Source: Paucibacter sp. TC2R-5
GTDB taxonomy: Bacteria > Pseudomonadota > Gammaproteobacteria > Burkholderiales > Burkholderiaceae_C
Direction: 5' to 3'
DNA: 64,000 bases
Assembly: GCF_025717605.1 (NCBI RefSeq)
Contig: NZ_JAJIRQ010000010.1
Span: 1-64,000, forward strand
Shown: piece by piece, positions 1-64,000 of the stretch
Layout: every line of letters starts with the position of its first letter
Position numbering within the stretch: position 1 is the first letter of the stretch
The notes under the pieces: generated by a model
What the model was told of the DNA's origin: nothing
Database searches by the model: none
The model's input: the letters and a program-made list of their open reading frames with translations, nothing else
Program-made: the position numbers and the translations under genes

Positions 1-331
1 CATTCGCTAGCAGCGCAGAAGCGGGATTATGACTGATTTTCTTCAAATCCGTCAAGTGCATCGAAATTTTCTTTTGCACTTCCTTTTTACTACCTCTGCC
101 GCTGCCTGGGCATGAACCTCAGCAGCGAAGCCCACGACTATAACACCAAATAAAGGACTGAAATGCCGTTTGCTCCGCTACACAAAGAAAGAGCGGCTCT
201 TGGACACGTAAGCTAGCGCCGAAAAAACCCATCGCAAGTTCGCGAGACGCCAGCATTCATCGGACATCAGAGCCGGCACTACCCTCGACCAAGAAGTCAA
301 AGGACAGCAGGCGCACCTAGCTTCATGCATT
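1..331. other. Gene-free stretch downstream of tctA
   Basis: I see no convincing gene here: reading frames are short and do not resemble a known family. It is more A/T-rich than the coding DNA around it. A weak short dyad followed, on the minus strand, by a run of T lies near 213-250 and could help end tctA transcription, but the stem is only about 4 bp. The window edge hides what lies upstream of position 1. Confidence 0.4.
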
Positions 332-1840
332 TCACTCCTCTTGAAACGCTTCTTCCCGTTTGTTCTTGATCGAGGGAAGCATCACCATCACCACCATCAA
401 AAGCGCCGCGATCAAGAGCCCGGTGGATAAGGGGCGCGACATGAACGTCCCCCAGTCGCCACGCGATAACAGCAATGCGCGGCGCAGGTTCTCCTCCATT
501 ATCGGCCCCAGGATGAAGCCCAATAGCAAAGGCGCAGGCTCGCAGTTCAGCTTGTAAAACACATAGCCCAGCAAGGCGAAGACAGCCGTCACAAAAACAT
601 CGAAGTTGTTGTTGTTGAGCGTGTACGCGCCGATGCAGCAAAAGGTCACGATGGCGGGGAACAAAAACCGATAAGGCACGGTCAACAGCTTGATCCAGAT
701 GCCGATCAAGGGCAAGTTCAAGACCACCAGCATTAGATTGCCCACCCACATCGACGCGATCAAGCCCCAGAACAGCTCCGGGTTGCTGACCATCACCTGC
801 GGCCCGGGCTGAATGCCCTTGATTGTCATCGCGCCGACCATCAAAGCCATCACCGCATTGGGTGGGATACCCAGCGTCAACATTGGAATAAAACTGGTCT
901 GAGCGCCGGCGTTGTTAGCAGCCTCCGGACCCGCCACACCTTGAATGGCGCCTTTGCCGAAAGGCACACGCGGGTTCTTGACGATTTTCTTTTCCAAGGT
1001 GTAGGCCGCAAATGAGGCCAGCAAAGCGCCGCCGCCCGGCAGCACACCCAGCACCGATCCCAGAGCGGTGCCGCGCACTACCGAGGGCCAGGCTTCCTTG
1101 AAGTCCTGCTTGCTGGGCCACAGCCCCTTCACATCATGAGTAAACACCTCGCGATGCTCGGCCGGTAGCCCCAGGTTGGCGATGATTTCACCAAAGCCGA
1201 AAATGCCCATGGCGACCACCACAAAACCCAGGCCATCGCTCAATTCCGGGATGCCGAACGAGAAGCGCGGTGTACCTGAGATCACATCTGTGTTGATCTG
1301 ACCCAGCAGCAGCCCCAACAAAATCATCGCAATCGCCTTGACCAAGGAGCCCGATGCCAAGACCACGGCGCCAACCAAGCCCAGAACCATCAGCGAGAAA
1401 TACTCGGCCGGGCCAAATTTGAAGGCCAACTCGGTCAACGGCGGCGCAAATGCCGCAATGATGATGGTGCCCACACAGCCGGCGAAAAAAGACCCCAAGC
1501 CGGCCACAGCCAAGGCCGCTCCTGCACGGCCCTGGCGCGCCATCTGATAACCATCGATGGCCGTCACCACCGAGCTGGATTCACCCGGTACATTGATCAA
1601 AATAGCCGTGGTCGAACCGCCGTACTGCGCGCCGTAATAGATGCCGGCCAACATGATCAAGGCCGGAGTTGCATCCAAGGCGTAAATGGAAGGCAACAGC
1701 ATCGCGATCGTGGCGACCGGGCCGAGCCCAGGCAACACGCCAATCAAGGTTCCCAGCACCGCGCCGCCAAAGGCATAGAGCAGATTTTGAAAGGTCAGCG
1801 CCGTGTGAAAACCCAGCGACAAATTACTCAGAAGATCCAT
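332..1840 (-). CDS. tctA: Tripartite tricarboxylate transporter permease TctA
   Basis: Large integral membrane subunit (502 aa) of a secondary TTT-family carrier that takes up citrate or other carboxylates with a periplasmic binding protein. The protein is almost all hydrophobic segments, about 10-12, with the family's glycine/proline-rich N-terminal part (GVLPGLGPVA near residue 38) and a second related motif, GVLPGGGALL, near the middle, reflecting the internal repeat of TctA. The length fits the family. The frame is open upstream, but the family N-terminus (MDLLSNLSLGF) fixes the start at 1840, 11 nt after the tctB stop, so the two are co-transcribed. No binding-protein gene (tctC) is found on either side, so the substrate cannot be told. 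Confidence 0.93.
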   Translation of the reverse strand: MDLLSNLSLGFHTALTFQNLLYAFGGAVLGTLIGVLPGLGPVATIAMLLPSIYALDATPALIMLAGIYYGAQYGGSTTAILINVPGESSSVVTAIDGYQMARQGRAGAALAVAGLGSFFAGCVGTIIIAAFAPPLTELAFKFGPAEYFSLMVLGLVGAVVLASGSLVKAIAMILLGLLLGQINTDVISGTPRFSFGIPELSDGLGFVVVAMGIFGFGEIIANLGLPAEHREVFTHDVKGLWPSKQDFKEAWPSVVRGTALGSVLGVLPGGGALLASFAAYTLEKKIVKNPRVPFGKGAIQGVAGPEAANNAGAQTSFIPMLTLGIPPNAVMALMVGAMTIKGIQPGPQVMVSNPELFWGLIASMWVGNLMLVVLNLPLIGIWIKLLTVPYRFLFPAIVTFCCIGAYTLNNNNFDVFVTAVFALLGYVFYKLNCEPAPLLLGFILGPIMEENLRRALLLSRGDWGTFMSRPLSTGLLIAALLMVVMVMLPSIKNKREEAFQEE

Positions 1841-1851
1841 GCCTGTCGCCC

Positions 1852-2316
1852 TCAAGCAGCAAAAATTGTGGGCCAGACCGGAATAATCAGCCGCAAACCC
1901 CAGACAAAAATCAGCCAACTCCCGAAGGTCAGCAGGGCGCAGTTGAGCAAGGCATCTTTCAACTTGAACTCGTCTCCGGCCAAGGACGACAGCAGAATCA
2001 CGGCGGGCAAGGTCAAGACCAGGCCGAGGCGCGGCAACATCCAGCCAAACAGGCAGATGGCCGCGATGATGATGAATAAGGGTCGCCAAGCGACGCGGCC
2101 GATGAGCTCACCGTCCTCGGTCTCAATGGTCAGCGCCTTGAACAAGACCATGCCGCCGAGCAGGGCCAAAAGCACGCCCAAACCGAAGGGGAAATAGGCC
2201 GGGCCGGGCTGGGCCGATGAGCCGAAGCTGTATTCCTTGGAAGCCCAGGCAAACGCCAGTCCCACGGCCACAAACAGCAGGCCCGAAAAAAAATCTCGCT
2301 GACTCTTGATCTTCAT
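1852..2316 (-). CDS. tctB: Tripartite tricarboxylate transporter small membrane subunit TctB
   Basis: Small membrane subunit (154 aa) of the TTT transporter, with four predicted transmembrane segments (about residues 10-28, 42-60, 80-113 as a pair, 125-148), the usual TctB layout. The family signature around residues 30-45 (PGPAYFPFGLG, a proline/glycine-rich stretch leading to the second helix) is clear. It lies just upstream of tctA with an 11-nt gap and probably couples TctA to the binding protein. A 98-nt gap separates it from the upstream ATPase gene; that gap holds an inverted repeat around GAATTCT (2333-2339 and 2348-2354), so tctBA may have its own promoter. Confidence 0.9.
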   Translation of the reverse strand: MKIKSQRDFFSGLLFVAVGLAFAWASKEYSFGSSAQPGPAYFPFGLGVLLALLGGMVLFKALTIETEDGELIGRVAWRPLFIIIAAICLFGWMLPRLGLVLTLPAVILLSSLAGDEFKLKDALLNCALLTFGSWLIFVWGLRLIIPVWPTIFAA

Positions 2317-2414
2317 TGCCTGGCCGCCCTGGGAATTCTGTTGAGCGAGAATTCTAGGTGTCGCAAAACGCCAAACCAGTATGGCTTACGCGCAGTAAAT
2401 CAGCAGCGGCGGCC

Positions 2415-4211
2415 TTAACTTTGCCATTGCGGCGTGCTGCGCAAGATTTCTTCCAATGTGGTCATGCCCTCAGCAACCTTCATCGCACCCGCCAAACGCA
2501 AGGGCCGCAGGCCTTCTTGAACAGCTTGGCGACGCAGCGCTGAGATGTCGGGCGTCGGATGCAGATGCGCTTTGACCGACTCCTCTATCGTCAGCAACTC
2601 ATAAAGCCCGGCACGCCCCCGGAAACCGGTGTTGCGGCATTCCAGGCAACCAACCGCCTTGTAAGGCTTGACGCCGCCATTCATGCGCCAATGCTTGAGC
2701 ATCTCGTTGAGCGTGTCCCGGGTGACGCTGGGATCGGGCACCTTGCAATGTTTGCATAGCGTGCGCACCAGGCGCTGCGCCAGCACGCCAATCACCGTCG
2801 CGCTGATCAGGTAGGACGGCACGCCCAGATCGGTCAGCCGCGTGATCGCCGCAGCCGCATCATTGGTGTGCAAGGTGCTGAAGACCAGATGCCCGGTCAG
2901 CGCAGCTTGGATTGCCATTTCGGCCGTCGCCAGGTCGCGGATCTCGCCGACCATGATGATGTCAGGGTCCTGTCGCATCAGCGCCCGCAGGCCTTCGGCG
3001 AAACCAAAGTCCAGCACCGTCTGCACCTGGGTCTGATTGAAGGCCGGCTCGATCATTTCGATCGGGTCTTCGATCGTGCAGACATTGACCTCGTCGGTGG
3101 CCAAGCGCTTGAGCGTCGAATACAGCGTGGTGGTCTTGCCGCTGCCGGTAGGGCCCGTCACCAGAATGATGCCGTGCGGCCGCTGCACCAGCTTCTCCCA
3201 GCGCTCGTTGTCATGCGGCGAAAAGCCCAGCATGGACAGGTCTTTGACCGCCGTGTCGGGGTCAAAAATACGCATCACCATCTTCTCGCCGAAGGCGGTG
3301 GGCAGCGTCGACAAGCGCATTTCCACCTCGTCGCCGGCCGGGTTGCGGGTCTTGATGCGACCGTCCAGCGGCCGCCGACGCTCGACCACGTCCATGCGGC
3401 CCAAGAGCTTGATGCGAGAGATCATCGCGCTCATCACCGTAGGCGGCAGCTGATAAACGGTGTGCAAAACACCGTCGATGCGGAAGCGGATCACGCCCAT
3501 CTCGCGCCGCGGCTCCAGATGAATATCGCTGGCACGCTGATCGAACGCGTATTGCCATAACCAGTCAACCACCTGCACAACGCCCTGGTCATTGGCGTCT
3601 AACTGCTTATTGCTGCGGCCCAGCTCGACCAGTTGCTCGAAGCTCGCCACCTGACTGGACTCACCTGCCTTGGCGGCCGCCCGCACCGAGCGCGCCAGCG
3701 TGAAGAACTCGGTCGTCAAGCGCGATATCTCAAGCGGGTTGGCCACCACCAGCTTGATCGGCTTGCGCATATGTGACTCGATCTGCGCCACCCAAGCGAT
3801 ATCAAAAGGCTCCGAAGTAGCGATCGTCACGTCATTCAGGCCGACCAGAAGTGGCAGGCAGCGCTTGGCCTCGGCGTAGCCGACCGACATCACGTCCGAG
3901 ACCCGGCCCACATCCACCTTGAGCGGATCGATACGCAAATAAGGCAGCTTGGCGCGTCCGGCCAGCCATTCGGTCAGCGCATCCAGATCAAGCGCCTTGC
4001 CGCTGTCCACGCGGGTCAGCCCGGCATGCGCCATGCGCACCAAGGGGTGTAGCGAGCTGTCACCGGCGGCAAAACGCTGCTCGGTACGCTGCACCTGCTC
4101 CGGGTCGATCAGCTCATCTTCCAAAAGCCAGCGCAGCAGTGCACGCCATTCAAGCCGACCTTCCGATTTAACGGCAGCGGGATTGGGGTCGGCTTTCGAC
4201 TTGGCGCTCAT
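2415..4211 (-). CDS. GspE/PulE/PilB-type secretion ATPase, orphan
   Basis: Cytoplasmic hexameric ATPase of the type II secretion/type IV pilus assembly class (598 aa). With the start at 4211, an MshEN-like N-terminal domain spans about 20-150, Walker A (GPTGSGKTT) lies at about 353-361, the Walker B region (IIMVGEIRD) at about 418-426, a His box (STLHTND) follows, and a tetracysteine zinc motif has pairs at about 486/489 (CKHC) and 522/525 (CLEC). The start is chosen because its ATG overlaps the stop of the upstream SpeE-like gene as ATGA, indicating translational coupling; an in-frame extension to 4277 is less likely. No other secretion or pilus genes are nearby, so the machine it powers is unknown; candidates are a type II system or type IV pilus encoded elsewhere. 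Confidence 0.9.
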   Translation of the reverse strand: MSAKSKADPNPAAVKSEGRLEWRALLRWLLEDELIDPEQVQRTEQRFAAGDSSLHPLVRMAHAGLTRVDSGKALDLDALTEWLAGRAKLPYLRIDPLKVDVGRVSDVMSVGYAEAKRCLPLLVGLNDVTIATSEPFDIAWVAQIESHMRKPIKLVVANPLEISRLTTEFFTLARSVRAAAKAGESSQVASFEQLVELGRSNKQLDANDQGVVQVVDWLWQYAFDQRASDIHLEPRREMGVIRFRIDGVLHTVYQLPPTVMSAMISRIKLLGRMDVVERRRPLDGRIKTRNPAGDEVEMRLSTLPTAFGEKMVMRIFDPDTAVKDLSMLGFSPHDNERWEKLVQRPHGIILVTGPTGSGKTTTLYSTLKRLATDEVNVCTIEDPIEMIEPAFNQTQVQTVLDFGFAEGLRALMRQDPDIIMVGEIRDLATAEMAIQAALTGHLVFSTLHTNDAAAAITRLTDLGVPSYLISATVIGVLAQRLVRTLCKHCKVPDPSVTRDTLNEMLKHWRMNGGVKPYKAVGCLECRNTGFRGRAGLYELLTIEESVKAHLHPTPDISALRRQAVQEGLRPLRLAGAMKVAEGMTTLEEILRSTPQWQS

Positions 4212-5005
4212 GTCTGGGGCTCGGCTTTCAGCTGATTGATGATGCTCATAGGCAGTGGACGCACCAGCCTCAACCACTTCGATGCCGGCAGATCAAATTG
4301 CGCCTCGATATTAGCCGCTCGCCGCTCCAATTCTTCACGCTCCGGCACCGCTACACCGCGCGCGGCGACAACGATGGTGTTGCCCTCCTTGGTGGGCGCC
4401 AAACTCCAGACCTGGTCGCTGCCAAAGACCGCCGCAATGCGGGCGGCGCTGCGGGCAAAGCTGGCGTCACGGCCAAACAGGTTCACCGTCATCAGCCCAC
4501 CATCGGCCAGCAAATTGAAGCAGTTCGCATAGAAGGCTTCGTCATCCAGAACCGGCGACGCAGCATCATGGTCGTAAAGGTCGACGTTCAAAACTTGCGC
4601 CGTTTGCGTACGCTCGGCATCCGCCACCCAGCGCGCCGCGTCCTCGTTGTAGACGGTCAGACGCTTATCGTCCTCGGGCAGGTGAAACCAGATCCGGCAG
4701 GCGTGGATGACGGTCGGGTTGATCTCCACCGCTGTGGTTTGCATGCGCAGCACCTTGTGGCAGTAACGCGTGATCGCAGCGGCACCCAGGCCCAGCTGCA
4801 CTGCGTGGCCCTCGCGTAGCGATTCGCTGTCACGCCAGAGCATCCACACCATCATCCGCTGTATGTATTCCAGCTCCAGATGCTGGGGCTTGCGGATGCG
4901 CATCGCGCCCTGCACCCAGATCGAGTCCAGGTGCAAAAAGCGTACGCCGTCAAACTCGGACAAGGTGGCCGGTGCCCAGGCCATTTTTTTGATTTTTTTA
5001 CTCAT
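4208..5005 (-). CDS. SpeE-like (spermidine synthase fold) methyltransferase-family protein
   Basis: Protein of about 265 aa with the Rossmann-type fold of polyamine aminopropyltransferases. A nucleotide-binding glycine motif (QLGLGAAAI), an acidic residue after the second strand (AVEINPTVI) and a later acidic strand end (LNVDLYDHDAA) match the spermidine synthase C-terminal domain; the N-terminal beta domain is short. Many such proteins are not true spermidine synthases, so the substrate is left open. The 3' end overlaps the GspE-like gene by 4 nt and the 5' end overlaps the glycosylase gene by 8 nt, placing it inside the lolC-to-ATPase run. The start is uncertain: ATG codons at 5017, 5005 and 4984 are all possible and none has a strong ribosome site. 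Confidence 0.75.
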   Translation of the reverse strand: MSKKIKKMAWAPATLSEFDGVRFLHLDSIWVQGAMRIRKPQHLELEYIQRMMVWMLWRDSESLREGHAVQLGLGAAAITRYCHKVLRMQTTAVEINPTVIHACRIWFHLPEDDKRLTVYNEDAARWVADAERTQTAQVLNVDLYDHDAASPVLDDEAFYANCFNLLADGGLMTVNLFGRDASFARSAARIAAVFGSDQVWSLAPTKEGNTIVVAARGVAVPEREELERRAANIEAQFDLPASKWLRLVRPLPMSIINQLKAEPQT

Positions 5006-5519
5006 TGCTGCTGCCATGAAAGTCGTCGGCGTATTCCTTGGACAAGGTCGCCCAAGCCGCCAGTTTGCCTGCATAAGCCAGTGTGTAGGCGGGGCTCGAT
5101 GAAGGCAGGGTCAGAATTCTGTAGCGATCGGCGTGCGCACCCAGCTGGCGCAAGCCGATTTTGGCGGCCGTGCCGCCATTGAAGGCGATGGTCCGCAACT
5201 GCGGTAGGCCGGCCAGCAAGGTGAACAAATCGCTGGGCCTGGGGTCGCGGATCTCGCTGTCGAGGCTGCCGCGCCTATGCGTCTCGCTGATCACATCCCA
5301 GAGTCCTATTTGATTGGCGAGCAAGAGCTGCAAGCGCACCGGATAGTCGACCTGCGCCAAGGGCAGCCCAAAGCTGTCACCCAACAAGCGCCAGAGTTGG
5401 TTGCGCGGGTGGCCGTAATACTGCTGGGCCTGCAGCGAGGCCACGCCGGGGAAGCTGCCCAGCACCAGCAAGCGGGTGTCGGGGGCGACCTGGGGCGCCA
5501 AGCCCTTCAATCTATCCAT
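4998..5519 (-). CDS. DNA-deoxyinosine glycosylase (uracil-DNA glycosylase superfamily)
   Basis: Base-excision repair glycosylase (173 aa) expected to remove hypoxanthine, and perhaps uracil, from DNA. The N-terminal active-site loop (LGSFPGVASLQAQQYYGHP at about residues 20-38) and the following NQLWRLL are typical of the hypoxanthine/deoxyinosine subfamily, as is the late substrate loop LPSSSPAY. The length is normal. The ATG at 5519 is preferred because it overlaps tatD by 8 nt and starts just before the conserved part; the frame runs open to 5558. It shares an operon with tatD, another DNA-processing enzyme, which suits a repair role. Mug-type G:T/U glycosylase is the closest alternative name. 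Confidence 0.85.
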   Translation of the reverse strand: MDRLKGLAPQVAPDTRLLVLGSFPGVASLQAQQYYGHPRNQLWRLLGDSFGLPLAQVDYPVRLQLLLANQIGLWDVISETHRRGSLDSEIRDPRPSDLFTLLAGLPQLRTIAFNGGTAAKIGLRQLGAHADRYRILTLPSSSPAYTLAYAGKLAAWATLSKEYADDFHGSSNE

Positions 5520-6333
5520 CAAGTAGCCCCCGCAAGCGCGGCAAGGCGGCCAGCACATTGGCGCCGGTGACGGCCGCCGTATGTGCCGGCGTCCAGCCGC
5601 GCAGCATGCTCAAGCTCTCGGCAATGCGCGGCAGCTCGGCCGGCTCGTTGCGACCCGTTGACTCGCCCGCAGCGCGTTGCTCGGCCGTCTTGTAGAGCCA
5701 ATACGGCGGGATGTCCGGTGCGTCTGTCTCCAGCACCACGGCGATCTCGGGCAGCTCGGTCGCCAATCGACGAATCTGCAGGGAGCGCTCAAACGTCAAG
5801 GTGCCGCCAAAGCCCAGCTTGAAGCCCAAGTCGATGAAGCGCTGGGCTTGCTGCGCACTGCCGTTGAACGCATGAGCAATGCCGCCAGCCACCGGGATGC
5901 GCCCCAAGCCCGCCAGCAATTGATCGGCGCTGCGCCGCACATGCAGGATCACCGGCAAGGCAAAACGCCTCGCCAATTTGAGCTGCTCCATGTAAAAAAA
6001 CTGCTGCTTCTCGGCATCCAAACCCGGCACAAAAAAGTCCAGCCCGATCTCACCCACCGCCACCAGGCGCGGATCATCACGGTGGCGCTCCAACTGCGCG
6101 GCCAGCAAGGTCAGGTCTTGCTCGCAGGCCTGCATCACATAGAGAGGGTGAATGCCCAGCGCATAGGCAAAACCATGACGATGTGCCTGCTCACGAGCGC
6201 TATCCCAGTCGAAGGCACCAACTGCCGGTATCACCAACATGCGCACACCAGCAGCCACCGCACGCTGCACCACCGCATCGCGGTCGGCATCAAACTCCGG
6301 CGCGTCGAGATGGCAGTGGCTGTCTATCCACAT
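5512..6333 (-). CDS. TatD-family metal-dependent DNase
   Basis: TIM-barrel hydrolase of the TatD family (273 aa from the ATG at 6333), a magnesium-dependent 3'-5' exonuclease of single-stranded DNA and RNA linked to repair of oxidative damage. Metal ligands are visible as DSHCHLD at the N-terminus, GEIGLDFF near 97, HVRRS near 140, AHAFNGS near 163 and the late acidic ETDAPD near 210. A TTG at 6345 would add four residues; the ATG is preferred. It lies 18 nt behind purU and overlaps the glycosylase gene. Which TatD paralogue (TatD, YcfH, YjjV) it matches cannot be settled by eye; the sequence is most like the YjjV type. Confidence 0.88.
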   Translation of the reverse strand: MWIDSHCHLDAPEFDADRDAVVQRAVAAGVRMLVIPAVGAFDWDSAREQAHRHGFAYALGIHPLYVMQACEQDLTLLAAQLERHRDDPRLVAVGEIGLDFFVPGLDAEKQQFFYMEQLKLARRFALPVILHVRRSADQLLAGLGRIPVAGGIAHAFNGSAQQAQRFIDLGFKLGFGGTLTFERSLQIRRLATELPEIAVVLETDAPDIPPYWLYKTAEQRAAGESTGRNEPAELPRIAESLSMLRGWTPAHTAAVTGANVLAALPRLRGLLDG

Positions 6334-6351
6334 CAACGAGGCCAACGTAAC

Positions 6352-7212
6352 TTACTTGAACACCACCGTGCGCCTGCCGTTCATCAAGACCCGGTGCTCG
6401 GCATGCCACTGAATGGCACGCGCCAGCGTCACGCACTCGGTGTCGCGGCCTATCGCCACCAAGGCCTCGGGCGCAAGGCTGTGGTCAATGCGCGCCACCT
6501 CCTGCTCGATGATGGGGCCTTCGTCCAGGTCGGAGGTGACGTAGTGCGCGGTCGCGCCGATCAGCTTGACGCCACGCTCATGCGCTTGGTGATAGGGCTT
6601 GGCGCCCTTGAAGCTGGGCAAAAAGCTGTGATGGATATTGATCGCCCGGCCGGCCAGAAACTTGCACATCTCGGGCGAGAGGATTTGCATATAGCGGGCC
6701 AGCACCACCAAGTCGATCTGCTGCTCTTCCACCAACTCGCGCAACTTGCGCTCCTGCGCCTGCTTTTGTTCCTCGGTCGAGTTCAAGAGCGGGAAATGGT
6801 GGAAAGGGATGTTGTGCGAGGCGGCCAGCTGATAGAAATCACGGTGGTTGGACGCGATGGCCGGGATCTCAATCGGCAGGTGCCCGGTCTGCACACGGAA
6901 TAACAAGTCATTCAGGCAGTGGCCGAGCTTGGAAACCAAGAGCAGCACGCGCGTCTTGGCGCGACTGGACACCAGCGTCCAATCCATTTGCAAACGCTGC
7001 GCCAAGGGCTCAAAAGCTGCTTGAAGAGCGCCAGCTTCAACGCCAGGCGCACATTCAAACTCAATGCGCATGAAGAAGCGGCGGTGGTCGGCGTCGCCAT
7101 GTTGGGCCGAGCTGAGGATATTGCCGCCTTGGCTCGCCAACACACCGGTGACGGCGTGGACGATGCCGGCCTGATCGGGGCAGCTGAGTTTGAGGATGAA
7201 GCGAGAGTTCAC
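6352..7212 (-). CDS. purU: Formyltetrahydrofolate deformylase
   Basis: Hydrolyses 10-formyltetrahydrofolate to formate and tetrahydrofolate, balancing one-carbon units and feeding formate to PurT-type purine synthesis. The protein (about 286 aa) has an N-terminal ACT domain (about 5-85, LSCPDQAGIVHAVTG) and a C-terminal formyltransferase-like domain with the INIHHSFLPSFKGAKPYHQA core and the DEGPIIEQ motif, including the conserved Asn, His and Asp of the family. The start is unclear: GTG at 7212 begins right before the ACT domain, while a TTG at 7233 adds seven residues. It follows lolD by 30 nt or less, so probably shares its transcript. Confidence 0.93.
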   Translation of the reverse strand: MNSRFILKLSCPDQAGIVHAVTGVLASQGGNILSSAQHGDADHRRFFMRIEFECAPGVEAGALQAAFEPLAQRLQMDWTLVSSRAKTRVLLLVSKLGHCLNDLLFRVQTGHLPIEIPAIASNHRDFYQLAASHNIPFHHFPLLNSTEEQKQAQERKLRELVEEQQIDLVVLARYMQILSPEMCKFLAGRAINIHHSFLPSFKGAKPYHQAHERGVKLIGATAHYVTSDLDEGPIIEQEVARIDHSLAPEALVAIGRDTECVTLARAIQWHAEHRVLMNGRRTVVFK

Positions 7213-7242
7213 GGGTGTGTCCGAAAAAACCAAACAATTACG

Positions 7243-7941
7243 TTAAGCTGCAATTGCAACTTGCATGGTGCCGCCGACCAAGCTCAGTTGGGTGCGGCAT
7301 TGCGCTGCCAGAGTCTGGTCATGCGTGACCAGCACAAAGGCGGTGCCGATGTCCTGCGCCGTTGCCAGCATCAGCTCGAACACCGCCTGCGCCGTGTTGC
7401 GATCCAGATTGCCGGTCGGCTCATCGGCCAGCACGCAGGCCGGCTGAGTCACCAGCGCACGCGCGATCGCGACCCGCTGGCGCTCACCGCCCGACAACTC
7501 GGCTGGCCGGTGCAAGACGCGTGCGCCCAGGCCCACCCGGCCCAGCATGGCGGCCGCCACTTCGCGCGCCTGAGCCTGCGGCATCCGGCGTATGCGCAAG
7601 GGCATCGCGACATTGTCCAGCGCATTGAACTCGGGCAATAAATGGTGGAACTGGTAAACAAAACCAAGATGCTGGTTGCGCCAGCGGCCCAGCTCGGGCT
7701 CGGCCATCCCGGCCAGTTTGCGGCCCATCAAGGTCACCGCGCCGCTGCTGGGCTTGTCCAAGCCGCCCAATAGATGCAACAAGGTGGACTTGCCTGAACC
7801 CGAGGCCCCGACGATCGCCAGCGTCTCGCCGCGCCGCACGGTCAGGTCAACGCCGTTCAGAACCTGTACGTCGAGATCACCTTCGGTAAAGCGGCGGCCC
7901 AGATTCTGGCCTTGCAACACCACGTCATCGCTCTTATTCAT
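7243..7941 (-). CDS. lolD: Lipoprotein-releasing system ATP-binding protein LolD
   Basis: ABC ATPase (232 aa) that powers release of outer-membrane lipoproteins from the inner membrane to the carrier LolA. Walker A (GASGSGKST, about 45-53), Q-loop region ([12 protein letters not shown]), ABC signature (LSGGERQR), Walker B ([12 protein letters not shown]) and the H-loop (VTHD) are all present. The [10 protein letters not shown]-like stretch and EPTGNLD are typical of LolD/MacB-class ATPases. It overlaps lolC by 8 nt, giving the usual lolC-lolD order and tight coupling. Confidence 0.95.
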
Positions 7942-9190
7942 ACCTTAAAGCCTCAGCGGGCTGAACACGGCTGGCACGCCAACTCGGATAAATGGTGGCC
8001 AAGAAGGCCAAAGCCAGCGAAATGCCGACCAGCGGCGCAATGTCGGACATCCGTGGATCGCTGGGCATATGGCTGATCAGATACATGCTGGCGGGCAGGA
8101 ACTGCGTGTTCAGCGCCCATTCGATCGCCGGCACGATGACGTCCAGATTCAGCGCAATCAACAAACCCAGCCCCAAGCCAGACAAGGTCCCCAAGACACC
8201 GGCCAACGCGCCCTGCACCATGAAGATCACCATGATGGAGCGCGGGCTGGCGCCCAGCGTGCGCAGGATGGCGATATCGGCCTGCTTGTCGGTCACCGTC
8301 ATCACCAAGGTCGAAACCAGATTGAAGGCGGCCACCGCGACGATCAGGGTCAGGATGATGCTCATCATGCGTTTTTCGACCTGCACCGCGTCATACCAAT
8401 TGGCATTGGTGCGGGTCCAGTCGCGCACCCGCGTCTCCACCCCCAGGCTGCTCGCCAGCTGATTGCCGACTTGGCGCGCCTGATGCACATCGCTGAGCTT
8501 GAGCTGCACACCGGTCGGCCCGGCAACGCGGAAAAACTTGGCCGCGTCATCGACATGGATCATCGCCATGCCGCTGTCGTACTCGTAATGGCCGGCATTG
8601 AACACCCCAACCAGGGTGAACTGCTTGTAACGCGGCAGCACGCCGGCCGGCGTGACGTTGCCGCTCGGCGCCACCAAGGTCAGCTTGTCGCCGAGCTGAA
8701 CGCCCAGCATATGGGCCAGCTCGACGCCCACCACGATGCCAAATTCGCCGGCGCGCAGCTTGGACAGCGGCCCATCCTTGAGCTTGGCCGCCAGCGGCGT
8801 GACGGCCGGCTCGTACTGCGGGTCAATGCCGCGCACGATAGCGCCGCGCATGTCTTCGCCGCGCGCGATCAAGACCTGTGAGGCGATGAAAGGCGCTGCG
8901 GCCAGCACGGCCGGATTTTGCTTGGCCTGAGCGGCGGTGGCCTGCCAGTCGGCCAAGGCCCGGCCCTGGTAATCAGTCAGCTCGACATGGGCAATCACGG
9001 AAAGCATGCGGTCGCGCACCTCGCTCTGGAAGCCGTTCATCACCGACAGCACGATGATCAGCGCAGCGACCCCGAGCGCAATACCCAAGACCGAAACGCC
9101 CGAGATAAAGGAGATGAAACGGTTGCGCCGCCCGCCCTTGCCGGCGCGGGTATAGCGCCAACCGATTTGCAATTCATATGGCCAATTCAT
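7934..9190 (-). CDS. lolC: Lipoprotein-releasing system permease LolC/LolE family
   Basis: Inner-membrane permease (418 aa) of the lipoprotein export complex. It has one N-terminal transmembrane helix (about 25-50), a large MacB-like periplasmic domain (about 50-265) and three C-terminal helices in an FtsX domain (about 275-410, with [12 protein letters not shown] as the FtsX family hallmark). The ATG at 9190 ([15 protein letters not shown]) matches the family N-terminus; the open frame back to 9292 is ignored. Only one permease gene is here, so the complex may use it as a homodimer (LolF-like) or a second permease gene may lie elsewhere. It is the first gene of the minus-strand run and diverges from sbp. 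Confidence 0.93.
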
Positions 9191-9264
9191 GGGCAGGGAT
9201 GCTAACCGACCCGGGCTACCCGGCTGCCTGCTGAACGCAAAGCAAGGAGGCTTCAATGCATCCA

Positions 9265-9314
9265 TTGCCGGAAAATGAATAAGCAAATACAAAAACTATC
9301 GTTTTCAGAATAAG
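9265..9314 (+). promoter_or_regulatory. Candidate promoter and CysB-type operator of the sulfate operon
   Basis: In the 171-nt lolC-sbp gap there is an A/T-rich patch. TTGCCG (9265-9270) and TACAAA (9288-9293) are 17 nt apart and could be a sigma-70 promoter, four of six matches each. The heptamer GAATAAG occurs at 9277-9283 and again at 9308-9314, 31 bp apart (about three helix turns); its complement contains TTATTC, which resembles the start of CysB half-sites known in enterics. The assignment is an inference from position and pattern. Confidence 0.3.
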
Positions 9315-9361
9315 AAAAGCTAGGCATGCTTGCGACCTTCGCACTTCTTGCATTTGCAACC

Positions 9362-10387
9362 ATGTCAAACACAACTCGCCGTCAATTTGTTCTGGTCACT
9401 GCCATCGCCGGCGCCACCGTCTTCAGCACGGCCGCCATGGCGCAAACGCCTGCCGACACCCTGCTCAACGTCTCCTACGACGTCAGCCGCGAGTTGTACA
9501 AAGAAATCAACCCGGCCTTCATTGCCCAATACAAGGCCAAAACCGGCAAGGTCTTGACGATCAACCAATCACATGGCGGCTCCAGCAAGCAGATCGGCTC
9601 GGTGATTGGCGGCTTGGAAGCCGATGTGGTGACGATGAACCAGGCCACCGATGTGGACGCGCTGGCCGAGAAGGGCCTGACGCCTGCCGATTGGCGCAAG
9701 CGTTTCCCCAACAATGCTGCGCCCTACACCTCCACGATTCTGTTCCTGGTGCGCAAGGGCAATCCCAAGGCCATCAAGGACTGGGCCGACCTGACCCGCG
9801 CCGGCGTGCAAGTCATCATCCCCAACCCAAAGGTCACCGGCAACGGCCGCTACAGCTATCTGGCCGCCTGGGGCGCGGTTATCGCCAAGGGCGGCACGGA
9901 AGCGCAGGCGCGCGAGCAAGTAACCAAGATCTTCGCCAATGTGCCGGTGCTGGACGGCGGCGGGCGCGGCGCCACCACCACCTTCACACAGCGCGGCATC
10001 GGCGATGTGCTCTTGACCTTTGAGTCAGAAGCCGAGCTGATCGAAAACGAATTCGGCAAGGGCCAGTTCGAAGTGGTCAACCCGAGCGTCTCGATCGAGG
10101 CCGAGGCGCCAGTGGCGATTGTCGACAAGGTTGCAGCCAAGAAAGGTACGACCACTACGGCTAAAGCCTATCTGGACTTCCTCTACACGCCCGAGGGCCA
10201 GGCCATCATCGCCAAGCACAACTTCCGCCCCCGTGACGCAGCCGTGTTCAAGCGCGAAGAGAAGCGCTTTGCGCCTATCAAGCTATTCAGCGTTGACCAG
10301 TTGCTGGGCGGCTGGCCTTTGGTCAGCAAGACTCATTTTGCGGACGGCGGCACCTACGACCAGATCGTTGCCGGCATCAAGCGCTGA
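9362..10387 (+). CDS. sbp: Sulfate-binding protein of the sulfate/thiosulfate ABC transporter
   Basis: Periplasmic receptor (341 aa) that captures sulfate and delivers it to CysTW. The N-terminus has a twin-arginine-like signal (TTRRQF, hydrophobic core, AMAQ cleavage region near 27), and the mature part carries family motifs: NVSYDVSRELYKE, the anion-binding loop SHGGSSKQ, and TNPKVTGNGRYSYLAAWG-like PNPKVTGNGRYSYL. The length is normal for Sbp/CysP. An ATG at 9326 in frame would add 12 residues before the signal; 9362 gives the better signal peptide. It heads a compact operon with cysT 7 nt downstream. Confidence 0.92.
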   Translation: MSNTTRRQFVLVTAIAGATVFSTAAMAQTPADTLLNVSYDVSRELYKEINPAFIAQYKAKTGKVLTINQSHGGSSKQIGSVIGGLEADVVTMNQATDVDALAEKGLTPADWRKRFPNNAAPYTSTILFLVRKGNPKAIKDWADLTRAGVQVIIPNPKVTGNGRYSYLAAWGAVIAKGGTEAQAREQVTKIFANVPVLDGGGRGATTTFTQRGIGDVLLTFESEAELIENEFGKGQFEVVNPSVSIEAEAPVAIVDKVAAKKGTTTTAKAYLDFLYTPEGQAIIAKHNFRPRDAAVFKREEKRFAPIKLFSVDQLLGGWPLVSKTHFADGGTYDQIVAGIKR

Positions 10388-10394
10388 TATTTAG

Positions 10395-11282
10395 ATGAGC
10401 ACTGCTGTAATTTCCGCCCACACCCAGGCCCAAGTGCAAGCACCAAAGCGCGCCAAGCGCAGGGTCCTGCCCGGCTTCGGCCCGACCATGGGCTTCACCT
10501 TGTTCTATCTATCGCTGATCGTCTTGATCCCACTGTCGGCGGTGTTCCTCAAATCGGCCGGTCACGGCTTCGAGGCCTTTTGGGCCGCCGCCACCTCGCC
10601 GCGCGTGGTCGCTTCGTACAAGCTCAGCTTTGGCCTGTCCTTGCTGGCCGCCAGCATCAATCTGGTGTTCGGGCTGATCCTGGCTTGGAGCCTGGTGCGC
10701 TATGAGTTCTTTGGCAAAAAGATTGTCGACGCCTTGATCGACCTTCCGTTTGCGCTGCCTACGGCCGTTGCCGGCATCGCGCTAACCGCGCTGTATGCGG
10801 GCAATGGCTGGCTGGGCCAAATGCTTGAACCTTGGGGCATCAAGGTCGCATTCACGCCGCTGGGCATCTTGGTCGCGCTGGTTTTCATCGGCCTGCCCTT
10901 TATCGTGCGCACGGTGCAGCCAGTGCTGGAGGATATGGAAACCGAGCTGGAAGAAGCCGCTGCATCTTTGGGCGCGCAGCGCTGGCAGACCTTCCGCCTG
11001 GTGATTCTGCCGACGCTGCTGCCGGCACTGCTGACCGGCTTTGCCTTGGCATTTGCGCGCGCCGTGGGCGAGTACGGCTCGGTGATCTTCATCGCCGGCA
11101 ACCTGCCCATGGTCAGCGAGATCACGCCGCTGATGATCATCTCCAAACTGGAGCAATACGACTATGTCGGCGCCACAGCCATCGCGGCCGTGATGCTGAT
11201 CTTTTCCTTTACCCTGCTCTTGCTGATCAACGGCTTGCAAGCCTGGAGCTCACGCCGTAACGGGCAAGAAGGACGCAAATAA
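10395..11282 (+). CDS. cysT: Sulfate ABC transporter permease CysT
   Basis: First of two inner-membrane permeases (295 aa) of the sulfate/thiosulfate importer. Six transmembrane segments can be placed from about residue 32 to 285 after an N-terminal cytoplasmic tail of about 30 residues. The EAA loop that contacts the ATPase is visible as [15 protein letters not shown] near 190. The stretch [15 protein letters not shown] is a CysT signature. The stop overlaps the ATG of cysW by one base (TAATG), a sign of coupled translation. Also known as cysU. Confidence 0.95.
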
Positions 11283-12171
11283 TGGCCGGCATTGTTGTTT
11301 CAAGCTTGGGCGTGCCGCAGAAAACCGGCGGCCGCTACCAAGACAACCCCGCCACGCGCGAAGCGCCTTGGGTGCGCTACCTGCTTCTCACCTTGGGCCT
11401 GAGCTTTTTTGCGCTCTTTCTGGTGATGCCGCTGGTGGCAGTGTTCAGCGAGGCCTTGCGCAAGGGCTGGGATGTCTATTTGGCAGCCTTGGTCGAGGCC
11501 GACGCCGTCTCGGCGCTCAAGCTGACCCTGATCGCCGCGGCCATCGCCGTACCCTTGAATCTGGTGTTCGGCGTCAGCGCCGCCTGGGCGATTGCCAAGC
11601 ATGACTTTCGCGGCAAGCACCTCTTGATCACCTTCATCGACCTGCCCTTCTCGGTTTCGCCTGTCGTGGCGGGCCTGGTCTATGTGCTGCTGTTCGGCGC
11701 GCAAGGCTGGTTCGGACCCTGGCTGCAAGCGAATGACATCAAGATCATCTTCGCCGTGCCCGGTATTGTGCTGGCCACGATCTTTGTGACCTTTCCCTTT
11801 GTGGCGCGCGAGCTGATCCCGCTGATGCAGGCGCAGGGTCGTGACGAAGAAGAAGCCGCGACCGTGTTGGGTGCCACCGGCTGGCAGACCTTTTGGCGGG
11901 TCACGCTGCCGAATGTGAAGTGGGGCCTGCTGTACGGCGTGATCCTGTGCAATGCGCGCGCCATGGGTGAGTTCGGCGCCGTGTCGGTGGTGTCCGGCCA
12001 TATCCGTGGCCAGACCAACACCCTGCCCTTGCATGTCGAAATTCTCTACAACGAGTATCAGTTCGCCGCCGCCTTTGCGGTGGCCTCGATCCTGGCCTTG
12101 CTGGCCCTCGTTACCCTGATCCTGAAGCAATTCGTCGAATGGCGCGCCCATTCCACGGTCAAGGAAGCCCC

Positions 12172-12175
<4 letters not shown>
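11282..12175 (+). CDS. cysW: Sulfate ABC transporter permease CysW
   Basis: Second permease (297 aa) of the sulfate/thiosulfate importer, homologous to CysT. Six membrane segments, the EAA motif ([17 protein letters not shown] near 197) and the CysW-type sequence [17 protein letters not shown] are visible, as is [12 protein letters not shown], which differs from the CysT version and separates the two paralogues. It starts on the last base of cysT and its TGA overlaps the cysA ATG (ATGA), so the four transporter genes form one translationally linked operon. Confidence 0.95.
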
Positions 12176-13236
<1,061 letters not shown>

Positions 13237-13242
13237 GCCGAG

Positions 13243-14175
13243 ATGAATTTCCAGCAACTGCGCATCATCCGCGAGGCCGAGCTTCAAAAATTCAATCTGA
13301 CCGAAGTCGCCAACGCCTTGTTCACCTCGCAGTCCGGTGTCAGCAAGCACATCAAGGACTTGGAGGACGAACTCGGCGTCGAGCTGTTCGTGCGCCATGG
13401 CAAGCGCCTGCTGGGCTTGACCGAGCCGGGACGCGAGCTGGCCGTGATTGCCCGGCGCATGCTGCAAGACGCCGGCAATATCAAGCGTCTAGCCGATCAG
13501 TTCGCCGATGCTGAGCAGGGTCAGCTGACCATCGCCACGACCCACACGCAAGCGCGCTATGCGTTGCCGCTGGTGGTGGCGCGCTTCAAATCCGCTTACC
13601 CGCGCGTGCATCTGGTGCTGCTGCAGGCCAACCCGACCGAGATCGCCGAGCTGCTGCAGGCCGGTGAAGCCGATATCGGCATCGCCACCGAGGCGCTGGA
13701 CGGCCAATCGGGGCTCGTCAGTTTTCCCTTCTATGACTGGCATCATGCGGTCGTGGTGCCCGAGGGTCATATCTTGCTGACGGTAGCGCCCTTGAGCTTG
13801 GAAGCGCTCGCCGAGCATCCCTTGATCACCTACCACGAAGGTTACACGGGGCGTGCTCGTATCGACGCCGCTTTTGCCCAAGCGGGCCTGGCGCCCGACA
13901 TCGTGCTGTCGGCACTGGACGCCGATGTGATCAAGACCTATGTCGGTGTCGGCCTGGGCGTGGGCATCGTCGCCGCGATGGCGTTTGAGCCGCTGCGCGA
14001 CCCGGGCCTGCACCGCCTCGATGCCGGCCATCTCTTCCCCACCAACACCACCCGCATCGCGCTGAAAAAAGGCCAGTACCTGCGCGGTTTCGCTTACCGT
14101 TTCTTGCAGGAATGTGCGCCGGCCTTGACCGAGCAGCGAGTGCGCGACGCGCTGGCTGATGATGCAAAGAGCTGA
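13243..14175 (+). CDS. CysB-family LysR-type transcriptional regulator
   Basis: DNA-binding activator (310 aa) of sulfur assimilation genes. The N-terminal helix-turn-helix is about 4-62 (NLTEVANALFTSQSGVSKHIKDLE), and the effector domain (about 90-300) has the CysB-type sulfate/acetylserine-binding pattern, TTHTQARYALP near 100 and YHEGYTGRARID near 200. The CysB/Cbl subfamily differs from other LysR proteins in exactly these segments. Being the last gene of the sbp-cysTWA operon, it is expected to control sulfate uptake and its own expression. CysB or Cbl/SsuB-type paralogue cannot be distinguished from sequence alone. Confidence 0.9.
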   Translation: MNFQQLRIIREAELQKFNLTEVANALFTSQSGVSKHIKDLEDELGVELFVRHGKRLLGLTEPGRELAVIARRMLQDAGNIKRLADQFADAEQGQLTIATTHTQARYALPLVVARFKSAYPRVHLVLLQANPTEIAELLQAGEADIGIATEALDGQSGLVSFPFYDWHHAVVVPEGHILLTVAPLSLEALAEHPLITYHEGYTGRARIDAAFAQAGLAPDIVLSALDADVIKTYVGVGLGVGIVAAMAFEPLRDPGLHRLDAGHLFPTNTTRIALKKGQYLRGFAYRFLQECAPALTEQRVRDALADDAKS

Positions 14176-14194
14176 GCGAGACGACGGCCCTGCT

Positions 14195-14220
14195 TGAGCC
14201 TTGCCCGCGCTGAAGGCTCA
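14195..14220. terminator. Hairpin between converging genes
   Basis: TGAGCCTT (14195-14202) pairs perfectly with AAGGCTCA (14213-14220) across a 10-nt loop. It lies between the end of the CysB-type gene and the end of the erythromycin-esterase-like gene, so it may end transcription from both sides. There is no T-run next to it, so the claim is modest. Confidence 0.35.
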
Positions 14221-14229
14221 GGCCATCTC

Positions 14230-15549
14230 TCAACGGGTCATTCGCGCCGGGCTGACCTGGGGCAAATAGAACAAAACATCCCAGTTGCGCCCCAGTTGTC
14301 CCTGCGGCAGCGTTTGGTAGTCGATGCTCCATTGCGGCACAACAAGTGGTCCTTGCGTGGCCGGCAAGACCATCAGGCTGCTTTTTCCTGCCATGGCCAC
14401 CAAGTCGGACTCCAAGCTAACGGGCAACACTGCCGGTAGCTTCAATGGTCGCAGATCGCCAAAATCAAGCACCGCACCGGTGCCCGCTGTGAACTGCACC
14501 ACTTTGTAAGCCGCACCCCAGTGCCTGGACATCACCTCTCCTGCGTGCAACTGCGCCGGACTGCGTTGAAACCCCTTGGCCACATGAATGGTGTGCGCCC
14601 AAATCACCGCCTTCTTGCCCGGATATAGGCGCTCCATCAACCAGATGGCGTTATCACCCATCTGGTTGTCGCGCTGGTAGTCCCGCCCTTCACTCCAGAC
14701 GCTGCTGGCCTGAGCTTGCAGGCTTTTGACTACTTGGCACCACCACTCGGCCGAATCCATCCCGGCTTGTGCTCGGGCCGGCCCGCACAAATTTGCACGC
14801 AAGGCCAGGGCCTGCCGCTCGAAAGCAAGCCGCGCCGTCGGCTCGGGGCTTTGACGCTGCATAGCCAACAAGGCCGGCAGCGGCCCGGCGAAGTCCGACC
14901 AGGCCTGACCCTCGGCCAGGTCGGAGCCACGTTGATGCAAAAAGGCCCGCAGGCGCGGCAGCATCTCGGCTTGGCTGAGCCCGCCGCTGTGCTGGCTGTC
15001 TATGCCGGCCAAGCGAAGGGGTGCAGCCTCGCTCTGCTGCGCGTCCACATAGCGCAGCATCTCGCGGCCCTCGGCCGAATTGGCGTACATAAAGAACACA
15101 TTGCCGGGCGCCATCGCGTCAAGCTTTTCACCGGCGGCCATACGCTGGGTCAGGCGGGCAATGTCGTAAAAGCCACTCTCCAGCAGCAAGACCTCGAAGC
15201 CGAGCTTCTCGTGCAGGAACTTCAGCAGCCGAAGTTTGAGTCGGAACTCTTCGCTGGCGCCATGGGTTTGCTCGCCCAGCGCAACGATACGGGCCTGGCC
15301 GATAGCCTCGGCAAAAGGTGCCAGGTCGCGGTAGTCGTCCGCCTCTGTGCTTGCTTCCGATGGCCCTGCGACCAAGGTCCAGGTTTTGAGCCCGGCAAGG
15401 CCCGGTGCCGGCGATGCGTCATTGGGCATGGCCGCTGCGCTCGTGCCAGCCGCTGCCAAGGAAATCGCCAAGGCAAAGGCCGCGAAACGACAAGCCAAGC
15501 GCCTGCGACCACCGTCAGCGCGAAGCCCGATTCCACCCGTCATTGCCAT
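14230..15549 (-). CDS. Erythromycin esterase-like protein, exported
   Basis: Protein of 439 aa with the EreA/EreB-like fold. After an N-terminal signal sequence (basic stretch about 10-20, hydrophobic core about 22-38, AAA-type cleavage site), the family hallmark GEQTHGASE is at about 92-100 and the second catalytic-type His motif WAHTIH at about 317-322. Known resistance enzymes open the macrolide lactone, but most chromosomal members have unknown substrates, and an export signal is unlike classic cytoplasmic Ere enzymes. The start at 15549 is chosen because it gives the signal peptide directly; the frame is open to 15621, but that overlaps the terminator of the neighbouring gene. Single gene, converging with the CysB-type gene. 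Confidence 0.82.
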   Translation of the reverse strand: MAMTGGIGLRADGGRRRLACRFAAFALAISLAAAGTSAAAMPNDASPAPGLAGLKTWTLVAGPSEASTEADDYRDLAPFAEAIGQARIVALGEQTHGASEEFRLKLRLLKFLHEKLGFEVLLLESGFYDIARLTQRMAAGEKLDAMAPGNVFFMYANSAEGREMLRYVDAQQSEAAPLRLAGIDSQHSGGLSQAEMLPRLRAFLHQRGSDLAEGQAWSDFAGPLPALLAMQRQSPEPTARLAFERQALALRANLCGPARAQAGMDSAEWWCQVVKSLQAQASSVWSEGRDYQRDNQMGDNAIWLMERLYPGKKAVIWAHTIHVAKGFQRSPAQLHAGEVMSRHWGAAYKVVQFTAGTGAVLDFGDLRPLKLPAVLPVSLESDLVAMAGKSSLMVLPATQGPLVVPQWSIDYQTLPQGQLGRNWDVLFYLPQVSPARMTR

Positions 15550-15608
15550 CACCCCATATAAACACCAGTGCAATACCAGTTTAGATGAGGAAAAGGCAGC
15601 CCAAACGA

Positions 15609-15638
15609 AAGAAGGAGGCACCGAGGTGCCTCCTTCTT
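15609..15638 (-). terminator. Rho-independent terminator of the PEP-CTERM gene
   Basis: A perfect 14-bp stem (15609-15622 with 15625-15638) around a tiny loop, rich in G/C at the centre. On the minus strand it is followed by a T-rich stretch (TTTCGTTT). It lies 25 nt after the stop of the PEP-CTERM gene and upstream of the esterase-like gene, insulating the two. Confidence 0.85.
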
Positions 15639-15663
15639 GCCAGTCAGGGTCGGATCAGAATGA

Positions 15664-16164
15664 TCAGACCGACTTGCGGCGACGTGCGACGAAGCCAACT
15701 GCACCCAAACCAGCCAACAGCAGGGCGTAGGTTGTTGGTTCAGGAACCGCTGTGACCGACAATTCGCCAGCAAAACCCGCCTTGTTGTAAGCCGTGCCTA
15801 CAGTGTGGATTTGGTAAGTCACGTTTGAGTTCAGTGCAACCGAATTCAAAACCCACTGCTCGCTTTCGTCGGTGCCCTTGTTTTGGTAGGCCGCCACGAT
15901 GTTGCTACCGTCGGTCAGGTACACGCTGGTGAAGTCAACATCCTTGATGCCGTTGATTTGGCTGGTAACGCTGGACGACACGTTGGAGTTTTGATCCAAC
16001 TGGAAAGTCCAAAAAAGGTCGAACCCGCCAGTCAAATTGCCCTTGGCAAAAGTGGCGAACTCTGGGCCGTCAAATGTAACGGAGCCCAAATTCACTGAAG
16101 CAGCCGAAGCAGCAAACGACGAAGCGATCAGAGCGGCGGCGATAACAGAAGACTTGAAGTTCAT
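15664..16164 (-). CDS. PEP-CTERM sorting domain protein (FxDxF-like)
   Basis: Secreted protein of 166 aa. It has a signal peptide (about 1-22, cleaved near ASA), a middle domain of about 110 residues rich in Asn, Ser and Thr, and a textbook C-terminal sorting signal: VPEPTTYALLLAGLGAVG, then the basic end ARRRKSV. Such tails are recognised by exosortase, which processes exported proteins in polysaccharide-making bacteria. Near the N-terminus of the mature part, FDLFWTF resembles the FxDxF-type motif of one PEP-CTERM subgroup. The start at 16164 gives the clean signal peptide; the ATG at 16182 adds six residues. The gene stands alone with a strong terminator. No exosortase gene is in the window. 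Function beyond surface display or export is unknown. Confidence 0.88.
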   Translation of the reverse strand: MNFKSSVIAAALIASSFAASAASVNLGSVTFDGPEFATFAKGNLTGGFDLFWTFQLDQNSNVSSSVTSQINGIKDVDFTSVYLTDGSNIVAAYQNKGTDESEQWVLNSVALNSNVTYQIHTVGTAYNKAGFAGELSVTAVPEPTTYALLLAGLGAVGFVARRRKSV

Positions 16165-16385
16165 GGTGTTCCCTAATTTCAATGAAGTGCTTGGAGAGTC
16201 AATCCACCGAAGTCACTTCTCGATGGCATGGGTTGAACTGTAGGGAAGCTCGGTCATTTGGACACTCCCCGGACTCGGGGGGAGCGCCGTGCATAGTTCA
16301 CGGAAAAACAAGCAGTACCAGCCAAAACCAGAGTTTTTTGAAAAAACCCAACCGAGGAGTCCAGTCCAAGACCAACAAAAGCGGA
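16165..16385. other. Intergenic region between polA and the PEP-CTERM gene
   Basis: This 221-nt spacer carries no gene I can support. It holds a G/C-rich inverted repeat, CTCCCC (16265-16270) with GGGGAG (16279-16284), and the near-palindrome of T and A runs at 16333-16347. The promoter of the PEP-CTERM gene must lie here, but I see no convincing -35/-10 pair. Confidence 0.4.
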
Positions 16386-19139
<2,754 letters not shown>

Positions 19140-19196
19140 GGCCGGCATTGTCGTGCAGCAATCAGCGCCGCCAGCCCCTGCACATAGAATAGACGC

Positions 19197-19535
19197 ATGT
19201 CACGCACCCTCCTCACCCCTCTCCTGGCCCTGTCGTTGGCGGCTTTCGTCAGCCCGGCAGCCTTTGCGGCCGACAAGGCCGAGGCCACGGCGCCAGCAAG
19301 CGCCCAGCCCGTGGCCGACGCCAAGGTGGTCGAGACAGTGATCGAGGACGACAACACCCGCATCGAAGAGTTGCGCGTGCGCGGCCAGACCCAAAAGGTC
19401 ACGGTCCAGCCCAAGAACAGCAAATTACCCAGCTACGAAATCATCATGGGCGACGCCAGTCGTGACCTCTCGCCCGGCGCCGGCACCACGCGCGCTGCAG
19501 CCGGGCGGCGCGTGTGGAGCGTGCTGAGTTTCTGA
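19197..19535 (+). CDS. DUF2782 family exported small protein
   Basis: Small protein of 112 aa with a signal peptide (about 1-24, cleaved near AFAAD). The remainder matches the DUF2782 pattern: a TRIEELRVRGQTQKVTVQP segment with alternating charged and hydrophobic residues, then YEIIMG and a basic C-terminus ending RRVWSVLSF. In related betaproteobacteria this gene regularly sits between polA and thrB, as here, so the identification also rests on context. Probable periplasmic location; the function is not known. It is followed by thrB after 51 nt. Confidence 0.8.
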   Translation: MSRTLLTPLLALSLAAFVSPAAFAADKAEATAPASAQPVADAKVVETVIEDDNTRIEELRVRGQTQKVTVQPKNSKLPSYEIIMGDASRDLSPGAGTTRAAAGRRVWSVLSF

Positions 19536-19586
19536 TCCCGTCGGTGGCCTTTTGGCCCGCCGTCTTGCTGCCTCTTAAGCGTTGAT

Positions 19587-20561
19587 ATGGCCGTATTCAC
19601 CGAAGTCACCCTGGGCGAGGCGCAAGCCCTCGCCGCTCGCCTGAATCTGGGTTCAGTGCAAAACCTGCGCGGCATCACGGCCGGCATCGAGAACACCAAC
19701 TACTTTTTAAGCACCGACGCTGGCGAGTTCGTCTTGACCGTCTTCGAGCGCCTGAGTTTCGAGCAACTGCCGTTTTATCTGCATCTGATGAAACATCTGG
19801 CCCAGCGCGGACTGGCCGTGCCGGACCCGCAGGCCGATGAGGAGGGGCAGATTCTGTTCGAATTGCAGGGCAAACCAGCCGCCGTCGTCAACAAGCTGCG
19901 CGGCGGCCATCAGCTGGCTCCCGACATCTTCCATTGCGAGCAGGTCGGCGCCGAGCTGGCGCGCATGCATCTGGCGGCGCAGGATTTCCCTCAGCATCAA
20001 GAAAATCTGCGGGCTTTAAGTTGGTGGAGCGAGACGGTGCCGGTGGTGCTGCCGTTTTTAAGCCCGACGCAGGCCGAGCTGCTCAGCGCCGAGCTGGCGT
20101 TTCAGCAGAACTTGGCCGCCTCGGCCAGCTTTGCCGAGCTGCCACGCGGGCCCATTCACGCCGATTTGTTCAGAGATAACGTCATGTTCGAAGGCCTGCC
20201 CGGCCGCGAGCGCCTGAGCGGCTGTTTTGATTTCTATTTCGCCGGCGTCGACAGCTGGTTGTTTGACCTCGCCATCTGTCTGAACGACTGGTGCATCGAC
20301 CATGCCAACGGCCGACTCGACGAAGCCCGCGCCGAGGCCTTTGTGCGCGCCTATGAGTCGGTGCGGCCTATGAGCGGCGTTGAACACCGCTTGCTGCCGG
20401 CAATGCTGCGCGCCGCCGCCCTGCGCTTTTGGCTCTCGCGCCTGTGGGACGTTTATCTGCCGCGTGACGCCGCCCTGCTCAAGCCCCATGACCCCGGGCA
20501 TTTTGAGCGCGTGCTGCGTGAGCGCATTGCGCGCCCTTGGCATGCATTAACTTCTTTGTGA
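19587..20561 (+). CDS. thrB: Homoserine kinase (ThrB type II, aminoglycoside phosphotransferase fold)
   Basis: Phosphorylates homoserine to O-phosphohomoserine in threonine synthesis (324 aa). It belongs to the protein-kinase-like type rather than the GHMP type of enterics: GIENTNYFL near 33-41 forms the ATP loop, and the catalytic motif HADLFRDN is at 191-198 with the metal-binding CFDFYFAGVDSWLFDLA downstream at about 213-228. Length and motifs agree with betaproteobacterial ThrB. It lies between the DUF2782 gene and a membrane-protein gene in the same direction, probably one operon. Confidence 0.95.
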   Translation: MAVFTEVTLGEAQALAARLNLGSVQNLRGITAGIENTNYFLSTDAGEFVLTVFERLSFEQLPFYLHLMKHLAQRGLAVPDPQADEEGQILFELQGKPAAVVNKLRGGHQLAPDIFHCEQVGAELARMHLAAQDFPQHQENLRALSWWSETVPVVLPFLSPTQAELLSAELAFQQNLAASASFAELPRGPIHADLFRDNVMFEGLPGRERLSGCFDFYFAGVDSWLFDLAICLNDWCIDHANGRLDEARAEAFVRAYESVRPMSGVEHRLLPAMLRAAALRFWLSRLWDVYLPRDAALLKPHDPGHFERVLRERIARPWHALTSL

Positions 20562-20589
20562 GCACCCCGATTTGAACTCCTCCTCGCCC

Positions 20590-21405
20590 ATGCTGCTGCA
20601 TCTGCAAACCGTGCCTGCCCGCAATGGGCTGCTGTGGATCCGCCACGGCTTGAAGGTCTTCAGGCGCAAGCCGCTGGCGATGGCGGGCTTGCTGTCCGTT
20701 TTCCTCTTCATCGCTTTTGCGCTATTGCTGCTGCCGGGCGTGGGCATCATGCTCTTGCTGATGGCGATGCCCATCCTGTCGCTGGGCTTTATGCTGGCCA
20801 CCCATCTGGTTTTGCAAGACCAACTCCCGACCGCAGCCGTCTTCGCAGCACCGCTGAAACTAACGCCGCAGCGGCGCAATAGCCAGTTGCTACTGGGTGC
20901 CTGCTACGCCCTGGCCACCATCGCCATCGGCCTGCTGTCCGAGTGGATAGACGGTGGCAGCTTCGAGGCCTTGCAACGCTTGGTGCTTGAGAACGCTTCA
21001 GCCGACAAGGTGGCAGCTGCCGCTGCCGACCCGCGCCTGTTCTGGGGAGCCGTCACGCGCCTGAGCTTGGCCGCCTTGCTGTCGGTGCCCTTCTGGCATG
21101 CACCAGCGCTGATTCACTGGGGCGGCCAAGGTGTGCTGCAAGCGCTGTTCTCCAGCACGCTAGGGATTTGGCGCAACCGCGCCGCCTTTGCCTATAACGG
21201 CCTGCTCTGGGCCGCTTTGGTGATAGGGGTGGGCGTTGCCGCCAGCCTGCTCTCAGCGCTGTTGGGTCTGGGGCAGATGCTGCCCTTGTTGGTGATGCCG
21301 CTGGGCCTGTTGATGACCACGGTCTTCTACGCCTCGCTCTACTTCACCTTCATCGATTGCTTTATGTTCGGCGCGCCCAAGGACATCCTGACGGAAAAAA
21401 ACTGA
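20590..21405 (+). CDS. BPSS1780-type integral membrane protein
   Basis: Hydrophobic protein of 271 aa with about six membrane segments (about 30-50, 52-72, 98-115, 155-175, 198-222, 228-255). The N-terminus (LQTVPARNGLLWIRHGLKVFRRKPLAM) matches the start of the BPSS1780 family, which begins with a short amphipathic lead followed by a conserved W-x-x-x-G pattern. The ATG at 20590 is preferred; a TTG at 20572 would add six residues. No enzyme motif is visible and the function is unknown. It follows thrB by 28 nt and its stop codon lies within the terminator stem. Confidence 0.8.
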   Translation: MLLHLQTVPARNGLLWIRHGLKVFRRKPLAMAGLLSVFLFIAFALLLLPGVGIMLLLMAMPILSLGFMLATHLVLQDQLPTAAVFAAPLKLTPQRRNSQLLLGACYALATIAIGLLSEWIDGGSFEALQRLVLENASADKVAAAAADPRLFWGAVTRLSLAALLSVPFWHAPALIHWGGQGVLQALFSSTLGIWRNRAAFAYNGLLWAALVIGVGVAASLLSALLGLGQMLPLLVMPLGLLMTTVFYASLYFTFIDCFMFGAPKDILTEKN

Positions 21406-21423
21406 GGCACTTGCCTCAGTTTT
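21398..21423. terminator. Bidirectional rho-independent terminator
   Basis: AAAACTGAGGCA (21398-21409) pairs with TGCCTCAGTTTT (21412-21423), a perfect 12-bp stem flanked by A-run on one side and T-run on the other, so it can work in both directions. The TGA stop of the membrane-protein gene lies inside the left arm. It ends the thrB transcript and may also serve prc coming from the other side. Confidence 0.85.
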
Positions 21424-21432
21424 GTCTGCCGC

Positions 21433-21516
21433 TTGGCTCACTGCGCGCGGCTCACTGCGCGCGGCTCACTGCGCTTGGCTCACTGCGCTTGGCTCCCTGC
21501 GTTTGGCTCACTGAGC
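21433..21516. repeat. Six-copy 14-bp tandem repeat at the prc 3' end
   Basis: The unit TTGGCTCACTGCGC and close variants (GCGGCTCACTGCGC, TTGGCTCCCTGCGT) occur six times without gaps: 21433, 21447, 21461, 21475, 21489 and 21503. The last unit covers the stop codon and final codons of prc on the minus strand (21508-21510 is the stop), so the array looks like expansion of the end of that gene. It lies next to the terminator at 21398-21423. Confidence 0.9.
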
Positions 21517-23712
21517 CGCGCGATTCTTGCGAGCCAACCCTGGCGTGACCTGATCGGCGAGTTTCAAATTGCTTTGCAGCAGGTCCACCGCATCGCCCAG
21601 GATATGGGCGGCTTCGTCCAACAAGACGTCGCGGGTGTCTTTGCGGGCCTTCTCGGCCGCCAACTCATCCGCCAAGCTGCGCTCATTGGCCTGCAAACCG
21701 TCATCCTGAGCGGCCAGTTTGGCGGCGGCCTGCTCGGCCTTGGTAGTCTTTTTATCGCCCTTGCCCTTGTCGGCCAGGCGAGCGGCTTCGCGCTCCTTGG
21801 TCTTGAGCGCACGGGCATCCCGCTCGGCACGGCGCTCGACCTCATTCAGCGACACCATCTTGACCTTGCGCTGGACGTTGAAATCCTTGATGTCTTCCAG
21901 CAAGAGCTGGTAGTCGCGGTCCTTGGCAACGCGGCTCTCATGGCGGATCTGCAACAGCGGCAGCAACTCCTTCATATCGCCCAGCACCTGGTAATTCGCC
22001 GGTTTGATCTGCACCCAAGGCAGAGCGTTGTCATAGCTCGACTCGCCGAAGCTCTCATTGTCTGAAAAGCTCGCCAGCCCAATATCGGGGCTCACACCGC
22101 GCAGCTGCGTGGTGCCGCCATTCACACGAAAGAACTGCGCCACCGTCATCTTCAGCTCACCGTACTTGGGCTTGTCGGCACCGGGCAGCCGGGCGGAACG
22201 GTCCATCTTGTCCAGATTGACCATAGTCTGCACGGTGCCCTTGCCGAAGCTGGATTCGCCCAGGATGATGCCGCGGCCATAATCTTGAATCGCAGCGGCA
22301 AAAATCTCCGAGGCCGAGGCCGAGCCGCGGTTGATCAAGACCGCCAGCGGGCCGTCCCAAGCCACCGCCGCGCCGCGCTCGCTTTCTACCCGCACATCGC
22401 CGGATGAATTGCGCTGCTGCACGACCGGGCCCGGCCCAATGAAAAGGCTGGTCAGCTCCACCGCCTCGGCCAGCGAGCCGCCGCCGTTGTCGCGCAGGTC
22501 GATCATCACGCCGTCGACCTTCTCCTTTTTCAGCTCGGCCAGCAAACGCGCCACGTCACGGGTGACGCTCTTGAAGTCTTTGTCACCCCGGGCGCGGGCC
22601 TCAAAGTCTTGATAAAAGGTCGGCAGCGTGATCACGCCGATGCGGCGCGTGGTCGAAGTCTGCTTGATGTCCATGATGGACTTCTTGGCCGACTGCTGCT
22701 CCATCGATATCTTGTTGCGCACCAAGGACAGGGTCTGGGGCTTGCCATCCGGGCCTGCGGCGGCCGGCAAAACATTGAGCACCACGACGGTGTCCTTCTT
22801 GCCGCGGATCAAGTCCACCGCGTCATCCAAACGCCATCCGATCACGTCAACCGGGCTTGAGTCCGCACCTTGACCGACGCCAACAATGCGATCACCCACC
22901 TTGAGTTTGCCGGAGCGCGCAGCCGGCCCGCCGGGCACCAATTCGCGGATCGTGATTAGCTCATCACGCTCTTGCAAAACCGCACCGATGCCAACCAAGG
23001 ACAAACGCATCGAGATATCAAAGGCCTCGCTCGCCCGGGGACCTAAGTAATTGGTATGCGGCTCGACCGAGGTCGCGTAGGCATTCATGAAGAGCTGGAA
23101 CACGTCCTCGCTCTTCAATTTGTTCATCCGAGAGAGCGAATTGTCATAACGCTTGGCCAGCGTAGTCTTGATGACTTTGTCCGTGGTGCCCGCCAGCTTC
23201 AGGCGCAGCCAGTCGTTCTTAACGCGCTGGCGCCAAAGATCGCGCATCTCGCTCTCGGTCTTGACCCAGGGCTCCTTCTCGCGTGAGAAGCGATAACTTT
23301 CCTTTTCGGTGAAGTCAAAGCTGCCGTCGAGCAACTCGCGCGCATAAAGCATGCGTTCCTGCGCGCGCTTTTGGTAGAGGTTGAACATCGCAAACGGCGT
23401 GGCAAGGTCTTGCGTGCCAATCGCGTCATCCATTTTGGTGCGCGCTGCAGCAAATTGATCGATATCCGATTGCAAGAAGAACAACTTCTCGGGGTCCAGT
23501 GACTTCAGATAGCGATCAAAAATCTTCTCCGACATCGCGTCGTCCAAGGGCTGGGCCTTGTAGTGATGGCGAGTCAGGATTTGTGCCGACATCGTGGCGG
23601 CCAGACCTTGCTGAGGCAGGGGCTTGAGCAGCGCTGGCGCTTCGGGCGCCGCTGCCAGGCTGGAGAGAACCAGGCCCAGGGAGATCAAGAACACAAAAGA
23701 CTTCTTCTTCAT
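21508..23712 (-). CDS. prc: Carboxy-terminal processing protease (Prc/Tsp, S41 family)
   Basis: Periplasmic serine protease of 734 aa that degrades or trims proteins from the C-terminus, including lipoproteins and cell-wall hydrolases. It has a signal peptide (about 1-21), a long N-terminal helical domain, a PDZ domain (about 237-320, with GIGAVLQ and GDRIVGVG), the S41 catalytic core with the nucleophile in GSASASE (about 463-469) and the general-base Lys in SFGKGTVQ (Lys 491), and a C-terminal DUF3340-like tail (about 585-734) rich in charged residues. The length is long as expected for Tsp rather than short CtpA. The 3' end abuts the 14-bp repeat array. Confidence 0.94.
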   Translation of the reverse strand: MKKKSFVFLISLGLVLSSLAAAPEAPALLKPLPQQGLAATMSAQILTRHHYKAQPLDDAMSEKIFDRYLKSLDPEKLFFLQSDIDQFAAARTKMDDAIGTQDLATPFAMFNLYQKRAQERMLYARELLDGSFDFTEKESYRFSREKEPWVKTESEMRDLWRQRVKNDWLRLKLAGTTDKVIKTTLAKRYDNSLSRMNKLKSEDVFQLFMNAYATSVEPHTNYLGPRASEAFDISMRLSLVGIGAVLQERDELITIRELVPGGPAARSGKLKVGDRIVGVGQGADSSPVDVIGWRLDDAVDLIRGKKDTVVVLNVLPAAAGPDGKPQTLSLVRNKISMEQQSAKKSIMDIKQTSTTRRIGVITLPTFYQDFEARARGDKDFKSVTRDVARLLAELKKEKVDGVMIDLRDNGGGSLAEAVELTSLFIGPGPVVQQRNSSGDVRVESERGAAVAWDGPLAVLINRGSASASEIFAAAIQDYGRGIILGESSFGKGTVQTMVNLDKMDRSARLPGADKPKYGELKMTVAQFFRVNGGTTQLRGVSPDIGLASFSDNESFGESSYDNALPWVQIKPANYQVLGDMKELLPLLQIRHESRVAKDRDYQLLLEDIKDFNVQRKVKMVSLNEVERRAERDARALKTKEREAARLADKGKGDKKTTKAEQAAAKLAAQDDGLQANERSLADELAAEKARKDTRDVLLDEAAHILGDAVDLLQSNLKLADQVTPGLARKNRAAQ

Positions 23713-23904
23713 TCAGCAACTCCAAAATTCATCATCGCCACTTGCTCCCGGGCAAGGTCGCTACAGGCAGTGGGATCAGCTTAACCGATCGGCATTAGGC
23801 CAGGATTAACCGGGTGCTTGTGCTTGTACTTCGGCCCAGCTCAGCCCAGCACTTCGCCGGCCAAATGCTCATCCAACAAGGCAAAACACAGATTCACACA
23901 GAAA

Positions 23905-23938
23905 CAGTCATCGTCATGACATACGCGGCCCCTACATT
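23905..23938 (+). promoter_or_regulatory. Candidate Pho box and -10 element upstream of phoX
   Basis: CAGTCAT (23905-23911), a 4-nt spacer and ATGACAT (23916-23922) match the two direct 7-mers of the PhoB box (CTGTCAT-N4-CTGTCAT) at 6/7 and 5/7. TACATT (23933-23938) follows after 10 nt, the spacing usual for PhoB-dependent promoters, in which the box replaces the -35. The rest of the 329-nt prc-phoX gap (23713-24041) holds an in-frame open stretch before the phoX ATG but no gene I can support. Confidence 0.5.
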
Positions 23939-24041
23939 GCGGGCTTGCGTAAGCGGAGGGTTTGCCCATGGGTGGATCCAAGGCCTGACGCCTTTCATCA
24001 GCTTGAAGCCAAGCAATTTTTTTCTTTCATCTGCAGCACCT

Positions 24042-26009
24042 ATGTCGACACCTACTCAACCCTCCCGCCGCCAAGCCCTGAAGTTTTTGGGCATGCCCAT
24101 GATGTTGCCTTTGAGCGGCGTCGGTGCCGCAAGCCTGTTGAGCGCCTGCGGCGGTGGTGATGACACGCCGGCCGTCAACTACGTCTCGGCAGCCTTTGCA
24201 GCCATGGCTGCGCCGACCTTGCTCGCCCCCGAAGCAATGGCCCGCACCGAAGTCGCCTCGGCCTTGGATGTGACGCTCAGCGACGGCAGCAAACAAAGCT
24301 TCAAGCTGAAATACGAATCCTTCTTCATGACCGGCAGCCAAGTGCCGGACGGCAAGGGCGGCACCGTGCTGGCCGGCGGCTATGTGGACATCAATAACAA
24401 GCCCATCATGGACAGCAGCGTGGCCGGCAAGGAGCGCCAGTTCTTCTCGGACTCGCCGGACGGCACCTCGCTCTTGAGCCTGCCCAACCCGACCGTGACC
24501 GGCATCAAAGGCAAAGCCGTGTTCGCCGTGGTCCAGTTTGAATACACCACCCGCGCCCAAGACGACAAGACCGATATGTACGGCAAGCTGCCCTCGCCGA
24601 TCGCCGTGCTGACGCTGGACCAAGACCAAGCCACCGGCAAGCTCAGCCTGGTGAAGTATCACAACGTCGATACCTCCTCGGTGCATGGCCTGTGGATCAC
24701 CTGCGGCTCCAGCCTGTCACCATGGGGTACACATTTGTCCAGCGAAGAATACGAACCAGACATGTTCACGCCAAGTGCTGGCCTGACCGCCCAATACAAG
24801 GCCTTCAGCAAAAACACCTTCGGCGACGAGACCAAGGCCAACCTCTACCACTACGGCCATCTGCCCGAAGTGACGGTCAATCCAGACGGCACCGGCAGCA
24901 TCAAGAAGCATTACTGCCTGGGCCGCATCTCGCATGAGCTGATTCAAGTCATGCCGGACAAGCGCACGGCACTGATGGGTGATGACGCTACCAACGGCGG
25001 CTTCTTCATGTTCGTGGCGGACAAAGACGCCGACCTGTCGGCGGGCTCGCTCTATGTGGCCAAGGTCGGCGCCGGTTTCTCGATCGACACCGCAGCGGCA
25101 GGTGCGGCACTGAGCTGGATCAAGCTCGGATCGGCCACCAGCGCCGAGATCGAAGCGCTGGCCAACACGCTCAAGCCGGCCGACATCATGGATGTCGTCA
25201 CTGCCGACCCCAAGGATGCCAGCTTCACCAAGATCTGGTTCAGCGGCGCGGTGCAATGGGCCAAGGTCAAGCCCGGCATGGACAAGGCAGCAGCCTTCCT
25301 GGAAACCCACCGTTATGCGGCGATCAAGGGCGGCAGCATGGCCTTCACCAAGATGGAAGGCACGACCGTCAACGCCAAGGACAAGATCGCCTACTCGGCC
25401 TTGCAGAATATGCAGAGCTCGATGGTCAAAGGCCAATCGGCCAACAATCCCGACTACGGCATCGCGATCGACAAAGTCGTCAACGCCGGCGCTGTGTTGG
25501 CTCACACGCTGAGCGCGGGCCAGAAAGACATCGCCGGCGCGGCCATCAACAGCGAGTGGGTGCCTTCGCTGACCAAGGCCTTGCTGGTCGGTGAAGACCT
25601 GGCCACGCCCGATGCCTTGGGTAACAAGGCCAACCCCGACAAGATCGGTGCGCCGGACAATCTGAAGTTCTCCGAGAAGCTGCGTACCCTCTTCATTGGC
25701 GAAGACAGTGCCTACCATGTCAACAACTTCGTCTGGGCCTACAACGTCGACACCAAGACCTTGAGCCGCCTAGTGTCGATGCCGGTCGGCGCCGAAGCGA
25801 CCGGCCTGGGCGTGGTGGACGACTTGAATGGCTGGACTTACATCACCAGCAACTTCCAGCACCCCGGTGACTGGGACAGCAAGGGCTTGCACGACAAGGT
25901 GCGCGCCACGCTGGAACCTTTGGTGCTGAAGAACTTCCCCGGCCGCGCCAGCGCTGCCGTCGGCTACCTGACGGCCGAGGCCACCAGCGTCAAGTTGAAC
26001 AAGCTCTAA
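24042..26009 (+). CDS. phoX: PhoX-family phosphatase (DUF839), Tat-exported lipoprotein
   Basis: Calcium-dependent alkaline phosphatase family protein (655 aa) that releases phosphate from organic esters. The N-terminus has a twin-arginine motif (SRRQALKF, about 8-15), a hydrophobic stretch and a lipobox LLSAC with Cys 36, so it is probably a Tat-secreted lipoprotein. The DUF839 beta-propeller fills most of the remainder; SSVHGLWITCGSSLSPWGTH and LSSEEYEPD are typical PhoX signatures, as is the late AGQKDIAGAAIN region with acidic metal ligands. The start at 24042 is chosen for the signal; the open frame reaches back to 23814 through non-coding-looking sequence. A candidate Pho box lies about 120 nt upstream. 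Confidence 0.9.
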   Translation: MSTPTQPSRRQALKFLGMPMMLPLSGVGAASLLSACGGGDDTPAVNYVSAAFAAMAAPTLLAPEAMARTEVASALDVTLSDGSKQSFKLKYESFFMTGSQVPDGKGGTVLAGGYVDINNKPIMDSSVAGKERQFFSDSPDGTSLLSLPNPTVTGIKGKAVFAVVQFEYTTRAQDDKTDMYGKLPSPIAVLTLDQDQATGKLSLVKYHNVDTSSVHGLWITCGSSLSPWGTHLSSEEYEPDMFTPSAGLTAQYKAFSKNTFGDETKANLYHYGHLPEVTVNPDGTGSIKKHYCLGRISHELIQVMPDKRTALMGDDATNGGFFMFVADKDADLSAGSLYVAKVGAGFSIDTAAAGAALSWIKLGSATSAEIEALANTLKPADIMDVVTADPKDASFTKIWFSGAVQWAKVKPGMDKAAAFLETHRYAAIKGGSMAFTKMEGTTVNAKDKIAYSALQNMQSSMVKGQSANNPDYGIAIDKVVNAGAVLAHTLSAGQKDIAGAAINSEWVPSLTKALLVGEDLATPDALGNKANPDKIGAPDNLKFSEKLRTLFIGEDSAYHVNNFVWAYNVDTKTLSRLVSMPVGAEATGLGVVDDLNGWTYITSNFQHPGDWDSKGLHDKVRATLEPLVLKNFPGRASAAVGYLTAEATSVKLNKL

Positions 26010-26163
26010 CACCAGGTTCGGCCATTTCACTGGCCACTTGTTAGCTAGCAGGCCCTGCTCGCGCGATGCGGCCAGGGCCTGCTGTTTTGTCAGGGTCACA
26101 CCTCAGTGCCTGGCCACTATCCCAGCACTAAACTTATCTGCAAGCGTTCGCAGAGGAGTTTCA

Positions 26164-27351
26164 ATGAGCACAACTTCAGCTCGTGCCAAGCCCGCGTCCA
26201 AAGCCAAAGCTTCGCAGCGTCTCGTCATCCTCGTCGCCACGCGCAAAGGTGCCTGGCTGTTTCACGGCGACGCCCGCCGCAGGAGCTGGAAGGTCGATGG
26301 CCCGCATTTCCTCGGCCATACCATCAGCCATCTGCAGATGGACCCGCGCGACGGCCGCACGCTCTTGGCTGCTGCCAAGACCGGCCACCTTGGGCCCACG
26401 ATCTTCCGCTCCACGGATTTAGGCCGTAGTTGGAAAGAGGCGCAGCAACCACCCGCTTTCGCAAAGCCGTCCGGTGAGCTACCGGCGCGCTCGGTCGACC
26501 ACACCTTCTGGCTCAGCCCGGGGCATGCCAGCGAGACAGGCAGTTGGTACGCCGGCACCTCGCCGCAGGGCCTGTTCCGCTCTGAAGACGGCGGCGTCAG
26601 CTGGGCGCCACTGCCCGGCGTCAACGACAACCCGCAGCTGCTCGAATGGATGGGCTCGGTGCAGGACGGCACGCCCGATGGCCCTAAGTTGCACTCCATC
26701 ATCATTGACCCGCGTGACCCCGCGCACCTGTACTTCGGCATGTCCGGCGGCGGCGTGCACGAGTCGCGCGACGGCGGCCGCAGCTGGGCCACCTTGATCA
26801 AGGGCATGCAGGTAGTCGGCGGCTTTGACCCCGACACCGTCACCTTTCATGACCCGCATTGCCTGCGACTGTGCCCGAGCAATCCGGACCGGCTCTACCA
26901 GCAAAACCATTGCGGCATCTACCGGCTGGACCGGACCGGCGACCCTGCTGACGACGTCTGGCAACGCATAGGCCTGAAGATGCCCAAGCGCGTCGGCGAC
27001 ATCGGTTTCCCCATGGTGGTGCACCCGTTTGATGCCGACACAGCCTGGGTCTTTCCGATGGACGGCACCGACGTCTGGCCGCGCACCAGCCCCGACGGGC
27101 GCCCGGCCGCCTATGTGACGCGCAATGCCGGCAAAAGCTGGCAACGACTGGATCAGGGCTTGCCTAGCGGCCAAGCCTGGTGGACGCTGAAGCGCCAAGC
27201 GATGACGGTAGACACACAGGCTGTCCCCGCCCTGTACCTGGGCACGACCAGCGGTGAGTTGTGGATAGGGCACGAGGAAGGCGCAAACTGGGTCAATATC
27301 GCGCGCCACCTGCCTGAGATTTACGCGGTGGAAGTCGCGACCTTGCCGTGA
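26164..27351 (+). CDS. BNR/Asp-box beta-propeller protein, cytoplasmic, partner of a MoaD-like protein
   Basis: Protein of 395 aa with four clear Asp-box (BNR) motifs of the S-x-D-x-G-x-S-W type at about 83-90 (STDLGRSW), 140-147 (SEDGGVSW), 201-208 (SRDGGRSW) and 319-326 (TRNAGKSW), plus a degraded one near 369. The repeats predict a sialidase-like propeller, but the Arg-triad of sialidases is not evident, so an enzyme activity is doubtful. There is no signal peptide, unlike most BNR hydrolases, so it should be cytosolic. A good ribosome site (GAGGAG about 7-12 nt before 26164) sets the start; the open frame to 26038 is ignored. The next gene, a MoaD/ThiS-like protein, starts 7 nt later. Confidence 0.85.
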   Translation: MSTTSARAKPASKAKASQRLVILVATRKGAWLFHGDARRRSWKVDGPHFLGHTISHLQMDPRDGRTLLAAAKTGHLGPTIFRSTDLGRSWKEAQQPPAFAKPSGELPARSVDHTFWLSPGHASETGSWYAGTSPQGLFRSEDGGVSWAPLPGVNDNPQLLEWMGSVQDGTPDGPKLHSIIIDPRDPAHLYFGMSGGGVHESRDGGRSWATLIKGMQVVGGFDPDTVTFHDPHCLRLCPSNPDRLYQQNHCGIYRLDRTGDPADDVWQRIGLKMPKRVGDIGFPMVVHPFDADTAWVFPMDGTDVWPRTSPDGRPAAYVTRNAGKSWQRLDQGLPSGQAWWTLKRQAMTVDTQAVPALYLGTTSGELWIGHEEGANWVNIARHLPEIYAVEVATLP

Positions 27352-27358
27352 TTCAAAC

Positions 27359-27616
27359 GTGAACGTCTTGCTGCCGAGCGCCCTACGTTCGTACACCGGC
27401 GAAACCCAGATCACGGCAACCGGTGACTCGTTGAACGAGCTGTTCGCCGAGCTTGAGCGCCGCTACCCCGGACTGCGCTTTCGCGTCGTCGATGAGCAGA
27501 ATCAGCTGCGGCCGAATATGCGCATCTTCGTCAACGGTGTCGGCGTGCGCGACCTGAGCCACGCCTTGGCGCCGAATGATTTCGTCGCCATCGTGCTGGC
27601 GCTCAGCGGGGGCTAA
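27359..27616 (+). CDS. MoaD/ThiS-like ubiquitin-fold sulfur-carrier-type protein
   Basis: Small protein of 85 aa with a beta-grasp fold pattern: MNVLLPSALRSYTG (strand 1), LFAELERRYPGLRFRV (helix), MRIFVNGVGVRDL (strands) and DFVAIVLALSGG (final strand and tail). The C-terminal Gly-Gly is the residue pair that becomes a thiocarboxylate or conjugated end in MoaD, ThiS and related proteins. The start is GTG at 27359. It is translationally close to the BNR-propeller gene and no molybdopterin or thiamine genes are near, so it is probably a stand-alone carrier dedicated to that partner rather than true MoaD. It converges with uvrD 16 nt away. Confidence 0.85.
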   Translation: MNVLLPSALRSYTGETQITATGDSLNELFAELERRYPGLRFRVVDEQNQLRPNMRIFVNGVGVRDLSHALAPNDFVAIVLALSGG

Positions 27617-27632
27617 GAGCTTACAAACCCGT

Positions 27633-30050
27633 TCAGTCGATCGGCGTCAGCTTCGCCACCGACAGCGCCAGCCACTTCATCCCATGCCGCCCGAAGTTGA
27701 CCTGCGCGCGGGCGTCGGCGCCGCTACCTTCCAGCGTGAGCAAAACGCCCTCACCGAACTTGGTGTGGAAGACGCCCTTGCCTACCTTCAGCCCGCCATG
27801 CTCCGCGTCTTCTTTTTTCTTCATCGCCGCTGGCACGGCCGGCTCGGCCCAGGCGGCCTTGTCGTGATTGACGCGACCCGCGCCGACCATGGACTTCAGC
27901 CCCGAGCCGCGCTCCCAGGCGCTTTGGTATTCCTTGGCAAAGCCGGAACCAAAAGCCTGGCGCGGCGGCGTCAGCCATTTCAAGGCGCTCTCGGGTAACT
28001 CGTCAAAGAAGCGGCTCTTGACGTTGTAGCGGGTCTGGCCGTGCAGCATCCGCGTCTGGCTGAAGCACAGATAAAGGCGCTGGCGTGCCCGCGTGATGGC
28101 CACATACATCAGCCGGCGCTCTTCCTCCAAGCCATCGGCGTCGGAGGCCGAGTTTTCATGCGGGAACAAGCCCTCTTCCAGGCCGGTGATGAAGACCGCA
28201 TCGAACTCCAGGCCCTTGCTGGAATGGACCGTCATCAGCTGCACCGCGTCTTGGCCGGCCTGCGCCTGGTTGTCGCCGGCCTCCAGCGAGGCGTGCGTCA
28301 AGAAGGCGGCCAGCGGCGACATGATCTCGCCGGTCTCGGCATCGGGCGTGAAATTGGCGGGTGCCACAGCAGTCGGGAACCCTTCCGAGATGGCGCCCGG
28401 CGACAGCTCATCCACCGGCAACGCCACAGCGTCCTTGCCAAAACCCTCTTGCGTGACGAAGGCCTCGGCGGCGTTGATCAATTCGCCCAAGTTCTCCAGC
28501 CGGTCGGCGCCGTCCTTGTCATTGCGATAAAACTCGGACAGACCAGAGATTTCCAGAATCTGTTCGATGATCTCGCGCAGGGTCAAGCCTTGCGTCAGAT
28601 TGCGGGTCGAGTCGATCAGCTGCGTGAAGGCTTGCAAATTACTGCCCGCCTTGCCGGCCACCGCGCCGACGCTTTGATAGAGGCTGCGGCCCGACATCCT
28701 GGCCGCATCCTGCAGCAACTCGATCGCGCGCGCACCGATGCCGCGAGTCGGAAAATTGACCACGCGTAAAAAGCTGGTGTCGTCATTGGCGTTCTCGAGC
28801 AGGCGCAGATATGACAGCGCATGCTTGACCTCGGCCCGCTCAAAGAAGCGCAGGCCGCCGTAAACGCGGTAAGGAATGCCGGCATTGAAGAGCGCCGACT
28901 CGATCACCCGTGACTGCGCATTGCTGCGGTAGAGCACGGCGATTTCCTTGCGGTCCACGCCCTGGCGGTGCAAGGCCTGCGCCTCTTCGATCAGCCATTG
29001 CGCCTCGGCAAAGTCGCTCGCCGCCTCGTACACGCGCACCGGCTCGCCGGGGCCGGCGTCGGTGCGCAGAGTCTTGCCCAGGCGCTTGCTGTTGCGGCTG
29101 ATCAGCTCATTGGCGGAGTCGAGGATGTTGGAAAAGCTGCGGTAGTTCTGCTCCAGCTTGATGACTTTTTTGACCCGGTATTCCCGCTCGAAATCGGCCA
29201 TATTGCCGACCCGCGCACCGCGAAATGCGTAGATGCTCTGGTCATCGTCGCCAACCGCGATCACGCCCTGACCCCGCCCTGGTGGCGCGAACATCTTCAA
29301 CCACGCGTATTGCAGCTTGTTGGTGTCCTGGAACTCGTCCACCAGCAAATGCTGGAAGCGCCGCTGGTAATGCTCGCGGATGGCCAGATTGCTCTTCATC
29401 AGCTCATAGGAGCGCAGCATCAACTCGGCAAAGTCGACCACACCCTCGCGCTGGCATTGGTCTTCATAGGCCTGGTAGATCGCGATCAGCGTCTTGGTCT
29501 GCTCGTCGATCGGTTCAATATCACCGGGGCGCTTGGCATCCTCCTTGGCGCCGGCGATGAACCAGCCGACCTGCTTGGGCACAAAGCGCTCCTCGTCCAG
29601 CTTCATAGCGCGTATCACCCGCTTTATGGCGGAGACGGTGTCGGCGCTGTCGAGAATCTGAAAGCCCTGCGGCAGACCCGCTAACTTCCAATGTGCACGC
29701 AAGAAGCGGTTGCACAGACCGTGGAAAGTGCCAATCCACATGCCGCGCACATTGACCGGCAGCATCGCGGTCAGGCGCGTCAGCATCTCCTTGGACGCCT
29801 TGTTGGTGAAGGTCACCGCCATCACGCCGGCCGGTGTGACCTGGCCGGTCTGCATCAGCCAGGCGATGCGGGTGGTCAGCACCCTGGTCTTGCCCGAGCC
29901 GGCGCCGGCCAAGATCAAGCAGGGCTCGGCCGGGGCGGTGACGGCCGCGTATTGTTCGGGGTTGAGGCTCTTCAGCAGGCCGGTGGCGTCAACAGCAGCA
30001 ACAGGTGCATCAGGAGCGGCGAAGAAATCGTCTTGCGGGGGCAGGTTCAT
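27633..30050 (-). CDS. uvrD: ATP-dependent DNA helicase UvrD/PcrA family
   Basis: Superfamily 1A 3'-5' helicase of 805 aa for excision and mismatch repair and removal of stalled polymerases. Walker A (AGAGSGKT, about 48-55), motif Ia (TFTNKASKEM), motif II (VDEFQDTN), motif III (GDDDQSIYAFRGA), motif IV (QNYRS), motif V (TVHSSKGLEFD) and motif VI (VAITRARQRL) are all present in order. The C-terminus (about 750-805) forms the small Tudor-like domain, GKGVFHTKFGEGVLL, which binds RNA polymerase in UvrD/PcrA. UvrD versus Rep cannot be separated fully by eye, but the C-terminal domain favours UvrD/PcrA. Confidence 0.94.
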   Translation of the reverse strand: MNLPPQDDFFAAPDAPVAAVDATGLLKSLNPEQYAAVTAPAEPCLILAGAGSGKTRVLTTRIAWLMQTGQVTPAGVMAVTFTNKASKEMLTRLTAMLPVNVRGMWIGTFHGLCNRFLRAHWKLAGLPQGFQILDSADTVSAIKRVIRAMKLDEERFVPKQVGWFIAGAKEDAKRPGDIEPIDEQTKTLIAIYQAYEDQCQREGVVDFAELMLRSYELMKSNLAIREHYQRRFQHLLVDEFQDTNKLQYAWLKMFAPPGRGQGVIAVGDDDQSIYAFRGARVGNMADFEREYRVKKVIKLEQNYRSFSNILDSANELISRNSKRLGKTLRTDAGPGEPVRVYEAASDFAEAQWLIEEAQALHRQGVDRKEIAVLYRSNAQSRVIESALFNAGIPYRVYGGLRFFERAEVKHALSYLRLLENANDDTSFLRVVNFPTRGIGARAIELLQDAARMSGRSLYQSVGAVAGKAGSNLQAFTQLIDSTRNLTQGLTLREIIEQILEISGLSEFYRNDKDGADRLENLGELINAAEAFVTQEGFGKDAVALPVDELSPGAISEGFPTAVAPANFTPDAETGEIMSPLAAFLTHASLEAGDNQAQAGQDAVQLMTVHSSKGLEFDAVFITGLEEGLFPHENSASDADGLEEERRLMYVAITRARQRLYLCFSQTRMLHGQTRYNVKSRFFDELPESALKWLTPPRQAFGSGFAKEYQSAWERGSGLKSMVGAGRVNHDKAAWAEPAVPAAMKKKEDAEHGGLKVGKGVFHTKFGEGVLLTLEGSGADARAQVNFGRHGMKWLALSVAKLTPID

Positions 30051-30107
30051 TGGGGCATTTTAGAGAGGCCCGCGTGAAATCGAATTTACGGCATGATGCG
30101 GGTCGCC

Positions 30108-30509
30108 ATGAATGACTCCAACCTTCCCTGCCCCTGCGGCCTACCGTCCAGCTACGGGCAATGCTGCGGACTCATCCACCAGCACTTTGCGGCCACCGGC
30201 AAGTTGACCGCCGCCGATGCCGAAGCGCTGATGCGCTCACGTTACAGCGCCTATGTGCTGGACCTGCTGGACTATTTGCTGGCGACTTGGCACCCGAGCA
30301 GCCGACCCAGCACATTGACGCCGAACGAGCCGGGTTTGAAATGGCTGGGCCTGCAAGTAAAAAAGCATGTCCGGCAAGATGCCGAACATGCTTTGGTGGA
30401 ATTCGTGGCCCGCAGCAAGCTGGGGGGGCGGGCCTACCGGATGAGCGAGATCAGCCGGTTTGAACGAGTGGATGGCGCCTGGCTCTATCTCGACGGAGAG
30501 ATTGGCTGA
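30108..30509 (+). CDS. YchJ-family SEC-C motif protein
   Basis: Protein of 133 aa with an N-terminal SEC-C zinc motif (CPCG, then CC in YGQCCG, about 7-20) and an NTF2-like domain with the family stretch ALMRSRYSAYVLDLLDYLLATWHPSSRP. It matches the UPF0225/YchJ family by length and motif order, usually lacking the second SEC-C domain in betaproteobacteria. The function is unknown. The ATG at 30108 is preferred; 30093 would add five residues. Its stop is immediately followed by that of the converging membrane-protein gene (stop codons touch at 30509/30510). Confidence 0.85.
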   Translation: MNDSNLPCPCGLPSSYGQCCGLIHQHFAATGKLTAADAEALMRSRYSAYVLDLLDYLLATWHPSSRPSTLTPNEPGLKWLGLQVKKHVRQDAEHALVEFVARSKLGGRAYRMSEISRFERVDGAWLYLDGEIG

Positions 30510-30917
30510 TCAGGCGAATTCCTGGCGAACCAGCATCGTGTTCAGTTCGCGCAAGGCCCACAGCAGCGCCGCACTTGCGGCCAAGCAAGCCAGACCGAGT
30601 ATCACAGGCGAGCCCGCCACCCAAGGCAGCACCGGCAGCGAGAACAAAATCAGCGCCAGCAAGCCCAAGCTCAAGCGGCGCGCCCACTCCAGGCGGCGGA
30701 GCAGCCCCTGACCTGACGCAATCGACGCAGCCGAGGCCAGCACCAACAGCGCCTGGCCAGCCATCAACCACCAGCTATGTCCGGCAGCCGCAAAGCCACT
30801 CATGTGGCCAAACAAATAGCCGCTCAGACCCAGGCCCAACAAGCCCAGCAGCATCAGGGCCCAAGCCACGGCGCTGACCAAGGGCGAGCGATATCCAACA
30901 CGGAAGGTTATAGGCAT
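30510..30917 (-). CDS. Hypothetical small membrane protein, four predicted segments
   Basis: Protein of 135 aa that I do not recognise. Four hydrophobic segments can be placed at about 13-34, 44-66, 78-96 and 98-116, joined by short loops with a basic WARRLS loop, giving a helix bundle. The start at 30917 has a fair ribosome site (AGGAG about 8 nt upstream); the open frame to 30977 is less likely. The gene stands alone, converges exactly with the YchJ-type gene and diverges from truC with a 219-nt gap. Codon use is like its neighbours. No function is suggested. Confidence 0.6.
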   Translation of the reverse strand: MPITFRVGYRSPLVSAVAWALMLLGLLGLGLSGYLFGHMSGFAAAGHSWWLMAGQALLVLASAASIASGQGLLRRLEWARRLSLGLLALILFSLPVLPWVAGSPVILGLACLAASAALLWALRELNTMLVRQEFA

Positions 30918-31136
30918 GATGTTGACTCCTGATGCTTTGCACAACTTTGTTCGAACCCTTTGGTTCAAACGATTCATTCACACACAGCTGAGATGATGCG
31001 CGTGGCGTGTGACAGCATTCTTTCGGTGCTGCCCCATACGCGCCATACCCCCTGAATGGGGTATCGGTCATATCTGTGTGAAATCGCACCTTCATAGAGC
31101 AGCCTTGGCTCGCATAGGCAATATTCACCATCAGCC

Positions 31137-31826
31137 ATGTTGCAAATCATCTACATCGACGAACACCTCGTCGCCATCAACAAGCCGGCCGGCCTGCTCG
31201 TCCACCGCACGGCGCTGGACGCTCACGAGCAGCAATTCGCGCTGCAGATGCTGCGCGATCAGTTGGGGCGGCAGGTCTGGCCGGCCCACCGGCTAGACAA
31301 AGGCACCTCGGGGCTACTGCTGTTTGCACTCGATGCGCAAACCGCCTCACTGCTGGGCCAGACCTTCGAGCAAGGCCGGGCGCACAAACGCTACCGAGCC
31401 TTGGTGCGCGGCTGGCCAGCCGAGAGCGGCGTGATCGAGCACCCCTTGGCACGCGACCCGGAGCTGCCCTCGGCCGGCCAAACCATGTTGAGCGCACGCA
31501 CCGATTGGCGTTGCCTTGAACAGATCGAATGGCCGTTCAGCGTCGAAGGACGCTTTGCCAGCAGCCGCTACGCCTTGGTCGAGGCATGCCCGCTGACAGG
31601 CCGGCGCCACCAGATCCGCCGCCACCTCAAGCACATCGCTCACCCCATCATCGGCGACACCACCCATGGCAAGGGCGCGCACAACCGTGCCGTGGCTGCT
31701 CATCTGGGCCTGAACCGCCTGTGGTTGCATGGGCTGGAGCTACAGATCGCGCATCCCGTCAGCGGCGCGCCGCTGCTGCTACACGCACCGCTGGGCGAGG
31801 AATGGCAATTGCTCAAAAATCCTTAG
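31137..31826 (+). CDS. truC: tRNA pseudouridine synthase, RluA family, TruC-like
   Basis: Isomerises uridine to pseudouridine in RNA. The 229-aa protein is a compact RluA-type enzyme without S4 domain. The catalytic Asp is in HRLDKGTSGLLLFA (about residue 53-54), and the family motifs GRRHQIRRHL and HGLELQIAHP are visible. Size and lack of S4 domain point to TruC (tRNA U65), rather than RluA/RluC/RluD, though RluA-like enzymes are close. The ATG at 31137 is fairly clear from the family N-terminus. It is followed by rarD with overlapping reading frames upstream of its start but a 43-nt true gap. Confidence 0.85.
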   Translation: MLQIIYIDEHLVAINKPAGLLVHRTALDAHEQQFALQMLRDQLGRQVWPAHRLDKGTSGLLLFALDAQTASLLGQTFEQGRAHKRYRALVRGWPAESGVIEHPLARDPELPSAGQTMLSARTDWRCLEQIEWPFSVEGRFASSRYALVEACPLTGRRHQIRRHLKHIAHPIIGDTTHGKGAHNRAVAAHLGLNRLWLHGLELQIAHPVSGAPLLLHAPLGEEWQLLKNP

Positions 31827-31869
31827 CCGACAATGGGCCCATGATCCCATCACCGACCTCACCCCAAAC

Positions 31870-32760
31870 ATGAGCCGCGGCATCGTTTATGCCGCCCTCG
31901 CCTATCTGGCCTGGGGTTTGTTCCCGCTCTACTTCAAGCAGATCGCCCAAGTGCCGTCGCTGGAGGTGGTCATGCATCGCACGCTGTGGTGTCTGGTCTT
32001 TATGCTGGGGATCCTGGCTTTCATGAAGCGCTGGGCCTGGTTGGGCGAACTGCGCCGAACCCCAAAGGTGCTGGCCGCCTTCATGCTGTCGGCCTTGCTT
32101 TTGTCAGTGAACTGGGTGGTCTATGTCTGGGCCGTGCAAACCGACCATGTGCTGGACGCCAGTCTGGGTTACTTCATCAACCCGCTGGTCAATGTGGCGC
32201 TGGGTTATGTGTTTTTGCATGAGAGGCCGCGCCGGCTGCAATGGGCCGCTGTCGCCATGGCCGCTGCCGGCGTCTTGTGGCTGACGCTGCAAACCGGCCG
32301 CCTGCCCTGGGTGGCGCTGGTATTGGCGATCAGTTTTGGCTTTTACGGCCTGCTGCGCAAGATTGCCAAGCTGGGCGCCTTGGAGGGATTGACGCTGGAA
32401 ACCCTGATGCTGACGCCGATCGCGCTGACCGCTTTGGCTTGGTGGACTTGGACCGGCCAGAGCGCCATCTCGGCGGCGGTCACCCAGGGTGAAGTCGCGA
32501 CGATGGGCTGGCTGCTGTTTGCCGGGCCGCTGACCGCGATCCCTCTTCTGCTGTTCGCGGCCGGCGCCCGCCGCATCCCCATGGCGACGCTGGGCCTGTT
32601 GCAATACATCTCGCCCTCGCTGCAGTTCATGCTGGGCGTGTGGCTCTACCACGAGCCCATGCAGCCCTCGCGCCTGCTCGGCTTTGCCTTGATCTGGGCG
32701 GCGCTGCTGACCTACAGCCTGGAGGGCTGGTGGGCCAGCCGGCGCACAGCCCAGGCCTAA
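31870..32760 (+). CDS. rarD: RarD-type EamA-family permease
   Basis: Inner membrane transporter of 296 aa with ten predicted segments arranged as two EamA repeats. The N-terminus, MSRGIVYAALAYLAWGLFPLYFK, with LYFK and the following H-R-T-L-W, matches RarD (chloramphenicol-sensitive protein) proteins well. The ATG at 31870 aligns with that start; the ORF could be extended to 31729 inside truC but is not supported. The substrate of RarD proteins is unclear. Its stop lies 4 nt from the end of ahpF, which converges. Confidence 0.88.
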   Translation: MSRGIVYAALAYLAWGLFPLYFKQIAQVPSLEVVMHRTLWCLVFMLGILAFMKRWAWLGELRRTPKVLAAFMLSALLLSVNWVVYVWAVQTDHVLDASLGYFINPLVNVALGYVFLHERPRRLQWAAVAMAAAGVLWLTLQTGRLPWVALVLAISFGFYGLLRKIAKLGALEGLTLETLMLTPIALTALAWWTWTGQSAISAAVTQGEVATMGWLLFAGPLTAIPLLLFAAGARRIPMATLGLLQYISPSLQFMLGVWLYHEPMQPSRLLGFALIWAALLTYSLEGWWASRRTAQA

Positions 32761-32764
32761 AACC

Positions 32765-34324
32765 TCAGGCAGGCAAACGCATCATGTAATCAAACGCGCC
32801 GAGTGCCGCCTTGGCGCCATCGCCAGTCGCGATGATGATCTGCTTGAAGGGCACGGTCGTCGCATCGCCCGCCGCGAACACACCGGGCAGCGAGGTCTGG
32901 CCCTTGGGGTCGACAATGATTTCGCCATGCTTGCTCAGCTCGACCACACCCTTCAACCACTCGGTGTTGGGTACCAAGCCGATTTGCACGAACACACCTT
33001 CCAGCTCGATGTGCTTGGCCTCGCCGCTGACCCGGTCGGTGTAGCTCAGGCCATTCAATTTGCCGGCCGCGCCGGTGAACTCGGTCGTTTGCGCGTTCAC
33101 ATGAATCGTCACGTTAGCCAAACTCTTGAGTTTGTTGACCAAGACCGCGTCGGCACGCAAGGCCTCGCCGAATTCGATCAAGGTCACCTGGGCGACGATG
33201 CCGGCCAGATCGATCGCCGCTTCAACACCTGAATTGCCGCCGCCGATGACCGCCACGCGTTTGCCCTTGAACAGCGGGCCGTCGCAATGCGGGCAGTAGG
33301 CGACGCCCTTGTTCTTGTATTCCTCTTCGCCGGGCACGCCGACATGGCGCCAGCGCGCGCCGGTCGACAGGACCACCGACTTGGCCTTCAGCGCGCCACC
33401 GTTGGCTAGTTTGATCTCGATCAGGCCGCCCGGCGTCGTCGCTGGGATCAGCGCTTCGGCGCGTTGCAGATTCATGATCTCGACGTCGTACTCCTTGACA
33501 TGCGCTTCCAGCGCGGCGGCGAATTTCGGCCCGTCGGTCTCCAGCACCGAGACATAGTTCTCGATCGTCATCGTGTCATTGACTTGGCCACCGAAGCGCT
33601 CAGCGGCGATGCCGGTGCGAATGCCTTTGCGAGCGGCGTACACGGCAGCCGCAGCGCCGGCCGGGCCGCCACCGACGATCAGCATGTCGAACGGTGCCTT
33701 CTCGCTCAGCTTGGCCGCGTCGCGGGCCGCCGCACCAGTGTCCAGCTTGGCGACGATTTCTTCGACGCTCATCTTGCCGGCACCGAACACCGCGCCGTTC
33801 AAGTAAATGCTGGGCACGGCCATGATTTCGCGCTCGTTCACCTCGTCCTGGAACAAGCCACCGTCGATCACCACGGTCTTGATCTTGGGATTCAGCACCG
33901 CCATCAAGCTAAGTGCCTGCACCACGTCCGGGCAGTTGTGGCAGGTCAAGGACATATAGACCTCGAAGCTGAATTCGCCGTCCAGGCCCTTGATCTGCGC
34001 AATCGTCTCGTCAGAGACCTTGGGCGGATGGCCGCCGACCCACAGCAGCGCCAGCACCAGAGACGTGAACTCATGGCCGAGCGGGATGGCGGCAAAGCGC
34101 AACTTCATGTCCGAGCCGATGCGATTCAGGCTGAAGGACGGGCGGCGCGCGTCTTGGCCGTCGGTCTTCAGCGTGATCTTGTCGGACATGGCCGCGATCT
34201 CTTGCAGCAGGTCCAGCAGTTCGGCCGACTCGGGCCGCTGATCCAGGCTGACTTCGATTTCAAACGGCAGCGTGACGCGCTCGAGGTAGGCGTGGAGCTG
34301 GGTCTTCAGATGGCTGTCCAACAT
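32765..34324 (-). CDS. ahpF: Alkyl hydroperoxide reductase subunit F
   Basis: NADH- and FAD-dependent disulfide reductase (519 aa) that recycles AhpC. The N-terminal thioredoxin-fold part has the redox pair CHNC at 128/131; the C-terminal thioredoxin-reductase-like part begins near 212 with the FAD motif GGGPAGAA and has its redox pair CPHC at 344/347, plus [10 protein letters not shown] for NADH binding. The domain order is the standard AhpF. It lies 222 nt from ahpC in the same direction, but the gap holds hairpins, so its promoter may be separate or expression may run through from ahpC. Confidence 0.97.
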
Positions 34325-34499
34325 GGCGGTTCTCCTTGGGGTTTAGGCGTGACTAGGCTAAGTCACATTGAAAACACCCTGGTCGAGGCCGGGACGCTTT
34401 CAGCGTGGCTTGAAGTCCAAGCGTTGCGCTGGGGAAAGTGCAAACCCTCCCGGGCCTGCAACTTCGACAAACATTTGATCTAGGCGACCTAGTCAGTTG

Positions 34500-34538
34500 G
34501 GGACAGAGCTACTCGCTGACGCTCGATCGGTCTGTCCC
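34500..34538 (-). terminator. Hairpin downstream of ahpC
   Basis: GGGACAGA (34500-34507) pairs perfectly with TCTGTCCC (34531-34538), only 8 nt beyond the ahpC stop. A 23-nt loop separates the arms, and no T-run follows, so it may be an attenuating hairpin, letting some transcripts continue into ahpF, more than a true terminator. A short dyad, CTAGG-CGA-CCTAG, lies just below it in the gap. Confidence 0.4.
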
Positions 34539-34546
34539 GCAATTCA

Positions 34547-35110
34547 TTAGATTTTGCCAACCAGATCCAGCGACGGAGCGATGGTCCTAGAACCTTCGTT
34601 CCACTTGGCTGGGCAAACCTGGCCTGGATTGGCGGCCGTGTAACGGGCGGCCTTCAGCTTGCGCAGGGTTTCCTTGACGTCACGGGCGATTTCGTTCGAG
34701 TGGATCTCGGCAGTCTTGATGATGCCGTCTGGGTTGATCACGAAGGTGCCGCGCAGCGCCAGACCTTCTTCTTCGATGTGCACGCCGAATGCGCGGGTCA
34801 GCTTGTGGGTTGGGTCACCCACCAGTGGGAACTTGGCTTTGCTCACCGCAGGCGAAGTCTCGTGCCAGACCTTGTGCGAGAAATGCGTGTCGGTGGTGAT
34901 GATGTAGACCTCGGCGTCGGCCTTCTGGAATTCGGCATAGTGCTCGGCCGCGTCTTCCACTTCGGTTGGGCAGTTGAAGGTGAAGGCCGCTGGCATGAAG
35001 ATCAGCACCGACCACTTGCCCTTCAGCGACTCTTCGCTGACGGTGATGAACTTGCCGTTGTGAAAGGCTTCGGTCTTGAAGGGCTGGACTTGGGTATTGA
35101 TCAGGGACAT
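34547..35110 (-). CDS. ahpC: Alkyl hydroperoxide reductase subunit C (peroxiredoxin)
   Basis: Two-cysteine peroxiredoxin (187 aa) reducing hydrogen and organic peroxides. The peroxidatic Cys is Cys 47 in FTFNCPTE and the resolving Cys is Cys 166 in GQVCPAKW. A Thr three residues before the Cys in the PxxxTxxC motif (PAAFTFNC) is conserved. The length is exact for bacterial AhpC. The ATG at 35110 (MSLINTQ) is the family start; the open frame to 35221 is not supported. It is arranged ahpC-ahpF, the usual order. Confidence 0.97.
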   Translation of the reverse strand: MSLINTQVQPFKTEAFHNGKFITVSEESLKGKWSVLIFMPAAFTFNCPTEVEDAAEHYAEFQKADAEVYIITTDTHFSHKVWHETSPAVSKAKFPLVGDPTHKLTRAFGVHIEEEGLALRGTFVINPDGIIKTAEIHSNEIARDVKETLRKLKAARYTAANPGQVCPAKWNEGSRTIAPSLDLVGKI

Positions 35111-35289
35111 GACGGGTTCCTTTGGGTTGAAAAACAAAACTAACGAACGAAAGACACGGTAAAAAACTTGCAGTGCCTGAATCATAAGAGCAAGAGCTTG
35201 CCCGCAGTTTTGATAAATCAAATCACCGTCATTGCCTGAGCCTATTGGCCCAGGCTATTCAACCAGCACCCGCGATAGCCATAAAACCG

Positions 35290-36534
35290 TCACAGTGCTT
35301 CCAGCGCCAGCAGTTCCTCCACCGTCTGGCGGCGACGAATCAGGCGCTCGCTGTCGCCGTCAACCATGACTTCGGCCACCAGGGGGCGGCTGTTGTAATT
35401 GCTGGACATCGAAGCACCATAGGCCCCGGTGTCATGGATCAGCAGCAAATCTCCAACCCGGGCCTGCGGCAATTCACGCGGCTCAACCACCCCGCCCTCG
35501 CCTTGCGTGAACACGTCGCCCGACTCGCACAAAGGCCCGGCCACCACGGTGGCTAGCAGCGGGCGAGGCTCGGCATCTGCGGGGATCAAGCTCATCGCGT
35601 GATAGCTGCCATACATGGCCGGCCGCATCAGCTCGCTGAACCCTGAATCCACCATCACAAAGTGATTGCGGCCCGCGTTCTTGCTGGCTCGCACCTCGGA
35701 AATCAGCACGCCGGACTCGGCAACCAGAAAGCGACCGGGCTCAATCTCCAGCCCGATGGCATGGCCGAGCAAGGCCTCGGCCTGCTTGCGGGCGGCATCC
35801 CAGAGGCCGAAGTAATGCTGGGTGTCGACGCTGGCGTCACCGTAGCGGTAAGGCGTCGACAGGCCGCCTCCGCTGGAGATCGCCTGCAAATCATGGCCGG
35901 CTTCATGGGCCTGCTTGACGAAACCCACCATCGCGCCGCAAACCTCGGACAGGTGCCCATAGTCAACGCCGGAGCCAATATGCATATGCAGGCCCACCAG
36001 CTTCAGGCCATGCTGGCGCACCGCAGCCAAAGCATTCAGCAACTCGGTGTGCCAGATGCCATGCTTGCTGTGCTCGCCGCCGGTATTGGTCTTGTTGCTG
36101 TGGCCATGGCCAAAGCCGGGGTTGATGCGCAGCCAGACCGGGTGGCCGGGCGAGACCGCCCCCAACTGATGCAGCATGTCGATCGAACCTGCATTGACCG
36201 GAACACGGTGTTGAACCACGGTGGCCAGCGTCGCATGGTCAAACAGATCAGCGGTGAAGACAATTTCTGACGGCTCCCCTCCGGCAACAAAACCAGCGGC
36301 TAAAGCACGCAGGATTTCGCCGCGCGACACCGCATCGACCTTGACGCCCTGCTCCCGCATCAGGCGCAGGATATGGGTGTTGGAGCAAGCTTTCTGGGCA
36401 AAACGAATCGTGTCAAAAGCGGCCAAGGCCTTGATCCGCGCACGGATGGTGGCGGCGTCGTAAACCCACAGCGGTGTGCCGAAGCTGGCGGCCAGCGATT
36501 GGATACGGGCGGGAGTCAAGGTGGCGGCAGGCAT
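35290..36534 (-). CDS. lysA: Diaminopimelate decarboxylase
   Basis: PLP enzyme (414 aa) making L-lysine from meso-diaminopimelate. The PLP-binding Lys is in RFAQKACSN (about residue 45-48) in the N-terminal alanine-racemase-like TIM barrel; HMHIGSG, SSGGGL, EPGRFLV and the C-terminal CESGDVF motifs are those of group IV decarboxylases. Unusually for LysA, the family core is somewhat diverged (KACSN rather than KAN), like the lysR-linked enterobacterial LysA. ATG at 36534 is preferred; 36582 is an in-frame alternative. It diverges from lysR, its likely activator. Downstream, an imperfect hairpin lies at 35234-35255. Confidence 0.92.
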   Translation of the reverse strand: MPAATLTPARIQSLAASFGTPLWVYDAATIRARIKALAAFDTIRFAQKACSNTHILRLMREQGVKVDAVSRGEILRALAAGFVAGGEPSEIVFTADLFDHATLATVVQHRVPVNAGSIDMLHQLGAVSPGHPVWLRINPGFGHGHSNKTNTGGEHSKHGIWHTELLNALAAVRQHGLKLVGLHMHIGSGVDYGHLSEVCGAMVGFVKQAHEAGHDLQAISSGGGLSTPYRYGDASVDTQHYFGLWDAARKQAEALLGHAIGLEIEPGRFLVAESGVLISEVRASKNAGRNHFVMVDSGFSELMRPAMYGSYHAMSLIPADAEPRPLLATVVAGPLCESGDVFTQGEGGVVEPRELPQARVGDLLLIHDTGAYGASMSSNYNSRPLVAEVMVDGDSERLIRRRQTVEELLALEAL

Positions 36535-36630
36535 GGGGCTGATTCCTACAAGATGGACGAGAACAAAGAATGCACTCAGCATGCCAGCGTCTTATCATTC
36601 GCACAAATGCTTTGTATTCTTAGCTTTATT

Positions 36631-36643
36631 CATATCTGATATG
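36631..36643. promoter_or_regulatory. Perfect palindrome in the lysA-lysR gap
   Basis: CATATC-T-GATATG is a perfect dyad centred at 36637, starting 20 nt before the lysR ATG and within the 116-nt divergent gap. LysR-type regulators bind A/T-rich dyads near divergent promoters, so this could be the LysR operator used for autoregulation; its nearness to the lysR start fits repression of lysR. No typical T-N11-A site is obvious beyond it. Confidence 0.45.
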
Positions 36644-36650
36644 GTTTGAC

Positions 36651-37601
36651 ATGGCAGCAGCCCTGACCCACCGACACATCGAAGTCTTCCGCGCCGTCAT
36701 GACGGCCGGCAGCGTGACCGAGGCCGCCGCCCTCTTGCACAGCTCACAGCCCACCGTGAGTCGCGAACTGGCACGGCTGGAGTTTTTGCTCGGCTATGCC
36801 CTGTTCGAGCGCCTGCGCGGCCGCCTCAAACCGAATGCCCGCGCCCTGAGCTTGTTCGACGAAGTGCAGCGTAGCTACCAAAGCCTGGACCATATCGCTG
36901 GCCGTGCGCATGCTTTGGGCCGTGCCGAGCAGGCGGTGCGCTTAAGCGTGCTGTGCCTGCCTGCGCTCAGCCATGCCTTGCTGCCGGGCGCCTGTGCCGA
37001 TTTCATGGCCCAGCACAGTGGCGTGCAGCTAACTGTCACGCCGCAGGAGTCGCCGCTACTCGAAGAATGGATGAGCGCCCAACGCTTTGACCTGGGCTTG
37101 ACCGAGCAGGTTCACCAAGCGCCGGCCGGCACCCAGTTGCTGCCGTTGCTGGCGATGGACGAGGTCTGCATCTTGCCGGCAGGCCATGCGCTGCTGGCCA
37201 AGACGGTGCTGACGCCTGCTGATTTTGAGGGTTTGGACTTCGTCAGCCTGTCCGCCGACGACCCCTACCGGACCCAGCTCGACGCGATCTTTGCGCAACA
37301 AGGTGTGAGCCGGCGTCTGCGCATGGAAACGCATAGCGCAGTGGCCGTCTGCGCAATGGTCAGTGCCGGATTGGGCTTGGCCATCGTCAACCCCTTGACC
37401 GCTTTGGCACTGGCCGGGCCGCAGCTGCATCTGAGGCCGTTCAGCGAGTCGGTGCCGTTCAAGGTGGCGGCCTTACTGCCGCTGCACAGGCCTGCTCAGC
37501 CGCTGGTGGGCGAGTTGATTGAATGCCTAAAGCGAGAAACTGAAAATCTGCAAATTCGCTTTGCTGCCGCAGCAAACTTAGAGCGATCGATGCGCGCATA
37601 G
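36651..37601 (+). CDS. lysR: LysR-type activator of lysA
   Basis: LysR-family regulator of 316 aa. The helix-turn-helix spans about 8-66 (TEAAALLHSSQPTVSRELARLE) and the effector domain about 95-300. The H-I-E-V-F-R-A-V-M start and the Q-P-T-V-S-R-E turn match LysR of enterics, and the gene diverges from lysA, as there. It is expected to activate lysA when lysine is scarce and diaminopimelate is present. The last residues (ERSMRA) and stop lie inside a 26-bp sequence repeated at the end of folE2, so the C-terminus is probably altered from its ancestral form. Confidence 0.9.
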   Translation: MAAALTHRHIEVFRAVMTAGSVTEAAALLHSSQPTVSRELARLEFLLGYALFERLRGRLKPNARALSLFDEVQRSYQSLDHIAGRAHALGRAEQAVRLSVLCLPALSHALLPGACADFMAQHSGVQLTVTPQESPLLEEWMSAQRFDLGLTEQVHQAPAGTQLLPLLAMDEVCILPAGHALLAKTVLTPADFEGLDFVSLSADDPYRTQLDAIFAQQGVSRRLRMETHSAVAVCAMVSAGLGLAIVNPLTALALAGPQLHLRPFSESVPFKVAALLPLHRPAQPLVGELIECLKRETENLQIRFAAAANLERSMRA

Positions 37602-37737
37602 GCGCTGTGGTTGTGCCAACGCTCACATCGCTGCGCGATATTAACGTTGTCCAATCACAGCCTTGGCGCTTCAGCGCCAAGCCGCACAAAGCGCGGGCTT
37701 ATGCGCGCTCTATGCGCGCATAAGCGCTGTGGTTGTG
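37590..37737. repeat. 26-bp direct repeat at the lysR and folE2 3' ends
   Basis: The 26-bp sequence at 37590-37615 recurs at 37712-37737 with one mismatch (37601 versus 37723), in the same orientation, 122 bp apart. The second copy is the folE2 tail (HNHSAYARI); read on the minus strand, the first copy encodes the same peptide with a silent change and lies across the lysR stop. Confidence 0.9.
37662..37681. terminator. Hairpin between converging lysR and folE2
   Basis: CTTGGCGCT (37662-37670) pairs perfectly with AGCGCCAAG (37673-37681). It sits between the two converging genes and could end both transcripts, though no T-run follows on either strand. Confidence 0.4.
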
Positions 37738-38496
37738 TATGGATTCAAAATTCTCGACATCGACCGCATAACGCCCAATCCGCGCGTCGGCATTCAGTCG
37801 CAAGGCCACATCCCGCACCAGGTCCTCGACGAACTTGGGGTTCTCATAAGCATGCTCGGTGACCCATTTCTCGTCGGCGCGCTTGAGCAGCGGCCAGAGC
37901 TCGCTGGAGGCGCTTTCTTCGGCGAATCTAACCAATTCCAGCCAGCTGATGGGCGCGCCGCCGCTCAGCTCAGCCCGGATCGTCACCAAGGAACGCTGGT
38001 TGTGCGCGCCATAGTCCGAAATTTCTTTCGAGCAAGGACACAAACTCTTCACCGGCACGGCCACCTCGGCCCACACCGAGGTCAAGCCGGCCCGTGTCTC
38101 GGAGATCAAGGCACCCTGGTAGTCCAACATGCTCTCGATGCCGGACACCGGCGCACGCTTGCGCAGGAAAAAGGCAAAACGCACCTCGATGCGGCCGTCT
38201 TGCGCTTCCAGCTTGCTGAGCATCTGGCCGTGCAGCTCGCGCAAGGACTCCGCTGTCAGCGGCGCGTTCAAAGCGTCCAGCCAAGCGACGAAGCGGGACA
38301 TATGCGTGCCCTTCTTCTCGGCCGGCAGCGCCACATCCAAGGTCCATGAGCCGACCGTTGTTTGCGCCTGCTTGCCGACCTGGATCTGCAAGGGATAACG
38401 GACATCCTTGACGCCAACGCGCTGAATCAATAGATGCCGCTCATCGCGCTCGCTTTGGGTGTCGGGGATGTGCAGGGCGCTGGTGACTTGATTCAT
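37699..38496 (-). CDS. folE2: GTP cyclohydrolase FolE2 (type IB)
   Basis: First enzyme of folate synthesis (265 aa), converting GTP to dihydroneopterin triphosphate; this type uses various divalent metals and often replaces FolE under zinc shortage. Key motifs are [10 protein letters not shown] with the metal-binding Cys (about 152-158), NQRS (about 168) and the C-terminal [11 protein letters not shown], with the histidines at the metal/substrate site. The length is normal. It follows dxs at 95 nt on the same strand. Its final codons contain the 26-bp repeat shared with the lysR end. Confidence 0.93.
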
Positions 38497-38591
38497 GCTG
38501 AAGAAAATGGACCGTGGATACTTGATTAAGGCAAGGCGCCCAGCATGCCAGCTATTGCCAAGCCCTGCCGCCGCAAGGACTTGATTGATGG

Positions 38592-40526
38592 CTACTGATT
38601 CGCGGCCGGCCTCACCAAACTTGGCCGGGCACCAAAACGCTTCAAGATGGACTGCTCGATACCTGCGGCATCCAAACCGCAGGCGCTCATCAAACTGGCA
38701 ACGTCGCCATGCTCGATGTATTCATCCGGCAAACCGAGTTGCAGCACTGGCAAATTAAAGCCAGCCGCTTGCATCGCCTCCATCACGGCCGAACCCGCGC
38801 CGCCCATCACGCAACCATCTTCGACCGTCACGAAGGCATCATGCGTGCGCGCCAATTCGGCCACCAGAGCCTGATCCAGCGGCTTGACGAAGCGCATATT
38901 GGCCACCGTCGCGTCGAGTTGCTCGCCCGCTTGCAAAGCCGGATACAGCAAGGTTCCAAAGGCCAGTATGGCGATACGGGGCGTATCTTGACCGGGACGC
39001 GCCTGTACTTTGCTGGACTCACGCCGAATCTCGCCGCGCCCCCAGGCCTGGGCCGTCATTTCCTTCTCTATCGCGACACCGGCCCCGGCGCCGCGCGGGT
39101 AACGCACCGTCACCGGGCCATTGTGTTGGTAGGCGGTGAACAGCGCTTGGCGGCATTCATTCTCGTCGGCCGGCGTCAGCACGGCCATATTCGGGATGCA
39201 GCGCGTGAAGGCAATGTCGTAATTGCCGGCATGGGTGGCACCGTCGGCGCCGACCAAGCCGGCCCGGTCCAGCGCAAACACGACAGGCAGATTCTGCAAC
39301 GCCACGTCATGAATCAGCTGGTCATAGGCACGCTGCAAAAAGGTCGAATAAATCGCCACCACCGGCTTCAAGCCTTCGCAAGCCAGACCGGCGGCGAAGG
39401 TCACTGCATGCTGCTCGGCGATGCCGACATCGTGATAGCGGGTCGGAAAGCGCTGGTGGAACTCCACCATGCCGGAGCCCTCGCGCATCGCCGGCGTGAT
39501 GCCGACCAGGCGCTTGTCCTGCTCGGCCATATCGCACAACCACTCACCGAACACTTGCGTGAAGGACGTCTTGGCCGGCGTCGCCGACTTAACAAAGCCC
39601 ACAGCGGGATCAAACTTACCGGGTGCGGCGTGGTACTTGACCGGGTCGGCCTCGGCCAATTTATAGCCCTGACCCTTTTTGGTCACCACATGCAGGAACT
39701 GGGGGCCTTTTTTGGCGCGCAGATTCTCCAGCGTAGGGATCAAGGCATCCAGATCATGGCCATCGATAGGGCCGACATAGTTAAAGCCGAACTCCTCGAA
39801 AATCGTCCCCGGCACGACCATGCCCTTGGTGTGTTCTTCAAAGCGGCGGGCAAACTCATACAGCGGCGTGTTCTTCAATACCGACTTGGCACCTTCGCGG
39901 GCTGAAGAGTAGAAATTGCCGCTCATCAAACGCGCCAAATACTTGTTAAGTGCCCCGACCGGCGGGCTGATCGACATATCGTTGTCGTTCAGAATCACCA
40001 GCATATTGCCCAGCAGGCCGCCATGCGGCACGCCGGCATTGTTAAGCGCCTCGAAAGCCATGCCGGCGGTCATCGATCCGTCGCCAATGATGGCCACGGC
40101 TCGGCGGTCTTCACCCTTGATCTTGGCGGCCATGGCCATGCCATGCGCGGCGGAGATCGAGGTGCTGGAATGGCCGGTGCCGAAGGTATCAAAAGGACTC
40201 TCATCCCGGCGCGGAAAGCCACTGATGCCGCCCAGGTGCCGGATAGTCGCCAGTTGCTCGCGCCGCCCGGTCAAGACCTTGTGCGGATAGGTCTGGTGAC
40301 CCACATCCCAAACCAAACGGTCTTCAGGTGTATTGAACACATAGTGCAGCGCTACCGTGAGTTCGACCGTGCCCAAATTGGAGCCCAGATGCCCACCAAC
40401 CTTGGAGTTAGACAAGGTATCCAGCACATAGGCGCGCAACTCACCGGCCAGTTTGACCAATTCCGTGCGCGGTAGGCGGCGCAGATCTGCAGGGCTGTCT
40501 ATCGTTCGCAAGAGGGGGTAATTCAT
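38592..40526 (-). CDS. dxs: 1-deoxy-D-xylulose-5-phosphate synthase
   Basis: TPP-dependent transketolase-like enzyme (644 aa) that joins pyruvate and glyceraldehyde 3-phosphate, starting the MEP isoprenoid pathway. The TPP motif [16 protein letters not shown] (about 148-163), the [11 protein letters not shown] stretch (about 115-125), the pyrimidine-domain catalytic region [13 protein letters not shown] (about 380-392) and C-terminal transketolase domain are visible. Length fits. The start at 40526 matches the family ([14 protein letters not shown]). It lies 14 nt after ispA, in the conserved xseB-ispA-dxs order. Confidence 0.97.
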
Positions 40527-40540
40527 CTCTGGGCCAGCCT

Positions 40541-41446
40541 TCAGTTATCGCGCTCGACGACCATATCGGCCAACATACTCAACCAGGCCGTGTTGGGCAA
40601 GCCGCTGTCCGCCAGCGCCTGCTGCGCCTGACATCGCAATTCTTGCGCCAAAGCCCGAGCCGGTTCCAAGCCCATCAAGCTGACATAGGTCGGCTTGTTG
40701 GCGTCTTGATCTTTGCCCGCTGTCTTGCCCAGCACTTCCGAGTCCTGGGTCACATCCAAAATATCGTCAACGACTTGGAATGCCAAGCCCAAAGCAGCGC
40801 CGTATTCGGCCAGCGCCTCCGTCGCCCGCGCTGGCGTCTCCGCGCAGGCCGCGCCCATCATCACACTGGCCTGCAGCAGCACACCCGTCTTGCGTCTGTG
40901 CATATCGCGCAAGGTGGCCTCATCGAGCGACAAGCCAACGCTTGCCAAATCGATGGCCTGGCCACCGGCCATACCGGCATGGCCGGCCGAGCGAGCCAAC
41001 AAAGCACACAGCCGGGCTTGCAAAACCGGCGCCACGCCGCTGTCAGGCGTCAAGACATCAAAGGCCAAGGCTTGCATCGCGTCGCCGGCCAACATCGCCT
41101 GCGCCTCGCCGAATTGCACATGCACGGTCGGCTTGCCACGACGCAACACATCGTCATCCATGCAAGGCATATCGTCATGGACCAGGGAATAGGCATGGAT
41201 CAACTCCACCGCACAGGCGGCCCGCATTGCGGCCTCCCGATCGCCGTCAACCGCCTCGCAGGTCGCCAAGACCAGCAGCGGCCGCAGTCGCTTGCCGCCG
41301 TCGAGCACGGCATAGCGCATCGCCACGCCCAGCCCCACCGGCGCATCAATCGGCACAAAGCCGTCGAGCGCCGCCTCACATGCAGCGAGTGAGCGCTGCA
41401 TCCATTCTTCAAACTCACGGGCATTCACGCTCAGGACTCTCCCCAT
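40541..41446 (-). CDS. ispA: Polyprenyl synthetase (farnesyl/geranyl diphosphate synthase)
   Basis: Short-chain prenyl transferase of 301 aa that condenses isopentenyl and dimethylallyl diphosphates. The first Asp-rich motif is DDMPCMDDD (about 92-100) and the second DDILD (about 227-231); GGKRLRP (about 50-56) and the Q near FQVVDD agree. These are shared with farnesyl, geranyl and longer synthases; the size and position next to xseB and dxs favour IspA. The ATG at 41446 overlaps xseB by 16 nt; a GTG at 41428 is an alternative start. Confidence 0.93.
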
Positions 41447-41691
41447 TGTTTCAATTCCTCGCCCTCCAGCACCTTGACTTGTTGTTCTACGGCCTGAAGT
41501 CGCGATCGGCAGAATCCCAGCAGTTCTGCCCCACGTTGGTAACTCTCAAGTAACTGATCCAGCGGCAGTTGGCCCGCTTCCATGACGGCCACGAGCCGCT
41601 CCAACTCGCCGAGCGCATGCTCGTAGCTGGTAGCCACTGTCGGCGCCGCGTCTTTTGACGCGGGTTTGGCGCTGGTGCTGGATCTGGTCAT
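41431..41691 (-). CDS. xseB: Exodeoxyribonuclease VII small subunit
   Basis: Small subunit (86 aa) of exonuclease VII, which cuts single-stranded DNA from both ends. The core [36 protein letters not shown] is the typical helical hairpin, with the L-x-x-L-E-x-L pattern and the Y-x-x-G close to the end. The ATG at 41691 is taken; a TTG at 41703 would add four residues. It overlaps ispA by 16 nt, so translation is coupled. The large subunit gene xseA is not in the window. Confidence 0.92.
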
Positions 41692-41990
41692 TGCGTTATG
41701 CAAAAGCGGCGATTGTAGTCAGTGAGGCCATAAGGACTGTCACAAGCCCGCCACGCCCACCCCAAAGGTCGTATTGACAGAGCACAACACGGCTTTTCGC
41801 CCGCTGGGTACAATCGCGCCCTTTCTGGATCCGCTTTTGATGGCTATCCAGCTTTTATTTCGCGAACCCGGCAGCTGATTGACAACAGGCCGGCACAAGA
41901 ATCCTTCCGCTTCGCAAGCGGGTCAACCCCAGCTCAGCCCGCCGGCCGAGACTGAACGGGTGGCTGGATTCTCGGAGAACCGACTGGATC
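41692..41990 (+). promoter_or_regulatory. Long gap with candidate promoter and structured leader of the Rieske gene
   Basis: This 299-nt gap lies between xseB and the Rieske gene, which diverge. TACAAT (41809-41814) resembles a -10 element; TTGACA at 41774-41779 is too far (29 nt) to pair with it. After it the ~175-nt stretch holds possible hairpins: CTGGAT with ATCCAG (about 41827-41854) and CCGCTT-CGC-AAGCGG (41907-41921), followed by G/C-rich arms to the start codon. A structured 5' leader is possible; no known riboswitch core is recognised. Confidence 0.35.
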
Positions 41991-43103
41991 ATGTCCGACC
42001 TGAGTATTTCCCTCTCAGCGCTTGAACGCAGCAAGACGCAGTTAGCTGTAACTTCCTATTTTGATGAGGCCCTGTTTCGCCAAGAACAGGTGCAGCTTTT
42101 CCAAAACGGCCCCCGCTATCTCGGTCACGCATTAGCCGTGCCCGAAATTGGCGACTACTACGCGCTACCCCAAGAAGGAGAGGGCCGCACCCTGGTGCGT
42201 ACCCCCCAAGGGCTGGAGCTGATCTCCAATGTCTGCCGGCATCGCCAAGCGGTGATGCTGCGCGGCCGGGGCAACACGCGCAGCAATATCGTCTGCCCGC
42301 TGCACCGCTGGACTTACGACCTCAAGGGCGAGTTGGTCGGCGCGCCGCATTTTGAGCAGGACCCCTGTCTCAACTTGAACCGCTACAAACTGCGCGAATG
42401 GAACGGTCTGCTGTTCGAGGACAACGGTCACGACGTCGCCGCAGAATTATCCAAGCTGAGTGTTGCGGCCGAACTCGATTTCTCGGGCTATGTGCTGGAC
42501 AAGGTCCATGTGCACCAATGCGACTACAACTGGAAGACCTTTATCGAAGTCTACCTGGAGGACTACCACGTCGGTCCCTTCCATCCGGGCCTGGGCCAAT
42601 TTGTCACCTGTGACGATCTGGCCTGGGAGATGGGTCGCCACCATTCGGTGCAAAAGGTCGGCATCCACAAAGACTTGGCCAAGCCTGGCTCACCCGTCTA
42701 CGAGCGCTGGCACGAGCAATTGCTGAAGTTCCGCGGCGGCGAGACCCCAAAGGCTGGCGCCATCTGGTTGACCTATTACCCGCACATCATGGTCGAGTGG
42801 TACCCGCATGTGCTGGTGGTGTCGACGCTATTCCCCAAGGGCCCACAGCAAACCGCCAATATTGTCGAGTTCTACTATCCGGAAGAAATCGCCGCCTTCG
42901 AGCGCGACTTCGTCGAGGCCCACCAAGCCGCGTACATGGAAACATGTGTCGAGGACGACGAAATTGCGCTGCGCATGGACGCCGGCAGGCGTGCCTTGAT
43001 GGAACGCGGCGACAACGAGGTCGGCCCTTACCAGAGCCCGATGGAAGACGGCATGCTGCATTTCCATGAGTGGTACCGACGCGAGATGAATATCCGAGCT
43101 TGA
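41991..43103 (+). CDS. Rieske non-heme iron oxygenase, alpha-subunit type
   Basis: Protein of 370 aa of the aromatic ring-hydroxylating oxygenase family. The N-terminal Rieske [2Fe-2S] motifs are CRHR (Cys 82, His 84) and CPLHRW (Cys 102, His 105). The C-terminal mononuclear iron site is visible as the NWKTFIEVYLEDYHVGPFHPG region with Asp 191, His 193 and His 198. All ligands are intact, so it should be an active oxygenase. No beta subunit, ferredoxin or reductase gene is near, and the substrate is unknown; related single-subunit enzymes oxidise quaternary amines or aromatic acids. It follows a long gap with a possible leader and ends before a strong terminator. Confidence 0.88.
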   Translation: MSDLSISLSALERSKTQLAVTSYFDEALFRQEQVQLFQNGPRYLGHALAVPEIGDYYALPQEGEGRTLVRTPQGLELISNVCRHRQAVMLRGRGNTRSNIVCPLHRWTYDLKGELVGAPHFEQDPCLNLNRYKLREWNGLLFEDNGHDVAAELSKLSVAAELDFSGYVLDKVHVHQCDYNWKTFIEVYLEDYHVGPFHPGLGQFVTCDDLAWEMGRHHSVQKVGIHKDLAKPGSPVYERWHEQLLKFRGGETPKAGAIWLTYYPHIMVEWYPHVLVVSTLFPKGPQQTANIVEFYYPEEIAAFERDFVEAHQAAYMETCVEDDEIALRMDAGRRALMERGDNEVGPYQSPMEDGMLHFHEWYRREMNIRA

Positions 43104-43133
43104 CCCTCAACGGCGCCAGCCCATCAGATCCAG

Positions 43134-43166
43134 CGCCCCGCGCAGCCTCGCTGCCGGGGCGTTTTT
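43134..43166 (+). terminator. Rho-independent terminator of the Rieske gene
   Basis: CGCCCCG (43134-43140) pairs with CGGGGCG (43155-43161), and inside, GCAGC-CTC-GCTGC extends the stem with one bulged C, making about 12 bp. TTTTT (43162-43166) follows at once. This is a classic terminator 30 nt after the Rieske stop. Confidence 0.93.
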
Positions 43167-43211
43167 CATGGCTTGGCCATAATGCCTGCAGTCAACTCAG
43201 GCCAAGCCAAA

Positions 43212-44075
43212 ATGATCCAAGCCAACTATCAGACTCTTATCTCGGTGGCGCAGCTGCAAGACCTGACCCTACTAGGTCAGACACCGCTCTTGATTGACGT
43301 CAGCTTTGATCTGGCCGACACCGAGGCCGGCCAAACCGCCTATGCCCAGGGACATCTGCCCGGCGCTCATTACCTGCACCTGGACCGCGAACTCAGCGGA
43401 CCCAAGCTTGATTCCCAGGGCCAGTTTCGCGGCCGCCACCCACTGCCGGAGCGAGCCGATTTCGCCAAGCGCCTCGCCGCCTTGGGCCTGAGGCCGGGCC
43501 AGCAAGTTGTCAGCTACGACAATCAAGGCGGCATGTATGCGGCCAGGCTTTGGTGGATGCTGCGCTGGGTAGGCCATAGGCAAGTGGCCGTGCTTGACGG
43601 CGGCCAACAAGCTTGGCTGGCGGCAGGTTTGCCCATGACCACGGCCACTCCGAATGCGCAGGCAAGTGACTTCGCCGCCGCCGATTGCCTGAGCCCCAGC
43701 CTGAACGCCGCCAAGTTACAAGCCAGCCTGGGCCGAGTCAGGCTGATCGACGCCCGGGCGCCCGAGCGCTTTCGTGGCGAGCTGGAGCCCTTGGACAAGC
43801 AGGCCGGCCATATCCCAGGCGCCAGCAACCGCTTGTTTAAAAACAACTTGCAAGCCAATGGCTGCTTCAAGACCGCGCCTGAATTGAGGGCCGAGTTCGA
43901 GGCTTTGACGGCACCCTACCCGGCCGCCCAAGTCGTGCATCAGTGCGGATCCGGCGTTACGGCCTGCCACAATCTATTGGCCATGGAGTACGCCGGCCTG
44001 AGCGGCTCGCTGCTTTACCCCGGTTCCTGGAGCGAATGGTCGGCCGATTCAAGGCGACCCATCGCCAAAGGCTGA
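43212..44075 (+). CDS. sseA: Two-domain sulfurtransferase (3-mercaptopyruvate/thiosulfate type)
   Basis: Rhodanese-family enzyme (287 aa) moving a sulfane sulfur to an acceptor. The N-terminal domain (about 1-140) is non-catalytic; the C-terminal domain (about 165-285) has the active-site loop CGSGVTAC with Cys near residue 245. The CG(S/T)GVTA loop is that of 3-mercaptopyruvate sulfurtransferases rather than CRKGVTA of rhodaneses. The ATG at 43212 begins the family core; 43182 and 43173 are also possible. It stands between the Rieske terminator and the stress-protein gene. Confidence 0.85.
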   Translation: MIQANYQTLISVAQLQDLTLLGQTPLLIDVSFDLADTEAGQTAYAQGHLPGAHYLHLDRELSGPKLDSQGQFRGRHPLPERADFAKRLAALGLRPGQQVVSYDNQGGMYAARLWWMLRWVGHRQVAVLDGGQQAWLAAGLPMTTATPNAQASDFAAADCLSPSLNAAKLQASLGRVRLIDARAPERFRGELEPLDKQAGHIPGASNRLFKNNLQANGCFKTAPELRAEFEALTAPYPAAQVVHQCGSGVTACHNLLAMEYAGLSGSLLYPGSWSEWSADSRRPIAKG

Positions 44076-44099
44076 GCGCCTTAGGGATGGCGAGTACCC

Positions 44100-44113
44100 T
44101 TGACATAGCGCAA
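44100..44113 (+). promoter_or_regulatory. Possible FNR/ANR-type site before the universal stress gene
   Basis: TTGACATAGCGCAA has the TTG-N8-CAA layout of FNR/ANR boxes and lies 57 nt upstream of the stress-protein ATG. The inner bases fit the consensus TTGAT-N4-ATCAA only partly (7 of 10 conserved positions). Genes of the universal stress class are often oxygen-regulated in this way in related bacteria, so it is a weak but reasonable candidate. Confidence 0.25.
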
Positions 44114-44170
44114 GATAGCCCCGCCCTCGCCGCTCGACACTGCAGAGCATTTCAACGGAGGATTGTCACC

Positions 44171-44605
44171 ATGTTCAAGCGAATTCTTGTTCCAACCGAC
44201 GGCTCTGACATCAGCGCCAAGGCACTCAACACTGCTGTCGGCATGGCACGCCTTCACGGCGCCACTTTGTACGCCTTGAGCGTCAAAGAACCCTTCCCCT
44301 ACAGCGCCGTGTCCGAGATGCAGCCGACACCGCCGCAGGAATTTTTTGACGTTCAGGAACGCATCGCTGCCACCCGCGTCAAGGCGGCCATGGACGCTGC
44401 GGCTGCCGCCGGCGTCGCTTGCGAAGGCCATACCGTCGAGGCCTTGCATGCCTGGGAAGCCATCATCGAACATGCGAGCAGCAATCAATGTGACTTGGTT
44501 GTTATGGCCTCGCATGGCCGGCGCGGTGTGCAAGCCTTGTTGCTCGGCAGCGAGACGCAGAAGGTGCTGACCCACTGCACCACACCGGTGCTCGTGGTTC
44601 GCTAA
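44171..44605 (+). CDS. Universal stress protein, UspA family
   Basis: Cytoplasmic protein of 144 aa with the Usp fold. The N-terminus MFKRILVPTDGSDISAKAL and the C-terminal ATP-binding motif G-x2-G-x9-G-S (SHGRRGVQALLLGSETQKVL) are typical, so it probably binds ATP. A ribosome site (GGAGGA about 9-14 nt upstream) sets the start; the frame is open to 43943 but overlaps the sulfurtransferase gene. Roles range from stress survival to anaerobic energy conservation. It converges with the ZIP gene. Confidence 0.92.
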   Translation: MFKRILVPTDGSDISAKALNTAVGMARLHGATLYALSVKEPFPYSAVSEMQPTPPQEFFDVQERIAATRVKAAMDAAAAAGVACEGHTVEALHAWEAIIEHASSNQCDLVVMASHGRRGVQALLLGSETQKVLTHCTTPVLVVR

Positions 44606-44622
44606 ACCAGCTGGGGCCTGAC

Positions 44623-45411
44623 TCAGTGGCCGTGGCCGCCGTGACTGGAAACCGCCACGACCATCACCACCAGCCCCAAGCCGCCGCCCAGCCAGGCCAG
44701 TTGCAGCACCGTTTCGCGCCAGGGCAGGCGGCGCTGCAACTGCGGAATCAAATCCGCCACCGCGACATAGATAAAGCTGCTGCTTGCGGCCACCAGCAGA
44801 TAGGGGAACAAGCTTTCCCAGGGGCCGACCAAAAAGTAGCCGACGACGCCGCCTATCACCGCGGCCAGGCCGGACAGCGCGTTGAACAACAAGGCCTTGG
44901 AGCGTGAGAAGCCGGCATTGAGCAGCACGATGTAGTCGCCCACCTCTTGTGGGATTTCATGCGCAATGATGGCCAGCGAGGTCACCAGTCCCAAATAGGG
45001 GTCGGTCAAAAAAGCCGCCGCAATGATGATGCCGTCGCAGAAGTTGTGGATGCTGTCGCCGACCAGCACACTGGTGCCGCCCTTGCCGGCCTGCTCGACG
45101 TCAAAGTGATGATGATGGTGATGGCCATCGCCCTCATGGTGATGGGTGTGACGGTACAGCTCAGCCTTCTCGAGCAAAAAGAAAAACATCAGGCCGCCCA
45201 ACAGCGTCATGAACAGCGACTGCGGGCTGGCGCGGCCATCAAAGGCTTCGGGAAGCACTTGCAACAAGGCCGTGCCCAGCAAGATGCCGGTCGATAAGCT
45301 GACCAAATGTTTGACCACACGCCCCAAGAGGCTCACGGTCAGGCTGGCGGCAATCAAGACCGACAGCAGCCCGCCGGCCAAGGTCGCCAGCACGATATAG
45401 AGAAGAGTCAT
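44623..45411 (-). CDS. ZIP-family divalent metal transporter
   Basis: Membrane protein of 262 aa with eight segments. Segment III carries the metal-binding region (STGILLGTALLQVLPEA), segment IV has HNFCDGIIIAAAF, the conserved HN-x3-G-x5-A pattern, and segment V has AHEIPQE, the signature for zinc/iron selection. A cytoplasmic loop between segments III and IV (about 85-108) is very His-rich, with eight or more histidines and acidic residues, a likely metal sensor or sponge. Zinc or iron uptake is expected; the specific metal is unknown. It diverges from ppx across 229 nt. Confidence 0.9.
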   Translation of the reverse strand: MTLLYIVLATLAGGLLSVLIAASLTVSLLGRVVKHLVSLSTGILLGTALLQVLPEAFDGRASPQSLFMTLLGGLMFFFLLEKAELYRHTHHHEGDGHHHHHHFDVEQAGKGGTSVLVGDSIHNFCDGIIIAAAFLTDPYLGLVTSLAIIAHEIPQEVGDYIVLLNAGFSRSKALLFNALSGLAAVIGGVVGYFLVGPWESLFPYLLVAASSSFIYVAVADLIPQLQRRLPWRETVLQLAWLGGGLGLVVMVVAVSSHGGHGH

Positions 45412-45640
45412 GGTTTTCCAGTGAACTGCAGGCCCAAACTAGAACCGCGCCCAGTCGGCGCGGCTTAAATTCAGGCAGCCGCGCGTCGCGCAGGCCAACA
45501 TCTTATCAACCGTGTCAAGCGGCAAGCCTTCCCGGCGGACTCGGCTCGGCTGTTGTTATCCGGCGCAGGCAGGCGCCCGAGCGCATGAAAGCGCATCGGC
45601 TGTCCCAAATTTGTCGTCATTTACACCGACAATCGCGCGC

Positions 45641-47167
45641 ATGAATTTGCCCGCTACTCCCTTGAGCTCCGACCTAGCCGCCCCACTTGCCGCCATCGAC
45701 ATGGGCTCCAACAGCTTCCGACTGGAAATTGCGCATATGCCGCGCGGCCAGTACAAGCGTCTCGAATACCTGAAAGAAACCGTACGCCTGGGCGCTGGCT
45801 TGGACGCCGAGGGCATGTTGACCGAAGCGGCGATGCAGCGCGGGCTGGACTGTCTGGCTCGCTTTGCCAAGCGGCTGAACGGATTCCCCGCCGTGCGTGT
45901 GCGTGCCGTCGCGACGCAAACCTTGCGCGAAGCACGCAACCGCAACGCATTTTTGGAGCGTGCCAAAGAAACCTTGGGTTTCCCGATCGAGGTGATTTCG
46001 GGCCGCGAAGAGGCGCGGCTGATCTTTGCCGGCGTGGCGCGCATGCAGCCGTCCAACTTGCCACGCCTGGTAATCGACATTGGCGGGCGTTCGACCGAGA
46101 TGATTCTGGGCAAGGGCCGCAAGCCGCAGCGAGCCGAATCCTTTCAGGTCGGCAGTGTCAGCCTATCCTTGCGCTTCTTCCCCGAGGGCAAGTTCACCGC
46201 TGACGCCTTCCGCGCGGCCCAGGTCGCGGCCGGCGCCGAGTTGGAAGAAGCCTTGACGCTGTTCAAGCCGGCCCTGTGGCAAGAGGCACTGGGCTCCTCA
46301 GGCACGGTCGGCGCGGTGGCGCAAATTCTGGCCGCCAGCGGCGTGACCGATGGCCGCATCACCCAAGCCGCGCTGCGCTGGTGTATTGAGCAGGCCTTGG
46401 CGGCTGGCAGCATGGACAAGCTCAAGCTGCCCGGCCTGAAAGAAGACCGCCGCGCCGTGGTCGGTGGCGGCCTGTGCATCCTCTACACCTTGCTGACGCA
46501 GTTCGGCATCGAGGAGTTGCTGCCCGCCAAGGGAGCGCTGCGCCAAGGCGTTATCTTCGATCTGATCGAACGGCTTGAAGCCGAAAGCGCCGCCGCCCTG
46601 GGCCTGACCGCGCTCGATATGCGTGACGCTTCGGTCGCGGGCCTGCAGCAGCGTTTCTCCGTTGACCTGCAACAGGCCGGCCGCGTGCAGGCGGTGGCCG
46701 AAGCGCTGCACCGCCAACTGCTGCCACGCACAGACGGGGAACGCCGGCGCGAGTTGCACTGGGCGGCCGCCTTGCACGAGATCGGCATGATGGTCTCGCA
46801 CCACGACCACCACCGCCACAGCGCTTATTTGCTGGCCCATGTGGACGCAGCCGGCTTCTCGCAAGACCAGCTCAAGCGCCTGGGCGACTTGGCCCTGGGT
46901 CAGCGCGGTGGCCTGCGCAAGCTGGATGGCTTGCTCGATGATGAGAGCCTGCTCTGGCAATTGCTGAGCTTGCGACTGGCCTCGATCAAATGCCATGCAC
47001 GCAGCACGGTCAACCCCTTGGCCATGCGACTGAGCCGCCAAGGCCGACGGGTGCAATTGACGCTCCCCAAAGGCTGGGCCGCCGAGCATCCCAGGACTCA
47101 CTTTTTGCTGCAAGAAGAAGCGCTGGCCTGGGGCCGTAGCGGCGTGCTGGAATTGACGATCGCCTAA
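45641..47167 (+). CDS. ppx: Exopolyphosphatase Ppx/GppA family
   Basis: Enzyme of 508 aa removing phosphate from the end of polyphosphate chains, or pppGpp to ppGpp in GppA. The actin-like ATPase fold has AIDMGSNSFRLEIA (about 18-31), EEARLIFAGV, DIGGRSTEMIL (about 147-157) and the nucleophile-supporting SGTVGAVAQIL; the C-terminal HD-like domain (about 320-508) includes HEIGMMVSHHDHHRHSAYLL. The neighbourhood with ppk1 favours Ppx. The start at 45641 (MNLPATP) is favoured over an upstream extension to 45512. It converges with sixA with a 4-nt overlap of stops. Confidence 0.93.
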   Translation: MNLPATPLSSDLAAPLAAIDMGSNSFRLEIAHMPRGQYKRLEYLKETVRLGAGLDAEGMLTEAAMQRGLDCLARFAKRLNGFPAVRVRAVATQTLREARNRNAFLERAKETLGFPIEVISGREEARLIFAGVARMQPSNLPRLVIDIGGRSTEMILGKGRKPQRAESFQVGSVSLSLRFFPEGKFTADAFRAAQVAAGAELEEALTLFKPALWQEALGSSGTVGAVAQILAASGVTDGRITQAALRWCIEQALAAGSMDKLKLPGLKEDRRAVVGGGLCILYTLLTQFGIEELLPAKGALRQGVIFDLIERLEAESAAALGLTALDMRDASVAGLQQRFSVDLQQAGRVQAVAEALHRQLLPRTDGERRRELHWAAALHEIGMMVSHHDHHRHSAYLLAHVDAAGFSQDQLKRLGDLALGQRGGLRKLDGLLDDESLLWQLLSLRLASIKCHARSTVNPLAMRLSRQGRRVQLTLPKGWAAEHPRTHFLLQEEALAWGRSGVLELTIA

Positions 47168-47625
47168 AGAAAGTCCGGCGCCTGCACCGCCTGCAGCAGC
47201 AGCTCGGACTGCCCGTCACGCTCGCGCGAGCGCAGCCACCAGACTGCGCCCTTCTTGACGGACCAGGGCTGGTCATGCCCGGTCAAGAGCAGCGCCGCCA
47301 ACATGCCCAGCGTGGGCTGATGGCCGATCAGCAGCGTGGGCTCGGTCGCATCCGGCCAACGTGCAGCGGCCAGCAGGTCTTCAACGCTGGCGTCGGGCGC
47401 AATGCTGGGGACGATGCGGAACTCCCGCCCCAGCGCTTCGGCCGTGCTGACGGTACGCTGCGCCGGGCTGACCAGCACGCGCGTGCTGGCCGTCATGCGC
47501 TGGTTCAACCATGCTGCCATGCGCTTGGCCTGGCGCTCTCCCTTGGGCGTCAGACAGCGCTGCAGGTCGGTGCTGCCTTCGCGCAGCAATTCAGCCTCGG
47601 CATGACGCCACAAGATCAAATCCAT
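47164..47625 (-). CDS. sixA: Phosphohistidine phosphatase SixA
   Basis: Histidine phosphatase superfamily protein of 153 aa. The catalytic RHG-type motif is RHAEA (about 7-11) and the second His is in GHQPTLG (about 100-106). The SixA class removes phosphate from histidine phosphotransfer domains such as ArcB Hpt or the nitrogen phosphotransferase system. It lies 13 nt after ppk1 in one operon, in the order metallophosphoesterase-ppk1-sixA, and its stop overlaps the end of ppx. Linking to ppk1 is common in betaproteobacteria. Confidence 0.92.
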   Translation of the reverse strand: MDLILWRHAEAELLREGSTDLQRCLTPKGERQAKRMAAWLNQRMTASTRVLVSPAQRTVSTAEALGREFRIVPSIAPDASVEDLLAAARWPDATEPTLLIGHQPTLGMLAALLLTGHDQPWSVKKGAVWWLRSRERDGQSELLLQAVQAPDFL

Positions 47626-47638
47626 TGCGCCAGCCCCA

Positions 47639-49690
47639 TCAATTCTCTAAAAAGCGCCGCATCAAGGCTTGCTGAGCACTGATGCCCCCGCCGCCGACTC
47701 TTGTGGATCGTCCATCGGGGCCGAGCTGCCAGGCATCCAGGCTGTCATGCAAATAGGGTTGCAGCGCTTCGTCGATGACGCGCTGGCGCAGCTTGGGGTC
47801 TTGCACCGGCCAAGCGATCTCGATACGGCGGAACATATTGCGGCTCATCCAATCCGCGCTGGACAAGTACAAGGCCTCGTCCGCATCCGTCGGGCCCCAG
47901 CGGAAATAGCTGATCCGCGTGTGCTCCAAAAAGCGCCCCACCACCGAGCGCACCACGATGTTGTCGCTGATCCCGGGCAAGCCGGGCGGCAGCATGCATG
48001 CGCCGCGCACGATCAAATCGATCTTGGCGCCGGCCTGCGCCGCACTCAAGAGTCCGTTGATCAACTCGGTGTCGGTCAAGGCATTGATCTTGACGACGAT
48101 GCGCGCCGGCCGGCCCTCGCGCGCAGCCTGCTCCACCCGGGCCAAATACTCCATCATGCTGCTGTGCAGATTGAACGGCGCCAACAAAAGCCGGCGCGGC
48201 ATCTTGATCTTGCCCAGCGAAGCCAGCTGACGGAAAACCGAATCGGCATCCGAGGTCAGCTCGGGATCGGCCGTCAAATAACCCAGATCGGTATAGAGCA
48301 GCGCCGTCTTGGGGTTGTAGTTGCCTGTCGACAAATGGGCATAACGCTTGAAACGATTGCCCTCGCGGCGCGTGATCAGCATCAGCTTGCCGTGGGTCTT
48401 GAAGCCCACAATGCCGTACACCACCTGCGCGCCGACGGCTTCCAGCCTTTCGGCCCAATTGATATTGGCCTCCTCGTCGAAGCGCGCCTTCAGCTCGACC
48501 ACCGCCATCACTTCCTTGCCGCGCCTGGCCGCCTCGATCAGCAAATCCATCAACACCGACTTGCTGCCGGTGCGATAAATCGTCAGCTTGATGGCCATCA
48601 CAGCCGGGTCTTCGACCGCCTCGCGCAAAAACTGCACGACCGGGTCGAAACTCTCAAAGGGGTGGTGCAACAGTACATCGCCCTTGCGTATGCACTCAAA
48701 AATCGACTTTTGACGCGGTAAACGCCACTCCGGCCAAACCGGCTCATGCGGCACAAAGCGCAGCTCCGGCGCATCGGTCTGATCAATCAACTCATTCAAG
48801 CGCACCAGATTGACCGGCCCGTTGACGCGGTAGAGCGCGGCGGCCGGCAACTCAAACTGTTCAAGCAAAAAGTCCGCCAACTCGGCCGGACAGCTTTTGG
48901 TCACCTCCAAGCGCACGGCGCGCCCGAAGTTGCGTGTCGTCAGGCCGGAGCGCAGTGCGTGGCGCAGATTGGCGATCTCTTCTTCGTCCACCTCCAACTC
49001 GGAATCGCGCGTCACACGGAACTGCGAAAAAGACTCGACCTTGCGCCCAGAGAACAGCTCCTCCAGATGCGCGCGGATGACGCTGGTCAGCAAAGCGAAG
49101 GCCTGCTGACCATCGCTGAGCGCGGCAGGCAGCTTGATCACGCGCGGCAGCACCCGGGGCACCTTGACGATGGCGATACGGTTGTCGCGACCGAAAGCAT
49201 CTTTGCCCGACAAGCGCGCGATGAAGTGCAGCGACTTGTTGGCCACTTGCGGGAACGGGTGCGCGGGGTCCAGCCCCACCGGCACCAAGAGCGGGCGCAC
49301 CTCGCGCTCGAAATACTTGGCCACCCACAAGCGCTGCGCGTCGTTGCGATCGGCGTGGTTGAGGATGGTGATCTTCTCGGCCAGCATCTTGGGCGCGAGT
49401 TGCTCATTGAAGATCGAATATTGCTCGTCGATCAGCGCATGGGCGGCGCGGGCAACGCGCTCCACATCACGCGCATTGATCGAAGACTGCGGGTCGCGCG
49501 CGGCGTCCAGCATGTCGGCAAAGCGCACCTCGAAGAATTCATCCAGATTCGAGGACACGATGCAGACATAGCGCAGCCGCTCCAGCAGCGGCACATCGAC
49601 GCGCTGCGCCTGCGCCAGCACCCGCCGGTTGAATTCAAGAATGGCTTGCTCTCGGCTGAGCAAGGCGATGGGCTGCGTGTTTAGGGTCAT
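47639..49690 (-). CDS. ppk1: Polyphosphate kinase 1
   Basis: Makes polyphosphate from ATP (683 aa). The N-domain starts TQPIALLSREQAILEFNRRV and has the SNLDEFFEVR stretch. The phospholipase-D-like catalytic domains have His 433 (KTHGKLML), the phosphorylated residue by homology, and His 590 (EHTRISYF). The numbering is close to the E. coli enzyme. It is followed by sixA and preceded at 4 nt by the metallophosphoesterase gene; with ppx nearby it forms the polyphosphate turnover module. Confidence 0.97.
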   Translation of the reverse strand: MTLNTQPIALLSREQAILEFNRRVLAQAQRVDVPLLERLRYVCIVSSNLDEFFEVRFADMLDAARDPQSSINARDVERVARAAHALIDEQYSIFNEQLAPKMLAEKITILNHADRNDAQRLWVAKYFEREVRPLLVPVGLDPAHPFPQVANKSLHFIARLSGKDAFGRDNRIAIVKVPRVLPRVIKLPAALSDGQQAFALLTSVIRAHLEELFSGRKVESFSQFRVTRDSELEVDEEEIANLRHALRSGLTTRNFGRAVRLEVTKSCPAELADFLLEQFELPAAALYRVNGPVNLVRLNELIDQTDAPELRFVPHEPVWPEWRLPRQKSIFECIRKGDVLLHHPFESFDPVVQFLREAVEDPAVMAIKLTIYRTGSKSVLMDLLIEAARRGKEVMAVVELKARFDEEANINWAERLEAVGAQVVYGIVGFKTHGKLMLITRREGNRFKRYAHLSTGNYNPKTALLYTDLGYLTADPELTSDADSVFRQLASLGKIKMPRRLLLAPFNLHSSMMEYLARVEQAAREGRPARIVVKINALTDTELINGLLSAAQAGAKIDLIVRGACMLPPGLPGISDNIVVRSVVGRFLEHTRISYFRWGPTDADEALYLSSADWMSRNMFRRIEIAWPVQDPKLRQRVIDEALQPYLHDSLDAWQLGPDGRSTRVGGGGISAQQALMRRFLEN

Positions 49691-49694
49691 GAGC

Positions 49695-50594
49695 CTATTT
49701 TAATTGAGCTAGCGCAACCCCGACCGACGCCGGCTGTGCAGCAACACCCTTCGCCACCGGACGGCGGTAACGCTCACTCCAGTCCAATATCTCCAGCCGC
49801 CCGTCAGCATGCTCGACCAAGGCCGTCAGGCTCTCGACCCAGTCGCCATCGTTGGCGTAGAGGATGCCGTCGATCTCGCGCAGCTCGGCATGGTGGATAT
49901 GGCCACAAACCACGCCGTGCACGCCGCGCTTGCGCGCCTCGCGAGCGACGGCGACCTCGAAGTCGGAAATAAAACTGACCGCCCGTTTGACCTTGAGCTT
50001 CAGGTATTTGGACAAGCTCCAATAGGGCAAACCCATGCGGGCACGCAGCCGGTTCAGGTAGCTGTTGAGCTTCAAGGTGAACTCGTAGGCGGTGTCGCCC
50101 ACATGCGCCAGCCACTTGGCGCATTGGATGACGCCGTCGAACAAGTCGCCATGCGTGATCCAGAGCGTGCGGCCATCGGCCGTCTCATGAATCCAATCTT
50201 GCACGACCTCAATGCCGCCGAAGTCATGATTGACGTACTTGCGCGCAAACTCGTCGTGGTTGCCGGGAATAAAAATCACCCGGCAGCCTTTGCGTGCCTT
50301 GCGCAGCAGTTTTTGCACCACATCGTTGTGAGCCTGCGGCCAATACCAGCTGCGGCGCAACTGCCAGCCATCAATGATGTCGCCGACCAAGAACAGCTGC
50401 TCGCATTCAACCTCGCGCAAGAATTCCAGCAAGGCCTCGGCCTGACAGCCGGGCGTGCCCAGATGAATGTCCGAAATCCAGACGGTGCGAAAGCGCTGAC
50501 TCGGCTCATCGGCGCCGGCAGTGGCTTCAGCGTCATCAAGCGCTGGGTTGGCAAGGGCGGCGGCGGCGCGCGCCAGGGCGGAGTCGTGCTGCAT
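49695..50594 (-). CDS. LpxH-like calcineurin-type metallophosphoesterase
   Basis: Protein of 299 aa with the metallophosphoesterase core: ISDIHLGT (about 40-47, Asp and His ligands), VGDIIDGW (about 70-77), IPGNHDEF (about 109-116), THGDLFD (about 147-153) and GHIHHAEL (about 232-239). These are all five metal-site motifs of the UDP-2,3-diacylglucosamine diphosphatase class. Such proteins often are annotated as LpxH-like, but this longer type with an N-terminal extension is distinct from LpxH itself. The start at 50594 is favoured; the frame is open to 50972. It is 4 nt from ppk1 and heads this operon. Confidence 0.85.
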   Translation of the reverse strand: MQHDSALARAAAALANPALDDAEATAGADEPSQRFRTVWISDIHLGTPGCQAEALLEFLREVECEQLFLVGDIIDGWQLRRSWYWPQAHNDVVQKLLRKARKGCRVIFIPGNHDEFARKYVNHDFGGIEVVQDWIHETADGRTLWITHGDLFDGVIQCAKWLAHVGDTAYEFTLKLNSYLNRLRARMGLPYWSLSKYLKLKVKRAVSFISDFEVAVAREARKRGVHGVVCGHIHHAELREIDGILYANDGDWVESLTALVEHADGRLEILDWSERYRRPVAKGVAAQPASVGVALAQLK

Positions 50595-50694
50595 GGCTGG
50601 GAAGCTTGACGCGCGGGCGTGTCGCGGCCGTGGCAACTCGGTGAAGCTTGCGTGACAAGCACTCGATCCGCGGGCTGCCCGGATAATCAGCCCC

Positions 50695-51630
50695 ATGCAC
50701 CTGATGATTCCCCATACCAGCGCCGTCGGCGAGGCCGCCTCCCACACGCTGGGTGAACTGACCCTCCCCCATCTCGCCGAATTGCTGCCGCTGCTCACGC
50801 CGGTCGGCGCGCCAATAGGTAGCGACGAATACAGCTTCAACACGCCTTTTGAGCTGGCCCTTGCCCAACTGCGCGGTGCGCCTGCAGTTGAGGACGGCTG
50901 CTTGCCCACCGCAGCCTGGGGGCTGGCAAAAGATCCGGCCGGCCCTGAGGCCTGGGCCCAACTGAGCCCCATTCACCTGTCGGTCGGCAGTGACCAAATC
51001 ACTGCCCTGCCCCCACAAGCGCTGGCGCTGACCGAGGCCGAGTCGCAAGCCTTCTTCAACAGCTTGGCCGAACTGTGGCCGGCGGACGAGGGCTGGGCCG
51101 CGCAGTGGCGGGGCCGCGATCAATGGCTGATCGCCCACCCCAGCTTTGCCGGCCTGCGCAGCGCCAGCCTAGAGCGGGTGGTGCAGCGCAATGTGGACCC
51201 CTGGATGCCGCAAGCCCGGCGTTTGCGGACGCTGCAAAACGAGGTGCAGATGCTCTTGCATGGACACCCTTTGAATGAGGCCCGCGAGGCAGTCGGCGCC
51301 TTGGCCCTGAATTCGGTCTGGATCAGCGGCTGCGGCGTTGCCCGCGGCGGCCCCTTGCCGGCCGATTTACAAATCGAGGAGGGTCTGCGTGAGCCGCTGC
51401 TGGCGGGCGACTGGCAGGCCTGGAGCGATGCCTGGGTGCGACTCGACGCCGGCCCTGTGGCGGCTTTGTTGGCGAGGGCCAGGCAGGGCGAAACTGGCCT
51501 GCGCCTCACGCTTTGCGGTGAGCGCTTGGCGAGCAGTTGGTCGCTGAAGCCACGCCCGCGCCTGCAAAGGCTCTGGCAGTCCTTGCGGTCAAGCCGCAGC
51601 AACACCGCCAGCATCTTGGGGGCGCTATGA
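50695..51630 (+). CDS. RpfE-like / phosphoglycerate mutase-like conserved protein before recJ
   Basis: Protein of 311 aa with no obvious catalytic motif; I recognise it mainly by context. Related genes upstream of recJ are annotated as RpfE-type regulatory protein or phosphoglycerate mutase-like in beta- and gammaproteobacteria, and the segment HLSVGSDQITALPP with a following E-A-x-F-F pattern looks like those. NEVQMLLHGHPLNEAREAVGALALNSVWISGCG, with a strict NSVW-x-W/S-G-x-G pattern, is the most conserved part. The start at 50695 is the first ATG. The stop overlaps recJ (ATGA), so the two are coupled. The function is unknown; the name RpfE derives from Xanthomonas synteny. Confidence 0.75.
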   Translation: MHLMIPHTSAVGEAASHTLGELTLPHLAELLPLLTPVGAPIGSDEYSFNTPFELALAQLRGAPAVEDGCLPTAAWGLAKDPAGPEAWAQLSPIHLSVGSDQITALPPQALALTEAESQAFFNSLAELWPADEGWAAQWRGRDQWLIAHPSFAGLRSASLERVVQRNVDPWMPQARRLRTLQNEVQMLLHGHPLNEAREAVGALALNSVWISGCGVARGGPLPADLQIEEGLREPLLAGDWQAWSDAWVRLDAGPVAALLARARQGETGLRLTLCGERLASSWSLKPRPRLQRLWQSLRSSRSNTASILGAL

Positions 51631-53372
51631 GCGCCGGCCCGCAGCTGATTCAGCGGCCGGCCGCGCCGCGTGCCGCCTGGGCACTGGAGCAAGCGGGGCT
51701 GTCGCCGCTGCTGGCACAGCTGTTTGCGGCGCGCGGCGTCAAAACTGCCGAGGAACTGGACGACGGCCTGGGGCGCTTGCTGCCGCCCTCGGGCCTGAAG
51801 GGTATCGCCGACGCGGCGCGACTGCTGGCCGATTGCATCGAAGCGCAGGCGCGCATCTGCATCGTCGCCGACTATGACTGCGACGGCGCGACCGCCTGCA
51901 CCGTGGCGCTGCGGGGTTTGGCCTTGCTGGGCGCCAAGCCGGCGCAGCTGGGCTATGTGGTGCCCGACCGTGCCATTCACGGCTACGGGCTGACGCCGGC
52001 CATCGTCGACCTGGCGCTGGCCCAACAAGGGCCGCGCCCGCAGCTCTTGATGACGGTCGACAACGGCATCGCCAGCATTGCCGGCATTGCGCACGCCAAG
52101 GCGCTGGGCCTGCAGGTGCTGGTGACCGACCATCACCTGCCCGCTGTCTTCGACGGCGTCACCGAGTTGCCCGAGGCGGCGGCCATCGTCAACCCCAGCC
52201 AGCCCGGCTGCACATTCGAGAGCAAAAATTTGGCCGGCGTCGGCGTTGCTTTTTACGTGCTGCTGGCGCTGCGCAGCGAGTTGCGCACGCGCGGGCATTT
52301 CGACGCGCAAAGCCAGCCCAAGCTGGACGGCCTGCTTGACTTGGTGGCCCTGGGTACGGTGGCCGATGTGGTCAGGCTTGATGCCAACAACCGCCGTCTG
52401 GTCTCGCAGGGCTTGAAGCGCATGCGCGCCGGTAGGGCGCACCCCGGCGTGGCCGCCTTGTTCAGCGCCGCGGGCCGCGACAGCGCGCGCGCCAACGCCT
52501 TCGATCTGGGCTTCGCGCTGGGGCCGCGCATCAATGCGGCAGGCCGCCTGTCCGATATGACGCTGGGCATCGAGTGCCTGCTGACCGACGACCCCGGCCG
52601 CGCGCTGGAGTTGGCCAAGCAGCTTGACGCCATCAACCGCGAGCGCCGCGTGATCGAGGCCGATATGCGCGAGCAGGCCGAGTTCAAGCTCGATGCGCTG
52701 CTGCAAGACCCGCGCCTGAAGGGTGAGCCGCCGCCGGCGCTGGCGATCTTCGAGGCCGAATTCCACGAAGGCGTGGTCGGCATCATCGCCTCGCGCCTGA
52801 AGGACCGCGTGCACCGGCCGACCTTTGTGTTCGCGCGCGGCGCCGACGGCCAGCTCAAGGGCTCGGGCCGCTCGATTGCCGGCTTTCATCTGCGCGACGC
52901 GCTGGATCTGATCAGCAAACGCCACCCCGCTTTGCTGAAGAAGTTTGGCGGCCACGCGATGGCGGCCGGCTGCACGCTGGCGGATGACGGCTTTGAGCCC
53001 TTTGAAGCGGCCTTGCGCGAGGTGGCCGGTGAATGGCTGGATGCCAGCGCCCTGACCCGCACCCTGCGCACCGACGGCCCCTTGGCGCCCGAGCACTTCA
53101 AGCCCGACAGCGTGCGGGCGCTGGAGGCGCAGGTCTGGGGTCAGGCCTTCGAGGCGCCGCTGTTTTGCGACGCAGTCGAAATCATCTCGCAGCGCATCGT
53201 GGGCGAAAAGCACACCAAGCTGCGGCTGCGCCAAGCCGGTCAGCTGCGGGATGCGATCTGGTTCGGCCATATCGAGCCGCTACCCAGCCAAGGCCAGATG
53301 GCTTACCGGCTCAGCCTGGACGAGTACCAGGGGCAACAACGGGTGCAAATGATTGTTGAAGCAATGGTGTGA
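51627..53372 (+). CDS. recJ: Single-stranded-DNA-specific exonuclease RecJ
   Basis: 5'-3' exonuclease of 581 aa for recombination and mismatch repair. The DHH-family motifs are VADYDCDGATA (about 82-92), DNGIAS (about 143-148), TDHHLP (about 165-170, the DHH motif), LVALGTVADVV (about 232-242), and the DHHA1 domain with GSGRSIAGFHL and GGHAMAAG; the OB domain is at the C-terminus. The start overlaps the upstream gene's stop. An upstream in-frame ATG at 51537 inside that gene is rejected. A 716-aa open frame on the other strand is only a shadow. Confidence 0.96.
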   Translation: MSAGPQLIQRPAAPRAAWALEQAGLSPLLAQLFAARGVKTAEELDDGLGRLLPPSGLKGIADAARLLADCIEAQARICIVADYDCDGATACTVALRGLALLGAKPAQLGYVVPDRAIHGYGLTPAIVDLALAQQGPRPQLLMTVDNGIASIAGIAHAKALGLQVLVTDHHLPAVFDGVTELPEAAAIVNPSQPGCTFESKNLAGVGVAFYVLLALRSELRTRGHFDAQSQPKLDGLLDLVALGTVADVVRLDANNRRLVSQGLKRMRAGRAHPGVAALFSAAGRDSARANAFDLGFALGPRINAAGRLSDMTLGIECLLTDDPGRALELAKQLDAINRERRVIEADMREQAEFKLDALLQDPRLKGEPPPALAIFEAEFHEGVVGIIASRLKDRVHRPTFVFARGADGQLKGSGRSIAGFHLRDALDLISKRHPALLKKFGGHAMAAGCTLADDGFEPFEAALREVAGEWLDASALTRTLRTDGPLAPEHFKPDSVRALEAQVWGQAFEAPLFCDAVEIISQRIVGEKHTKLRLRQAGQLRDAIWFGHIEPLPSQGQMAYRLSLDEYQGQQRVQMIVEAMV

Positions 53373-53396
53373 GGCCTGCTCTTTTAGAATGCCGCT

Positions 53397-54305
53397 GTGA
53401 GCACCTCTACATTGACCTTCCCTGATCGCGTCAATCACCTGACGAACGCCGACCTGCATTGCCACTCCAAGGTGTCCGACGGCACGCTGGAGCCGGAAGC
53501 GCTGGCGGCGCGGGCCAAGGCCAATGGTGTGACGTTATGGGCATTGACTGATCATGACGAAGTGGCCGGGCAGCAGCGCGCGCTGGACGCGGCGCTGGCG
53601 CTGGGCCTGCCCTATTTGACCGGCGTCGAGGTGTCGGTCAGCTTCGCGGGTCAGGTCGTGCACATCGTAGGCCTGGGCTTTGATCACCACAACGAGCCCT
53701 TGCTTGCGGGCTTGCGCGCCACCCGCGGCGGGCGCGAGCAGCGCGCGCGTGAGATGGCGGCAGGTTTGGCTCAAGTCGGCATCAAAGACGCTTACGAAGG
53801 CGCGCTGAAGTATGTCGGCAACCCGGAGTTGATCTCGCGCACCCACTTCGCGCGCTTTCTGGTCGAGGCCGGCCATTGCAGCGATATCTCCGAGGTGTTT
53901 CGCCGTTACCTCACCGAAGGCAAGCCCGGTTATGTCGAGCACCGTTGGGCACGCCTGGGCGACGCAATGCGCTGGATTTTGGAGGCCGGCGGCCAAGCGG
54001 TGATTGCCCATCCGGCCCGCTACAGCTTCACGCCAACCGAAGAATATGCGCTGATCACCGAATTCATTGCCCACGGCGGACGCGGCATCGAAGTCGTCAC
54101 CGGCAGCCACAGCGACGCCGATGCGGCCAAGTACACCGAGACCGCCCTGGAATTCGCCTTGCTCGCCTCGCGCGGCTCCGACTTTCACTCGCCCGAGGAA
54201 AGCCGCACCGACCTGGGACAACTGAAGGATTTGTCGGGACGCTTGAGCCCGATCTGGCAACTGTTGGATACGCGCATCCATTGGCCGCCGGCCGCGCGGC
54301 AGTAG
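53397..54305 (+). CDS. rnm: PHP-domain 5'-3' exoribonuclease/nucleotidase (RNase AM type)
   Basis: Protein of 302 aa with a polymerase/histidinol phosphatase (PHP) domain. Metal ligands are ADLHCHSKVSDG (about 19-30), TDHDEV (about 52-57), GVEVSV, the HPARY region (about 203) and the final SDFHSP (about 260-265). The family (YciV/RNase AM) trims 5S rRNA and digests short RNAs and pAp-like nucleotides. The start is GTG at 53397, placed 24 nt after recJ. It is followed by the YciO-like gene after 36 nt; this trio is also found in other gammaproteobacteria and betaproteobacteria. Confidence 0.85.
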   Translation: MSTSTLTFPDRVNHLTNADLHCHSKVSDGTLEPEALAARAKANGVTLWALTDHDEVAGQQRALDAALALGLPYLTGVEVSVSFAGQVVHIVGLGFDHHNEPLLAGLRATRGGREQRAREMAAGLAQVGIKDAYEGALKYVGNPELISRTHFARFLVEAGHCSDISEVFRRYLTEGKPGYVEHRWARLGDAMRWILEAGGQAVIAHPARYSFTPTEEYALITEFIAHGGRGIEVVTGSHSDADAAKYTETALEFALLASRGSDFHSPEESRTDLGQLKDLSGRLSPIWQLLDTRIHWPPAARQ

Positions 54306-54341
54306 GCGCTATTTGAGCCAGCGGCGGTACACAATTGCCGC

Positions 54342-54974
54342 ATGGCCCAATATTTCGAAGTTCACCCCGAAAACCCGCAGCAACGCTTTCTCAAACAAGC
54401 GGCGCAAATCATCAATGCAGGCGGCATCGGCGCAATCCCGACCGACTCCAGCTACGCCTTCGTCTGCCGCCTTGACGACAAGACCGCCGCCGAATCGCTG
54501 CGGCGCATTCGCGGCATCGACGACAAGCATCACCTGACGCTGCTGTGCCGCGACCTGAGCGAGTTGGCCAGCTACGCCCGCGTCGACAACAGCCAGTACC
54601 GCCTGCTCAAGCTGGCAACGCCGGGTCCTTTCACCTTCATTCTGGAGGCCACCAAGGAAGTGCCGCGCCGGCTTTCTCACCCCTCGCGCCGTACCATCGG
54701 TCTGCGCGTGCCCGAGCATCGGGTCACGCAGGAACTCTTGGCCCTGCTGGGCCAGCCCTTGTTGGCAACTACGCTGATCGCCCCCGGCGAGACCGAACCG
54801 ATGAACGACGCGCGCGAGATCTCGGATCGTTTTGATCGCTTGCTGCAAGTCATCGTCGATGCCGGGGCCTGCCCACTTGAGCCCACCACGGTGATTGATC
54901 TGACCGGCGAAACGGCGCAAATCATTCGATTGGGTCGCGGCGATCCAGTTACGCTAGGCCTCGCTACAGATTAA
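54342..54974 (+). CDS. YciO-like YrdC/Sua5-domain protein
   Basis: Protein of 210 aa made of one YrdC domain. Features include IPTDSSYAFVCRLDDK (about 32-47), RIRGIDDKHHLTLLC (about 56-70), the nucleotide-binding TPGPFTFILEATKEVPRR (about 93-110) and the Sua5-type GLRVPEH. It lacks the C-terminal Sua5 domain. The D-K-x-H/K-x-L rather than K-x-R-x-x-x-P-L pattern and the neighbour rnm mark it as YciO-type, related to threonylcarbamoyl-AMP synthases but with a doubtful role in tRNA modification. Its frame continues the rnm operon; no true terminator is clear, though a loose CCCCAAA/TTTGGGG dyad follows. Confidence 0.8.
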   Translation: MAQYFEVHPENPQQRFLKQAAQIINAGGIGAIPTDSSYAFVCRLDDKTAAESLRRIRGIDDKHHLTLLCRDLSELASYARVDNSQYRLLKLATPGPFTFILEATKEVPRRLSHPSRRTIGLRVPEHRVTQELLALLGQPLLATTLIAPGETEPMNDAREISDRFDRLLQVIVDAGACPLEPTTVIDLTGETAQIIRLGRGDPVTLGLATD

Positions 54975-55102
54975 TCCCCAAAAAAACTGCGCAAGAAGTG
55001 CTCAAGAAGTTTGGGGGGCAGTCGATGTAGCTTTGGTCTACCGTAATCCACATGGGGTGGAACGGAAACGCCGCCGGCCGCGGCACGGAAGAAAGCGCTC
55101 CC

Positions 55103-56650
55103 ATGAACTTCCTTAGCAAGCTGCGTATCAGCCAGCGCCTGGCACTGAGCTATGGTCTGCTGATTATTTTGCTCACCATCATCGGTGGCTACGGCGCATA
55201 CAGCGCCAACCGCCTCGCCAAGGACTTGGATCAAACCGCCAAGCAAAGCCTGGTCAAAATCGCCGCCGCCAACGGGCTGGAAAGTCAAGTCAGCATCGTG
55301 GCCCGGGCCTCCCGCGACCTGCTGCTGCTGGACTCGGCAGGAGCGATCAAGAAGCAAAAAACACTGATCGACGGTGCCTTGCAAGAGAGTGAGAAGCAAC
55401 TCGCGGCGCTGCTCAGCAACCCCGAACAAGGTCGCGAGACCGAGCTGCTCAGTCAAATCAAGGACGCTCAGGCCAAGTTCTTCGCCTCGATCGCCAAGTT
55501 CCGCAAGGTTCAAATTGACGGCAGCCCCGACGAAGCCCGCGAAAGCCTGATCACCGATGTGCGTCCGGCCCAGCAAAGCTATCAAGACGGGCTCAAAGGC
55601 CTGGTCGATCTGCAGTTCGAGAACGCCAATGAATTGGCTGTTTCGGGCGGCGAGCTGGCCCGCAATTCGGTCTTGGTGACCGTGATCTTGGTCATCGCCG
55701 CAGTCTTGATCGGCAGCTTCGGCGGCTTGGCGATTGTTCGCTCCATCACTGTGCCTATCAAGCAGGCTCAAGCCGCCGCGGAAGCCATTCGCAATGGTGA
55801 TCTGACCCATCAATTCGAAGCCGCCGGCTCTGACGAGCTGGGGCAGATGCTGGACTCGATGCAAGCCATGCAGCAGGCCTTGGCCGGGGTGGTTGGCAGC
55901 GTCGGCGCGGCAGCCAACGACGTCGCGGAGAGCACTGGGCAAATCGTCAGCGGCAATGGGGATCTGTCAGACCGCACCGCTCGCTCGGCCTCCAGCCTGC
56001 AAAACACCGCCGCCTCAGTCGAAGAGATAGCAGCCAATCTGAGCGGAGCCAGCGAGCTGACCCGCAAGGCCGCAGGTATTGCCACCAAGGCCCGCAACTC
56101 GGCTTCGGCCGGCGGCAAGGTGGTGTCGCAAGTGGTTGCCACCATGCAAGAAATCAGCGCCAGCTCGCACAAGATTGGCGACATCATCGGCGTGATTGAC
56201 GGCATCGCCTTCCAAACCAATATCTTGGCGCTGAACGCAGCCGTTGAGGCGGCCCGTGCCGGCGAGCATGGCCGCGGCTTCGCCGTGGTGGCGTCCGAAG
56301 TGCGGGCGCTGGCCTCACGCGCAGCCGGTGCCGCCAAGGAGATCAAGGTGCTGATTCAAGAGTCGACCGTCAAGGTTGAAACCGGCACCGCCTTGGTCAA
56401 CAATGCCGGCGTCACCATCAGCAGCGTCGTCAACGAAGTCAATGACATGGGCAAGTTGATCGAGGAGATTTCGCACTCCGCGCAAGAGCAAGCCACCGGC
56501 GTTGGCGTGGTCAATCACTCGATGAACGAGTTGGACCGCAGTACCCAGCAAAACGCTTCTTTGGTCAGTGCACTGAGCAAGTCCACCGAGGCCTTGACCA
56601 GTTCCTCTTCGCGACTCTTGGAAGCGGTTGGATTTTTCCGTGTTCACTGA
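55103..56650 (+). CDS. Methyl-accepting chemotaxis protein
   Basis: Transmembrane chemoreceptor of 515 aa. It has a first membrane helix (about 10-32), a periplasmic four-helix-type sensor domain (about 33-188, mostly helical), a second membrane helix (about 190-212), a HAMP domain (about 213-265) and the signalling coiled-coil with the hairpin tip [32 protein letters not shown] at about 370-402. The sensed compound cannot be told. It ends at about the last methylation helix, with no C-terminal CheR-binding pentapeptide seen. The ATG at 55103 is preferred over 55052; a fair ribosome site (GGAAGAAAG) supports it. The downstream genes encode mini-TonB proteins in the same direction. Confidence 0.93.
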
Positions 56651-56694
56651 GGCGATCAGCAGCCATAATCAATTAGCACTACGCAAGGATAGCA

Positions 56695-57039
56695 ATGAGC
56701 CTCATCACTTCATTCCTGCCCAAAATTTCGCGCTCGGGCCTGGGCCTGATCGGCGCTGTGTTGATCGCTGCCAGCGCCATCGCAGCGCCGCCGCCCAAGG
56801 TCTTGAAAAAAGTCCCGCCGGAATTCCCCGCCGCCGCCGTCAAGAAAGGCGTCACCTCGGGCACCGTGAAGGCTCAGTTGGCGATTGCCGCCGATGGCAA
56901 GGTCACCGAGGTCACCATTCTGGAAACCTCGTCGCCCAAACTATTCGACCGCGCCGTGATTGAGGCGCTGATGGAATGGCGTTTTGAAGGCAGTGGCGAA
57001 AAACGCACACATGAAATGACGCTGGTGTTCAACGAATGA
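56695..57039 (+). CDS. Stand-alone TonB C-terminal domain protein, first copy
   Basis: Exported protein of 114 aa that contains little more than a TonB C-terminal domain. A signal peptide or single anchor occupies about 1-30 (ending AIAAPPP), followed by VLKKVPPEFPAAAVKKGVTSGTVKAQ, the strand-helix start of the fold, and by KLFDRAVIEALMEWRFEG, the A-x-x-x-M-x-x-W-R-F/Y pattern. The proline-rich spacer of TonB is missing, so if it is anchored it could not span the periplasm. It follows the chemoreceptor by 44 nt. The next gene is a close paralogue. Role unknown; partner of ExbBD-type or a periplasmic scaffold are possible. Confidence 0.85.
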   Translation: MSLITSFLPKISRSGLGLIGAVLIAASAIAAPPPKVLKKVPPEFPAAAVKKGVTSGTVKAQLAIAADGKVTEVTILETSSPKLFDRAVIEALMEWRFEGSGEKRTHEMTLVFNE

Positions 57040-57095
57040 ACCCGCATCGGTTTTAACGATCAATTGATTGAAAAGAGGCCTAGCCTAGGATCGCA

Positions 57096-57440
57096 ATGAG
57101 AAAAAACAACACTCCCCTGACTTCATGGCTTCGCGCCGGCCTGGGCTTGCTCAGCGCATTGCTGATCGCCACCAGCGCGGTCGCGGCGCCCAAGGTGCTC
57201 AAGAAAGTGCCGCCGGAGTTTCCATCGGCCGCCACCAAAAAAGGCGTCACCTCAGGCTCAGTGAAGGCGCAATTGCAGATTGGGCCCGACGGCAAAGTCA
57301 CGGATGTGGTGATTCTGGAAGCCACCCCGCCCAAGCTGTTTGACAAGGCCGTGGTCGAGGCCTTGATGGAATGGCGCTTTGAAGGCAACGGCGAAAAGCA
57401 AACTCACGAACTCAAACTCGTCTTCAACAGCGAGGACTGA
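57096..57440 (+). CDS. Stand-alone TonB C-terminal domain protein, second copy
   Basis: Paralogue of the preceding protein, also 114 aa, with a signal sequence (about 1-29, ending SAVAAP) and the same TonB-like domain. Across the mature part about 80 % of the residues agree, including PKVLKKVPPEFP, KKGVTSG and EALMEWRFEG. The two genes are 56 nt apart, and the sequences just before both starts are alike (AGGATnGCAATG), so the duplication copied the ribosome site too. It is followed by a strong hairpin. Confidence 0.85.
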   Translation: MRKNNTPLTSWLRAGLGLLSALLIATSAVAAPKVLKKVPPEFPSAATKKGVTSGSVKAQLQIGPDGKVTDVVILEATPPKLFDKAVVEALMEWRFEGNGEKQTHELKLVFNSED

Positions 57441-57447
57441 GCTCGCA

Positions 57448-57473
57448 CTGATGAAGCCGGGAGGCTTCATCAG
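57448..57473. terminator. Hairpin after the mini-TonB pair
   Basis: CTGATGAAGCC (57448-57458) pairs perfectly with GGCTTCATCAG (57463-57473) around GGGA. It lies 8 nt after the stop of the second mini-TonB gene and before the converging glutaredoxin-like gene. There is no T-run on either side, so it may be a terminator only in part. Confidence 0.5.
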
Positions 57474-57523
57474 GCTAGCTCAGGCTTGGGCGCGATACCA
57501 GCGGCCAAGCTGAGGCCGCGCCC

Positions 57524-57943
57524 CTAAGCCTTCGCCCCAGCCGTCAGCAACTCCACCATGCGTTGCTTATCAAAGCCCACAATGCGCTGACCCCTGACCA
57601 AAAAGGTCGGTGTTCCAGGCGACATTTGGGCACGATACAAATCGGCACAAGCAGCATTGGTCTCGATGAAGCACTCGCTATAGCTGATGCGCTCGGCATC
57701 CAGCCAGGTGCGCGCACGGCGGCAAAAGACGCAGTCGGTGCTGGACAGCATGACGATGTCGCCAGGCTGCACCGAAGCCCGCAGCTTCTCCGCCTGAGCG
57801 CGCGCCTGCCAGTCTCGGGCCGCTTGCGAGCCGCCCAAGACCAGCAAAACAATCACCAGCAAAGGCGCGTACTCGCGCAGCTTGGCCAAAAAGCGCGTTT
57901 TGACGCTCAGTGCTGGCAAGGATTCTGACGCGGGCTCGTGCAT
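57524..57943 (-). CDS. Membrane-anchored glutaredoxin-like protein
   Basis: Protein of 139 aa with one membrane helix (about 26-44) followed by a thioredoxin/glutaredoxin-fold domain. The redox pair is CVFC in LSSTDCVFCRRARTWL (about 71-74), and the cis-Pro site is GTPTFLVRGQRIVGFD (about 110-125). The fold should face the periplasm, like disulfide-handling proteins. The ATG at 57943 is preferred; a TTG at 57955 is possible. No partner gene is evident; it lies after ridA in the same direction, 31 nt behind. Function in thiol exchange is inferred. Confidence 0.75.
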   Translation of the reverse strand: MHEPASESLPALSVKTRFLAKLREYAPLLVIVLLVLGGSQAARDWQARAQAEKLRASVQPGDIVMLSSTDCVFCRRARTWLDAERISYSECFIETNAACADLYRAQMSPGTPTFLVRGQRIVGFDKQRMVELLTAGAKA

Positions 57944-57974
57944 TCGAAATCTCAAGCGTCAACAGCCTCGCGGG

Positions 57975-58322
57975 TCAAACCGCAGCCGTCACCACAATCT
58001 CGACCTTCCACTCGGGTCGGGCCAACTTGGCCTCGACCGTGGCGCGTGGCGGCGTGTGGCCGGGCACGACCCACGCATCCCAAGCGGCATTCATGCCTGG
58101 GAAGTCGGCCAGGTCGGCGATGAAAATCTGTGCCCGCAAGATCTTGGTCTTGTCGCTGCCGGCCCGGGCCAGCAAGGCATCAATGGCCGCCAAGACCTGA
58201 CCCGTCTGGCCCGTGATGTCTTGGCTGGCATCTTCCGGCACCTGGCCAGCCAAATACACGACGCCGTTAAAAACCGCCATTTCGGACATACGGGCGCCGA
58301 CGTCAAATCTCTCGATACTCAT
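57975..58322 (-). CDS. RidA family enamine/imine deaminase
   Basis: Small protein of 115 aa of the YjgF/YER057c/UK114 family, which hydrolyses reactive enamines made by PLP enzymes. VYLAGQVPEDASQDITGQTGQVLAAIDALLARAG has the G-Q-x-P and Q-T-x-x-x-L-x-x-I-x-x-x-L pattern. The catalytic Arg usually near 105 aligns with PPRATVEAKLARP (Arg in ATVE motif) at about 92-104. It is one nucleotide from plsY and 31 nt ahead of the glutaredoxin-like gene. RidA subgroup is not determined. Confidence 0.88.
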   Translation of the reverse strand: MSIERFDVGARMSEMAVFNGVVYLAGQVPEDASQDITGQTGQVLAAIDALLARAGSDKTKILRAQIFIADLADFPGMNAAWDAWVVPGHTPPRATVEAKLARPEWKVEIVVTAAV

Positions 58323-58323
58323 T

Positions 58324-59040
58324 TCAGTTACCTTTTTTCTTCGGATGCTTGTGGGAATGACCATGGGCGTGAGGGCCCACACCATGGGGATGCTTCTTGC
58401 TGCTGTCGGCCGGCGGCACGGCGCCGCTGGCTTTTTGCCCAAGTCGGCTTTCGGTACCCTTGAGCAGCTTTTTGATGTTCTCGGCATGGCGCCACACCAG
58501 CAGCAGGCCAATCACGACCAAGACGCCGACGATGGGGCCGGCACCCCAAATCAACATTTGATAGATCGGCGCAAAAGCGGCCGAGACCAGCGCCGCCAGC
58601 GAGGAATAGCGCGAAAAGTAGGCAATGATGACCCAGGTCGCCAGCGTCGCGGCGCCCAGCAAAGGGTTCAAAGCCATGATCACGCCGGCCGCTGTCGCCA
58701 CACCCTTGCCGCCTTTGAAGCGGAAGAACACCGGCCACAAATGCCCTAGAAAAGCCGTCAGGCCCACCAAGGCAGCCGTGCCCTCGCCCAAACCGAAGCG
58801 TGCACCGAAGATCAACACCAGTAAAACCGCGACGTAACCCTTCAAGGCATCAAACAAAAGCGTCAGCACGGCGGCCACCTTATTGCCCGAACGCAGCACA
58901 TTGGTGGCGCCGGGATTGCCCGAGCCGTAGCTACGCGGATCGGACAGGCCCATCACACGGCTGATGATGACGGCAAAGGACAGCGAGCCGCAGAGGTAGC
59001 CGAATACGCCGGCCAGCAGGGGGAAAAGTAGATCTTGCAT
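58324..59040 (-). CDS. plsY: Acyl-phosphate glycerol-3-phosphate acyltransferase PlsY, with His-rich tail
   Basis: Membrane enzyme (238 aa) that adds an acyl group from acyl-phosphate to glycerol 3-phosphate, the first step of phospholipid making. The three family motifs are visible: [14 protein letters not shown] (about 37-50), [11 protein letters not shown] (about 106-116) and the hydrophobic third region near 155-168. The core ends at about 200 as in other PlsY proteins; after that there is an extra, very hydrophilic tail (201-238) with seven His and many Lys, Gly, Pro, unlike the usual 195-205 aa length. The gene starts at 59040 and sits next to ridA. The tail may bind metal, but that is unproven. 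Confidence 0.92.
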
Positions 59041-59115
59041 GGGGCGCTATTGTGGCCGCATTGCGCTTAAAGTTTTCTCGATACATCCAACAATGCGGGC
59101 GAGCACGCAGTGCGC

Positions 59116-59610
59116 CTAGTCTGCACCGGCGCAGCTGACCGCCTTGGCCTGCAGCAGTTCGGGCAAGATTTTCGGGTCAATGCCGACCAAAAAACCGCGT
59201 CGCCCGCCATTGATACAGATGCCGGGCAGCTCCAACACGGTCGCCTCCACAAACACCGGCATTGCTTTGCGCAAGCCAAAGGGCGAGGTGCCACCGACCA
59301 AATAGCCGCTGTGGCGCTGCGCCACTTCGGGCTTGCAGGGCTCGACCTTTTTGCAAGGGATTTGGCGCGCCAAAGCCTTCAGGCTGACCTGCGCGTCACC
59401 GTGCATCAGCACGATCAAGGGATGCGCCTTTTCGTCCTGCATCACCAGCGTCTTGATCACGCTATGTTCAGCAACACCTAGCTGACGCGCCGATTCAGCG
59501 GTGCCTCCGCGCTCCACATAATCGTAAACATGCTCGGTAAATGCAATTCTGTGTTGCCGCAAGAACTGCGTCGCCGGCGTCTCGCTGACATGGGTGGGTT
59601 TCTTGGCCAT
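59116..59610 (-). CDS. ybaK: Cys-tRNA(Pro)/Cys-tRNA(Cys) deacylase YbaK
   Basis: Editing enzyme of 164 aa that hydrolyses mischarged Cys-tRNAPro. The YbaK/EbsC fold is recognised by SVIKTLVMQ, the conserved G in HGDAQVSLKALAR, GYLVGGTSPFGLRKAMPVFVE (about 102-122) and the final ICINGGRRGFLVGIDP. Size matches E. coli YbaK. The start at 59610 is clear. It diverges from the AI-2E exporter-type gene, with an 82-nt gap. Confidence 0.92.
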   Translation of the reverse strand: MAKKPTHVSETPATQFLRQHRIAFTEHVYDYVERGGTAESARQLGVAEHSVIKTLVMQDEKAHPLIVLMHGDAQVSLKALARQIPCKKVEPCKPEVAQRHSGYLVGGTSPFGLRKAMPVFVEATVLELPGICINGGRRGFLVGIDPKILPELLQAKAVSCAGAD

Positions 59611-59692
59611 GCACCGATTTTCACCGATCTACCGGCAGGCTTGCGCGCTGCAGGCAGAATCGAGCCTCCCTAGCCCGCTCATCGCTGCCCCA

Positions 59693-60796
59693 ATGATTAG
59701 TCCTAAGCCCGAACTCACTCGCACCATGCTCGCCATCCTGAGCATCGCCCTGCTGATGTTCACTTCGCTGTGGATACTGTCGCCCTTCATTGGCGGCTTG
59801 ATCTGGGGCACGATGATCGTCGTGGCCACTTGGCCGATGATGCTCGCCCTGCAACGGCGCTTGTGGGGGCGGCGCAGCTTGGCGACCTTGGTGATGGTGG
59901 GCTTGCTCTTGCTGGTCTTGTTTGTGCCGCTGACGATCGCGCTGAGCACCGTCATATCCCATGCCGACCAGGTGGTGGCGATGGCGGGCTCATTGAGCGT
60001 ATCCGATCTGCCGCAGCCGCCGGCTTGGCTGGCTTCGGTGCCGCTGGTAGGTGAGAACCTGGCTGTTGCCTGGCACAGGATCACGGTCGACGGCATCGCG
60101 CCGCTGGTGGCCCTGGCCAAGCCCTATCTGGGCGTAGCGCTCAGATGGACGGCGTCGCAGGCCGGAAGTTTGGGCCTTGTTGGCCTGCAGTTTCTATTGA
60201 CCGTGGTCTTGGCCGGCATTTTGTACAGCAAGGGCGAAATCGCTGCCCGCACCGTGCGCGGATTTGGCCGGCGCCTCGCCGGCGAGCAGGGCGACGCGGT
60301 GATCACCCTGGCCGGCCAGGCGATTCGCGGCGTGGCGCTGGGCATCGTCGTGACGGCCCTGGTGCAGTCGGTGCTGGGGGGCCTGGGCCTGTGGGCCGCT
60401 GGTGTGCCGCTGGCGAGTTTGTTGACGGCCGTGATGCTGATGCTGTGCCTGGCGCAGATCGGCGTCGTGCCGGTGCTGCTGCCTGCCGTGGCCTGGCTTT
60501 ACTGGGGCGGAGACAACCTTTGGGGCACGCTGCTGCTGCTCTGGACCATGGTAGTCGGCACCATGGATAACTTCTTGCGCCCCTGGTTGATCAAGAAAGG
60601 CGCCGACTTGCCGCTGCTGCTGATTTTTGCCGGCGTCATTGGCGGCTTGTTCGCCTTCGGCTTGGTCGGCCTTTTCATCGGGCCGGTGGTGTTGGCGGTC
60701 ACCTACACCTTGCTGAATGCCTGGATCGGGGACGCCTTGCCGGCAAGCCAAGCCCCTGCCGATGCACAGGGTCCGGTCAAAGACCCGCAGCCTTGA
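59693..60796 (+). CDS. AI-2E family transporter, YdiK-like
   Basis: Membrane protein of 367 aa with about eight segments. After two N-terminal helices (about 10-30, 35-55, 65-90) there is a periplasmic stretch (about 95-150), then paired helices; the conserved LWTMVVGTMDNFLRPWLIKKG (about 282-303) and FIGPVV are family marks. In this family AI-2 export is shown only for TqsA, and YdiK-type substrates are unknown. The ATG at 59693 begins MISPKPELTR, which fits YdiK; the open frame starts at 59594. Its stop overlaps the end of pbpC by 20 bp in converging orientation. Confidence 0.85.
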   Translation: MISPKPELTRTMLAILSIALLMFTSLWILSPFIGGLIWGTMIVVATWPMMLALQRRLWGRRSLATLVMVGLLLLVLFVPLTIALSTVISHADQVVAMAGSLSVSDLPQPPAWLASVPLVGENLAVAWHRITVDGIAPLVALAKPYLGVALRWTASQAGSLGLVGLQFLLTVVLAGILYSKGEIAARTVRGFGRRLAGEQGDAVITLAGQAIRGVALGIVVTALVQSVLGGLGLWAAGVPLASLLTAVMLMLCLAQIGVVPVLLPAVAWLYWGGDNLWGTLLLLWTMVVGTMDNFLRPWLIKKGADLPLLLIFAGVIGGLFAFGLVGLFIGPVVLAVTYTLLNAWIGDALPASQAPADAQGPVKDPQP

Positions 60797-62927
60797 AGCT
60801 GGCACCCCGTACCTCAAAACGCAGCTGCTGCAAGACTCGCCCCCGCTCGTCCAACAAGCGCAGCACGTGTCGACCGGGCTGGGGAGCCCAAGCCAGATGG
60901 CTGCCGCGCCCCAAGAATTTGCCGTTCAGCTCCCAACGACCTGCCTGACCTTCAAAGCGGATCTTCTGAGCCGCTGGCGGGATGTCGGGGTCGAGCGCGT
61001 AGATGCTGCCATTGAGTGGGTTGCTGATGCCCAGTCCCTGGTTCGAGCGTTGCTGAGCCGTGGCCCGCATGCGGGTCTGCTCGGTGCCTCGGATAAACCA
61101 TTCCGGGCGCGCCGGCTCGCGCTCGGCCTCAAACTCGACGCGCTGCTGCACCAGACCAATGGGCGCTTGCGGCGCCCTTGAGGGCTGAGCCCGGTGCAAA
61201 TAGCCGGCCAGCTTGGCCCATACGGGTGCGGCCCCGCTAACCCCGCTGACCCCATGCATGGCCTCGCCGCTGGCATTGCCGACCCACACGCCAATCGTGT
61301 AGCGGGAGGTGAAGCCCAGACACCAGTTGTCGCGCATGTCCTTGCTGGTGCCGGTCTTGACCGCCGCAAAGCCGGCGCTGGCCAGCACGCTGTCGAAGCC
61401 GAAGGTGCGAGCACGGGCGCTGTTGTCGGCCAAGATGTCGGCGGTGATGAAGCTGGCCGCCGCTGTGCTGACGCGCCTCGGCGCGGCGTTGGCGGTGGGG
61501 CTGGAGGAATTGGAGCCGGCGCGCTGATTCAAAGGCACTGGGCTGTATTGCCCGCTATTGGCCATGCTGCGGTAAGCATTGCTCAGCGCCAACAAGCTGA
61601 CATCCGAGCTACCCAGCGCCAGCGACAGACCGTAGAAGCCGCTGGTCTCGGGCAGCGCCAGGCCCAGCGCATTGAAGCGATCGAACAATGCTTCGGCCCC
61701 TAACATCGCCGTCAAGCGCACGGCCGGCACGTTCAAGCTATTGCCCAGAGCGCTGCGCGCCGACACAAAGCCTTTGAACTCGCGGTCATAGTTCTGAGGC
61801 AGATACAGGCCGGCCGGCGTGCTGATCTGCGTTGGCGAGTCATCCAGCAAGCTGGACGACGTGATCAAACGTTTCTCCAAAGCCAGCTGGTAAATGAAGG
61901 GCTTCAAGGTCGAGCCTGGCTGGCGGCGTGCCAACACCCCGTCCACCTGCGCTGCACTCGATAACGCTCCGCTGGAGCCCACCCAGGCCAGCACCTGGCC
62001 GCTGGCGTTGTCCAGCACCAGCAGGGCACCGTCTTCAACATTGCGACCGGACAACTCAGCGAGCTGCTGCTTCAACAGCGACATGGCATAACGCTGCAGC
62101 CCCGCTTCAAGGCTGCTGCGCTGCAGGGCCGGACCATCCGCGCGCAAGAACTGGCGGGCGAAATGCGGCGCCAGCTGCTCGCCCAGCAGCATGGCCGGGC
62201 GGCGCGCCAGCAAGGCCTCGGTGTCGCCTTTGAGTGCCTCACATTGCGAGTCTGCGCTGCGGCCCATCAGCTGCAGCAAGCCACAAGCCCGCTGGGCCAG
62301 CAGCGCCGGCGCGGCATTGGGGGCGCGCAGCATGGCCGCAGCCAGCGCCGCTTCTTCCGCGTTCAAGCCGCTCGGGTGTTTGGCGAACAGGGTCTGCGCC
62401 AAAGCGTTGATGCCGACCACCTCGCCCCGAAGAGGCACGCTGTTCAGATAGGCCTCCAAAATTTGCGCCTTACTCCAGCTGCGCTCCAGCTGCCCTGCCA
62501 GCACGACCTGGCCCAGCTTTTGCGAGAGGCTGCGGCCGGCCGCCGGGCGGGCCAAGCCAGCGTCGATCAAGCCGGCCAATTGCATCGTCAAGGTCGAAGC
62601 TCCGCTGGTTCGGGTGTTCCACAGATTGCCCCAGGCGCTACGCGCCACCGCCGACCAATCGACGCCGCTGTGCTCGTAAAAACGTTTGTCTTCGCCCAGC
62701 AACAAGGCCTGCAACAAGGCCGGAGACACCTCCTCCAGCGCCACCCAGGCCAGCGCGCGGCGCTGGTGATCCAGGCGCAATGTCTGCAGCGCTTCGCCGT
62801 TAGCCGCCAGCAGCGTGAAGTCAGACACCCGGTGCGCCGCGCGCACTTGCTCGAAGCTGGCTTGCGCCCAAGCCGGCATGGCCAGGCCCAGCGAAAGACC
62901 GAGCCCGCAAACCCAGCGTCGAATCAA
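60777..62927 (-). CDS. pbpC: Penicillin-binding protein 1C
   Basis: Bifunctional peptidoglycan synthase of 716 aa. A signal/anchor occupies about 1-21. The glycosyltransferase domain (GT51) has EDKRFYEHSGVDW (about 78-90), TLTMQLAGL and LERSWSKAQILEAYLNSVP. The transpeptidase domain has the nucleophile Ser in PGSTLKP (about 337-343), SxN as GNSLN (about 392-396) and KTG in AVKTGTSKD (about 532-540). The C-terminal BiPBP_C domain (about 645-716) is characteristic of PbpC. Its ATG overlaps the stop of the alpha-2-macroglobulin gene (ATGA), the usual pairing. Confidence 0.95.
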   Translation of the reverse strand: MIRRWVCGLGLSLGLAMPAWAQASFEQVRAAHRVSDFTLLAANGEALQTLRLDHQRRALAWVALEEVSPALLQALLLGEDKRFYEHSGVDWSAVARSAWGNLWNTRTSGASTLTMQLAGLIDAGLARPAAGRSLSQKLGQVVLAGQLERSWSKAQILEAYLNSVPLRGEVVGINALAQTLFAKHPSGLNAEEAALAAAMLRAPNAAPALLAQRACGLLQLMGRSADSQCEALKGDTEALLARRPAMLLGEQLAPHFARQFLRADGPALQRSSLEAGLQRYAMSLLKQQLAELSGRNVEDGALLVLDNASGQVLAWVGSSGALSSAAQVDGVLARRQPGSTLKPFIYQLALEKRLITSSSLLDDSPTQISTPAGLYLPQNYDREFKGFVSARSALGNSLNVPAVRLTAMLGAEALFDRFNALGLALPETSGFYGLSLALGSSDVSLLALSNAYRSMANSGQYSPVPLNQRAGSNSSSPTANAAPRRVSTAAASFITADILADNSARARTFGFDSVLASAGFAAVKTGTSKDMRDNWCLGFTSRYTIGVWVGNASGEAMHGVSGVSGAAPVWAKLAGYLHRAQPSRAPQAPIGLVQQRVEFEAEREPARPEWFIRGTEQTRMRATAQQRSNQGLGISNPLNGSIYALDPDIPPAAQKIRFEGQAGRWELNGKFLGRGSHLAWAPQPGRHVLRLLDERGRVLQQLRFEVRGASFKAAGL

Positions 62928-64000
62928 GGGGCCACCTCCAAGACCGCTTGCGGCAACTCGCCAAACTGCTCAGGTGCATAGAGCGCCTCGGCGCGCGTGC
63001 CTGGCAGCATGAAGCGGCCGGCATTGTTCAGGCGCACGGTGTAGCTCAACTCATGCTTGCCACGCGGCAAGAAGTCGAAATAGCCGCGCCAAGCCTCAAA
63101 GCTGCGTTCGATATAGACCGGCCGGCGCCCGAGCGGCGCCGGCGCACTGGCCTGGCTTTGCAAGGCCAGGCTCGAATCTCCGCCCAGGCCCGAGCCCATG
63201 ATGGCCGCCCCGGCTGGCAAGGGGTCGGACAGCACCACCCAGGTCATATCGCTTTGCGCCTCAAGCTGCAGACGCACCCGCAGCAAGTCGCCGCGCGACC
63301 AGCGCCCCGGCACTTTTTGCTCGAGCGGCTGCAGCTCGCGCGTGATCCTGTAGCCCGCATTCAAGGGCTCTTTCAAAGGCACAGCCGCCAGCGATTGAAT
63401 AGTCACCCAGGGCTTGCCCGCACCTTGTTGCTGCAGCTTCAGCTGACCCTCGCTCCAAGGCAGCAGCAAAGCGGCCCCGTCGGGCTTATGGGCCCAGTCC
63501 TGCTTCAAGCTCTGGCTGCCCAGCGACACCAGCGTCTGCCCGGCCGGCTTGACCGACTCAAACTTCTCAGCAAACTTATCCAGCGCCAGCACGCCCCAAA
63601 GATTGGCCGTGGTGGTGGCCCACGCGCCTTGGCGCTGGCGAGCCAAGAGGCCCTGCACCATGCGCGGCAGCTCGGCGCTCCAGGCCGGATCATCCAGCGC
63701 CGCCAGAGCCAAGCGCGCGGCGTTGCCGTCGGCGCTGTCCATCAGCCACCACCAGGCGTCATCCTCTTCGTTGCTGAACTTCAGCATCGTGCCGGCATAG
63801 CTGAGCCGGCTGCGCAGCATCGCTTGCGCCTCGTTGATGCGCTGTTCGCGCTGCGGCGCCTTGGCGTTGCGCGTCAGGAGGCTGAGCCAATCGATCACGG
63901 CCGCCGTCGGCCACGTGCTGAGATTGCGCGCATCGACGCTGGCAAAGCCACTCGCGCCGACGCGGCCGTAGCGCGCCAAAGCTTCCAAGGCGGCCAAGCG
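62924..64000 (-). CDS. yfhM: Bacterial alpha-2-macroglobulin, C-terminal part (cut by window edge)
   Basis: The last ~358 residues of a much longer protein; the gene runs past position 64000, so the N-terminal part, signal peptide and thioester motif are not visible. The visible part shows the helical toroid repeats (TSAVIDWLSLL-like stretches with DDAWWWLMDSADGNAARLALAAL and GAWATTTANLWGVLALDKF) and the C-terminal receptor-binding-like beta domain (RGYFDFLPRGKHELSYTVRLNNAGRFMLPGTRAEALYAPE). These are conserved in YfhM-type bacterial alpha-2-macroglobulins, periplasmic protease traps that pair with PbpC. Stop at 62924 overlaps the pbpC start. Confidence 0.9.
   Translation of the reverse strand, partial: RLAALEALARYGRVGASGFASVDARNLSTWPTAAVIDWLSLLTRNAKAPQREQRINEAQAMLRSRLSYAGTMLKFSNEEDDAWWWLMDSADGNAARLALAALDDPAWSAELPRMVQGLLARQRQGAWATTTANLWGVLALDKFAEKFESVKPAGQTLVSLGSQSLKQDWAHKPDGAALLLPWSEGQLKLQQQGAGKPWVTIQSLAAVPLKEPLNAGYRITRELQPLEQKVPGRWSRGDLLRVRLQLEAQSDMTWVVLSDPLPAGAAIMGSGLGGDSSLALQSQASAPAPLGRRPVYIERSFEAWRGYFDFLPRGKHELSYTVRLNNAGRFMLPGTRAEALYAPEQFGELPQAVLEVAP

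Follow-up and report, generated by a model that had tools for sequence, protein, structure and literature searches.

An Asp-box beta-propeller gene adjoined by a gene for a CysO-like protein: most likely a new kind of sulfur-carrier/partner-enzyme pair

Only a few acceptor enzymes are known to work with sulfur-carrier proteins, and we know of no beta-propeller among these. In ThiS-ThiG, MoaD-MoaE and CysO-CysM the carrier gene lies beside that of a dedicated partner, and the carrier delivers sulfur to that partner. The pair of genes described here resembles ThiS-ThiG and MoaD-MoaE, in which a small, E1-activated carrier with a Gly-Gly tail is encoded beside its dedicated acceptor; unlike them, it has neither ThiG nor MoaE, the genome's own ThiS, MoaD and MoaE being encoded elsewhere. 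It also resembles CysO-CysM (Mycobacterium; BexX/CysO in Amycolatopsis), where the carrier gene adjoins that of the acceptor enzyme and the carrier has the nearest fold, but there the partner is a PLP cysteine synthase, whereas the partner here is a propeller and no E1 or JAB gene is found locally. The dual carriers and modifiers SAMP1, Urm1 and TtuB have folds similar to that of our small protein, which also matches SAMP1- and Urm1-like models below their cut-offs; unlike these systems, the pair has no conjugation machinery that we could find beside it. The propeller, for its part, belongs to the same family as PDB 3b7f (Reut_B4987 of Ralstonia eutropha JMP134), released as a putative glycosyl hydrolase, and the excerpts of PMC2716378 that cover 3b7f mention no partner. 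Finally, the loci of relatives resemble ECF42 regulons, with their YCII/DGPF proteins, in gene neighbours and in a promoter-like motif, both of which are absent from the genome studied here.

Among the literature matches listed, whose titles and abstract beginnings were covered with most subscription papers outside this scope, no MoaD-BNR pair was found. The "MoaD" mentions among these matches look like uses of the Binding MOAD database. A word search of four papers on the family of the small protein (PMC1779556, PMC1949818, PMC1796856 and PMC2948915) gave no BNR and no sialidase, and "propeller" in them denotes other beta-grasp proteins or figure abbreviations.

The window, that is the whole stretch of 64,000 nucleotides of Paucibacter sp. 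TC2R-5 that was analysed, carries both genes on its forward strand. The first (positions 26164 to 27351) encodes an Asp-box (BNR) beta-propeller of 395 residues; after a spacer of 7 nucleotides (27352 to 27358) comes the second (27359 to 27616), which has a GTG start and encodes a ThiS/MoaD-family beta-grasp protein of 85 residues ending in Ala-Leu-Ser-Gly-Gly (27599 to 27613). Both reading frames are open exactly as the first-pass annotation had described them from the sequence, and the neighbouring homologues seen in relatives confirm both as genuine genes. The Pfam BNR profile matches the propeller with 34.8 bits (cut-off 27) and the ThiS profile matches the small protein with 39.9 bits (cut-off 22.5). 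Four Asp-boxes had been claimed for the propeller; a motif search found three strict ones, STDLGRSW (residue 83; 26410 to 26433), SEDGGVSW (residue 140; 26581 to 26604) and SRDGGRSW (residue 201; 26764 to 26787), so that a count of four takes in a degenerate copy, of which there are two, at residues 319 (with Asn) and 369. The pair is adjoined by PhoX-like and UvrD genes.

The assignment of the propeller to the 3b7f family rests on phmmer (E 3e-152 for the window's protein) and on Foldseek, by which the model of a homologue matches 3b7f with a TM score of 0.94 by target, 3b7f being 62% identical to the modelled homologue. In the excerpts of PMC2716378 the 3b7f propeller has seven blades and a function that is "not known". 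We considered whether the propeller might simply be the glycosidase or sialidase that its annotation suggests, with the small gene as a passenger. The BNR/Asp-box matches, the GH74 enzymes found among its structural neighbours and the names given to such products in plasmid records (exo-alpha-sialidase or sialidase family protein) all favour this view. The GH33 and GH74 families need catalytic carboxylates as well as a fold of this kind. The Asp-box propeller fold is there, but among 45 aligned propellers from paired loci only four Asp or Glu positions reach 90% conservation: D60 and E92, and D142 and D203 of the Asp-boxes. Since conserved carboxylates are absent outside these positions, a glycosidase mechanism, and with it the name sialidase, is unlikely, and we regard the whole explanation, passenger gene included, as extremely improbable.

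The apparent lack of an export signal also counts against a glycosidase. The absence of a signal peptide had been noted from the sequence, and indeed none is apparent: the N-terminus is rich in Lys, and near the start of the protein no 15-residue stretch exceeds a hydropathy of 1.14. The 33 N-terminal residues given in PMC6085387 for the Pseudomonas aeruginosa homologue PA1356 match those encoded at one of our plasmid loci (L109) except for the start residue. According to the excerpts of that paper, PA1356 was a computer-predicted Tat candidate on account of its Arg-Lys pair and was negative in an amidase reporter, so that its RK N-terminus did not act as a Tat signal; by analogy, this result fits a cytosolic protein, and the window's propeller is probably cytosolic too. 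Such a location does not in itself separate the readings, as cytosolic GH33 proteins exist (excerpts of PMC2716378).

What the 45 paired propellers have kept is a set of polar residues. Lys28 and Gly29, in a Thr-Arg-Lys-Gly stretch (residues 26 to 29; 26239 to 26250), are present in all 45, as are His232 (26857 to 26859), Gln247 and His249 (26902 to 26910), His287 and Arg344 (27193 to 27195), and His177 (26692 to 26694) and Arg307 (27082 to 27084) are present in 44. The residue at position 27 is Arg in 43 of them and Lys in 2; it is N, T or S in five propellers of a sister group. These five, which have no neighbouring carrier, retain the polar set, one of them with Asp in place of His287. In the homologue model Lys28, His177, His232, Gln247, His249, Arg307 and Arg344 lie, by topology, opposite the Asp-box loops, at strand starts or turns: His177 and His232 begin strands at equivalent places of successive blades, and Gln247-x-His249 lies at a turn between two strands. 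His287 is on the other side, which leaves seven of the eight polar residues facing away from the Asp-boxes. In Asp-box glycosidases the Asp-boxes are opposite the active site (excerpts of PMC2716378). The seven residues presumably form one central, positively charged pocket, and their invariance suggests an active site in which no carboxylate is conserved. With such a set of residues the propeller looks more like an enzyme than like a plain scaffold or target.

The small protein belongs to the ThiS/MoaD superfamily (PF02597), its profile match being above cut-off and its predicted fold being a beta-grasp with a flexible Gly-Gly end. PF02597 matches 25 of 28 aligned partners at E 0.001. Although some of these 28 share as little as 28% identity with the window's protein, all of them end exactly at Gly-Gly in the tail A-[L/I]-S-G-G. 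The alignment has just six invariant columns (R51, F57, A81, S83, G84 and G85), four of which are the A, S, G and G of the tail. Beyond the 28, two partners end in ALTGG (L018 and L019), one in GAIAGG (L017) and one in SVAGG (L115); a Nonomuraea partner (L116) lacks the Gly-Gly. It had been suggested beforehand that a poorly conserved tail would tell against a carrier function; the tail is instead the best-conserved part of the protein, with L116 as the one exception.

The fold model of the small protein has a pLDDT of 93.3, dropping to about 60 for the last five residues. Its closest solved folds are CysO (TM 0.91), then SAMP1 and MoaD/Urm1 proteins, and its nearest sequence and fold matches in the PDB are CysO entries (3dwg_C, 4n6e_B and 3dwm). 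In a tree, one branch separates 30 partners from 7 CysO-like or other proteins, with a support of 92/78 that is below the threshold for a group of single origin; in a larger tree with five more, long-branch rows, one non-partner fell among the partners. Within the superfamily, the small protein most likely belongs to the CysO branch. It is not CysO proper, which is encoded in an operon with a cysteine synthase and an E1, since its neighbours are PhoX-like and UvrD genes. The tails differ as well: the seven CysO-type genes that were read encode AIAGG plus one extra residue, against ALSGG here.

How general the association is was measured in several locus sets, which overlap, so that their counts are not additive. 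A scan of genome contigs gave at least 531 confirmed relatives, and the best 80 of these were taken for neighbour analysis. The small gene adjoins the propeller gene on the same strand, with the tail ALSGG, at 79 of the 80 loci; at the remaining one (L049) the contig stops 75 bases past the propeller match. By their record titles the 80 loci come from Alpha-, Beta- and Gammaproteobacteria, Nitrospira, Nitrospinota and Myxococcales, many being MAGs whose labels may be wrong, and the pair is also found in two Actinomycetota records. The possibility raised at the outset that the genes are neighbours in close relatives only does not hold: the pairing spans several bacterial groups and is not local. 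The carrier gene is downstream of the propeller gene in the window's type of locus and upstream of it in the Pseudomonas/Cupriavidus type, and conservation of the pairing in both gene orders is unlike the pattern expected of a passenger gene. Of 18 genomes from the genus of the window, 7 carry the two genes together and the other 11 lack both.

Whole genomes gave a similar picture, with exceptions. Among 59 genomes (our own included) 23 places were found, 7 of them weak and partial; once these were dropped, all 16 full-length propellers had a partner gene beside them, including that of L017. A draw of 299 Pseudomonadota genomes (our own included) gave 16 places, and after removal of our own and of a partial one (G196) the partner lay beside 12 of the 14 full-length propellers; in G318 and G157, whose entire genomes were searched at E 0.01, no partner was found. 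Nine plasmid loci were opened out of 16 matches: five have the partner (L109, L112, L114, L115 and L116) and four do not. No carrier lies near the propeller at the Rhodobacterales plasmid loci L110, L111 and L117 (the record of L111 has one weak and distant carrier match of 28 bits), and none was found in the 2.8-Mb record of a Streptomyces locus (L113) whose propeller is of the paired type. The propellers of G318, G157, L110, L111 and L117 are of a sister subfamily that retains the polar set, so that the propeller can function without the carrier, at least in that subfamily. Carrier-less propellers do not fit a sulfur-carrier reading; L113 and the partner without Gly-Gly at L116 also count against it.

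These exceptions bear on a different explanation, in which the small protein would bind the propeller as a structural or regulatory subunit, such as a chaperone or activator, with no chemistry at its tail. The actinobacterial partner lacking Gly-Gly and the propellers lacking any carrier speak for it, and so does a model of the two proteins together. At the locus of one homologous pair both genes are in a single frame, and we read through the stop and a 34-residue spacer and folded the product as one chain, with a pLDDT of 89.8 and a pTM of 0.86. The modelling of the pair as a complex, which had been proposed as a check, thus gave a pTM that allows a fixed orientation of the two parts, and neither shows nor excludes a complex; the tail stayed loose, its last five residues having a mean pLDDT of 62 compared with 60 in the carrier alone. 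An exclusively structural role would not predict that four of only six invariant columns are in the tail, and we consider this explanation unlikely.

A reciprocal search of the same 299 genomes with the small protein gave matches in 87 of them. The top 13 matches (79.8 bits or more) all adjoin a propeller gene; the remainder score 76.9 bits or less. Thirteen of these lower-scoring loci were inspected, including the six next-scoring ones, with genes named by reading their sequences rather than from profiles. The six next-scoring loci are CysO-type operons, and altogether 7 of the 13 have the CysO-type order of a threonine-synthase-like gene, the carrier gene and a NIL-domain-like gene; in six of the seven, L232 being the exception, a cysteine-synthase-like gene comes next. 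The start of an E1 gene is in view at two of them (L210 and L220), in contrast to the window. Of the others, three (L228, L229 and L233) seem to have JAB-like, carrier and E1-like parts in a single frame, two (L227 and L230) are near an E1-like gene, and one (L231) is beside other genes.

We then looked at the enzymes on which a Gly-Gly carrier would depend. Neither a ThiF nor a Prok-JAB match was found in the window, in agreement with the first-pass annotation, which had supposed that the pair borrows its E1. The genome's two ThiF-family matches are on other contigs (C1 and C23, the window being on C2), and its only Prok-JAB match, on C23, scores 23.7 bits against a cut-off of 25. ThiF-family genes are present in all 34 pair-bearing genomes examined but also in 11 of 14 control genomes, and their presence makes an E1-dependent thiocarboxylate on the small protein possible and nothing more. 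Elsewhere in this genome a MoeA-like gene is accompanied by a further MoaD and a ThiG-like gene by a ThiS, and the only MoaE is on a different contig from the pair. Since this other MoaD and the single MoaE probably serve each other, molybdopterin synthase does not need the small protein; the scenario of a MoaE that lacks its own MoaD and uses this one, which would have undercut the proposal, is not what we found, and the small protein does not qualify as a MoaD serving MoaE.

Shared third genes beside the pair were sought by clustering roughly called genes within about 8 kb at the 80 loci. The clusters comprised a minus-strand one in 23 loci, YCII in 11, a large protein in 10, ECF in 8, and others in 7, 7 and 6. 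Longest-ORF calling yielded mostly antisense shadows, and the 23-locus cluster was taken for an antisense shadow of the pair; that cluster aside, no gene family adjoins the pair in more than 11 of the 80 loci, the 11 being those with YCII. The propeller itself was picked up by this clustering in 69 of the 80 loci and the carrier in only 43, so that a shared neighbour gene could be missed. The large-protein cluster occurs on either side of the pair and on either strand. The search for third genes therefore returned no recurrent E1 or JAB gene in the 80 loci under this rough calling, and YCII or ECF genes at some of them.

The choice originally offered was between sulfur transfer and a protein conjugation system. 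In the latter, the small protein would be joined through its Gly-Gly end to lysines, and the propeller would be its main target or would act as a ligase-like factor or substrate receptor; the SAMP, Urm1 and TtuB systems may be compared. Propellers often act as protein-binding platforms, the tail ends exactly in Gly-Gly without an extension, SAMP1 and Urm1 are among the closest folds and have sub-cut-off model matches, and 19 of 24 genomes with the pair have a Prok-JAB match (E 0.001 or better). Yet it is above cut-off in only 8 of the 24. A conjugation system proper would have dedicated E1 or JAB genes beside its modifier, and neither the window nor, by the rough calls, the 80 loci have such genes recurrently. 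Moreover, the closest non-propeller relatives that were inspected sit in sulfur-carrier-type operons, and the propeller's polar residues are retained even where there is no carrier. We regard conjugation as unlikely, and its more specific version, a module in which the propeller is a target-selecting ligase-like factor, induced by ECF42 under stress in many species and borrowing a MoeB/ThiF-type E1, as very unlikely. The evidence leans to sulfur transfer because the nearest relatives are of the CysO type, no JAB gene recurs and the invariant polar residues of the propeller are enzyme-like.

The reading that we prefer, at a probability of about 0.45, is that the pair is a two-part sulfur-delivery system made of a CysO-branch carrier and a propeller acceptor enzyme and using a shared E1. 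The small protein would be a dedicated sulfur carrier in the cytosol, its Gly-Gly tail being adenylated and converted to a thiocarboxylate by a shared MoeB/ThiF-type E1 encoded elsewhere in the genome. The propeller would stand in the place of ThiG, MoaE or CysM, and the pocket formed by Lys28, His177, His232, Gln247, His249, Arg307 and Arg344 would either hold the substrate that receives the sulfur or act on the tail itself. The analysis shows the pairing, the conserved tail, the family to which the carrier belongs, the conserved polar residues and, in relatives, a statistical link to ECF42 genes and their motif. We infer E1 activation, the thiocarboxylate, physical contact between the two proteins, the pocket and the enzymatic role of the propeller; an acceptor enzyme is its most likely role because the tail is strongly kept, the carrier is akin to CysO and the polar set is enzyme-like. 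Such a sulfur-delivery pair offers a partner and a candidate chemistry for the 3b7f family, whose structure was released in 2007 and whose members are called sialidases in public records, and, if true, means that a new thio-product or thio-modification awaits discovery in soil and water bacteria.

The YCII and ECF neighbours were followed up with profiles built from neighbour genes and run on 110 sources (109 loci and the window). YCII-type genes were found in 15 of these, and 12 gave matches to ECF sigma genes that carry a DUF6596/TPR extension; at one locus (L052) the same ORF is a weak match to both profiles, perhaps a spurious one. Within the 80-locus set the figures are 12 for YCII and 9 for ECF, together 13 loci, and outside this set such neighbours are at L109 (P. 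aeruginosa), at L143 and at L151, which is the same locus as L017. A Pfam check of two of the ECF genes gave Sigma70 r2/r4, DUF6596 and TPR, the domain make-up described for ECF42 in the excerpts of PMC6180224 and PMC8999054, which do not mention the pair.

For the promoter we used a fixed pattern, TGTCGR-N14-18-CGTC, modelled in part on the promoters mapped for RpoE10 in the excerpts of PMC6180224; a matrix trained on the same loci would be circular, and weight was placed on the fixed pattern and on its association with the sigma gene. The pattern occurs within 250 bases upstream of the propeller gene in 13 of the 80 loci, as compared with 0.73 expected from its rate on both strands of the same loci. 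These 13 loci and the 13 with adjacent YCII or ECF genes are disjoint, so that 26 of the 80 have one or the other. ECF42-like sigma genes are scarce: the 34 chosen genomes gave 26 matches in all, spread over 24 of them. When the 8 of these genomes with adjacent ECF/YCII genes were set aside, the sigma gene was present in 13 of the 15 genomes with the motif and in 3 of the 11 without it (Fisher P 0.004); relatedness between loci inflates both the motif and the association figures. Taken together, these results indicate that an ECF42-type sigma factor probably switches on the pair in many relatives, in which case the product probably serves a stress response; the pair thus supplies candidate target genes for a large group of sigma factors of which few members have been studied. 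They could also be read to mean that the pair itself acts within an ECF42/YCII stress regulon as its sensor or effector, with a regulatory rather than metabolic output. The neighbouring genes, the motif and its association with the sigma gene would suit that idea, but being a target does not make the pair a regulator. Besides, in the genome from which the window comes both an ECF42 gene and the upstream motif are missing, and the motif is absent from all 13 Pseudomonas/Cupriavidus-type loci. The pair must therefore be able to work without ECF42, and a regulatory output seems improbable to us. The motif was also found in 4 of 18 further loci (L009, L010, L012, which comes from the genome of L036, and L120).

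On a plasmid of Mitsuaria sp. 7 (L112) the pair is of the other type, with the partner gene upstream of the propeller gene, and it is surrounded by RarD, pseudouridine synthase, YchJ and UvrD genes; genes of the same kinds follow the pair in the window (positions 27633 to 32760). At the P. aeruginosa pair locus (L109), a near-ECF42 motif in which CGAC replaces CGTC lies on the minus strand at about position 3527, directly ahead of the YciI-family gene adjoining the pair.

Propeller and Gly-Gly tail do not always occur together. In Rhodobacter sp. CZR27 (L110, positions 2589 to 6116), a propeller gene with no carrier gene nearby adjoins the ergothioneine gene egtB, with egtD farther on. In Nonomuraea (L116, positions 6072 to 6383), the partner adjoins a propeller of the paired type and its C-terminus is VLPALA, without Gly-Gly. 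Public records for L109, L112 and other plasmids name the propeller an exo-alpha-sialidase or sialidase family protein, a label that the conservation pattern does not support.

When the small protein was searched against 299 Pseudomonadota genomes, those of family f53 were numerous among the matches. In the six f53 loci read (L210, L211, L217, L220, L221 and L223), a CysO-like carrier ending in Gly-Gly plus one further residue is flanked by a threonine-synthase-like gene on one side and by NIL-like and cysteine-synthase-like genes on the other; in L210 and L220 the start of an E1 gene lies farther along. All six belong to the window's phylum and to a different class. Three loci of genus g67 (L228, L229 and L233) carry a single long reading frame of 604–630 aa, which from its sequence appears to join a JAB-like part, a carrier ending in ATSGG and an E1-like part, an arrangement resembling that of thio-siderophore sulfur-carrier genes. 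In L229 a cysteine-synthase-like gene comes next.
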